Position numbers and translations under genes: made by a program. From Thermodesulfobium sp. 4217-1 (GTDB taxonomy: Bacteria > Thermodesulfobiota > Thermodesulfobiia > Thermodesulfobiales > Thermodesulfobiaceae), in contig NZ_JBAGBW010000018.1 of assembly GCF_039822205.1 (NCBI RefSeq), forward strand, positions 1-40,807: a stretch of DNA of 40,807 bases, read 5' to 3'. Shown here piece after piece: positions 1-40,807 of this stretch; the stretch's first letter is position 1, and each line of letters starts with the position of its first letter. The notes under the pieces are model-generated. The model searched no databases. It was not told the origin of the DNA and saw only the letters and a list, made by a program, of their open reading frames with translations.

Positions 1-110
1 TACCCTGAATTGATTCATCAAAATCTAAACGAACCATGAAGTCTACAAAGTGGATGATCGAAAATGCTTATTTAAAAAAATATAGAGTTGATTATTTAGA
101 TAAGTGAAAT
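1..110. other. Left edge, no gene assigned
   Basis: No convincing gene is visible. On the plus strand, one frame is open from base 1 and stops at 37-39 (last residues HQNLNEP). It could be the last codons of a gene cut by the window edge. The ATG at 36 overlaps that stop and opens a 23-codon reading frame ending at 105-107. Both are too short to name, and either could be chance. Confidence 0.2.
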
Positions 111-140
111 TTGACTAATTTATTATAAGTAGGTTATAAT
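111..140 (+). promoter_or_regulatory. Sigma-70-type promoter for the CAU tRNA
   Basis: A TTGACT -35 box (111-116) and a perfect TATAAT -10 box (135-140) are separated by 18 bases. They sit 16 bases before the first base of the tRNA. This is the strongest consensus promoter in the window, as expected for a stable RNA. Confidence 0.85.
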
Positions 141-155
141 ATCACTCGAAAGTTA

Positions 156-230
<75 letters not shown>

Positions 231-248
231 ATTTAACTTTAGGATTTT

Positions 249-297
249 AAGTCACGAAGACTTATGTTTTTATATGTCTTTGTGACTTTTTTGTTTT
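249..297 (+). terminator. Terminator-like hairpin after the tRNA
   Basis: AAGTCAC (249-255) and GAAGAC (256-261) pair with GTCTTT (276-281) and GTGACTT (282-288) to give a 13-bp stem with one G-T pair and a 14-base loop. A T-rich tract follows (287-298). It looks like an intrinsic terminator for the tRNA transcript. The Shine-Dalgarno-like GGAGGAGGTGAG begins at 299, leaving little room for a separate porin promoter, so some read-through into the porin is possible. Confidence 0.75.
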
Positions 298-357
298 TGG
301 AGGAGGTGAGAATTTTAATTTTTTTTGTTAATTAAAAAATTATTTAGGGGGTTTGTT

Positions 358-1995
358 GTGAAAAAAATCTTTGCAATCTTTTGTTTTCTTTTTGTTTCTA
401 TTTTCTTTGTTTCTTTTGCTTTTGCGGGACCATTCTCAGATGTGCCTGCTAATTCTTGGGCATACAAAGCAGTGCAAGACTTAGCAGCAAAGGGACTGGT
501 TATTGGTTATGGCGATGGTACTTTTAGGGGCGAAAGACTTGCCACCCGTTATGAGATGGCGATGGTAGTTGCAAGAATGCTCGATACTTATGAAAAGGGC
601 CAAAACGCACAGGATCAAAAGATAGACCTTAATTCCAATGACATCGCAACTCTTATGAAGTTAGCCCAAGAGTTTAAGTCAGAGCTTGCATCGCTAAACG
701 TCAGGGTTGTTGCACTTGAGAAAAAAGCTGCTCTTGACACTGTGAACTTCACAGGAGATGCAAGGTTTAGATTTGGGAGCGAGAAGAGAACGTTTTATCC
801 GATGTCCACTCTTGGGACAAATGTATTTATTAATACAGAAGGTCCATCCAGCAATGGATTTATTGTTGGAGATACTTCGTCTGCGATGATAAATCAGGAT
901 GAAGGATTGTCTCAGCAAAAGGACAATACATTCATGCAGTATAGAATAAGACTAAACGTTTCTGCTCCAGTAGCAGACAACATATCATTTAATGCAAGGC
1001 TTACAATGGAAAAGAACGCAGGAGTTAATTCAGACGGCTCTTCAAATAGCGATCCTTTATATGCATCCCTTACAGGATACAACGATGACAACAATACCTT
1101 GTATGTGGAAAGATCTTATATCACATTGACTCTTAACCCATATCCAGTAACGTTTGTTCTTGGCAGGCTTCCTACTATGGATTCAGGAGCTTATTATAAC
1201 AATCTATTTATGGACACCGGCACAGAGGGTGGTATGGCAATATTCGATCTTAGCAATATGCTCCCTTCTACATCAGTTTCTGCTGCGTGGGTAAAGCTCT
1301 TTGATGCGGGTAGTATTACTTCTGCACAAGAAGCAAATGGTTATAAAGACAAAGATATATATGTGTTGAACTTGAAGACAAAGGTCTTTAACAACTTTGA
1401 CTTAGAGGCAGACTATGGTTATGTAGCCAAGTTTTCATATTTTGGTTCTATAGGACCTACTGTTTCTTCTCTTCCATACGGTATTACAAATGGCGATTCG
1501 GGTATTTATGGTAAATATAGTTGGTGGGCGCTAATAGGCAGCTGGACCATGTATAACATAAACATGTGGGCAGGATACAATGGAACATCTACCGATATGC
1601 TGAATGGATTTAATACATCATCTAATGGGAATTTTCTCCCACTTTACACTTATACCCCAACAGGCACTCATTCTGTAAATGGCGGTGCATGGAGAATTGG
1701 AGCTACTATCCCTCTACCAGTAGGCGCTCTTACAGGAGATTTCTGGTTTGGGAACAACAAGTGGTTTAATCCTTTTAACTTAAATACGATGGCCTCTACA
1801 GATTACAAAGACTATTACAACGTTTATTACACGCTACCGGTTGCAAATAATGCTACGCTTACCCTAAACTACGATTACTGGAAGGGCAAAAAACCTTATG
1901 CAAATGACTCTTTAAATAGCTACTACTATACCTTTAATCCAGATCAGATCGATAAAGACCAAAGGTATTATATTCAATTAGACGTGAATTTCTAA
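358..1995 (+). CDS. SLH-domain outer-membrane porin (OmpM-like)
   Basis: This is a predicted outer-membrane channel that also anchors the membrane to the cell wall. I start it at GTG 358, 6 bases after AGGGGG (346-351), giving 545 residues; TTG 325 is an in-frame alternative. The N-terminus is a signal peptide (KK, long hydrophobic run, AFA cleavage site before GPFSDVP). One SLH domain of about 50 residues follows, with GYGDGTF and the TRYE motif in place of the usual TRAE. A short helical, probably coiled-coil stretch (around FKSELASLNVRVVALEKK) leads into a long aromatic-rich beta-strand region. The protein ends in Phe (QLDVNF), the usual outer-membrane barrel C-terminus. The architecture matches SLH porins of diderm Firmicutes and related phyla, where the SLH domain binds peptidoglycan or an attached polymer in the periplasm. 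Substrate specificity cannot be told. Confidence 0.88.
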   Translation: MKKIFAIFCFLFVSIFFVSFAFAGPFSDVPANSWAYKAVQDLAAKGLVIGYGDGTFRGERLATRYEMAMVVARMLDTYEKGQNAQDQKIDLNSNDIATLMKLAQEFKSELASLNVRVVALEKKAALDTVNFTGDARFRFGSEKRTFYPMSTLGTNVFINTEGPSSNGFIVGDTSSAMINQDEGLSQQKDNTFMQYRIRLNVSAPVADNISFNARLTMEKNAGVNSDGSSNSDPLYASLTGYNDDNNTLYVERSYITLTLNPYPVTFVLGRLPTMDSGAYYNNLFMDTGTEGGMAIFDLSNMLPSTSVSAAWVKLFDAGSITSAQEANGYKDKDIYVLNLKTKVFNNFDLEADYGYVAKFSYFGSIGPTVSSLPYGITNGDSGIYGKYSWWALIGSWTMYNINMWAGYNGTSTDMLNGFNTSSNGNFLPLYTYTPTGTHSVNGGAWRIGATIPLPVGALTGDFWFGNNKWFNPFNLNTMASTDYKDYYNVYYTLPVANNATLTLNYDYWKGKKPYANDSLNSYYYTFNPDQIDKDQRYYIQLDVNF

Positions 1996-2004
1996 GAAAA
2001 CAAT

Positions 2005-2048
2005 ATCCCTTCAGAACTAGTTAAGTGATCTGAAGGGATCTTCTTTTT
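2005..2048. terminator. Bidirectional terminator shared by porin and lgt
   Basis: ATCCCTTCAGA (2005-2015) pairs perfectly with TCTGAAGGGAT (2029-2039), an 11-bp stem with a 13-base loop. A T-rich tract (2040-2048) follows on the plus strand. On the minus strand the stem is followed by TATTGTTTT. It lies between two convergent genes and can serve both. The lgt stop codon (2021-2023) lies in the loop, and the last lgt codons form one arm. Confidence 0.85.
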
Positions 2049-2770
2049 AGATAGTTTCTCAATATAATTGCAAATATAAATAATATTATGCTAAAAACTT
2101 GAGAGTGAGTAAGTCCAAAGAAAATTCTTGCTTCATCGCGCAAAAATTCTATTAAAAATCTTGATATCGAATACATTATCAGATATTTTGTAGTCAAATC
2201 TCCTGTAAACTTCTCTTTTCCTCTTTGGAAGTAAAGATAAATGAAAAATAAAAAACTCACAAAGGAGTCTATTAACTGAGTGGGGATTCTTCTTCCTGGC
2301 ACGTGGGCATCGGCAAATACAACTGAAATAGGAGTATTTGCGACAATTCCATAACAGCAACCATTAAGAAAGCAACCAATTCTGCCTATTGCGTATGCAA
2401 GGGGTAGAAAAGGAGTTATTAGATCGGTAAGAGAAAGGAAATCGATCTTGTAGTGTCTTGTTAGAAGATAGAACGCTATAGCAAAGCCCACCAGCCCCCC
2501 ATAAAAAACTAATCCGCCATCCCACAAATAAAAAACGCTAATCAGGTTATTCGCGAAGTCCTGATGATGTTCAATAACATAGTAAATCCTTGCTCCAACT
2601 AAAGAGCATAGTATGCTAACCATGCCAATATTTAGAATATTATCTGGGTTAATGTTCTTCTTTTCAGCATCTTTTAAGATAAAAATTGTCGCAATAATTA
2701 TGCCTAACGCGACCATAAAGCCCCACGAATAGACATTTAATCCGTCAAAGCTAAATAAGATTCTGTGCAT
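2021..2770 (-). CDS. lgt: Prolipoprotein diacylglyceryl transferase Lgt
   Basis: Lgt moves a diacylglyceryl group from phosphatidylglycerol to the lipobox cysteine of prolipoproteins in the inner membrane, the first step of lipoprotein maturation. The protein has 249 residues, normal for the family, with about seven hydrophobic segments. Recognisable blocks are DGGLVFYGGLVG, the signature GRIGCFLNGCCYG and, near the C-terminus, SRFLIEFLRDE. The start ATG is preceded by GGAGGT a few bases upstream on the minus strand. It converges with the porin and diverges from mraZ, so it is its own transcription unit. I see no clear promoter for it in the 190-base divergent gap. Confidence 0.95.
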   Translation of the reverse strand: MHRILFSFDGLNVYSWGFMVALGIIIATIFILKDAEKKNINPDNILNIGMVSILCSLVGARIYYVIEHHQDFANNLISVFYLWDGGLVFYGGLVGFAIAFYLLTRHYKIDFLSLTDLITPFLPLAYAIGRIGCFLNGCCYGIVANTPISVVFADAHVPGRRIPTQLIDSFVSFLFFIYLYFQRGKEKFTGDLTTKYLIMYSISRFLIEFLRDEARIFFGLTHSQVFSIILFIFAIILRNYLKRRSLQIT

Positions 2771-2828
2771 TTTACCTCCAGCATTTTAAATTTCTCATAT
2801 TTTAACTTAATATTTCCGAAAAGATATT

Positions 2829-2866
2829 AAAGACTCTATTTATTTAAGTGATATGGGTCTTTTTTT
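2829..2866. other. Hairpin in the lgt/mraZ divergent gap
   Basis: AAAGACTC (2829-2836) can pair with GGGTCTTT (2855-2862), 8 bp with one T-G pair and an 18-base loop, followed by a T run on the plus strand. It looks like a weak terminator, but no plus-strand gene lies directly upstream. It could insulate the mraZ promoter or form a structure in the lgt leader. The rest of the gap between lgt and the mraZ -35 box shows nothing else I can name. Confidence 0.35.
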
Positions 2867-2896
2867 ATTAAAACATAATTGATATTTATTCAACCG

Positions 2897-2925
2897 TTGA
2901 CAATATGTGTATTTGAGTGTTGAAT
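2897..2925 (+). promoter_or_regulatory. Promoter of the mraZ/dcw operon
   Basis: A perfect TTGACA -35 box (2897-2902) is followed after 17 bases by TTGAAT (2920-2925), a partial match to TATAAT. The start codon of mraZ is 36 bases further. It is the only good promoter I see ahead of the 18-gene dcw run. The -10 box overlaps the first repeat of the MraZ operator. Confidence 0.65.
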
Positions 2926-2952
2926 AGTGTCTATGAGTGGGATAAAGTGGGA
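2916..2952 (+). promoter_or_regulatory. MraZ operator: four AGTG(T/G) repeats, 10-bp period
   Basis: AGTGTT (2916), AGTGTC (2926), AGTGGG (2936) and AGTGGG (2946) start exactly 10 bases apart. The last two lie inside two TGGGATAAA copies. MraZ is known to bind direct repeats of TGGGN in E. coli, or AAAGTG(T/G) in mollicutes, on one face of the helix just upstream of its own gene. Position and spacing fit both descriptions. The array runs from the -10 box to 9 bases before the mraZ ATG, so binding should repress the operon. It also covers the place of the mraZ ribosome binding site, where no normal AGGAGG is present. Confidence 0.85.
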
Positions 2953-2961
2953 TAAAAAATT

Positions 2962-3378
2962 ATGTTAGGTGGAGAATATCTACATTCTTTAGACTCTAAA
3001 GGTAGAGTCACTATTCCTTTTAAGCTTAGAGATGAGATATCTTCAAAGATTATACTGACAAGAGGCTTTGAAAAATGTCTGTATCTTTATCCGGTCAAGT
3101 ATTGGGAAGAATACGTAGAATATCTCAAAGAGAAATCAAAATCAGATATAAAACTCAGAGATGTTATTCGTTTTCTGTTCTCTGGTGCTTATGACGATCA
3201 GTTAGATCGCTCTGGAAGAATCTTGTTACCGCAGTTGTTAAGGGAATACAGCAATATTCAAAAGGAAGTTGTTGTTATTGGTGCGATGGATAGAGTGGAA
3301 TTGTGGAACCCTGAAGAGTGGGAAGAACAAAAGAAGAAGATTTCAAATTCTGTAAAAAGGTTTATTGATAATGAGTAA
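2962..3378 (+). CDS. mraZ: Transcriptional regulator MraZ
   Basis: MraZ is a SpoVT/AbrB-fold DNA-binding protein that assembles into a ring and represses its own dcw operon. The product has 138 residues, the usual size, and contains the two family DxxxR motifs, DSKGR (11-15) and DRSGR (82-86), one in each half of the duplicated fold. The gene is first in the dcw cluster, directly behind a matching four-repeat operator. Its ATG has no strong Shine-Dalgarno sequence; only GTGGGAT precedes it. It overlaps rsmH by 8 bases. Confidence 0.96.
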   Translation: MLGGEYLHSLDSKGRVTIPFKLRDEISSKIILTRGFEKCLYLYPVKYWEEYVEYLKEKSKSDIKLRDVIRFLFSGAYDDQLDRSGRILLPQLLREYSNIQKEVVVIGAMDRVELWNPEEWEEQKKKISNSVKRFIDNE

Positions 3379-4267
3379 TTATACAAAAGATATTCATATT
3401 CCGGTTCTTTTGGAAGAGGTTTTGGAGAGTTCTAATTTGAATCCGGGCAAGGTGGTAATTGATGGGACTATTGGCGGTGGGAGTCACAGCTTTCACTTCT
3501 TAGAAAGAATACTCCCAGGTGGATTTTTATTGGGACTAGACAAAGATACTCAAGCAGTAGAGTTAGCTGGTGAAAAGCTATCATCTGCTTTTGAAAAAAG
3601 TTCTTTTTCAGTTTTTAATGATAAATTTGAAAATTTTAATAAATATCTAAATTTTTTGCCCAATGGAAAATTTGATCTGTTTTTTTTGGATCTTGGACTA
3701 TCGACTATGCAGATTAAAGAATCAAATAGGGGATTTAGCTTTATGAAAGATGAAAAATTAGATATGCGTATGGATACAAGGGGAAAATTGACTGCTTCTG
3801 ATTGGCTAAACAATGCGAGTGAAGAAGAAATGGAAGAGGTATTTAGAAAGTACGCTGAGGAACCCAAATCAAGAAGATTGGCAAAAATGATATCTTCGAG
3901 AAGACGTGAAAGAGCCTTTGAAAGTACAGTTGACTTTGCTGATCTTGTTAAAAAAATTTATCCATATGGGAGGAGGCATCCAGCAACTAGGATTTTTCAG
4001 GCGATAAGGATAGTTGTAAATGAGGAAATTGAGAGTTTGGAGTTTACTCTGAGGCATGCTGCAGAGCATATTAATTCTCTTGGACGAATCATAGTTATCT
4101 CGTTTCATTCGGGTGAAGACAGAATTGTAAAGTGGACTTTTAGAAATTTGGAAAAAGAGGGAATGGGAAGAGTAATTTCGAAGAGGCCAATTATAGCTTT
4201 GGAAGATGAAGTTAAAAGAAATCCATCTGCAAGGAGTGCTAAGATGAGAATATGGGAGGCAAAGTGA
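3371..4267 (+). CDS. rsmH: 16S rRNA (cytosine-1402-N4)-methyltransferase RsmH
   Basis: RsmH (MraW) methylates N4 of C1402 in the decoding centre of 16S rRNA using SAM. The 298-residue product has the SAM-binding segment DGTIGGGSHS near the N-terminus, LFFLDLGLS in the middle, GRRHPATRIFQAIRI, and ISFHSGEDRIVK towards the C-terminus, all typical of the family. I chose ATG 3371, which overlaps the mraZ stop; TTG 3365 would add two residues. AAAGG (3356-3360) lies 10 bases upstream. It is the standard second gene of dcw clusters. Confidence 0.96.
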   Translation: MSNYTKDIHIPVLLEEVLESSNLNPGKVVIDGTIGGGSHSFHFLERILPGGFLLGLDKDTQAVELAGEKLSSAFEKSSFSVFNDKFENFNKYLNFLPNGKFDLFFLDLGLSTMQIKESNRGFSFMKDEKLDMRMDTRGKLTASDWLNNASEEEMEEVFRKYAEEPKSRRLAKMISSRRRERAFESTVDFADLVKKIYPYGRRHPATRIFQAIRIVVNEEIESLEFTLRHAAEHINSLGRIIVISFHSGEDRIVKWTFRNLEKEGMGRVISKRPIIALEDEVKRNPSARSAKMRIWEAK

Positions 4268-4614
4268 AAAGGGATTATGATCTGAGCTTTTCTGAAATAG
4301 AGAGTATAAAAAGAGCAAGGAATTTTGAGCTAAAAGATTTCCTTATAAATGTCAAAGGAAATGTTCTAATAGTTTTGTTTTCTTTTTTAGTTTTGCTAGC
4401 CTTAATTTATGGTCTTTATCTGAGATCGGACATAATATCAATATCAAATCAAGTGGACAGTATAAAATCATCAATACAAAGATTGGAAACCTTAAAAACA
4501 CAAAAAACTTTGGAAGAAGCAAGCATTTTTAACGCAAAGGTGATGCAGTCGGTTGCTCTAAAAAAGGGAATGAATCTGCCATCAGAGATAGAATACATTC
4601 AAATAAGCCGTTAG
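4264..4614 (+). CDS. ftsL: FtsL-like cell division protein
   Basis: This is a 116-residue single-pass membrane protein. A basic cytoplasmic N-terminus of about 35 residues is followed by one hydrophobic helix (VLIVLFSFLVLLALIYGLYL). The outer segment is predicted to be a coiled coil (SISNQVDSIKSSIQRLETLK). FtsL proteins share little sequence, so the name rests on size, topology and position between rsmH and ftsI. FtsL bridges the FtsQ/FtsB module to FtsW-FtsI at the septum. I start it at GTG 4264, which overlaps the rsmH stop and lies 4 bases after GGGAGG; ATG 4252 is an alternative. Codons 100-101 with the preceding base form A AAA AAG, a -1 slippery heptamer pointing into the ftsI frame. 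Confidence 0.75.
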   Translation: MKRDYDLSFSEIESIKRARNFELKDFLINVKGNVLIVLFSFLVLLALIYGLYLRSDIISISNQVDSIKSSIQRLETLKTQKTLEEASIFNAKVMQSVALKKGMNLPSEIEYIQISR

Positions 4615-4667
4615 ATCAATCCCATAATGACTTAATAAATAAAAGGATTGCCTATTTACAAAAATTA

Positions 4668-6281
4668 ATGATTTTTTTATTTTTTGTTGTAATGGCAAAG
4701 CAGCTTTATTTTGTGACAATTGATAGACAGAAGTTGATCTCATACGCGCAAGCACAAAGAAATGAAGTAGTTAAAGTATCTAATCCAAGAGGTGAAATTC
4801 TTGATAAAGACGGAGTTATATTAGCTTTTTCGATTCCTTCTTATTCTCTTTATATACAGCCAGCTCTTATCAAGAATAATGAAATTAGAAAAGAATTGTA
4901 TGAAGATCTTTCGAAGATTAAGGGGATGCCTATTGAGAATCTAAAAAAGATTTTTGATAAGAAGGCTCCTTTTACATGGGTATATAGAAAAATGCCAATT
5001 GACATGGAAAAGAGTGTTCGAGAGATTTTAACTAAGTTTCCAAATCAAGGGATAGGGCTAATAAAGGAAGAAAAAAGAGTTTATCCATACAAAGACTTAG
5101 CTGAGCCTCTTTTGGGTTTTGTGGGTATCGATAACCAGGGGTTGGAAGGCATAGAAAAGTTTTACAATTCTTACTTAGGAAGCATTTCAAAAAAAGAGAA
5201 CATAGAGTTTGATGCAAGTGGAAGAATAGTAAATATTGATAAGTTAGAAAGTCTTGTCCAGTCCTCGTCTATTAAATTAAAGCTTACTATAGATTCTAAG
5301 CTTCAAGGTCTTTCTGAGAGGCTTTTGGATGAATGTGTAAAAAAATATAATGCAACAAGGGGAACTGTAATCGTCGTTAACGTAAAAACTGGCGCTATCT
5401 TAACTCTTGCTCAAACCCCAAGAGTAGACCCTGATAAATTTTATGACTTTCCCGAGGAAGACTATAGGATATTTTCACGAGATTTTCTGTATGAGCCAGG
5501 TTCCATAATGAAGCCTATAGTTTTTAGTATACTATTGGATAACAAGATAATATCCAAAGACACAACGGTTGATATTGGCAAATATTTGCAGGTTGCAGAT
5601 GCAAGAATTCATGACGCCGAGGATGGAATGGGTCTATCTGGTCCATCTAGTATAAGGGATATTTTAAGGTATTCTAGCAATATTGGTGCAGGAACACTTG
5701 CTTTAAAGGCGCCAAGAAAAGAATATTTTGATTTGTTAAACAAATATCTTTGTGATGATGAAAAATATCTTTTTTCAGAAAATTTTCTAAAGGGTTATGT
5801 TCATCTGCCTGACTACAAAGGGCCAGTGGAACAGGCCACATCGGCATTTGGACAGGGCATATCGCTTTCTTTTTTAAACGTAATAGCTTATTATTCTGCT
5901 ATTGCTAATGGCGGAGAAATTGTACCTTTAAAGATTATTGATGATGATGTTGGCACTCCGGTAAGGTTATTTAGCAAAAGTAATGCTGACTTCATTAGAA
6001 GCTGCCTTGTAAGCGTTGTGGACAATGGAACTGGTGAAAATGCTAAGATAAATGGAGTAGAGGTAGCTGGAAAGACTGGAACTGCTCAGAAACCATCAAA
6101 ACTGGGTGGATATATACCAGGCGAATATGTTGCGTCCTTTGTGGGATTTTTCCCAGCTAATAACCCTGAGTATGTAATCGGTGTTTTAGTTGATAATCCC
6201 ATTGGTATTCACTGGGGAGGGTCAGTCGCAGCTCCATTATTTAAGGAAATTGCCATTGCTGTAATGTCAATGGGCAAATAA
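4668..6281 (+). CDS. ftsI: Peptidoglycan transpeptidase FtsI (PBP3-type, class B PBP)
   Basis: FtsI crosslinks septal peptidoglycan with FtsW. Numbered from ATG 4668 (537 residues), the catalytic motifs are SIMK (279-282), SSN (336-338) and KTG (469-471). The N-terminal class B domain carries NPRGEILDKDG. There is no C-terminal PASTA domain, so it is FtsI-like, not SpoVD-like. The start is uncertain. ATG 4668 has no Shine-Dalgarno and leaves only about ten hydrophobic residues, half a membrane anchor. The same frame stays open back to 4533, overlapping ftsL. In it, NKRIAYLQKL supplies the missing basic residues and anchor start, but no ATG, GTG or TTG occurs there. A rare start (ATT 4647) or a -1 frameshift in ftsL are possibilities. 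Confidence 0.9.
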   Translation: MIFLFFVVMAKQLYFVTIDRQKLISYAQAQRNEVVKVSNPRGEILDKDGVILAFSIPSYSLYIQPALIKNNEIRKELYEDLSKIKGMPIENLKKIFDKKAPFTWVYRKMPIDMEKSVREILTKFPNQGIGLIKEEKRVYPYKDLAEPLLGFVGIDNQGLEGIEKFYNSYLGSISKKENIEFDASGRIVNIDKLESLVQSSSIKLKLTIDSKLQGLSERLLDECVKKYNATRGTVIVVNVKTGAILTLAQTPRVDPDKFYDFPEEDYRIFSRDFLYEPGSIMKPIVFSILLDNKIISKDTTVDIGKYLQVADARIHDAEDGMGLSGPSSIRDILRYSSNIGAGTLALKAPRKEYFDLLNKYLCDDEKYLFSENFLKGYVHLPDYKGPVEQATSAFGQGISLSFLNVIAYYSAIANGGEIVPLKIIDDDVGTPVRLFSKSNADFIRSCLVSVVDNGTGENAKINGVEVAGKTGTAQKPSKLGGYIPGEYVASFVGFFPANNPEYVIGVLVDNPIGIHWGGSVAAPLFKEIAIAVMSMGK

Positions 6282-6335
6282 TGATTTTATATGTCATTTA
6301 GAGGATAAAAATAAAGTTTTTAAGGAGTGATGAAT

Positions 6336-7799
6336 TTGACGGTTAAAGAGCTTTTTAATAAAACAAATATTGTATTGGAAGAATCGGAAAAATATGACTC
6401 TGAAGAGTTTTTTAACAGTCAAGTAAATGGAATTAGTTATAATTCTAAAGATATTAAAGATGGGTATTTGTTCTTTGCCATTAAGGGTTCCAGATCTGAT
6501 GGACATGATTTTGCCGAAGATGCTATAAAAAAAGGTGCAGTTGGGGTAGTTGTTGAAAAAAATATAAGCTGTTCAAATTCCATAAAAGTACACTCTACTT
6601 TGCAGGCATTAAGAGAAATATCTCTTGCTTTCTTCGACTATCCTTTTAAAAAGCTATTTTTAGGATCGGTAACAGGAACAAATGGGAAGAGCACTGTTAC
6701 CTGGATTTTGTCTCATGCTGTAAACAAATTATTGGATAAATCTTTTGCTTTAGGAACATTGGGTTGGATGCATAATGGGAAAATTATAAAGAGAACCAGC
6801 AATACTACTCCTGAATCAAAAGATATATGTGAATTTTTAAGTCAAGCAGCGCAATTAAACATGAAGTATGGATTTTTGGAGGTGTCCAGTCATGCTCTAA
6901 AGCTTGGTAGGCTATATGGCATAAAGTTTGATGCTGCCTTGTTTACCAATCTGGCTAGAGACCATATGGACTTTCACCCATCGGTTGAAGATTATTTTGA
7001 AACCAAAAGCTCTTTGTTCACCCCTGCCTACTTAAAAGAGGATGCTTTTGTTGTAATTAACATTGACGATGTCTACGGCATGAAACTATACGAGAAAGTA
7101 AAGGATTTTAGAAAGGTTTCCTTTTCTTTAGACAACAGTAACGCCGATTTTTTTGGAAAATTTGAATCTGTTAATAGCGGCATAAATCTAATGATTGAGG
7201 ACCAAAAAATTTTTGCTCCTATTTATGGAAAGTTTAATGCTTCCAATTTGCTTGGCGCTTATTCTTTTTTGAGGATGATGGGTATAGAAAAAGAGAAATT
7301 AATAAATGTTTTTTCAGATATGATCGCCCCGTATGGCCGATTAGAATGTGTACAGACGAAGCCCTTTAAAATATGGGTAGATTATGCACACACGCCTGAT
7401 GGTCTGGAAAAGGTTTTGCAATCTTTAAGGGATATGGTCAAAAATAGGATAATTTTAGTTTTTGGAGCAGGCGGAAATAGAGACAAGGGCAAGAGACCTA
7501 TTATGGGAAGAATAGCAGCCCAATTTTCTGATTATACGATTATTACTTCTGATAACCCTCGTTTTGAAGACCCATTGGTAATTATTGAAGAAGTCAAATC
7601 TGGATTTTTGAGCATAAGGGATTCGAATTTTGAAGTGCTTTCTGACAGAAGAGTTGCTATAAAGAGAGCTATTGAAATTGCAAGAGATGGGGACGCAATT
7701 ATAATTGCAGGAAAAGGTCATGAAGACTATCAGGAGATAAATGGTGTAAAATATCCTTTTTCAGATAAAGAAGTGGTGAAGGAATTATTAAAGAATTAA
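6336..7799 (+). CDS. murE: UDP-MurNAc-tripeptide synthetase MurE (meso-DAP type)
   Basis: MurE adds the third stem-peptide residue to UDP-MurNAc-L-Ala-D-Glu in the cytoplasm, using ATP. The P-loop GTNGKST is at about residues 114-120. DNPR at about 406-409 is the motif of enzymes that use meso-diaminopimelate instead of lysine. The Mur ligase blocks NTTPES and KGHEDYQ are also present. I start at TTG 6336 (487 residues), 8 bases after AAGGAG; ATG 6330 would be only 2 bases from it. It follows ftsI by 54 bases. Confidence 0.95.
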   Translation: MTVKELFNKTNIVLEESEKYDSEEFFNSQVNGISYNSKDIKDGYLFFAIKGSRSDGHDFAEDAIKKGAVGVVVEKNISCSNSIKVHSTLQALREISLAFFDYPFKKLFLGSVTGTNGKSTVTWILSHAVNKLLDKSFALGTLGWMHNGKIIKRTSNTTPESKDICEFLSQAAQLNMKYGFLEVSSHALKLGRLYGIKFDAALFTNLARDHMDFHPSVEDYFETKSSLFTPAYLKEDAFVVINIDDVYGMKLYEKVKDFRKVSFSLDNSNADFFGKFESVNSGINLMIEDQKIFAPIYGKFNASNLLGAYSFLRMMGIEKEKLINVFSDMIAPYGRLECVQTKPFKIWVDYAHTPDGLEKVLQSLRDMVKNRIILVFGAGGNRDKGKRPIMGRIAAQFSDYTIITSDNPRFEDPLVIIEEVKSGFLSIRDSNFEVLSDRRVAIKRAIEIARDGDAIIIAGKGHEDYQEINGVKYPFSDKEVVKELLKN

Positions 7800-7862
7800 A
7801 ATTATCAAAATTTAATTCTAATTTAAGTAAGTTAACCATAAGGAGGTTGGAAATTTAACATT

Positions 7863-9296
7863 TTGAGTGATAATAAAAATTTAAATGAATTTAATAGTGG
7901 TCAGATATCAAATTCTGAGGGATCTATCAATTTGAGTTTTGTAGTATCTTTGACGCCCTGTGAAATTGAAAGAATTGGTCCCATGGAATTTGAGAGGATT
8001 TCAGTAGATTCAAGGGACATTAAGGGAAAAGAACTTTTTGTTGCTATTAAGGGCAAAAATTTTGATGGGCACAATTTTATTAAAAGTGCGATAGAAAGAG
8101 GAGCCTCTGGGGTAATTTCTGAATTGAGCTTTGCAGAGATTTCAGGCTTTTTAGGAGACTTGGTTTTTGAAACTGATTTTTCTTTTGTAAGAGTGCCAAA
8201 CACTTTGGTTGCTATGCATGATATTGCAAGAGGATTTAGACAAAGAATAGAAAAGGTTATAGGTATTACTGGAAGCATAGGGAAAACAACTACCAAAGAA
8301 ATTTTGAAAACTATCTTTAAAAAATATCATCCAATATCAACTTTTAGAAATTTCAACAACGAAATCGGCTTGCCGTTAACTTTATTTGAAGCAAGGAAAA
8401 ATGAAAAGTTTGGCATGCTTGAAATGGCTATGAGGGCAAATGGGGAAATTTCACAGCTTTGTTCTATCGCCTTGCCTGATATTGGTATTATTACACGAAT
8501 TGCAGAATCTCATATTGGTCTTCTTGGCTCAATGGAAAATATTGCAAGGGCAAAGGGAGAAATTCTCGATTTTGTAGAAACTGCTTTTTTAAATTCTGAT
8601 TGTGAGTATAGCAGAAAGATTTTTGGAGCAATGCTGGCAAATAAAAGAGAAAAACCAAAAGAAGTCATCTGGTTTGGCAATGGCGGTGATCTGTATATTA
8701 AATTCTATGAAGTTTCCATAAATGGTTCAAAACTTGATATATCTGGTAGATTTGGAAACTTTGTATTAAGTGCACCAAACATTTTTCTCCCCCAATTTGA
8801 GCCTATTATGGCATCACTGGCAGTTGCAAGATTTTTAGGTTTGACATGGGAGGAAATAAATGAAAATTTGCAAAGTTATTCCTCGGTAAAAGGAAGATTT
8901 TCGATTAAAAAATTAAAAGAGCAAATTGTTATTGACGACTCTTACAATGCTACCAGTACATCCTTCTTAAAAGGCTTGGATACAATTAAAGGTTTAAACT
9001 TTGGCGAAAAGAGAAAGATATTTGTTTTTGGAGATATTTTAGAAGCAGGAGAGAAATCTTTAGATTTGCACAAAATGGTTATAAAAAAGATAGAAGAACT
9101 GGATCCCTATCTAACATACTTTGTTGGGACAGAATTTGTAAAATCAATTGATTATGGGTCTAAATTGAGATTTAAGAATATGGATATTGATAGTGTTAAA
9201 GAGGATCTAATTAAAATAATGGACAAAGGCGACCTTGTTTATGTCAAGGGTTCAAATTCTACGAAAACATGGAAGGTTCTGGAGCTGTGGGATTAG
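7863..9296 (+). CDS. murF: UDP-MurNAc-tripeptide:D-Ala-D-Ala ligase MurF
   Basis: MurF adds the D-Ala-D-Ala dipeptide and completes UDP-MurNAc-pentapeptide. The family blocks are SVDSRDI and FVAIKGKNFDGHNF at the N-terminus, the P-loop GSIGKTTTKE, HIGLLGS with AKGEI, and DDSYNA. The full reading has 477 residues from TTG 7863, but its AAGGAGG (7840-7846) lies 16 bases upstream, unusually far. The first 23 residues are polar and not typical of MurF. TTG 7932, behind GAGGG, would give a more normal N-terminus. The 63-base gap after murE shows no terminator. Confidence 0.94.
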   Translation: MSDNKNLNEFNSGQISNSEGSINLSFVVSLTPCEIERIGPMEFERISVDSRDIKGKELFVAIKGKNFDGHNFIKSAIERGASGVISELSFAEISGFLGDLVFETDFSFVRVPNTLVAMHDIARGFRQRIEKVIGITGSIGKTTTKEILKTIFKKYHPISTFRNFNNEIGLPLTLFEARKNEKFGMLEMAMRANGEISQLCSIALPDIGIITRIAESHIGLLGSMENIARAKGEILDFVETAFLNSDCEYSRKIFGAMLANKREKPKEVIWFGNGGDLYIKFYEVSINGSKLDISGRFGNFVLSAPNIFLPQFEPIMASLAVARFLGLTWEEINENLQSYSSVKGRFSIKKLKEQIVIDDSYNATSTSFLKGLDTIKGLNFGEKRKIFVFGDILEAGEKSLDLHKMVIKKIEELDPYLTYFVGTEFVKSIDYGSKLRFKNMDIDSVKEDLIKIMDKGDLVYVKGSNSTKTWKVLELWD

Positions 9297-9358
9297 AAAT
9301 ATTAATTCTATCTTCAACAGACTAATTTTTATTGCATAAATGGAGGTTTGTTTTATAA

Positions 9359-10300
9359 ATGATTGAGCTTTTTCTTAGCTTTTTTATAGGAATCTTTGCC
9401 TTTTCTATATGGGAGAGGCACTTTGGCAAGTTTTTCGGTCAAAAGATAAGAGAAGAGGGGCCTGAGGCGCACAAGATAAAAACTGGAACCCCTACTGCTG
9501 CGGGGATATTTTTTATTCTTATCTTAGCTTTGTTTTTGCCATTTTTAGATTCAAGGACTTTTATAATTTTTCTTATTTCGCTCCCATTTTTTATAATCGG
9601 CTTTGTGGACGATTTGCTTTCCATAAAAAAGGGGAAAAATGAAGGTCTTAAACCGCGCCAAAAGATGACTTTGATACTAATTTTTTCTCTTATTGCGGTA
9701 TTCTTTCTTGCATTCTTTCTTAATTCGCAAATTTTTACAAGATTTCAAGTGTCTCCGACGATCCAGTTTTATATTCCTGGCCTAATCTTGTGGCCATTTT
9801 TGATTTTTGTAATAAGTGGTTCTACCAATGCAGTAAATTTGACTGATGGACTTGATGGTCTTGCGACTTTGTGTGCCTTATCTACACTTTTTGGCTATCT
9901 ATTTTTTTCGTATGTTGATGGAGATGTGCCGCTAATGTTGATGCTTCTTACTTTCATCGGTATTTTGCTCTCTTTCTTGTGGTTTAATGCTAATCCAGCA
10001 AAGATATTTATGGGCGATGTTGGTTCGATTGGTATTGGCGCATTTTTGGCAATACTCGCAATTTTTACAAACAGAATTGTTTTTTTTATCATATCTGCTC
10101 TGCCCTTTATAGTTGAGACTCTCTCTGTGATAATTCAAGTTGCTTACTACAAAAAAACAAAACAAAGGATATTCAAAATGAGCCCGCTTCATCATCATTT
10201 TGAATTATCAAATGTAAAGGAGACGCATATTTCTATGAGATTTTTTATTTTTTCTTTACTCTTTACGCTTCTCGCAGTGAGTTTACAAATATGTTGTTAA
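9359..10300 (+). CDS. mraY: Phospho-MurNAc-pentapeptide transferase MraY
   Basis: MraY transfers phospho-MurNAc-pentapeptide to undecaprenyl phosphate in the inner membrane, making lipid I. The 313-residue protein has about ten membrane segments and the conserved cytoplasmic loops: FVDDLLSIKKGKNEGLKPRQK, NLTDGLDGL, FMGDVGSIGIG and the histidine motif SPLHHHFEL. The Asp residues of the first three and the His cluster are the known Mg2+ and substrate ligands. The ATG is 12 bases after GGAGG. It overlaps murD by 10 bases. Confidence 0.96.
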   Translation: MIELFLSFFIGIFAFSIWERHFGKFFGQKIREEGPEAHKIKTGTPTAAGIFFILILALFLPFLDSRTFIIFLISLPFFIIGFVDDLLSIKKGKNEGLKPRQKMTLILIFSLIAVFFLAFFLNSQIFTRFQVSPTIQFYIPGLILWPFLIFVISGSTNAVNLTDGLDGLATLCALSTLFGYLFFSYVDGDVPLMLMLLTFIGILLSFLWFNANPAKIFMGDVGSIGIGAFLAILAIFTNRIVFFIISALPFIVETLSVIIQVAYYKKTKQRIFKMSPLHHHFELSNVKETHISMRFFIFSLLFTLLAVSLQICC

Positions 10301-11694
10301 ACTGGGAAAAGGTATTTGAAAAAATCAAAGTTCCTGAAAAAGTTGTTATAGTTGGTTATGGCAAGAGCGGCTATGGTATTGCAAAACTTCTTAAGAATGA
10401 ATTAAAAAAAGTTGATATAGTAGTTACAGATAAAAGTAATCTAAAATTTCCAGAAGTAAAAGAGATAAACTATCTCTTGGGCGAACACAGTCCGAAGATA
10501 TTGGATAACACTTCATGGATTATAAAAAGTCCTGGAGTTCCTCTTAATTTGGATTTTTTTAAATTTGCTAAGGAAAAAAGGATTCCAATAATTGGCGACT
10601 TAGACTTAGCTTTTGGGCTTTTGCCAGAAGGAATAAATACAATAGGCGTAACAGGGACCAACGGGAAAACCACAGTTACCGAATGGATAGGATTTGGTTT
10701 CAACATCGCAAATATGCCTTATTATGTTGCTGGAAATGTAGGTACGCCTCTATCCGAAATTATTTATAACATAACTCCTGGTTCGAACTTGGTGCTTGAA
10801 TTAAGTTCATATCAGATTGAGAATTCAATTTTTTTAAAGCCAAAAATTGCAATGATTACAAATCTAACTCCAGATCATATAGATAGATATAAAAATATTA
10901 AAAATTATTTTAATTCTAAAATTCACTTATTCGAAAATCAAGAAATAGGATATTCTATTTACAATAAAGACGACCCTTATTTGGAAAAACACATTAAAAA
11001 TTTAAAATTCAAAACAAAACTTTTAAGCATTTCTAAAGGAAAAGATTTTTCAATAGCCGGAATTATTAATAATGAAATTGTTGTGAAAGACGGTTCTGAT
11101 TTAGTCAAAATTATTAAATTATCTGATATCTCTTTAAAAGGAGATCACAATAATGAAAATGCTCTTTTTGTGGCTAGCTCGCTTTATCTCTCTTCAGTAA
11201 AGCCAAGATATATAGAAAAGACTTTGTCTGCATTTTCAGGAGTTGAGCACAGACAAGAAAAATTCTACTCTGATAAAGGTGTTGAGTGGATTAACGATTC
11301 AAAGTCAACAAATCCTGAATCTACAGTTGTAGCCCTTAAGACGTGGGGAATGAATAAAAATCTAATTTTAATTCTTGGCGGAAGAGACAAGAATACTTCT
11401 TTGGTTGACCTTGTAAACTTAGCAGATAGAACATGTAAGGCGGTTGTTTTATTTGGGGAGGCAAAGGATAGATTTCTTGAACATTTCAAAAATATTTCAA
11501 ATGTTTTTGTTTTAGACTGTTTTGATGATGTGATAGCTAAATCTTTTGAACTAGCTCAACCGAATAGTGTAGTTCTTTTCTCCCCTGCGTGCGCGAGCTT
11601 TGATATGTTTGCTAATTTTGAAGAAAGAGGGAGGATTTTTAAAGCAAAGGTTATGGAAAAAATTAAAAGAGATGAATTAATAAATAAAGAATGA
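10291..11694 (+). CDS. murD: UDP-MurNAc-L-alanine:D-glutamate ligase MurD
   Basis: MurD adds D-glutamate to UDP-MurNAc-L-Ala. The 467-residue product has an N-terminal Rossmann-like domain (VVIVGYGKSGYGIAKLL) and the ATP loop GVTGTNGKTTVTEW. LELSSYQIE, DHIDRY and NDSKSTNPEST, all typical MurD blocks, follow. The ATG lies inside the end of mraY and has no strong Shine-Dalgarno, so translation is probably coupled to mraY. The 3' end overlaps the ftsW start as ATGA. Confidence 0.95.
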   Translation: MLLNWEKVFEKIKVPEKVVIVGYGKSGYGIAKLLKNELKKVDIVVTDKSNLKFPEVKEINYLLGEHSPKILDNTSWIIKSPGVPLNLDFFKFAKEKRIPIIGDLDLAFGLLPEGINTIGVTGTNGKTTVTEWIGFGFNIANMPYYVAGNVGTPLSEIIYNITPGSNLVLELSSYQIENSIFLKPKIAMITNLTPDHIDRYKNIKNYFNSKIHLFENQEIGYSIYNKDDPYLEKHIKNLKFKTKLLSISKGKDFSIAGIINNEIVVKDGSDLVKIIKLSDISLKGDHNNENALFVASSLYLSSVKPRYIEKTLSAFSGVEHRQEKFYSDKGVEWINDSKSTNPESTVVALKTWGMNKNLILILGGRDKNTSLVDLVNLADRTCKAVVLFGEAKDRFLEHFKNISNVFVLDCFDDVIAKSFELAQPNSVVLFSPACASFDMFANFEERGRIFKAKVMEKIKRDELINKE

Positions 11695-12785
11695 AAGATA
11701 AAAAATTTTTACTGCTTTTTACTTTTTTATTAAGCGTAACTGGAACTCTTTTTACTGCAAGTTCAGCTGCCCAGCTGGGGATACAGCTTTATTCCGATCC
11801 TTTAAGTTTTTTTAAGCATGCTCTTATATACTTTTTCATCGGATGGTCTATATTTTTTATTATAATTAAGCTTCCATCAAGCCATGTTAAGAAATACATA
11901 GATCCATTGTTCTATTTAAGTTTATTTCTTCTAATCGTCACTCTAATACCAGGCATATCTCATAAAATAAATGGAGCTAGAAGGTGGATTAACCTTATCT
12001 TTATATCTTTTCAGACTTCAGAGTTAATAAAATTAACTTTAGGTCTAAAAATTTCAAAGGCTGCAGCCTTTTTTCTAGCTTTAAAAAGCAACATATCAGG
12101 CTTTATTATACAGATATCTATATATCTAATTCCAATAAGTATTTTAATTGCAATGCAGCCAGATTATGGTTCGATGGCTTTAATAGTTACTACTGTCTTT
12201 TTATTTTTGTTATATATGGGGATTAATTTTCGATTTTGGCTAAGTATAACTACTGTTGTTTTTGTGATTCTTATAATTGGCGCTCTCCTTGCCCCTTACA
12301 GATTGCAGAGGATAACCTCTAATCTTAACCCATGGGCACATATGCAAACAACTGGTTATCAGATTGTCCAGGCCCTTTATGGAATTGGCGATGGCGGTTT
12401 TGTAGGGCAGGGTCTGGGAAGTGGTAAGCAAAAATTGGGTTATCTGCCAGAAGCACATACTGACTTTGTTTATTCTGTTTTTTCAGAAGAGCTTGGCATG
12501 GTTGGCGGAGCAACATTTTTATTTATTTTTTTGGACATTGTTTTTTTGCTTTATAAAATGGCTAAAAAGGTTACCGACCCATTTGACAAATCTTTCATTC
12601 TTTGGACCGCAACAATATTGGGACTACAAGGCTTTTTAAACGTTTTTATGGTTTTGAACATTATACCTGTAATTGGGGTTCCTCTTCCATTTCTTAGCTA
12701 TGGAGGAACGTCTGAGATAATAAATCTAACAATGATAGCTCTTTGTTATAGGTTTTATTCTGATTTGCCAAGGGGCCTGCAATGA
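11691..12785 (+). CDS. ftsW: Septal peptidoglycan polymerase FtsW (SEDS)
   Basis: FtsW is the SEDS glycosyltransferase that polymerises lipid II at the septum together with FtsI. The protein has 364 residues and about ten membrane helices. Conserved SEDS blocks are GARRWI, FQTSELIKL, QPDYGSMAL, the loop GLGSGKQKLGYLPEAHTDF followed by SEELG, and GVPLPFLSYGGTS near the C-terminus. Its place between murD and murG, the classical dcw order, separates it from the RodA homologue at 32114. Confidence 0.94.
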   Translation: MKDKKFLLLFTFLLSVTGTLFTASSAAQLGIQLYSDPLSFFKHALIYFFIGWSIFFIIIKLPSSHVKKYIDPLFYLSLFLLIVTLIPGISHKINGARRWINLIFISFQTSELIKLTLGLKISKAAAFFLALKSNISGFIIQISIYLIPISILIAMQPDYGSMALIVTTVFLFLLYMGINFRFWLSITTVVFVILIIGALLAPYRLQRITSNLNPWAHMQTTGYQIVQALYGIGDGGFVGQGLGSGKQKLGYLPEAHTDFVYSVFSEELGMVGGATFLFIFLDIVFLLYKMAKKVTDPFDKSFILWTATILGLQGFLNVFMVLNIIPVIGVPLPFLSYGGTSEIINLTMIALCYRFYSDLPRGLQ

Positions 12786-13864
12786 ATATTCTGATTGTTA
12801 CATCTGGCACTGGTGGACATTTTTATCCTGCCCTCTGTGTAGCAGAGAGGATTAAGCAACTGCATCCTGATTCAAGAATATCCTTCTGGTCTCAGGGAAT
12901 TCTTCTTAAAAACTTAAATCTTGAGGGGATTGAAAAGAAAGGTATTCCATCATATCCTTTTGTTGGAATGTCAAAAATTGCTCAAGTTTTTTCTATTATA
13001 AAAACCATACTTTTGTCTTTGAAACTTGTTCCTGAAATACAAAAGCTAAAACCTGATTGCTTGGTTTCATTTGGTGGGCACACTAGCGTAGCTCCATGTA
13101 TTTCAGCATACTTGTTGGGAATACCCATTCTATCTCATGAGCAAAACTTTAGATTAGGTTTAACAAACAATCTTATTTCTCATTTTGCTAAGGCCATCAT
13201 GGTATCTTTTCCAGAATTTGATGAAAGGCTACCGAAAGATAAGGTATTTTTCACTGGGCTTCCAATTAGAGATGATATTGGAGAGGTTAGCGTGGAAGAG
13301 GCCGAAAGAGAGCTGGGATTGAAAAAATTAGAAAGGACAATATTGTGTTTTGGAGGTAGCCAAGGTGCTGAAGCAATAAATAATGTTTTGTGGCCTTTGT
13401 TGGAAAGGCTGGACGAAAGATATCTTGTAATTCATATTTCAGGCGAACAATCTTTGCCAGAGTTAAAAAACTTAAGATGTAAATATGTAAATTTCAAGTA
13501 TTTTAAAAAAATGTCTCTATTATATGCTCTTTCAGATTTGGTTATTTCGAGAAGTGGCGCATCTACGGTATTTGAAATAATTAAGACAGGTAAAGAGGCT
13601 ATTTTAATACCATATCCAGGTGCAATGTCGCATCAAAAACACAATGCCTTTTTCTTAGAAAAGATTGGAATCGGGAAAGTTGTATTCCAAAATGCACTTT
13701 CTGAAAACTTACTATATAATATGATTAGAGAGGCTTTTGAAACAGATAATAAAAACATTAATATTAATATTAATGAACTTTTAATGCTTCAAAAGATAGA
13801 CGCAACAAAAAATATTGTTGATCTTGTTGAAAAAATTATAGAAAGGAAGATGATAACTTCTTAA
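12782..13864 (+). CDS. murG: Lipid II synthase MurG
   Basis: MurG adds GlcNAc from UDP-GlcNAc to lipid I on the inner face of the membrane, giving lipid II. The 360-residue GT-B enzyme has the N-terminal glycine loop GTGGHFYPAL, SFGGHTS, HEQNFRLGLTN, the second glycine loop CFGGSQGAEAIN, ISRSGASTVFE and a Gln-rich donor-site block (PYPGAMSHQKHNA). The gene starts in an ATGA overlap with ftsW and shares one base with murC (TAATG), so it is tightly coupled on both sides. Confidence 0.96.
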   Translation: MNILIVTSGTGGHFYPALCVAERIKQLHPDSRISFWSQGILLKNLNLEGIEKKGIPSYPFVGMSKIAQVFSIIKTILLSLKLVPEIQKLKPDCLVSFGGHTSVAPCISAYLLGIPILSHEQNFRLGLTNNLISHFAKAIMVSFPEFDERLPKDKVFFTGLPIRDDIGEVSVEEAERELGLKKLERTILCFGGSQGAEAINNVLWPLLERLDERYLVIHISGEQSLPELKNLRCKYVNFKYFKKMSLLYALSDLVISRSGASTVFEIIKTGKEAILIPYPGAMSHQKHNAFFLEKIGIGKVVFQNALSENLLYNMIREAFETDNKNINININELLMLQKIDATKNIVDLVEKIIERKMITS

Positions 13865-15300
13865 TGGAAAACATTATGAAAAATTTGAAAAATGTCTTTT
13901 TTATTGGTATTGGCGGTACTGGCATGAGCGCTTTGGCTTTTTTTCTTCTTGAAGATGGGAAGGTTATTTCTGGATCTGATAAAAAAGAATCCAGGTCTCT
14001 TTTAAAATTAAAACAAAAGGGTGTAAATATATATGTTGGTCACGATCCTGACAACATAGCTGATGACGTTGACGTTGTGGTATATTCTGGAGCAATACCA
14101 GCTGACAATTGCGAGCTCTTAAGTGCAAAAAAAAGAAATATTCCAGTTCTTTCAAGGGCTCAGATGTTATCTAAGATAATTGAACAAAAGTTTTCTATTG
14201 CTGTTGCTGGAACTCACGGAAAAACAACTACAACCTCAATGATTAGTAAGATGCTTAATGATGCAGGACTTGATCCGTCCTTTTTAATTGGAGGAGAGTT
14301 AAACGATTACGGTGCTAACGCAAGACATGGAAGTGGACCGTATATAGTTATAGAAGCTGACGAAAGTGATGGTTCATTTTTAAATTACAAGCCTAATATT
14401 GCAGTTATTACAAATATTGATTTCGATCATCCAAGCTTCTTCAATGACTTACAGATGGTAGAAGATTATTTTGAGAGGTTTATGCAAGGCATTAACGAAG
14501 ATGGAAAATTGGTAATTTGTGGCGATCATCATGTAGCAAGAATTGTCTCGGAAAAGATTACTGATAAAGAAAAGATATTTTATGGATTTGGCGATAACAA
14601 TAACGTACAGTGTAAAAATGTTATTTTAAGTGGTTTTGGCAGCTATTATGATCTGTATATTGATGGGGAGAAAATTGGGGAAATAACGTTAAACGTTCCT
14701 GGGATTCATAATGTGCTAAATTCGCTTGCAGCTTTTAGTGTGGCAAAATTAATTGGTCTTGATTTTGTTTCTGCGTTTGATTCTATAGCGACATTTTCAG
14801 GTGTAAGGAGGAGGTTTGAATTAAAATGTAACAATCCATACATTATAGATGACTATGCTCATCACCCTGAAGAGATAAACACTGTCCTACAGACTGCAAG
14901 GAACATTTTTAAGGATAAAAATTTAGTTCTTATTTTTCAACCGCATAGATTTTCGAGAACTGAGAAATTTTTGGACGATTTTTGCAACATCTTAACTAAG
15001 GCTGATGTTTTGTTACTTTTTGACGTTTTTGCTGCTGGAGAAAAGACTTTAAACCCTGATATGGGGAATCTTTTATTCAAACTGTGTAAAAAGAAAATGA
15101 ATGGCAATGCATTTTTCGTTTCTCGTGATCTGATTTACGAAATTATACCAAAAATTCATAATAATAATAATGTGTATTTGTTTATGGGTGCTGGCGATAT
15201 TACAAAAATTTGTGATAAAATAGCGTCTAATTTTTCAAATACTGAAAAAGAACAAAGAAAACAAATAAGTGATCAGAATACTTCAGAACTTTCAACTTAA
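13864..15300 (+). CDS. murC: UDP-N-acetylmuramate:L-alanine ligase MurC
   Basis: MurC adds L-Ala to UDP-MurNAc, the first amino acid of the stem peptide. The 478-residue protein begins with the UDP-binding GIGGTGMSALA. It has the ATP loop GTHGKTTT, then EADESDGSF, NIDFDH and DDYAHHPEEI, and FQPHRFSRT in the C-terminal domain. The last 30 or so residues are polar and lie beyond the conserved domain. ATG 13864 overlaps the murG stop by one base; ATG 13876 is an alternative. The end overlaps murB by 32 bases. Confidence 0.95.
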   Translation: MENIMKNLKNVFFIGIGGTGMSALAFFLLEDGKVISGSDKKESRSLLKLKQKGVNIYVGHDPDNIADDVDVVVYSGAIPADNCELLSAKKRNIPVLSRAQMLSKIIEQKFSIAVAGTHGKTTTTSMISKMLNDAGLDPSFLIGGELNDYGANARHGSGPYIVIEADESDGSFLNYKPNIAVITNIDFDHPSFFNDLQMVEDYFERFMQGINEDGKLVICGDHHVARIVSEKITDKEKIFYGFGDNNNVQCKNVILSGFGSYYDLYIDGEKIGEITLNVPGIHNVLNSLAAFSVAKLIGLDFVSAFDSIATFSGVRRRFELKCNNPYIIDDYAHHPEEINTVLQTARNIFKDKNLVLIFQPHRFSRTEKFLDDFCNILTKADVLLLFDVFAAGEKTLNPDMGNLLFKLCKKKMNGNAFFVSRDLIYEIIPKIHNNNNVYLFMGAGDITKICDKIASNFSNTEKEQRKQISDQNTSELST

Positions 15301-16156
15301 AAGTCTTACAACTTTTGGTACTGGTGGCATAGGGAGAATGGTGTATCTTGTGAAAAGCTTTGATCTGCCTAATGTCTTAGGAGAAATTGATAAGTTCATA
15401 GTGTTAGGCAATGGTTCCAATATAGTTTTTTCTGATGAATATTTTCCGACAAGTATTTTATATGTTGTCCCATTGAGCGCGAACGACGGGATTAGTTTTG
15501 CTTCTGGGCTTCTTGAAGTTGATGCAAACGTGTCATCAAGTGCTCTTGCGTGGTGGTGTGCAAGAGAGGGAATAGAAGGTTTTGAATTTGCAGCAGGGAT
15601 CCCAGGAAGGGTTGGAGCTTCTATTGTAGGGAATGCTGGTTGCTTCGGATCTGATTTTTCAAGCAAGTTAAAAAATATATTTGCATATGATTGCATTAAT
15701 AAAAATTTTTGTGAAATTAACGCAAAAGATATACAATTTTCTTATAGAAAAAGCTCTATTAAGGATAAGGTTATTTTAAAAGCTTATTTTGAAACAACTC
15801 TTGATAATCCGGATAATATTTATAAAAAAACGATGGATCTCTTATGCAAAAAGAAGTTCACCCAACCTTTGGGGATTAGAACCTTTGGCAGCGTTTTCAA
15901 GAATCCTCAGGGCAATTCTGCCGGAAGATTGCTTGATAGTTTGGGTTTTAAAGGATACAGATGTGGCGGAATTAAGGTATCCAACAAGCACGCTAATTTT
16001 TTGGAAAATATCGGAGGCAATTCGTCAGACGCTGTGAAATTAATAAAATTAATGCAGACCAAAGTTTTAGAAAATTTAAATATCTTGTTAGAGCCTGAAA
16101 TCAAATTTTTAGGAAATTTTAAGGAGTTGCCAATGTCATCAGGGAATATTTTATGA
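15269..16156 (+). CDS. murB: UDP-N-acetylenolpyruvoylglucosamine reductase MurB
   Basis: MurB reduces UDP-GlcNAc-enolpyruvate to UDP-MurNAc with FAD and NADPH. The 295-residue protein shows the FAD-binding blocks TTFGTGG, LGNGSNIVFSD and AAGIPGRVGASIVGNAGCFG. FSYRKS and the catalytic-serine block GSVFKNP follow, then HANFLEN and a late Glu (LEPEI). It is of the shorter MurB type common outside Proteobacteria. The GTG start is inside murC (32-base overlap) and the 3' end overlaps ddl as ATGA. MurA, the preceding enzyme, is not in the window. Confidence 0.94.
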   Translation: MIRILQNFQLKSLTTFGTGGIGRMVYLVKSFDLPNVLGEIDKFIVLGNGSNIVFSDEYFPTSILYVVPLSANDGISFASGLLEVDANVSSSALAWWCAREGIEGFEFAAGIPGRVGASIVGNAGCFGSDFSSKLKNIFAYDCINKNFCEINAKDIQFSYRKSSIKDKVILKAYFETTLDNPDNIYKKTMDLLCKKKFTQPLGIRTFGSVFKNPQGNSAGRLLDSLGFKGYRCGGIKVSNKHANFLENIGGNSSDAVKLIKLMQTKVLENLNILLEPEIKFLGNFKELPMSSGNIL

Positions 16157-17079
16157 AAATTTTAATTTTATGTGGCGGCACCTCTTCAGAAAGAGAAGTT
16201 TCTCTATGGTCGGCAGAAAACGTCTATAAATCCCTAATTGAGACCGACTATGCTGTTGAGATGGTGGATATATCTAAATTTGCCCCTCTTGATCTGTGCA
16301 GAAAAATTTTAACAGAAAATTTTGATCTGGTTTTTCCTGTTTTACACGGCAAGCCTGGTGAAGATGGAACTATACAGGGCTTTTTTGATACTATTGGGGT
16401 AAAGTATATTGGTTCTGGAGTATTTTCATGTGCTGTAACCATGGACAAATATAGGTGTAAATTGATTTGTAAGTCTTTGGGATTTCCACAGCCAGACTTT
16501 GTTTCAATAATGTTAGAAAATGTCGGTGACGCTTTTGAATTTTCAAGTGTGAAGGGGTTTCCTCTAGTTGTAAAGCCAAACTCCCAGGGTTCAAGCGTTG
16601 GTGTGTCTATCGTAAACAATGAAAATGAATTGAAAAGTGCCATAGATCTTGCTTTTGGTTATGATCCAATCATATTGGTCGAAGAATTTATAAGCGGCAA
16701 GGAGATAACATGCAGCGTTATTGGAAATAAAAATGTGGTTGCCCTACCACTTGTAGAGATATTGCCAAAGACAAAATTTTTCGATTTTGATTCGAAATAT
16801 AATCCTCTTTTGTGTGATGAGATTGTGCCTGCAAGGGTAGATGATAGTTTAAAAAATCAGTTACAGGATCTTGCAATAAGATCTTATAAGGCTTTTGATT
16901 GTAAGTGTTTTGGCAGGGTAGATATGTTTATAGATAAGCTTGAAAATATCTATCTGTCTGAGATAAATACTATTCCAGGATTGACTGCCAACAGTCTGTT
17001 TACTAAGGAGGTTAGTGCTGCTGGATACTCATTCCAGGAAATCGTTAAACTTTTGGTCAAGCTGGCGATGGAGGATTAA
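16153..17079 (+). CDS. ddl: D-alanine:D-alanine ligase
   Basis: Ddl joins two D-Ala residues with ATP and supplies the dipeptide for MurF. The 308-residue ATP-grasp protein has the N-terminal CGGTSSEREVSLWSA, VFPVLHGKPGEDGTIQG, KPNSQGSSVGVS, and the Mg2+-binding EINTIPGLT near the end. Its position behind murB is the usual one in dcw clusters that carry ddl. The last 65 bases also encode the N-terminus of ftsQ in another frame. Confidence 0.96.
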   Translation: MKILILCGGTSSEREVSLWSAENVYKSLIETDYAVEMVDISKFAPLDLCRKILTENFDLVFPVLHGKPGEDGTIQGFFDTIGVKYIGSGVFSCAVTMDKYRCKLICKSLGFPQPDFVSIMLENVGDAFEFSSVKGFPLVVKPNSQGSSVGVSIVNNENELKSAIDLAFGYDPIILVEEFISGKEITCSVIGNKNVVALPLVEILPKTKFFDFDSKYNPLLCDEIVPARVDDSLKNQLQDLAIRSYKAFDCKCFGRVDMFIDKLENIYLSEINTIPGLTANSLFTKEVSAAGYSFQEIVKLLVKLAMED

Positions 17080-17725
17080 CGTTTTAATTTCTGTTGTTTT
17101 TGTTTTGGTTGCGTCTTATTTTTTTTGGACCTTCTTTTCTATGAATAGCTTTACATCTTTGGAACTTCAAGGGATGCCAATCTCAATAAGAAACAAAAAT
17201 TTTTATCTTCTAAATAGAGAAAAATTCAATTTTATAGACTATAGGGGATTTCTTAATTATTTACAAAATCAATTTGACAATAGTGACTTCTATAAAATTA
17301 AGTCTATAAGCCACACTAATACTGGAAAGGTTGATGTAGTTTTTTATATTCCAGGTTACGCAGTAAAATCTAATACTGATAATAGTTTTTACGATCTAAA
17401 CGGCAACGTTCTATCTAACCAGAATTTAAAAAATAAGAAGATTATATATGTAAATAACTTTATTAAAAATGACACTTTTTTTGACGTGCTTCAAAACATC
17501 TTGTTTTATTCATCAAAATATGGTTTTGTACCAAGTTTTATTTATTTTAATGATGATGTGATAAAGTTTAAAGATATGAGCGGCAGCGTATTTGAGTTTA
17601 AAAATGATGGGAATTTTGATGGAGAGTTTAAGGAAATTTTTGAATTTTTAAACAGGTTAAATAATACAAAATGGCCTAAGGAGATAATATTGTTGGACGA
17701 TAGGAGGTTGGTGATTAAAAAATGA
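17015..17725 (+). CDS. ftsQ: FtsQ-like (DivIB-like) division protein
   Basis: The product is a bitopic membrane protein of 236 residues. It has a basic, Trp-rich cytoplasmic N-terminus (SRKSLNFWSSWRWR), one hydrophobic helix (VLISVVFVLVASYFFWTFF) and an outer region that should hold the POTRA and beta domains. Sequence similarity is weak; the call rests on topology and position between ddl and the ftsA region. FtsQ links FtsL/FtsB to the divisome. GTG 17015 lies inside ddl, 3 bases after AAGGAGG. A later start would remove the basic segment that sets N-in topology, so I keep the overlap. Confidence 0.72.
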   Translation: MLLDTHSRKSLNFWSSWRWRINVLISVVFVLVASYFFWTFFSMNSFTSLELQGMPISIRNKNFYLLNREKFNFIDYRGFLNYLQNQFDNSDFYKIKSISHTNTGKVDVVFYIPGYAVKSNTDNSFYDLNGNVLSNQNLKNKKIIYVNNFIKNDTFFDVLQNILFYSSKYGFVPSFIYFNDDVIKFKDMSGSVFEFKNDGNFDGEFKEIFEFLNRLNNTKWPKEIILLDDRRLVIKK

Positions 17726-18486
17726 TCGGTGAAAATAAAGCTCACCGCATTCAAGAAAAGGTCATACATAGTATCCAGCCACCTAAGAGGTGGGAGCTGA
17801 TTTTGGGCATTATTGCTTTTATATTAGGTTTTTTTATTGTTGTTCAATACAGAACTCAAAAAGATTTATTTCATCTAATACCCACAAGACAGGCTGAGGA
17901 AATGGCGGGACTTTTGAAAGAGGCGGAAAATAAAAGGCTGGATCTGGAGAGAGAGCTTTTTGTTTCAAGACAGAAAGTTATGGATCTACAAAGTAAGCTC
18001 GAACAAGAGAAGAGCAAAAATGTATCAATCGGAGAAGAGAGTAAAAAAATTGAATTGTTAGCTGGTGTCACACCAGTTAAAGGTCCTGGAGTAATTGTTA
18101 CAGTTAAGGATGCGAAAAATGGTCAGGAAGGTAATGCCTCTCTCGTTCATGATGAAGATCTGCTAAGGATTGTAAATGAACTAAGGGCAGGTGGAGCTGA
18201 AGCCATAGGTATTAATGATCAAAGACTTGTCGCTATTTCTGAAATAAGATGTGCTGGACCTGTCGTTCTTGTAAATGGGGTAAGACTTGCACCGCCGTTT
18301 GTGATAAAAGGTATAGGTTCTTCTGAAATACTATATAACTCTTTAACAATGAGCGGTGGCATAGTTGATTATCTGAAGTTATTAGGCATAAGGGTTTCTG
18401 TAGAAAAGTCAAATTCTCTATATATTCCTGCCTTTAATGCAAATATTCAAATAAATTATGCAACTTTGCTTAACAAAGGAGAATAA
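17722..18486 (+). CDS. DUF881 family membrane protein (YlxW/YlxX-like)
   Basis: This 254-residue protein has one N-terminal membrane helix (LILGIIAFILGFFIVVQY) and a coiled-coil stretch of about 60 residues (EEMAGLLKEAENKRLDLERE onward). A globular DUF881 domain follows, recognisable from VKGPGVIVTV, LVHDEDLLRIVNELRAGGAEAI and INDQRLVAISEIRC. In Firmicutes such proteins are encoded between ftsQ/divIB and sbp-ftsA, exactly as here. Their molecular role is not established; a part in division or envelope stability is inferred from position. It starts in an ATGA overlap with ftsQ. Confidence 0.9.
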   Translation: MIGENKAHRIQEKVIHSIQPPKRWELILGIIAFILGFFIVVQYRTQKDLFHLIPTRQAEEMAGLLKEAENKRLDLERELFVSRQKVMDLQSKLEQEKSKNVSIGEESKKIELLAGVTPVKGPGVIVTVKDAKNGQEGNASLVHDEDLLRIVNELRAGGAEAIGINDQRLVAISEIRCAGPVVLVNGVRLAPPFVIKGIGSSEILYNSLTMSGGIVDYLKLLGIRVSVEKSNSLYIPAFNANIQINYATLLNKGE

Positions 18487-18489
18487 GTT

Positions 18490-18837
18490 ATGTGGTTTAT
18501 ATTGGTATGTTTTATACTTGGGATGTTTGCAGCATATTTTTTCCCTATTGAAATGCCTTTTGTGTATAGTAAGTATATGGCAGTTGTAATTCTTGCTTTT
18601 GCTGATTCATTCTTCGGAGCGTTTAAAAGCGGTTTAGAAGGTAAATTTAGCGGATGGCAAGCTATAACAGGTTTTTTTGGTAATTCAATTGTGGCAGCGG
18701 GATTGACATACACAGGGGATTTGTTGGGGATTGATTTATATATTGCAGCTGTAATATTGTTTGGAATTAGGATTTTTAACAACATAACATCTATAAGACA
18801 CCTTTTGTTTATCCCCCCTTCTTCCAAATATGAGTGA
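18490..18837 (+). CDS. sbp: Small basic membrane protein Sbp (DUF1290)
   Basis: A 115-residue protein with three or four hydrophobic segments. The block LAFADSFFGAFKSGLEGKF and the later GDLLGIDLYIAAVILFGIRIF are characteristic of DUF1290, the Sbp family found just upstream of ftsA in Firmicutes and Actinobacteria. Function is unknown; the constant pairing with DUF881 and ftsA suggests a division-related membrane role. It follows the DUF881 gene by 3 bases and overlaps ftsA by 8. Confidence 0.9.
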   Translation: MWFILVCFILGMFAAYFFPIEMPFVYSKYMAVVILAFADSFFGAFKSGLEGKFSGWQAITGFFGNSIVAAGLTYTGDLLGIDLYIAAVILFGIRIFNNITSIRHLLFIPPSSKYE

Positions 18838-19978
18838 TGTAAAAGACAGCAACATTCTTGCTATCGATCTTGGCAGCACATTTATAAGGGTCTTAATTGG
18901 TAAGAATCAATTTTCTAATAAATCAATTTCACACTTTGTTTCTTTGCCGTCATATGGCATAAAAAATGGAACAATTTATGATTTTGAGCAAGTCAGGACG
19001 ATCTTAAGCGCGGGTTTGAAATCTATATATCAAAAAGAAGGCTCCAATTTCAAAGAAAAATGTATATTAAACCTTTCTGGCAAAGTTTATATCTCAAAGA
19101 ATATTAAAATTGATCAGAAATTTTCTAAAGAAACACAAATTAGATCAAAGACAATAAACGACTTGCTTGTGAAAATACCTGAAGAAAAAGGTTATACCTC
19201 TGTACATGTTTGTAAAAAATCATTTTTTATTGATAACTCTTTCGAAACCTTGAACCCTTCGGGTATGTTTTGCAATGCTTTTCAGGCAAATTTTCACGTA
19301 ATATACATGCTTTCAACCTATTATAGAACTCTTAAAGAACTATTTAATTCTTTGCATCTTGATTTAGTTGACATACTCCCTAGCCCTATAGCAAGTGCAA
19401 ACGCAATCTTAAAAGAAAATGATTATCTAATACCTAAAATACTTGTAGTTGATATTGGAGCTTTAACTACTGATTTTGTCTTTTTTTCTGGCGGAGTTCC
19501 AGAATTTACTTCGTCAGTCTTGCTTGGCTCTGAGAATATTACCAGAGATATTTCTTTTGGACTGAAGCTAAATAGAGATGAAGCTGAGAAACTTAAATTA
19601 GATTTTTCTGAGCCAGCAGATGAAGATGACTTTAAGAACTTTTTAAGAAATATTATTTATTCGAGGGCAGAGGACATAGTGTTGTATATTTATGATAAAC
19701 TTAAAAAAGTTTCTGATAGTATGGTTCCTTTGAGAATATATCTTACTGGACAAGGTTCTAAACTTCTTGCATTCAAAAAACTGTTTGAAGAAGTTTTTGA
19801 ATGCCCAGTTGAGATAAGAAGGCCTTTTTCCCTTGCATCAACTGAAAAAAGAGACTATGAACATTCGACTGTTTTGGGTTTGATTAATTATGCTTTAAAT
19901 AATACAATACTAACTAATAAATATGATGATCAAAATTTTATACAGAGATTTTTTGAGATTTTTTTTAAAAGAGGATGA
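18830..19978 (+). CDS. ftsA: Cell division protein FtsA
   Basis: FtsA is an actin-fold ATPase that tethers FtsZ to the membrane and recruits later divisome proteins. The 382-residue protein shows the phosphate-1 loop AIDLGSTFIRVLIG, VVDIGALTTDFVFF and the adenosine-type motif IYLTGQGSKL. It ends in an amphipathic helix rich in Phe and basic residues (NFIQRFFEIFFKRG), the usual membrane-targeting sequence. It is directly upstream of ftsZ (18-base gap) in the standard order. Overall divergence is high, as for many FtsA proteins. Confidence 0.94.
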   Translation: MSDVKDSNILAIDLGSTFIRVLIGKNQFSNKSISHFVSLPSYGIKNGTIYDFEQVRTILSAGLKSIYQKEGSNFKEKCILNLSGKVYISKNIKIDQKFSKETQIRSKTINDLLVKIPEEKGYTSVHVCKKSFFIDNSFETLNPSGMFCNAFQANFHVIYMLSTYYRTLKELFNSLHLDLVDILPSPIASANAILKENDYLIPKILVVDIGALTTDFVFFSGGVPEFTSSVLLGSENITRDISFGLKLNRDEAEKLKLDFSEPADEDDFKNFLRNIIYSRAEDIVLYIYDKLKKVSDSMVPLRIYLTGQGSKLLAFKKLFEEVFECPVEIRRPFSLASTEKRDYEHSTVLGLINYALNNTILTNKYDDQNFIQRFFEIFFKRG

Positions 19979-19996
19979 TAAGCGGGAGGTCTTTAT

Positions 19997-21082
19997 ATGT
20001 ATGATGAAAAAATGGGTCCCTCTATTAAGGTTCTGGGTATAGGTGGAGCGGGCGGTAATGCTGTAAATAGGATGATTGAAGCAGGGCTTTCTTCGGTAGA
20101 GTTTTGGGCTGTCAATACTGATGTGCAGGCACTTGGTCTTTCTCAGGCTACTCAGAAGATGCAAATCGGCCCAAAATCTACAAAGGGACTTGGGGCAGGT
20201 GCTAACCCTGATCTGGGACGAGAGGCTGCTGAAGAGAGCCAAGACGATCTAAGAAGTATCTTAGAGGGTGCCGACATGGCATTTGTCACAGCTGGTTTGG
20301 GAGGAGGTACGGGAACAGGCGCAGCACCTTATATTGCTAGCATTGCAAAAGAAATGGGAATACTTACAGTAGCTGTTCTTACTTTTCCATTTAAGTTTGA
20401 GGGCCCAAAGAGAAAGAAAAACGCCGATCAGGGTTTGGAGGAGTTGAAAAAGATAGTCGACTCATATATTGTGATCGACAATCAGAGGCTTATAACCTTT
20501 GCTGACTCGAAGCTTTCTTTTATGGAGGCATTTCGATTGGCCGATGACGTTCTCAGGCAAGGCGTACAGGGGATTTCCGATCTTGTAACTGTTCCTGGCA
20601 TTATAAACCTTGATTTTGCTGATCTTAAGTCTGTTCTTACCAACACAGGAAATACCATTATGGGGGTAGGATTTGGTCAAGACGAGATGAGGGCTATTGA
20701 CGCTGTCAGAAATGCCGTTGACTCTCCTCTTCTTACTATTCCAGTGAAGGGTGCGACCAATATTATTATGAACGTCACAGGTGGTTATGATCTTACCCTT
20801 CTTGAGATAAACGAAGCGGCTGATGAATTGAGCTCCTTGACATCCGAAAATGCAAATCTCTTGTTTGGAGCTGTTATTAATCCTGAAATGGAAAATTCCA
20901 TAAGAATTACTATTATTGCTACGGGATTTTCTGACGCTGTAAGCGATATGCCGTTGAAACAAAGGTCAGACACGTCTTTCTCCACCCCATCCAAGAAACA
21001 TGTGTTCGATGACACAGTTAACTTTGGCTTTGACGACCTGCCAAGCTTTCTAAGAAAAGATTCTGGCAAAGAAGAAGTATAA
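19997..21082 (+). CDS. ftsZ: Cell division GTPase FtsZ
   Basis: FtsZ is the tubulin-like GTPase that forms the Z ring. The 361-residue protein has [12 protein letters not shown], the tubulin signature GGGTGTGAA (102-110), and the T7 synergy-loop block NLDFADLK that completes GTP hydrolysis at the next subunit. The C-terminal linker is short and is followed by DDLPSFLRK, the conserved tail that binds FtsA and other partners. GGGAGGT lies 6 bases before ATG 19997, one of the best ribosome binding sites in the window, fitting high expression. No sepF or divIVA follows. Confidence 0.98.
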
Positions 21083-21122
21083 ATTTTAATTACTTTTTAA
21101 TATATTGTTAATAAAATCTGGT

Positions 21123-22109
21123 ATGATTACGAAATCCAGTGCGTTATTTTTATTTTTTATTTTTTTGAGTGTTGCCTTTGCTCAAAATTCATTTGCTAAT
21201 AATATGGATTATATAAAATTAACGCCTGAAGGCAGTGCACTCTCACCTAATTCATCGGTCGAGGAAGGATTAAATTTTTTCTCTTTCAACCCAGCTTCGA
21301 TAGCTTCTAATAGGGGGTTGCAATTGTTGATGACACATCCTGTAAGACATTTTCCTGGAAGAATAAAGAACCTTGATCAGCTCGATGCTGATATTTACGG
21401 TTTTAGTTTGCCATTTGAGGCTGGCAAAACAAATTTTGGATTCCTTTGGATGGTGCCTCACGAAACTGGTTTTGATTGGGCTACGCAAAATTCTGATGAA
21501 AATGGGAAAATTCCAAGGAGAACCCTAAAGGGCGGACTTTTTGAGATAGGGATTGCCCACCGCAATGACATATCAAATGTAGGGTTTTCAGTTGCAAAGG
21601 GTGATTTCTGGATGAAAGACGATAAGACTGGAAAGATTTTATATACTCATAAATTTTTTATGTTGCAACCGGGATATATGTGGGAGAGCGGTACAAATAA
21701 ATTTAAATATGGAATTACACCATCATTTGCAACCGAAACGCTTAAAGATGACTCGGGTAAACACACGAAAAAAACATTAGATTTGCAATTTTCATGGGGG
21801 TATAAACTAGATAGCAGAAGTGATGCTATAATTTCATCTGATGTGTCTATATCTTTAAACGATGGAAAATTGAAAATTGGTGTAAAACCTATAACTGGAG
21901 TTGGCTATAGGACTTATGCACTTAACAAAAAGAACCTTCTTTTAGAGGTTGGATATTATAATGGAGCAATTCATTATGATGCGGGAGTTAAGACAGGTTC
22001 TATGATCGTAGATTATGCAACATTGAAAGATTCATTGGGCATGATTACTGGTCAGAATGTACAACTTTTGAAGGATGTGCATCTGGCATCTATAACTCTC
22101 AAATTTTAA
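21123..22109 (+). CDS. Predicted outer-membrane beta-barrel protein, unknown function
   Basis: I do not recognise the family. From ATG 21123 the 328-residue product has a signal peptide (hydrophobic ALFLFFIFLSVAFA, cleavage probably after NSFA). A segment SFNPASIASNRG follows, then alternating polar/hydrophobic strands rich in Gly and aromatics, ending in a strand with terminal Phe (ASITLKF). This is the pattern of a small outer-membrane barrel; the NPA motif near the mature N-terminus recalls PorV/FadL-like barrels, but only loosely. TTG 21105 is an alternative start and neither has a good ribosome binding site. It lies 40 bases after ftsZ with no visible terminator, so it may be the last or next-to-last gene of the dcw transcript. 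Confidence 0.7.
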   Translation: MITKSSALFLFFIFLSVAFAQNSFANNMDYIKLTPEGSALSPNSSVEEGLNFFSFNPASIASNRGLQLLMTHPVRHFPGRIKNLDQLDADIYGFSLPFEAGKTNFGFLWMVPHETGFDWATQNSDENGKIPRRTLKGGLFEIGIAHRNDISNVGFSVAKGDFWMKDDKTGKILYTHKFFMLQPGYMWESGTNKFKYGITPSFATETLKDDSGKHTKKTLDLQFSWGYKLDSRSDAIISSDVSISLNDGKLKIGVKPITGVGYRTYALNKKNLLLEVGYYNGAIHYDAGVKTGSMIVDYATLKDSLGMITGQNVQLLKDVHLASITLKF

Positions 22110-22131
22110 CCATAATATTAGGGAGATTCAA

Positions 22132-23310
22132 ATGGAAAACAATGAAGATAAATTGAACGATGAGTTTCCTAAGAGAATTTTAAGAAAACGAAGGAATTCA
22201 TCAAGGCAAAAGATTATGATTTTATTTGGGGTATTGTTCGTTTTATCTGGTCTTTTCGGATTTGTTTTTGGAATGCTTACCCCGACTAAAAATATTGGGG
22301 ATATACTCTCTCCTAACTTTATGGCTCAGCCTGCTAAGGGAGAGCTAAATCTTGTACTGTTCGGTATTGATGATGTAGATGAGACTCACAGGACTGATAC
22401 TATTCTCTGGTTAAACATAAATACAAATGATAAAACGATTACTATGATGTCGGTGCCAAGAGATACTCTTGTGCCAATACCAGGACACGATTATGACAAA
22501 ATTAATGCAGCTTACGCTTATGGAAATACAGAGTTGGCTCTTAAAACCCTCTCTGATTTCATAGGCATAAAACCGGATAAATATGTAGTATTGGGTTACA
22601 AAGGTTTTGAAAAAATTATAGATGCTATTGGCGGAGTCAATATCAATGTGGATAAGAGTATGCACTATGTTGACAATTATGCACATTTTACCATTGATCT
22701 AAATCCTGGAATGCAGCATCTAAGTGGTCTGCAGTCTTTAGAATATGTAAGGTTTAGGCATGACGCCTTAGGAGATCTAGGTAGGATGAGAAGGCAGCAA
22801 GAATTTCTTCTTGCAGTAAAAAATCAGCTTTTTTCAAGTCCGACGATGATAGCTAAGATACCAGACATTTTAAAGGTTGTTTTAGACAACGTCCAAACTG
22901 ATATGTCTTTCAACGATGCATTGAGTTGGGCTCTTGCTGTGAAGGATATAGTGAACCAGCCAAATTTTCAAATTAAAAAGGTTTTTCTTGACAAGGGAAT
23001 GGTTCCAAAATACGCATACGGAGTGGATTACTTATGGCCAACTCAAAATGTAATTTCTATTATAAAAGCTAATTTTCCAAATGCAAATCCAAACGTTCCT
23101 CTTTCGTTCCCATTTCCCGAAGACAAAGCTGGGTATAGCAGCGTAAATACAGTTATCCAAAATCCTACACAGACGCAAACAAAGGAAGAAACTAAAAATC
23201 AATCTACTACGAAAAATGAAACCAAAACAGAGGTAAACAATAAAGGTGTAAATGAGAATCAAAAGTCATCGCCAAAAAATAATACCCCAATCACACTTCC
23301 TCAAAGGTGA
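22132..23310 (+). CDS. LCP family (LytR-CpsA-Psr) protein
   Basis: LCP enzymes transfer undecaprenyl-linked glycopolymers to peptidoglycan outside the inner membrane. The 392-residue protein has a basic cytoplasmic N-terminus (KRILRKRRNSSRQK), one membrane helix, and an LCP domain with LVLFGIDD, RTDTILWLNIN, MMSVPRDTLVPIP, GGVNINVDKSMHY and YVRFRHDALGDLGRMRRQQEF. The Arg and Asp residues of these blocks bind the polyprenyl pyrophosphate head group in known LCP proteins. A Thr/Asn/Lys-rich low-complexity tail of about 60 residues follows. In this diderm, a plausible substrate is the polymer recognised by SLH domains; that is inference. Confidence 0.9.
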   Translation: MENNEDKLNDEFPKRILRKRRNSSRQKIMILFGVLFVLSGLFGFVFGMLTPTKNIGDILSPNFMAQPAKGELNLVLFGIDDVDETHRTDTILWLNINTNDKTITMMSVPRDTLVPIPGHDYDKINAAYAYGNTELALKTLSDFIGIKPDKYVVLGYKGFEKIIDAIGGVNINVDKSMHYVDNYAHFTIDLNPGMQHLSGLQSLEYVRFRHDALGDLGRMRRQQEFLLAVKNQLFSSPTMIAKIPDILKVVLDNVQTDMSFNDALSWALAVKDIVNQPNFQIKKVFLDKGMVPKYAYGVDYLWPTQNVISIIKANFPNANPNVPLSFPFPEDKAGYSSVNTVIQNPTQTQTKEETKNQSTTKNETKTEVNNKGVNENQKSSPKNNTPITLPQR

Positions 23311-23352
23311 TAAAAAACATATTTAAGAAAAATAATTGGTAACTTTTTTAGC

Positions 23353-24438
23353 TTATTGAAGAGATAGCATCTCTAACTTTTTTATATTTTCTGATGCGAT
23401 AAGTGCGTCTATTATTTCATCTATGTCGCCATCCAGGATCTCATTTAGTCTAAACAGAGTAAGATTTATTCTGTGATCTGTAACTCTGCCTTGAGGAAAA
23501 TTATATGTTCTAATTTTTTCGCTTCTATCTCCTGATCCAACCTGTACTTTTCTTGACATTGAAATTTCTTTTTCTGATGCAATTCTTTTTTCTTCCAATA
23601 TTTTTGCTGCAAGGATTCTCATTGCCTTGTCTTTATTTTGAAACTGAGAACGCTCATCTTGACAAGCTACTATTATTCCAGTAGGCAAGTGGGTAATTCT
23701 CACTGCAGAGTCTGTTTTGTTAACATGCTGGCCTCCTGCGCCTCCAGCACGAAATGTATCAATTTTTAGATCTTTTTCATCGATTGAAACGTCAATTTCA
23801 TCAGCTTCTGGCAATACTGCAACAGTAGCAGTTGAAGTGTGTATTCTACCTCCGGACTCGGTTTCAGGAACTCTTTGGACTCTATGGGTTCCGCTTTCGT
23901 ATTTTAAGCGGCTATATATCTTTTTGCCCTTTATTGATATTATTGCCTCTTTTATGCCACCAATTCCTGTTTCGTTGATAGAAAATATTTCAGTTTTTGC
24001 GTTTTTTCTTTCTGCGTATCTCATATACATCCTAAGAAGCTCTGATGCAAATAGGGCTGCCTCTTCTCCTCCAGCGCCTGCTCTGACTTCAAGAATGATA
24101 TTTTTGTCATCAAGCGGATTTTTTGGCAAAATATTATTTAAGAGCTTTGATTCAATATTATTGATATTTTTTTCGACGCTTTGAAACTCTTCTTCGGCTA
24201 AAATTTTTATTTCTTCATCTTCATTATTTTTTAGTTCCCCAAGCTCAGATAGAGAATTTTTAAGTTTTTTCAACTCATTGTAATCGTTTACAATATCTTC
24301 TAGCTCTGACTTTTCTTGAGAAAGAGAAATAAGCTTGGAAGGATTGTTTATAGTTTCTAAATCCGCTAAGAGCTCGTTTATTTCGTCATAACGATTGATT
24401 ATTTTTAAAATATTGTTTTCAAAAATCTTAAAATCCAA
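23353..24438 (-). CDS. prfA: Peptide chain release factor 1
   Basis: RF1 reads UAA and UAG and triggers peptide release on the ribosome. The product has 361 residues from TTG (24438-24436 on the minus strand), 7 bases after GGAGGT, the normal length for RF1. It has the catalytic GGQ in [19 protein letters not shown] and the PxT codon-reading motif as PET in [15 protein letters not shown], which separates it from RF2 (SPF). The open frame continues 119 codons further upstream, but that part is a Ser-rich antisense shadow of the next gene. prmC, the usual partner gene, is not adjacent. Confidence 0.95.
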
Positions 24439-24459
24439 ATTTATTACCTCCATAAGTAA

Positions 24460-24488
24460 TTGATATATTTTAGCTAAAATGATAACAT
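24460..24488 (+). promoter_or_regulatory. Possible promoter with palindrome between prfA and the DUF1292 gene
   Basis: TTGATA (24460-24465) and TAACAT (24483-24488) are 17 bases apart and could drive the plus-strand run that starts at 24521. Between them lies a perfect 14-base palindrome, ATTTTAGCTAAAAT (24467-24480), where a regulator could block the promoter. Both the -10 match and the operator idea are tentative. Confidence 0.4.
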
Positions 24489-24520
24489 ATAGTTTTGATA
24501 TTAAAGAAGCGAGGTGAATC

Positions 24521-24847
24521 GTGGAAGAAGATAGAGAGTTTGATGAATTAGAAATATTTGAAATTGAAGAAGAAGGGGTAAAAAAGCAATATGAGCTTCT
24601 CGATAAATTTGAGCTTGAGGATAAGGTGTATTTTGTTTTAACTCCATATCTTGAAGAAGAGGAAATAGATAGCGAATTTATACCTGAGATATCGATATTT
24701 AGACAGGAATCTGATAACTTTTTAACCCCAGTAGTAATATTTGGTGCCGAGGATACCAAAGTAGATGAATCTTTGACTGATGAGGAATTTGACAAAATAT
24801 ATCAATATTTAAAGGACAGTTTTGATTTCGAAGACATCCCAGAATAG
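24521..24847 (+). CDS. DUF1292 family protein (YrzB-like)
   Basis: A small, very acidic protein of 108 residues. The stretch around [16 protein letters not shown] and the later [13 protein letters not shown] match the DUF1292 family, whose members are short cytoplasmic proteins of unknown function. In Bacillus and Clostridia the family member yrzB sits next to mltG, as it does here, which supports the assignment. The GTG start is 4 bases after GAGGTG. Confidence 0.8.
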
Positions 24848-24868
24848 GGTATTTAAATTTTAAGAAAA

Positions 24869-25858
24869 TTGCAACCGAAAAGAACAATATGCCATTTGAA
24901 AAGATGGAGTTTGTATTTTTTGTTGTTGCTGGCTTTATTGGTAATTTTCAACTTCCCTTATGTATTATTCTATAGATTACCAAATAGTATAAATTTTCAT
25001 GTTTATAGCGGTGAATCGTCTATGACAGTATTGGATAGGCTATATAAAGCATACGATGTTAGTCCGTCTATATTGACTGATTTATACCTAAGATTAAGAA
25101 ATTTTGAACCCAAAGCTGGCAACTATAAGTTATCGGGAAGTTTTCTAGAATCTACGGATATCATTCAACAGGGATCAAAGAGCTTTATAAAAGTTACATT
25201 TCCGGAGGGACAAAGGATTCAAGATATGACGCTTACTTTGAAAGAAGATGGTTATGACGGTTATAAAGAATATGAAAATATTGCATCTAATGATTTAGGA
25301 TCATTTTCTGATAAATATCCGTTTTTAAAGGGTATTAATTCTAAAACCTTAGAAGGGTTTATGTTTCCTGACACATTTTTTATTGGGAAAAACGATCCGC
25401 CAAAAGAAATTATAGATATGCAGCTCAGCGATTTTGAAAAAAAGGTTTGGCCACTTATTAAAGACAGAAAAGATTATTACGATGTGTTAAAGCTTGCTTC
25501 TTTGGTGGAAGGAGAGGCGAAGGTAGACAAGGAAAGACCAATAATTGCTTCGGTTTTTTTGAACAGGCTAAAAATAAATATGCCGTTGGAATCTTGCGCC
25601 AGTGTTGAGTATTTTTTGCCAGTCCATAAAGACGTGCTTTCCTATGCTGATACTAGAATTGAATCTCCTTACAATACTTATCTACATTACGGTTTGCCGC
25701 CAACGCCTATCAACAGCCCATCGATAAAATCAATTGAGGCAGTTCTTCATCCCGCTAATACAAATTATCTGTACTTTGTAGCAAAAGGAGATGGAACTCA
25801 CTTTTTCTCAAGGACATATGAGGAACAACAAGCCTTTATAAAAAGTCTTGGAGGTTGA
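24869..25858 (+). CDS. mltG: Endolytic murein transglycosylase MltG
   Basis: MltG (YceG family) cleaves nascent glycan strands at the inner membrane and is thought to set their length. The 329-residue protein has a basic N-terminus, one membrane helix (LYFLLLLALLVIFNFPYVLF), a LysM-like segment, and the catalytic domain with LEGFMFPDTF, the active-site Glu in LASLVEGEAK, ERPIIASVFLNRL and YNTYLHYGLPPTPINSP. The start is uncertain: TTG 24869 has only a weak ribosome binding site, and TTG 24897 would give a shorter N-terminus. It lies between DUF1292 and a SPOR-domain gene. Confidence 0.93.
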   Translation: MQPKRTICHLKRWSLYFLLLLALLVIFNFPYVLFYRLPNSINFHVYSGESSMTVLDRLYKAYDVSPSILTDLYLRLRNFEPKAGNYKLSGSFLESTDIIQQGSKSFIKVTFPEGQRIQDMTLTLKEDGYDGYKEYENIASNDLGSFSDKYPFLKGINSKTLEGFMFPDTFFIGKNDPPKEIIDMQLSDFEKKVWPLIKDRKDYYDVLKLASLVEGEAKVDKERPIIASVFLNRLKINMPLESCASVEYFLPVHKDVLSYADTRIESPYNTYLHYGLPPTPINSPSIKSIEAVLHPANTNYLYFVAKGDGTHFFSRTYEEQQAFIKSLGG

Positions 25859-25862
25859 TATT

Positions 25863-26402
25863 TTGAAAAATAAAATGGTTTATGTTGTCATAATAATATT
25901 TTCCTGTTTATTATCTTTTTTTGGATTTTATTTACTTGGCAAAGGGTTTAATGTAATCTTTTTTAACAAGCCTCATACTCAAACGGTTGCGTCCAATGAA
26001 AATAATAATGTTGCTGTACAAGCTCCTGTACAAAATAGAGAATCAAATTCTAATATAAATTCACAACAAAAGGTTTATAATACTGAAACTAAAAGTAGCG
26101 AAGATTCTAAAGCAAGCAGTGAAGAAAACAATAAAAGTACCGTTAACGAACCTCAAACTAACAATGTAAAGAACTCAAAAAATTTGTTGTATAAAGTTAG
26201 GTTGGGGCCGTTTGACGATGAACAAGACAGTGTTGGAACAAAAAATGAACTTTTTAAGTTGGGTTATTCAAGTATTCTTTTGAAAGCCAATGGTGCTTAT
26301 TGGTTGCAACTGGCTGCTTTGAATAACAGGGAAGATGCATTAAATCTTGTTAATAATTTAAAATTAAAAGGAATTAATGCAAAAATTATTAGTGAACAAT
26401 GA
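25863..26402 (+). CDS. SPOR-domain membrane protein
   Basis: The product has 179 residues: a short basic N-terminus, one membrane helix (VYVVIIIFSCLLSFFGFYLL), a low-complexity Asn/Ser/Glu linker of about 80 residues, and a C-terminal SPOR-like domain beginning LLYKVRLGPFDDEQDS and ending KGINAKIISEQ. SPOR domains bind glycan strands stripped of stem peptides, typical of the septum. TTG 25863 is 8 bases after GGAGG; TTG 25848 would place that site inside the gene. It lies between mltG and mreB, so a wall-remodelling role is likely, but no specific homologue (FtsN, DedD) is implied. Confidence 0.82.
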   Translation: MKNKMVYVVIIIFSCLLSFFGFYLLGKGFNVIFFNKPHTQTVASNENNNVAVQAPVQNRESNSNINSQQKVYNTETKSSEDSKASSEENNKSTVNEPQTNNVKNSKNLLYKVRLGPFDDEQDSVGTKNELFKLGYSSILLKANGAYWLQLAALNNREDALNLVNNLKLKGINAKIISEQ

Positions 26403-26414
26403 GGAGGATAAAAG

Positions 26415-27428
26415 TTGTTTGGATTTATGAAATTTTCTAATGATGTTGGCATTGATTTAGGTACTGCAAATACAGTAGTTTATGTTCGCGGAAAAGGAAT
26501 AGTTACCCAGGAGCCCTCAGTAGTTGCTTATAATATCGAGAAGAAGCAGACAGTAGCTGTAGGGATGGAAGCAAAAAATATGCTTGGTAGAACTCCTTCA
26601 AATATAGTTGCTATTAGACCGCTAAAAGATGGGGTGATAGCTGATTTTGAAACTACCGAAATGATGCTCAGATATTTTATAAAAAAGGCTATTTCAACTG
26701 GTATTTTTAAGCCAAGAATCATAGTTGGGATACCTTCAGGCATTACAGGAGTCGAGAGAAGAGCAGTAATTGAAGCTTCACAAAGAGCTGGTGGCAGAGA
26801 GGCATATATAATCGAAGAGCCGATGGCTGCTGCAATTGGATCTGGTTTGCCTATTGACGAACCTAAGGGTTGCTTGATTATCGATATAGGTGGTGGAACT
26901 ACTGAAGTAGCTGTTATTTCTCTTGGCGGCATGGTTGTTGCAAAGAGTTTAAGGGTTGCAGGTGATGAACTGGACGATGTGATAATGGAATATTGTAAAA
27001 AAGAGTACAATTTACTTATCGGCGAGAGAACTGCCGAAGATGTAAAAATTAATATTGCCTCTGCCTATCCGCAGAGAGAAGAAAAAAATATGGAAGTCAG
27101 AGGAAGAGACCTAATTACTGGCTTACCAAAGAGTTTAAACTTAACTTCGATTGAAATTAGAGAGGTCATAAGCCCTATAGTAGATCAAATAACTGAAACC
27201 ATAAGGCTCACAGCAGAGCAAACTCCTCCAGAGCTTGCTTCTGATATTATGGAAAGAGGTGCTATGCTTGCTGGAGGTGGAGCTCTCCTTAAGGGATTAG
27301 ACAAATATATATCTGAAAAGCTCAAAATACCTGTTTATTTGGCAGAGGATCCACTGCTCGCAGTTGCCGAAGGTATTGGAAAGGTCTTGGAGGACATAGA
27401 TAGATTTGGTCATGTTTTTAAAAACTAA
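26415..27428 (+). CDS. mreB: Rod-shape determining protein MreB
   Basis: MreB forms membrane-bound actin-like filaments that guide lateral wall synthesis by RodA-MrdA. The 337-residue protein has the phosphate loop [55 protein letters not shown] and the adenosine motif [12 protein letters not shown]. The TTG start is 7 bases after GAGGAGG. The N-terminal MFGFMKF may help membrane contact. It overlaps mreC by 23 bases. Confidence 0.97.
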
Positions 27429-28212
27429 AAAAAAAATATTTTTTTTAGTTTTCTTTTTATTTATATCTTTATTTTTTTTAAATTATAAATTTAATATTTA
27501 TAACAGGGTAGGGTTCTTTGTTTTAACGCCTGTATATATATTGAGCAGTTGGGCAACTGGTTTGGAGCATTTTTCTAATAATTTGGCTAATATTGCCAAT
27601 GATAATATCAGCCTTAATAAAGAAGTTGAAGATTTGAGAAAACAAAATGAGCAGTTAAGGCTTTCGTATGCCTTACTTCTAAAAGATGCTCAAAGTTTAT
27701 CTAATGAAAAGGCCTTTCAAAATTTTCAATCTCAACACCCAAAATTTAAACTTTTGAAAGCTACTATTTTATATAGAACTGAGCCTTTTTATCAAGATCT
27801 AATTATTAATGTAGGTTATGATAATGGAATAAAAACGGGAATGCCTGTAATTTCTGACGGCTGTATCATAGGATTAATTTCTGACGTTGCTGGTACTTAT
27901 TCAAGGGTTTCATATATTGGAGACAAAACGGTAAAAATTCCTGTAAAACTGAATGGATCGAATTTATATGGAATTCTGGAGGGTACTGGTTCTGAGCAGT
28001 TACTCTTTAATGTTCCAAGTGTATTTGTAGCAATTCATCCTCTTGAAGTTTTGGTAACTGCAAGTGTCCCATCATCACTTTTGCCTCCAGATATTCCCGT
28101 TGCGAAGGTTATGGGTCTTCATGACGTTGGCAGTTTGAACACTGTTTTTACTGCTTTGCCTATAAAACAAATACAGATGGTTGATGACGTATGGGTCTAT
28201 CTTGGAAGTTGA
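27406..28212 (+). CDS. mreC: Rod-shape determining protein MreC
   Basis: MreC is a bitopic periplasmic scaffold that activates the elongation PBP. The 268-residue protein has a basic N-terminus, one membrane helix ([17 protein letters not shown]), a coiled coil ([20 protein letters not shown]) and a beta-rich domain with [17 protein letters not shown] and GLISDV, typical for MreC. The start may be TTG 27406, 12 bases after GGAGG, or ATG 27412. It overlaps mreB and mreD. Confidence 0.92.
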
Positions 28213-28685
28213 GTTCCATAATTTGTTTATTCTTTTATGTTGTTCAGATATTATTTTTATTTTTTGTTAATACACTTGGGTTTTCAAGTATTATACTAAC
28301 TCTTACACCTGCTATTCTTTTTGCCTTATATTATAATTTTAGTTTTTCAAAGAGCATTTTATTGCCATTGTTGTTTTTTTCGTTTTTTGATGATCTAAGA
28401 TTGGGAATCTATTTAGGCACAAATCTTATTATATTTATATTTATGTTTATATTTATAAAATTGTATCTGGAGAAAAATTTTAGATGGAGCCAAACTCTAA
28501 TTTTTATATTTTCAATGTTGAGCTATTATTTAATACTATATGTTTTTGTATCCAATATAATAAATATTTTTAATTTCTCACATCTCTTTTTAATCGTATT
28601 TGTCAATTCTTGTTTGAATTGGATCTTCTTTTTTGTTATCCAAAAATCTTACAAATATTTATTGGTGGGTCAAAATGAAAATTAG
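28191..28685 (+). CDS. mreD: Rod-shape determining protein MreD
   Basis: MreD is a small inner-membrane protein of the elongasome. The 164-residue product is almost entirely hydrophobic, with five or six membrane segments and a short polar DDLRLG loop where MreD proteins carry a similar Asp/Arg motif. Sequence conservation in the family is low; position between mreC and mrdA makes the call. ATG 28191 lies inside mreC (22-base overlap). Confidence 0.85.
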   Translation: MGLSWKLSSIICLFFYVVQILFLFFVNTLGFSSIILTLTPAILFALYYNFSFSKSILLPLLFFSFFDDLRLGIYLGTNLIIFIFMFIFIKLYLEKNFRWSQTLIFIFSMLSYYLILYVFVSNIINIFNFSHLFLIVFVNSCLNWIFFFVIQKSYKYLLVGQNEN

Positions 28686-30378
28686 GAGAAGAGAATTTTT
28701 GTCTCTTGGCTTCTTAGGATTGCTTTGGACGGTACTAAACTATAGGCTTATATCGTTGGCTATGTTTAGTGGTGATGAGTTTAAACAGGTAACAATTGAC
28801 AGTACTACAAGAATTTTCCCTGTTCCGGCTCCAAGAGGAAAAATTTTTGATAGAAAAGGATTGCCTATGGCTTATGACAATTCGGCGCATGCGATAATGT
28901 TTATAGCTAAAGATGATAACAATGCTATGGAACTAGCTGACAGCATAGGGCCAATCATTAATCAGGATACTTCCAAGATCTATGATGCTATCAAGAAAAG
29001 TGTAGGAAACCCATATCCTTATATACTTCATGAGAAATTAGACAATAAACAATATCTTAGCTTATCTGAGCTCACTTTTAGGCAAAAGGGATTTAGGCTT
29101 ATTGAGATTCCCATGAGAAATTACCCACTAAAAAATGTAGGATGCCATACCATAGGTTATGTTGGTGAAGCTTCAGAAAGAGATCTAAAAGAATTTCCCT
29201 ATCTTCATCCAAATCAGATTGTTGGCAAAACTGGTGTGGAATTAGTAAAGGATAAGGAGCTAAGAGGACAGGACGGCGCCGATATTACAATTGTAGATGC
29301 TTTTGGAAATATACAGAAGAGATTTCAGGGAACCAAGCCAATACCAGGCGAAAATATAAAAATAAATATTGATTCTGATCTTCAAGAACATGCCCAAAAA
29401 CTTTTGGCAGAGAGGCCTGGGGCTCTTGTGGCTATTGATCCGCGAAGTGGCGAAATATTGACTATTGCAAGCTCTCCAGATTTTGATCCAAACAAGATGG
29501 TTTATGGAATGTCACAAAAAGACTGGAACGACATCTTAAAAGAGGAGCATCCCTTTGTAAATAGAGCTCTCTCATCTTTCCCGCCTGGATCTACTTTTAA
29601 AATAGCAGTTAGCGTTGCTGCTCTGGAAGAGGGAGTTACTACTCCAGAAGAGATGTTTTATTGCCCTGGATATCTAAAAGTTGGAGATCACACTTTCTAT
29701 TGCTGGCTTCCAGGTGGACATGGTCATCTTCATATTGAGAAGGCTATCGCTCAATCATGTGATGTAGTATTTTATACTCTGGGTTTAAGATTGGGACCAG
29801 AAAAAATAAGATATTATGCTAACAAGTTTGGTATTAATCTGCCTAGTGGTTTGCAATTGCCTGGAGAAGAAACAGGCTTTCTGCCTACACAAGAATGGAA
29901 AGAAAAAAAATTTAATGATGTTTGGTATGATGGTGATACAGTTAATATGTCTATTGGTCAGGGGTTTGTTCGTACTACGCCATTGGATATAGCAAGGATG
30001 ATGAGCATTTTTGTGAACAAAGGAAGCTTTGCAGGATGTAAATTAATTAATGGCTCATATTCATCTTATGATGGTTTAAAGTTTAGCGAGAAAACATTTG
30101 AAGTGGTTAGAGAGGGATTGAGGAAGGCAGTTTTAGAGGGAACGGCTGAGATCTTGAATAGCGATAAGTATACCGCAATAGCAAAAACAGGTACAGCAGA
30201 AGATCCTCCCAGGAAAAAGCCTCACTCCTGGATAGTTGCAGCAGCTCCTTATGATGCTCCTGAAATTGTAGTTTGTGTTTTTTTTGAACACATTGGCGAA
30301 GGTGCTTCATTTTCTGGACCAGTAGCAAAGTCTTATTTAGATTATTATTTTTCTAATCCTGGTTTGAGGGAAAGGTGA
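28675..30378 (+). CDS. mrdA: Elongation-specific transpeptidase MrdA (PBP2)
   Basis: PBP2 crosslinks lateral-wall peptidoglycan with RodA. From ATG 28675 (567 residues, behind GGTGGG at 6 bases) the motifs are STFK (306-309), SCD (361-363) in place of SxN, as in other PBP2 proteins, and KTG (504-506). A basic N-terminus and one membrane helix precede the PAPRGKIFDRKG block. Cys330 and Cys343 flank the segment before SCD and could pair. The longer reading from 28633 lacks support. mreD overlaps its start by 11 bases and minC follows after one base. Confidence 0.94.
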   Translation: MKIRRREFLSLGFLGLLWTVLNYRLISLAMFSGDEFKQVTIDSTTRIFPVPAPRGKIFDRKGLPMAYDNSAHAIMFIAKDDNNAMELADSIGPIINQDTSKIYDAIKKSVGNPYPYILHEKLDNKQYLSLSELTFRQKGFRLIEIPMRNYPLKNVGCHTIGYVGEASERDLKEFPYLHPNQIVGKTGVELVKDKELRGQDGADITIVDAFGNIQKRFQGTKPIPGENIKINIDSDLQEHAQKLLAERPGALVAIDPRSGEILTIASSPDFDPNKMVYGMSQKDWNDILKEEHPFVNRALSSFPPGSTFKIAVSVAALEEGVTTPEEMFYCPGYLKVGDHTFYCWLPGGHGHLHIEKAIAQSCDVVFYTLGLRLGPEKIRYYANKFGINLPSGLQLPGEETGFLPTQEWKEKKFNDVWYDGDTVNMSIGQGFVRTTPLDIARMMSIFVNKGSFAGCKLINGSYSSYDGLKFSEKTFEVVREGLRKAVLEGTAEILNSDKYTAIAKTGTAEDPPRKKPHSWIVAAAPYDAPEIVVCVFFEHIGEGASFSGPVAKSYLDYYFSNPGLRER

Positions 30379-30379
30379 T

Positions 30380-31042
30380 ATGGATAAAAATAGGAGATTT
30401 CGTCTAGTAGGAAGTAAGGGAGCTCTTAGACTTGTAATAGAGCAAAGATCTTCTTTATCGGATATAATCAATTATGTAAAAATTTTTTTTGAGAGCAATA
30501 AAAGATTCTTTGAAGGCACAAAGGTGGTTTTTGAAATTCAACCTTTATGCGATCTAGAGATTTCTTTTATTGAACAGCTTAAGCTTAAATTAGCTAAGTT
30601 TGAGGAAATTGAATCATTTAAATTTGAGGACTTAGATTTAACTGATAAGGGTGTCAAAAGTGTTGAGGGTATTGATGATAGAATATGTTTTGATAAAATG
30701 CCTACTAAATATATTTATAAAAGCCTGAGATCTGGCCAAAAAGTTGATTTTAAAGGAAATGTTATAATTTTAGGTGATGTAAATCCGGGTTCAAAAATTT
30801 CTGCTGGTGGCTCTGTTATAGTGCTTGGTAGCCTAAAAGGAGTCGTCCAGGCTGGGATTTTAGATGTTTGTTCCATTGTTTTTGCTTTAGATTTTGACCC
30901 AGTTCAATTGCAAATTGGCGGTTTTTTTGAGCTGTCAACAGATGATAGTAAGGATTTGAACGATAATGTGGTTGCTTACTATAAAGATAATAAAATAAAT
31001 ATTGAGTCCTGGAAGGGACGAAAATTCTTGATAGGGGAGTGA
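30380..31042 (+). CDS. minC: Septum site-determining protein MinC
   Basis: MinC blocks FtsZ assembly away from midcell and is brought to the membrane by MinD. The 220-residue protein has an N-terminal domain that starts KGALRLVIEQRSS. The conserved C-terminal beta-helix follows, recognisable from LRSGQKVDFKGNVIILGDVNPGSKISAGGSVIVLGSLKG. The ATG is 5 bases after AAAGG and one base after the mrdA stop. Confidence 0.93.
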   Translation: MDKNRRFRLVGSKGALRLVIEQRSSLSDIINYVKIFFESNKRFFEGTKVVFEIQPLCDLEISFIEQLKLKLAKFEEIESFKFEDLDLTDKGVKSVEGIDDRICFDKMPTKYIYKSLRSGQKVDFKGNVIILGDVNPGSKISAGGSVIVLGSLKGVVQAGILDVCSIVFALDFDPVQLQIGGFFELSTDDSKDLNDNVVAYYKDNKINIESWKGRKFLIGE

Positions 31043-31046
31043 TATT

Positions 31047-31847
31047 TTGGGGAAGTGCATTGTAGTAACTTCTGGTAAGGGTGGAGTTGGCAAGACTACT
31101 ACTTCGGCAAATTTAGGTGGTGGTCTGGCAAGTCTGGGCAAATCAGTATTATTGGCTGACATAGATATTGGTTTGAGGAATCTGGATATTATCCTGGGCC
31201 TTGAAAAGAGAATTGTGTACGATGTAATGGATGTAATGGAGGGAAGATGCAAGATTCAACAGGCTATTGTAAGGGATAAAAGAATAAGTTCTTTGTATCT
31301 ACTTGCAGCTTCTCAGATTCACGACAAATCTGATCTTGCTGGGCTTATAGACAGGTTTGGTGAGATTATAAAGGGTTTGAAAAATGAATTTGATTATGTA
31401 ATCCTTGATTCGCCTGCAGGTATTGAGCAAGGATTTATGGCCGCTTCAAATTTTGCTGATGAAGCCATTGTTGTTACAACGCCTGAAGTCACTGCTGTAA
31501 GGGATGCAGATAGGGTAATAGGCTTGTTGGAAGCAAAGGGGATTAAGGATCACTATCTTGTTCTAAATAGGTATAGGTATGCAATGGTTAAGTCGGGCAA
31601 CATGCTTGATGTGGAGGATGTATTGCATATATTGGGGATTCAACTTTTAGGCATTGTTCCCGAAGATCCAGAGATTATTGCCTTTGCTAATAAAGGTGAG
31701 CTTATTGTGACCTCTGATATAACGAATGCCGGTAAAGCCTTCCAGAGAATTTCAAGGAGACTAATGGGAGAAAAGGTTGATTTTCCTTCTTTTGAAGAAA
31801 ATAATGGATTGTTAAAAAAGATTAAAGACTTTTTAAGGCTAGGTTAG
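31047..31847 (+). CDS. minD: Septum site-determining ATPase MinD
   Basis: MinD is the membrane-bound ATPase that carries MinC and is released by MinE. The 266-residue protein has the deviant Walker A KGGVGKT (11-17), DIDIGLRNLD, the Walker B-like YVILDSPAGIEQGF, and a C-terminal amphipathic helix (GLLKKIKDFLRLG) that binds membrane in the ATP state. The TTG start is 7 bases after GGGGAG. It sits between minC and minE. Confidence 0.97.
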   Translation: MGKCIVVTSGKGGVGKTTTSANLGGGLASLGKSVLLADIDIGLRNLDIILGLEKRIVYDVMDVMEGRCKIQQAIVRDKRISSLYLLAASQIHDKSDLAGLIDRFGEIIKGLKNEFDYVILDSPAGIEQGFMAASNFADEAIVVTTPEVTAVRDADRVIGLLEAKGIKDHYLVLNRYRYAMVKSGNMLDVEDVLHILGIQLLGIVPEDPEIIAFANKGELIVTSDITNAGKAFQRISRRLMGEKVDFPSFEENNGLLKKIKDFLRLG

Positions 31848-31856
31848 GAGAGTAAA

Positions 31857-32111
31857 GTGGGAATATTGGACTTTTTATTCAAAAAGGAAGACAAGAACTC
31901 AACAATTGCAAAAGAGAGACTACAGTTTGTTTTGACATTTGATAGGCTTTCTATAAACCCTGCTTTACAGGAAAAAATTAGAGAAGAGATTATACAGGTT
32001 ATTGGTAAATATATGGAAATAGATGAAGAAGCTGCAAATGTTTTTGTTGAATCAACAGAATCTGATCTTAGCCATCTTATTGTGAATATTCCACTTAAAA
32101 GAAAAAGATAG
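31857..32111 (+). CDS. minE: Cell division topological specificity factor MinE
   Basis: MinE stimulates MinD ATPase activity and drives Min pattern formation. The 84-residue protein has the N-terminal membrane-contact segment GILDFLFKK, the MinD-binding segment IAKERLQFVL, almost as in E. coli, and a C-terminal dimerisation half. GTG 31857 follows GGAG by 6 bases and the minD stop by 9. Confidence 0.95.
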   Translation: MGILDFLFKKEDKNSTIAKERLQFVLTFDRLSINPALQEKIREEIIQVIGKYMEIDEEAANVFVESTESDLSHLIVNIPLKRKR

Positions 32112-32113
32112 CA

Positions 32114-33352
32114 TTGTTCCAAAGACTAAAAAATATAATATTAATAATTGATTTAAAACTTTTTTTAATGGTTACTGTTTTAACTATATGGGGAATGGTT
32201 AACATTTTTAGTGTTACTTATTCCAATGTCTATTTAACAAATGGTAATCGATATATATTTGTAATAAAGCAATTCGCCTGGTATTTAATTTCAGTTGTTT
32301 TAATGTTAATTTCTTCATACATAGGAGAAAGACACATATTTGACAATTCAAAAAAGATATACTTTTTTGGGATTTTTGTTTTATTGTTTACTATTATTTT
32401 CGGACAGGTGGCGCTTGGGTCGAGAAGGTGGCTGTCTTTGGGCCCTTTTTCATTTCAGCCTTCGGAATTCTTAAAACTTTTGGTTGCGATCCACCTGTCA
32501 AAGATCTTTACTTCGAATAATAAAGATTATATTGTAATACTTAACTCAATACTTTATTCTGTAATTCCATTCGTAATTGTTTCTTTGCAACCAGATCTTG
32601 GTACTGCTTTGGCAATTCTATTTCTCTGGTTGGTAGGATTTGCATTTTACGGTTTCGATATGATTATTTATCTTGTTTTTGCTGCAGTAGTATTATCGTT
32701 TTTTGTGTACTTTTTTAAGTTACTCTTGATAATATTAATCCCTCTTGTTCTCTATATACTTTTTAAGGTTAAAAAAAGCAAATTATCTATCATTTTAATA
32801 TCTTCACTTATTTTAATATCTGCTATTTCTGGTCCTATAGGCTGGAATACATTGCACAATTATCAAAAAGAAAGATTATTAGCTTTTGTCAATCCATTTC
32901 AAGATCCAACTGGAACTGGTTACCATCTTATTCAGTCTCAGGCGGCAGTTGTTTCTGGCGGCTTATTTGGTAAGGGTTTTTTAAATGGTACGCATACTCA
33001 ACTTCACTTTATCCCAGAACAGCACACTGATTTTATTTTTAGTGCAGTTGTTGAGGAGTGGGGTTTAATTGGCGGCTTTTTAACGATATTATTAGAATTT
33101 TTAGTGGTATTAAGGATCCTTCAAATCGGCTTTGAGATTAAAGGATATCTGGGTTATTTTTGTGTATTATGGTCTTTTTTAATCTCTTTTCACACCTTTG
33201 TAAACGTTGGCATGGTATTAGGCGTTATGCCAGTTACTGGCATACCTCTGCCTTTTGTATCTTATGGCGGCACTTTTTTAATGACAAATTTTATTGCTTT
33301 AGGTTTAATAAGCAGTATGCATTATCATAACAAAAATTGGTCATTTAAATGA
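32114..33352 (+). CDS. rodA: Elongation peptidoglycan polymerase RodA (SEDS)
   Basis: RodA polymerises lipid II for the lateral wall with MrdA. The 412-residue protein has about ten membrane helices and the SEDS blocks GSRRWLSLGPFSFQPSEFLKL, QPDLGTAL, NPFQDPTGTGYHLIQS, IPEQHTDFIFSAVVEEWG and TGIPLPFVSYGG. It is longer than the FtsW at 11691 and is linked to mreBCD and mrdA, so RodA is the better name. The TTG start lies 2 bases after minE and lacks a clear ribosome binding site. Confidence 0.92.
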   Translation: MFQRLKNIILIIDLKLFLMVTVLTIWGMVNIFSVTYSNVYLTNGNRYIFVIKQFAWYLISVVLMLISSYIGERHIFDNSKKIYFFGIFVLLFTIIFGQVALGSRRWLSLGPFSFQPSEFLKLLVAIHLSKIFTSNNKDYIVILNSILYSVIPFVIVSLQPDLGTALAILFLWLVGFAFYGFDMIIYLVFAAVVLSFFVYFFKLLLIILIPLVLYILFKVKKSKLSIILISSLILISAISGPIGWNTLHNYQKERLLAFVNPFQDPTGTGYHLIQSQAAVVSGGLFGKGFLNGTHTQLHFIPEQHTDFIFSAVVEEWGLIGGFLTILLEFLVVLRILQIGFEIKGYLGYFCVLWSFLISFHTFVNVGMVLGVMPVTGIPLPFVSYGGTFLMTNFIALGLISSMHYHNKNWSFK

Positions 33353-34245
33353 TCCTTACTGGTTACCTTTTTATCTCACTTAGTTGTGTTTTATGGGGTC
33401 TTTTAGGGCCTGTTGCTGAGCTTCTGTACAGGTCTGGATTTAACGCAAGCGATGTGGTCTTTTTTAGGCTATTCGGAGTATTTTTAATTGGTTTTATACC
33501 ACTTTTTAGAGATATTAGGTATTTATATTCCAAAAGACTATTTTATCCCCTGCTTTTGTTTGCATTATTTACCATTATTGAATGGTTTTCTTTTTTTACT
33601 TCAGTTAAGTTAAACGGAATATTTATCTCTGTATTGCTTTTATACACTGCTCCTTTCTTTATCACTATATTTGCAAAGTATTTTTTTAAGGAAAAGCTTA
33701 CAAAGTGGCTAATATTTTGTGTTCTATTGGGATTTTTTGGCATTATACTACTTTTTATCACCAGTTATGATAGCAAGAGCATAAATCCTGGAATAACTAT
33801 GATATTTGGTCTTATTTCTGGGATTTCGTATGCAATTAATAGTATGTTTGGAAAATATTTTTCAAATTATATATTGCCACTTAAGCTCACACTTTATAGA
33901 TTTTCGACTGCAACTTTGATATATTTTCCTTTTGTAAGTTTCAATATATTTCTTAGAAAATATTCATTCCATAATATTATGGAAATATTTTATTTAATAT
34001 TTTTTCCTGGAATTATAGCTTATTTTTTGTTTTACTATGGCTTGAGCAGAGTAGAGATTTCGAAAGCAGCTGTTTTTACCTTTATTGAGCCATTAGTTGG
34101 CAGTGTTGCCGCAATTGTATTTTTTCAAGAAACTCTTGGGTATAAGCTAATAGGGGCTACCTTTATACTGTTTGGAATTTTTGGAACGCTATTAAATCCT
34201 GTTCTTGCAAGCAGAAAAATTAATTGGTTAAATGGAAAAAAATAA
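33349..34245 (+). CDS. DMT superfamily transporter, EamA type
   Basis: A 298-residue protein with about ten membrane segments arranged as two EamA repeats. The first begins LSCVLWGLLGPVAELLYRSG and the second GLISGISYAINSMFGKYFS. Each repeat ends in the typical helix pair (LLGFFGIILLF; FIEPLVGSVAAIVFFQETLG, LIGATFILFGIFGTLL). Such proteins export amino acids, nucleotides or other metabolites, and the substrate cannot be told. The ATG overlaps the rodA stop and its end overlaps the helicase gene by 14 bases, so it is co-translated with both. Confidence 0.88.
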   Translation: MILTGYLFISLSCVLWGLLGPVAELLYRSGFNASDVVFFRLFGVFLIGFIPLFRDIRYLYSKRLFYPLLLFALFTIIEWFSFFTSVKLNGIFISVLLLYTAPFFITIFAKYFFKEKLTKWLIFCVLLGFFGIILLFITSYDSKSINPGITMIFGLISGISYAINSMFGKYFSNYILPLKLTLYRFSTATLIYFPFVSFNIFLRKYSFHNIMEIFYLIFFPGIIAYFLFYYGLSRVEISKAAVFTFIEPLVGSVAAIVFFQETLGYKLIGATFILFGIFGTLLNPVLASRKINWLNGKK

Positions 34246-36211
34246 AATAATTTCGATTGATTCTTTGTTTGAGTTAATAGAAAAAAAATCCTCTCTTGAA
34301 AAAAGATTGGGCCAGAGAAGGATGTCGAAATTAATTGCTGAAACTATGGAAGATCGTAAGATATCACTTGTTGAGGCACCAACAGGAATTGGCAAAACAT
34401 ATTCGAGTCTAATTCCTTCCATAGCAGATATCTTTATTAATGACTCAAAAGTTCTATATTTAACTGCAAAAATCGTTTTGCAAGATCAATTGATAAAAAA
34501 AGATTTGCCAAATTTAAACAAGCTTACTGAAGTCGATTTTAAATATGGAGTAATTAAGGGCAGATCGAACTATTTTTGTTGGCTACGTTTTGATGAGGCA
34601 TTAAGAACTCAGGGCCTAATATATCGAGATGAGCTAAATTTAATTCGAGATTGGGCAAGGAATTCACATGACGGTGACTTAAGTGAATATGATGACTTTC
34701 TAAGTTATGAAATAAAAGATATAATAAAAGTGGATTATGAGGATTGCCCTGGTAGAAGATGTCCATATTTGATTAGCGGTTCCTGCCACTATTTTAGACT
34801 TGTTAACAGCTTGAATGATTTAGATATATTAGTTTCAAATTATCATACCTTTTTCTTTAACTTGATAAACGGTTCTTTTCCTTTTAACTATGATCATATA
34901 CTCATGGATGAGGCTCATCACCTGCCTTCAATATTATCTTCAGCTTACACAAGACAACTTTCAAAAAATTCTTTAAATTATTTCTTGCCGCGCGGGATAG
35001 CCATGAAAATAGCAGATAGGGAACCAGATATTTTGTCGCCAGTTGTGAACGATTTAAAGTCATTAGAAAACTACATTAATGAATTAAAATTATCTTATGA
35101 GACCTTTTTCAACCTACTTCAAGAACACTGCCTCGATCCTAAAATTAATAAGAATTTAAGACTTATAACTTTTCATAAACCATTACCTTTTTTGGAAAAA
35201 ATTGGCAATGAAATATTGGACACATCAAGAAAGGCCTTAAGTGAGTTCGTAGAATGGGAGAAGTTTTTAGAAAAAATCGGTTCTAAGGGTTTAGCTGATA
35301 CAAAATTGAAGTTCTATAAGAGAAAAATCGAATCTTGTGCCCTGTCTATTTCAGATTTTTTAAACCTAAATGACTATCCAAATATTTCATATTCATTTTC
35401 TAATGAAAAAAGCTGCCTATCAATTGAGCCTGTTTATGTAAAAGGAATTCTCAATAACATTCTTGAATTGCAAGCTCCAAAATCTATGGTCTTGTATTCG
35501 GCAACCCTTACGCCTGACAAGAAAAATTTTAATTACTTTGAAAACGAGCTTGATTTCAAAGCTGACAATAAGATTGTAATTAAAAGCGTCTTTGACTATA
35601 AAAAACAGGCAAAGATAATTGTTCCGCAAAATTTTGACATAGATCCAAAGTCTCCTTTGTTTTCATCCCAGGTGGCAGATGCTGTTGAGTGTATTCTTGA
35701 AGATTTTGGAGGCCATGCTCTTGTTCTTTTTACGTCACAAAAGAACTTGAACGAAACGAAAAAATTAATAACTTCGAAAAAGAGAAAATTTAAATATCTA
35801 TTTCAAGGTGAAAAATCAAATATTCAGTTAATAGATGAATTTTCGAACGATAGCTCATCGGTACTTTTTGGGATGAGCAGTTTTTGGGAAGGTATTGATG
35901 TTCCTGGTCCATCTCTATCTCTTTTGATCATCGATAGAATTCCCTTTCCAAATCCAAGTGATCCCGTAATGGTTATGCGAGAAAAAAATGAAGGGAAGGA
36001 AGTTTTTACTAAAAGTTATTTGCCAAACGCAAAGCTATCTCTAAGGCAAGGGTTTGGAAGACTTATTAGAAGTAAGAATGACGTTGGAGCTTTTGTGATC
36101 TTAGATTTTAGAATCTTAAAGTGGGATTTTTTGGAACTTTTTAAGCCTTGTGATATCCTATATAATTGGGATCCAGAGTTTGTTAAAAAATTTATCTGGG
36201 GAGGTAAATAA
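34232..36211 (+). CDS. DinG/YoaA-like superfamily 2 DNA helicase with Fe-S cluster
   Basis: A 659-residue XPD-type helicase. The Walker A is APTGIGKT (49-56) and the DEAH box is at 226-229. Four cysteines (116, 172, 177, 185) between them match the 4Fe-4S ligands of the DinG/XPD family. C-terminal motifs include GMSSFWEGIDVPG and RQGFGRLIRS. DinG-like enzymes unwind 5' to 3' and resolve R-loops and forked DNA during repair. There is no N-terminal exonuclease domain as in some Firmicute DinG proteins. Neighbours give no functional clue. Confidence 0.9.
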   Translation: MEKNKIISIDSLFELIEKKSSLEKRLGQRRMSKLIAETMEDRKISLVEAPTGIGKTYSSLIPSIADIFINDSKVLYLTAKIVLQDQLIKKDLPNLNKLTEVDFKYGVIKGRSNYFCWLRFDEALRTQGLIYRDELNLIRDWARNSHDGDLSEYDDFLSYEIKDIIKVDYEDCPGRRCPYLISGSCHYFRLVNSLNDLDILVSNYHTFFFNLINGSFPFNYDHILMDEAHHLPSILSSAYTRQLSKNSLNYFLPRGIAMKIADREPDILSPVVNDLKSLENYINELKLSYETFFNLLQEHCLDPKINKNLRLITFHKPLPFLEKIGNEILDTSRKALSEFVEWEKFLEKIGSKGLADTKLKFYKRKIESCALSISDFLNLNDYPNISYSFSNEKSCLSIEPVYVKGILNNILELQAPKSMVLYSATLTPDKKNFNYFENELDFKADNKIVIKSVFDYKKQAKIIVPQNFDIDPKSPLFSSQVADAVECILEDFGGHALVLFTSQKNLNETKKLITSKKRKFKYLFQGEKSNIQLIDEFSNDSSSVLFGMSSFWEGIDVPGPSLSLLIIDRIPFPNPSDPVMVMREKNEGKEVFTKSYLPNAKLSLRQGFGRLIRSKNDVGAFVILDFRILKWDFLELFKPCDILYNWDPEFVKKFIWGGK

Positions 36212-36212
36212 A

Positions 36213-36719
36213 ATGCATCCCTATGTTCAGCTTGCCAAGCAGACTGTGGAGCTTTGGGTGAAGGAGCATAAAAAACCTGATGAAGGCTACAAAGATACAG
36301 CTCTTTTTAGCAAAAAGAGTGCCTGTTTTTGTACGATTTATAAAAAGGGAGAGCTGAGAGGCTGTATTGGAACCATTTTACCCTTTTATGATTCTTTGTA
36401 TCAGGAAATAATTGAAAATGCAATAAGCGCTTCCACAAGGGACCCAAGGTTTGATCCGGTTACTATTGATGAATTGGACTTGTTAGAATATAAGTTGGAT
36501 GTTTTATCTGATATTGTGCCGGTGTTGGATTTGAAAAAATTGGATCCGAAAATAAATGGAATTATTGTAAGACAGGGAACAAGGCAGGGCTTGTTGCTTC
36601 CTGATTTAGAAGGAGTAGATAGTGTATATGAGCAAATAAAAATTTCAAAGATGAAAGCGGGTATATTTAACTCTATGCCTTGTGATTATTTTACCTTTAC
36701 AGTTGAAAGATTTTCTTAA
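36213..36719 (+). CDS. AMMECR1 domain protein
   Basis: A 168-residue protein filled by an AMMECR1 domain. KGELRGCIGTILP near the start is the family's LRGCIG signature, and SASTRDPRFDPVTIDELD and RQGTRQGLLLPDLEGV follow. The biochemical role is uncertain. In many prokaryotes this domain goes with a MEMO-like protein and a radical SAM protein, but neither is in the window. ATG 36213 follows GGGGAGGT (36199-36206) at a normal distance; the longer reading from 36150 overlaps the helicase and lacks support. Confidence 0.9.
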   Translation: MHPYVQLAKQTVELWVKEHKKPDEGYKDTALFSKKSACFCTIYKKGELRGCIGTILPFYDSLYQEIIENAISASTRDPRFDPVTIDELDLLEYKLDVLSDIVPVLDLKKLDPKINGIIVRQGTRQGLLLPDLEGVDSVYEQIKISKMKAGIFNSMPCDYFTFTVERFS

Positions 36720-36740
36720 AATATCTAAAGGAGTGTTGAA

Positions 36741-37217
36741 ATGAAAAATTTAATTTTAATTTTATTTACAGTAGTAGCAGTGTTATTTTTTCAGACCAGC
36801 TCATTTGCTGATCCAGAATCCAATCCAAGTCTGGAAGGAACAGTAGTATTCACTCATGGCACAGCGACTGATGCCTTAAAAGATTACTTTTCAGATTGGA
36901 TGAAGGGTGATTATGACAAAATGTACGTGTACTTGTTGAAAGGGGATAAAAAAATAGTTTCCAAAGATACCTTTGTAAACGAATTTAAGAAAGCTGAGGC
37001 TAATGGTCTAAGGATTGATTCTTATAAACTTTCAAAAGCCGTTTTTAAGACTGCAAGAGGCTATGCTGAAGTCAATATAAAAATCTCGTTTACTGAAAAC
37101 AATCAAAAATTTGATATTGTAAAGACTATTTCTGTATACGTTGAAGATAACGAATGGAGACTTTCCTCTATTCCAATTTACTTCCCTGGATCACCAGGAT
37201 CAATGTTGCCAGATTAG
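36741..37217 (+). CDS. Small secreted protein, possibly NTF2-like fold
   Basis: I cannot name the family. The 158-residue product has a signal peptide (KN, hydrophobic LILILFTVVAVLFF, cleavage probably after SSFA) with no lipobox cysteine. The mature part begins with a Pro/Asn-rich segment. A helix follows (ATDALKDYFSDWMKGDYDKMY), then alternating strands ending in DNEWRLSSIPIYFPGSPGS. A helix with D/W then strands closing on W-R-L is typical of NTF2-like or DUF4878-like periplasmic domains, but this is only shape resemblance. GGAG precedes the ATG. It lies between AMMECR1 and pheS, which says little. Confidence 0.65.
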   Translation: MKNLILILFTVVAVLFFQTSSFADPESNPSLEGTVVFTHGTATDALKDYFSDWMKGDYDKMYVYLLKGDKKIVSKDTFVNEFKKAEANGLRIDSYKLSKAVFKTARGYAEVNIKISFTENNQKFDIVKTISVYVEDNEWRLSSIPIYFPGSPGSMLPD

Positions 37218-37269
37218 TAATATCAATAAATATGAAAATTTTGTCTATAAGCTAAAGGAGGAATAAGGA

Positions 37270-38292
37270 TTGTCTTTGGAATCATTAAAAGATGAAGCTA
37301 AGGAAGAAATAGAAAAGGCCTCTTCTAGTCAGGAAATTTTGGAGATATATTCAAAATATCTTGGGAGAAAAGGTTTAATTACCGAGCTATTTTCTAAATT
37401 GAAAGATTTAAGTTTTGAAGAGAAAAAAAGATTTGGTATGGAGCTTAATAGTATAAAAATTTTTATTACTGAGATAAAAGAAAGAAAATTGTCTATGATC
37501 AAAGAACAGACAATTCACAATAACCTTGAGAAATTGAGGATCGATAGCTCTCTTCCTGGAGACTGTCAAAATGTCGGCTCGCTTCACCCTCTGACAACTG
37601 TAATAGACAATATTATTGAAATATTTGTTGGCATTGGATACACAATATTTGAGGGCCCTGAGATAGAGAGCGATTACTACAACTTTGAAGCCCTAAATAT
37701 TCCAAAAGACCATCCTGCGAGAGAGATGCAAGACTCTTTTTATCTATCTAACGATATATTGTTAAGAACTCATACCTCGCCTGTACAGATTAGAGCAATG
37801 CAATCACTAAAACCGCCAATTAGAATAATAGCTCCCGGCAAAACCTATAGGAGAGATGCTAAAGATTCACGACACTCTCCTGTTTTTCATCAAGTCGAAG
37901 GTTTGACAATCGGCAAAAAAATTTCATTTGCTAATCTAAAGGGCACTTTAGAATATTTTGCAAAATCTTTTTTTGGAGAAGGTTGCGAGATTCAGTTTAG
38001 ACCTAGTTACTTCCCATTTACTGAGCCAAGTGCCGAAGTTGATATAAAGTGCATATTTTGTGAAGGGAAGGGATGTACAATCTGTAGCCATACTGGATGG
38101 TTAGAGGTACTGGGTGCTGGAATGGTTCATCCAAACGTCTTGAGAAATGTTGGCTATAATCCAGAGGAGTGGCAAGGATTCGCATTTGGAATGGGCCCTG
38201 AGAGATTGGCGATGTTAAAATATTCGATTAACGATATAAGGATGTTTTACGATAACGATTTGAGATTTATACATTCATTTATAAATAGTTAG
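37270..38292 (+). CDS. pheS: Phenylalanyl-tRNA synthetase alpha subunit
   Basis: PheS carries the catalytic core of the (alpha-beta)2 enzyme that charges tRNA-Phe. The 340-residue protein has an N-terminal coiled coil that contacts tRNA, then the class II motifs: RTHTSPVQIRAM, GKTYRRDAKDSRHSPVFHQVEGL (motif 2) and GFAFGMGPERLAML (motif 3). A C-x2-C-x4-C-x2-C set (CIFCEGKGCTIC) lies before GWLEVLGAGMVHPNVL. TTG 37270 is 8 bases after AAAGGAGG. Only 52 bases separate it from the preceding gene, too few for a T-box leader. Confidence 0.97.
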   Translation: MSLESLKDEAKEEIEKASSSQEILEIYSKYLGRKGLITELFSKLKDLSFEEKKRFGMELNSIKIFITEIKERKLSMIKEQTIHNNLEKLRIDSSLPGDCQNVGSLHPLTTVIDNIIEIFVGIGYTIFEGPEIESDYYNFEALNIPKDHPAREMQDSFYLSNDILLRTHTSPVQIRAMQSLKPPIRIIAPGKTYRRDAKDSRHSPVFHQVEGLTIGKKISFANLKGTLEYFAKSFFGEGCEIQFRPSYFPFTEPSAEVDIKCIFCEGKGCTICSHTGWLEVLGAGMVHPNVLRNVGYNPEEWQGFAFGMGPERLAMLKYSINDIRMFYDNDLRFIHSFINS

Positions 38293-38317
38293 AATTTTTC
38301 ATTCTAATAACTTTTTT
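38289..38317 (+). other. Weak hairpin between pheS and pheT
   Basis: TTAGAAT (38289-38295) pairs with ATTCTAA (38301-38307) around a 5-base loop, and a T run follows (38312-38317). The pheS stop codon lies in the stem. It is too A/T-rich to be a strong terminator, but could lower pheT transcription a little or stabilise the pheS 3' end. Confidence 0.3.
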
Positions 38318-38346
38318 ATTCATTTTTTTAAGGAGGTTTTATTGCT

Positions 38347-40770
38347 TTGAAGGTTTCCTTATCTTGGTTGAGTGAAATTCTTGGCGAATGTCTTACTGTA
38401 GAAAATGTTTCAGATATATTGCAAAGTGCTGGAATAGAAGTTGAACAAATTGATGAAGTTAAGACAGATTTTAATAACGTAGCAATAGGAAGAATTATAA
38501 ATCATGAAAAGCATCCAGATGCAGACAGGCTTTTCGTTGTAGACGTGGATTTTGGAGAAAATGTAAAAAGGATTGTCACTGCAGCAACCAATTTAAGTGT
38601 AGGCGATATTGTTCCAGTTGCCCTTCATGGCTCCAAATTATCAACTGGCACTACTATAAAAAAGTCAAAATTAAGAGGCATATTGTCAGAAGGGATGTTT
38701 TGTTCTGCGAATGAATTAGGCTTTGGCAAGGATCACTCTGGCATTATGATATTGAACGATGAAAAATTCCAAATAGGCGCAGATCTTGTTTCTGTTCTGG
38801 GCGAAAAAGATTATGTATTTGATTTGGCCATCCCTGCCAATAGACCTGATCTAATGGGGGTTGTTGGCATTGCAAGGGAGATTGGTGCAAAGTTAAAGCT
38901 AAAAGTTAAGATCAATGGGTTTGATTGTAAATATTCAAATGACCCGTGTCCTGTCAAAATTAAAATTAATTTTTTGGAAGGGTGTCCTGTTTATTTAGGC
39001 CAGTGGATTGAAAATGTTCAAATAAAGCCTTCTTCGCCATTTATTGCCGAAAAGTTAAAAAAAGTTGGTATAAGACCGATTAATAATATTGTTGATTGTA
39101 CAAATTATGTTATGCACCTTTTCGGCCACCCACTCCATGCATTTGATATGAATAAGATAAATAAAAACATCTTTGTAAGACGTGGACTTGATGGAGAAAA
39201 ATTAAAACTATTGGATGGGTCTGAAGTATCTTTAAATGAAAATGATATTGTAATAGCAGACGAATCTGGGTCAATAGGACTTGCTGGCATTATGGGTGGT
39301 GAAAATTCGGAAATCTCAAACGAGACAACTGATGTCTTTCTTGAAGCTGCCATTTTCAATCATGTAAATATTAGAAGGACATCGAGAAGGTTGGGTATCA
39401 GGAGTGAGGCTTCTATTAGGTTTGAGAAGGGCTTGTATTGGAAAGATGTCTCAAATATAATCACCTTTGCTGCGTCTATGATAGCTTCAATAACCGGTGC
39501 CTCACTGCATAGCAATGTCGAAGTTGATGGAATTATCCCAGAAAATTCTGGAGACATATTCTTGGTGCCAGAGAAAGTAAATTCAGTTTTGGGAACATCT
39601 TTTTCTAAAACCGACATTCAAGAATCTCTTCAAAACTTGAATTTTAAAGTCGATCTTAAAGAAAATGGATTTAACGTAATTAGGCCTACATATAGGTTAG
39701 ATATTAAAGAGGCCGCCGATCTTATAGAAGAAGTTGCAAGATTTCAAGGCTTTTCAAAAGTTCCTTCCGTATTGCCAAATGAAGCTATGCCTGGATTTTT
39801 ACCCAAAAAAATAAAATTTGTTAATAAAATAAAGAATTATTTTTCAAGCAATGGCTTTACTGAATCAATTTGTGACACTTTGATATCTATGGACGATATT
39901 CAAAAAACAAGTGTAACCTTTGCTGAGAATAGTGATAGCTCAATTTACAATGATGAAAGCGAAGTTATAAAGGTGTTGTCTCCTCTTTCTGAAGAGCACA
40001 GTGTCTTAAGAACTTCAATGTTAGAGCCATTAACCATGCTTTTAAAGAGGCATTTGAATAGGCAAATTTATGATATTTCTTTTTTTGAAGTTGGGAAGGT
40101 ATTTAAAAAGAGAAATAACTCATTTTTAGAGGATCATATTTTGGGGACAGTGGCCACAGGAAGAAGACAGCTAAATCCTTGGAGATTATCTGTTGATGAT
40201 AAAAATTGGTCTTTTTATTCATTTAAAGGGATTTTTGAGAATTTTTTGAGATTTTTCGGCTTTTCTGAGTGGGATGTTTCACCTGAAGTAAGGGAGGTAT
40301 TTCATCCATCTATTTCTTGTGCATTTGTTATTAATAATAAAAAAATAATAGAAATTGGCGAGGTTAATCCGAGAATTTTGCACAACTGGGATATCAATCA
40401 GCCATTTTTTTATTCAGAGCTATTTTTAGATGAATTTTTTGAATTAATGGAACTAAAAAATGATAAACATAATTTTTCTATCTTTCCTGCGGCTACCAGG
40501 GATATTTCACTGATAGTGCCCAATGAAGTATTTTATTTTAGAATTCAAGATGAGGTCAAACTATTAAATTGTCCCATACTTGAAAGTCTAACTGTTATTG
40601 ATGTATATCAGGGAAAGGGTATACCCGACAACATGAAGAGCATAACCCTAAGCCTAAGATTTAGAAGTGATGAAAAAACTCTATCGAACGACGAGATTAA
40701 CGAATGGGTTAATATAATAGTGCAAAAATTAAAAGATAATCTTGCTATTATTATTAGAAGTGAAAACTAA
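38347..40770 (+). CDS. pheT: Phenylalanyl-tRNA synthetase beta subunit
   Basis: PheT holds tRNA-binding and editing functions of the Phe-tRNA synthetase. The 807-residue protein shows the domains in the usual order: an N-terminal tRNA-binding fold (VAIGRIINHEKHPDADRLFVVDVDFG), the B3/B4 editing region (RPINNIVDCTNYVMHLFGHPLHAFD, then GIMGGENSEIS), B5 and the catalytic-like core. It ends in the FDX-ACB anticodon domain (FPAATRDISLIVPN to the end). TTG 38347 lies 9 bases after AAGGAGGT. It is complete and ends 37 bases before the window edge. Confidence 0.97.
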   Translation: MKVSLSWLSEILGECLTVENVSDILQSAGIEVEQIDEVKTDFNNVAIGRIINHEKHPDADRLFVVDVDFGENVKRIVTAATNLSVGDIVPVALHGSKLSTGTTIKKSKLRGILSEGMFCSANELGFGKDHSGIMILNDEKFQIGADLVSVLGEKDYVFDLAIPANRPDLMGVVGIAREIGAKLKLKVKINGFDCKYSNDPCPVKIKINFLEGCPVYLGQWIENVQIKPSSPFIAEKLKKVGIRPINNIVDCTNYVMHLFGHPLHAFDMNKINKNIFVRRGLDGEKLKLLDGSEVSLNENDIVIADESGSIGLAGIMGGENSEISNETTDVFLEAAIFNHVNIRRTSRRLGIRSEASIRFEKGLYWKDVSNIITFAASMIASITGASLHSNVEVDGIIPENSGDIFLVPEKVNSVLGTSFSKTDIQESLQNLNFKVDLKENGFNVIRPTYRLDIKEAADLIEEVARFQGFSKVPSVLPNEAMPGFLPKKIKFVNKIKNYFSSNGFTESICDTLISMDDIQKTSVTFAENSDSSIYNDESEVIKVLSPLSEEHSVLRTSMLEPLTMLLKRHLNRQIYDISFFEVGKVFKKRNNSFLEDHILGTVATGRRQLNPWRLSVDDKNWSFYSFKGIFENFLRFFGFSEWDVSPEVREVFHPSISCAFVINNKKIIEIGEVNPRILHNWDINQPFFYSELFLDEFFELMELKNDKHNFSIFPAATRDISLIVPNEVFYFRIQDEVKLLNCPILESLTVIDVYQGKGIPDNMKSITLSLRFRSDEKTLSNDEINEWVNIIVQKLKDNLAIIIRSEN

Positions 40771-40794
40771 AATTAATCGTATATCTGATTAATT
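40771..40794. other. Inverted repeat after pheT
   Basis: AATTAATC (40771-40778) and GATTAATT (40787-40794) form a perfect 8-bp inverted repeat with an 8-base spacer, starting directly after the pheT stop. No T run follows, so it is not a standard terminator. It may be an mRNA 3' hairpin or an operator for the next gene; the window ends before that can be judged. Confidence 0.35.
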
Positions 40795-40807
40795 AGTTAT
40801 CGTGAGG

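Follow-up and report, generated by a model that had tools for sequence, protein, structure and literature searches.

Few bacterial genes are known to start at codons other than AUG, GUG and UUG, and such starts are missed by gene finders (PMC5472188). As described there, infC starts at ATT in E. coli and at ATC in Streptomyces and is repressed by IF3; Streptomyces sigR has a conserved GTC start, was misannotated to a canonical codon and is also repressed by IF3 (PMC5472188). These two genes are precedents for a rare start as a throttle. For PBP3 (FtsI) of E. coli, PMC4038516 describes a 23-residue cytoplasmic tail followed by one membrane helix; tail and single helix resemble the FtsI N-terminus proposed below, and the order of the domains is shared.

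The window, i.e. the whole stretch of DNA that was analysed (40,807 nucleotides from Thermodesulfobium sp. 4217-1, contig NZ_JBAGBW010000018.1), contains a division and cell-wall gene cluster, in which the names mraZ, mraW, murE etc. are from our own reading of the open reading frames. The four genomes available for the phylum were compared: the window's own (G000), G001, G002 and G003. Over ftsL-ftsI, G002 is 97% identical to the window at the DNA level, and G001 and G003, each a single contig, are 79-80% identical to it; the comparison covers only three independent lineages (G000, G001 and G003). No relatives were found among viral contigs or, in a near-mode search, among plasmids; genome contigs yielded a single locus, on a contig as long as that of G002. 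The features discussed are listed in Table 1.

Table 1. Features of the ftsL-ftsI junction, in window coordinates
Feature	Position	Strand	Remarks
ftsL	4264-4614	+	116 codons, GTG 4264 to TAG 4612-4614; NCBIfam ftsL_broad match, Shine-Dalgarno sequence, gene order
A AAA AAG heptamer	4560-4566	+	present in G000 and G002, not in G001 and G003; judged incidental
Shine-Dalgarno-like AAAGGGAA (AAAAGGGG in G001 and G003)	4563-4570	+	10-11 nt before AUC 4581; duplex energies
Proposed AUC start codon	4581-4583	+	AUH codon kept in all four genomes; best of the candidates in conserved Shine-Dalgarno match; putative
ftsI (proposed)	4581-6281	+	566 codons from AUC 4581, stop 6279-6281, 34-nt overlap with ftsL; Pfam, NCBIfam, coding constraint
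FtsI N-terminal tail and first half of the anchor (NKPLDQSHNDLINKRIAYLQKL)	4602-4667	+	coding constraint in the ftsI frame, ahead of any canonical start
ATG, first canonical in-frame codon	4668-4670	+	within the membrane anchor; kept in all four genomes; implausible as main start

The ftsL product matches NCBIfam ftsL_broad with E=6e-6 and 26 bits, under the cut-off of 42.45. GGAGG at 4255-4259 precedes GTG 4264, the codon being GTG in the window and ATG in G001 and G003. The mechanical list of open reading frames opens ftsL at ATG 4252; the position of GGAGG favours GTG 4264. In the ftsI product, Pfam PBP_dimer (PF03717, 64 bits) and Transpeptidase (PF00905, 184 bits) both score over their cut-offs. 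The NCBIfam FtsI/SpoVD models reach 216 bits (NF011685; cut-off 737) and 288 bits (TIGR02214; cut-off 688), and since these scores fall short of the curated cut-offs, the name ftsI rests on the domains and the gene order. Ahead of mraZ, positions 2900-2961 are near-invariant, 4 of 62 sites varying across the three lineages; this stretch ends with two copies of TGGGATAAA 10 bp apart, which resemble MraZ boxes.

The same genomes offer an infC for comparison. It reads GGAGGTGA followed by ATA AGY AAA GAR TAT in all four (contig C16, 35957-36460, in G000, and the equivalent loci in the other three), and its only nearby canonical codon, an in-frame GTG, falls inside the Shine-Dalgarno sequence; infC of the genus thus appears to start at AUA in each of the four genomes. 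Like infC genes with AUU, AUC or AUA starts, the ftsI described here has a conserved AUH codon that was detected because no canonical codon fits. The two genes differ in their products: infC is autoregulated and specifies IF3, by which starts of this kind are rejected, whereas ftsI specifies the septal transpeptidase. The ftsI start would also be nested in the gene before it, and its Shine-Dalgarno match is the weaker one. With sigR, ftsI would share the conserved rare start in a gene other than infC; sigR differs in its GUC codon, in being a regulatory gene and in that its start was shown experimentally, whereas that of ftsI is deduced from sequence. A literature search at title and abstract level found no report of an unusual ftsI start.

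The ftsI frame is -1 relative to ftsL and is open from 4533 to the stop at 6279-6281, spanning 582-584 codons in the four genomes. In none of them does an ATG, GTG or TTG occur after 4533 in this frame before ATG 4668. The resulting start-less lead of 45 codons is the longest among the 38 open reading frames of at least 150 amino acids in the window (median 4). The second longest (29 codons, 10204-10290) lies ahead of murD, before ATG 10291; it is interrupted by in-frame stops in both other lineages, G001 and G003, and its variable sites are distributed 14, 4 and 0 over the three codon positions, without a coding pattern. The opening upstream of murD is, on this comparison, due to chance and serves as a negative control for the lead of ftsI. 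An error of sequence or assembly had been considered for the missing start, and the window is indeed one of the 69 contigs of a draft assembly. However, all four genomes show the same open lead, and two of them consist of a single contig, so that no sequence error lies behind the missing start; an error in the window is vanishingly unlikely, that proposal can be dropped, and the comparison confirms the absent start as a genuine property of the group. The preliminary description was correct in all its statements on the sequence itself (frame open from 4533, no canonical codon before ATG 4668, ATT at 4647, heptamer at 4560-4566). It had named a normal start codon in the 4630-4660 region of relatives as an observation against it: none is present in any of the four genomes, and the frame is open in all of them.

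In favour of ATG 4668, no other canonical codon is on offer and it is kept in all four genomes. No Shine-Dalgarno match precedes it in any of the three lineages (duplex energy +0.6 to +1.4 kcal/mol), and a chain begun there would open inside the hydrophobic stretch of the anchor, with no basic residue ahead of it. In 26 of 26 homologues examined outside the genus, a canonical start codon lies 15-35 codons ahead of the column of Met 4668; these are the best 26 of 56 non-genus genomes with an ftsI-like match and perhaps include some class B PBPs other than FtsI. The alignment to NF011685 enters at profile position 14, corresponding to codon 4617, so members of the FtsI family align well upstream of Met 4668. 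ATG 4668 is thus unlikely to be an adequate start, as had been said of it on account of its missing ribosome binding site and its place within the anchor. The reading in which it is nevertheless the true start, and conservation upstream has some other cause, is very unlikely, and is opposed also by the distribution of variable sites over codon positions upstream of it.

Ten sites in 4602-4667 vary among G000, G001 and G003, and 8 of them fall on the third position of an ftsI codon (binomial P=0.003); for the portion past the ftsL stop alone the count is 6 of 8 (P=0.02). Four codons are changed in 4602-4667, compared with a mean of 7.4 when the changes are shuffled to random sites (P=0.008), a test that is weak for the portion past the ftsL stop alone (P=0.08). 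Two substitutions in the last codons of ftsL, at 4607 and 4610, are synonymous in FtsI but replace residues of FtsL (S to N and R to H). Further upstream, 10 of the 16 codons in 4533-4580 alter the ftsI-frame amino acid, as expected of a stretch read for ftsL alone. Three of the seven codons in 4581-4601 alter the FtsI residue; the border of the constraint is therefore placed in or near 4581-4601, and clear constraint is seen only from about 4602 onwards. In a likelihood scan, ftsI coding begins at or before about 4608 and beginnings at 4635, 4647 and 4668 are rejected; the values for 4581 (0.156) and 4563 (0.165) make these two beginnings indistinguishable. The scan takes non-coding sequence to change at a neutral rate, but the stretch ahead of mraZ varies far less than such a rate would give, so the very strong verdict of the scan against late starts goes too far; the third-position counts are independent of this rate. 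Together these comparative data point to translation of the ftsI frame beginning at about 4602 or further upstream, in agreement with the earlier proposal that translation of ftsI starts upstream, within the overlap with ftsL. Because 4602-4667 reads as ftsI coding sequence, a start in the ftsI frame is required at or before about 4605, and ATA 4635, ATT 4647 and ATG 4668 are unlikely starts because the constraint is already present from about 4602.

Within these limits ftsI probably begins at a non-canonical codon, for which AUC 4581, at the head of the 34-nt overlap with ftsL and in the -1 frame, is the leading candidate. It is the only AUH codon of the ftsI frame in 4533-4605 that is kept in all four genomes. 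The Shine-Dalgarno-like stretch before it gives duplex energies of -5.5 (G000), -8.2 (G001) and -8.0 kcal/mol (G003), calculated with the general bacterial anti-Shine-Dalgarno sequence, which may not be that of the genus; the 16S rRNA 3' end pattern used to search for the latter matched in none of the four genomes. At 10-11 nt the gap is a long one, and the pairing in G000 is just -5.5 kcal/mol; among the likely starts of the window, mraY likewise has a gap of 10 nt. Both the AUC and the AAGGG sit in codons that FtsL needs regardless. Among 15342 aligned triplets of the cluster in the three lineages, 708 are conserved ATH triplets, and 43 of these have an equally good match in all three. Per 24 codons of one frame, 1.1 bare conserved ATH triplets are thus expected by chance, and 0.07 with an equally good binding site. 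A bare conserved AUC codon means little, and the codon together with its binding site is suggestive.

A start at AUC 4581 would give a normal FtsI. The codon lies 29 codons upstream of Met 4668, within the range of 15-35 seen in the outside homologues, and hydropathy and alignment predict from it a single N-terminal anchor with a short cytoplasmic tail, an arrangement that is truncated when the chain is begun at 4668. The ftsI gene of E. coli starts at AUG, which differs from the AUC proposed here.

Other non-canonical starts in the ftsI frame (GTC/ATC 4548, ATA/GTA 4593, ATA 4635 or ATT 4647) are, taken together, an unlikely answer. In G000 a good Shine-Dalgarno match lies 7 nt before GTC 4548 (-6.9), and a GUC start is documented in sigR (PMC5472188). 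The match at this position is only -2.3 in G001 and G003, however, the codon is GTC in two genomes and ATC in the other two, and 4548-4580 is without ftsI-frame constraint. Codon 4593 is GTA in two of the four genomes and ATA in the others. Both ATA 4635 and ATT 4647 are kept in all four, but neither has a Shine-Dalgarno match at usable spacing (values near or above zero), and all variable sites between 4602 and these codons are third positions (5 of 5 up to ATA 4635, 6 of 6 up to ATT 4647). The suggestion of a rare start in the preliminary description is thus likely to be the right answer, and its example, ATT 4647, is conserved and yet an unlikely start; AUC 4581, which was absent from its proposals, is the better candidate. 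An ATG at 4627 in the ftsL frame (4627-4637, kept in all four genomes) was also considered; the peptide that it would open, directly past the ftsL stop, is no more than two or three codons long. No Shine-Dalgarno match was found before it (+0.4), and its conservation is explained by the ftsI codons at this place, which read CAT AAT GAM.

A -1 shift in the ftsL frame at 4560-4566 enters the ftsI frame, and a programmed frameshift at this place, yielding an FtsL-FtsI fusion, had been proposed. A second in-frame heptamer, A AAG GGA, starts at 4563. The A AAA AAG heptamer, which resembles that of dnaX-type frameshifting, is correctly phased in G000 and G002, and the likelihood scan permits a beginning at 4563. 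G001 and G003, despite having the same need, read G AAA AGG and contain no in-frame X_XXY_YYZ heptamer in 4533-4614. Such heptamers are common by chance, as had been cautioned: they occur in frame at 109 of 6485 codons in 18 genes of the window, or about two per gene of 120 codons. A stimulatory fold was not found, three stretches of G000 giving z-scores of -0.92, +0.29 and -0.10 against shuffled sequences in a pseudoknot-free model, and 4566-4601 is without ftsI-frame constraint. A fusion with two membrane helices would, in addition, be expected to leave the transpeptidase in the cytoplasm, so the objection already raised on grounds of topology holds. In its unconserved heptamer, the lack of a fold in these stretches and the mis-inserted product the junction differs from the dnaX type. 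Frameshifting at 4560 was rejected for want of conservation, fold and constraint and in view of the chance frequency, and is highly improbable. Alignment of the junction in the relatives, which had been advised as a check, thus found the open frame and ATT 4647 conserved in all four genomes, but not the heptamer. Transcriptional slippage at the A-run, which counts six A in G000 and four in the other two lineages, was considered as well.

With AUC 4581 as the start, the following course of events is proposed. Ribosomes would bind at the AAARGGG stretch (about 4563-4570) inside the ftsL message, and the initiator tRNA would be set on AUC 4581, if this is the exact codon used. Ribosomes already on ftsL probably assist initiation there through coupling. 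The predicted product is an FtsI of 566 residues with MRDRIHSNKPLDQSHNDLINK in its N-terminal part and with a cytoplasmic tail of about 20-28 residues, one anchor, and PBP_dimer and transpeptidase domains in the periplasm. An AUC start would be expected to keep the expression of ftsI low, and initiation at this codon may be controlled by IF3.

Non-canonical starts are already known from infC and sigR, and the AUC start of ftsI nested in ftsL would most likely be a further case. With such a start on this essential division gene, calling the first canonical codon would truncate FtsI within its anchor across the whole group. Other genes could be screened in the same way, for codon-position constraint ahead of their first canonical codon, to uncover similar cases. 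A start of this kind would also provide a testable link between initiation fidelity, through IF3, and cell division. We tentatively suggest that in this phylum, as sampled by four genomes, the septal transpeptidase is made from a conserved AUC nested in ftsL and infC is translated from AUA, and that the activity of IF3, and with it the state of the translation machinery, might thereby set the dose of the division enzyme and throttle septum synthesis.
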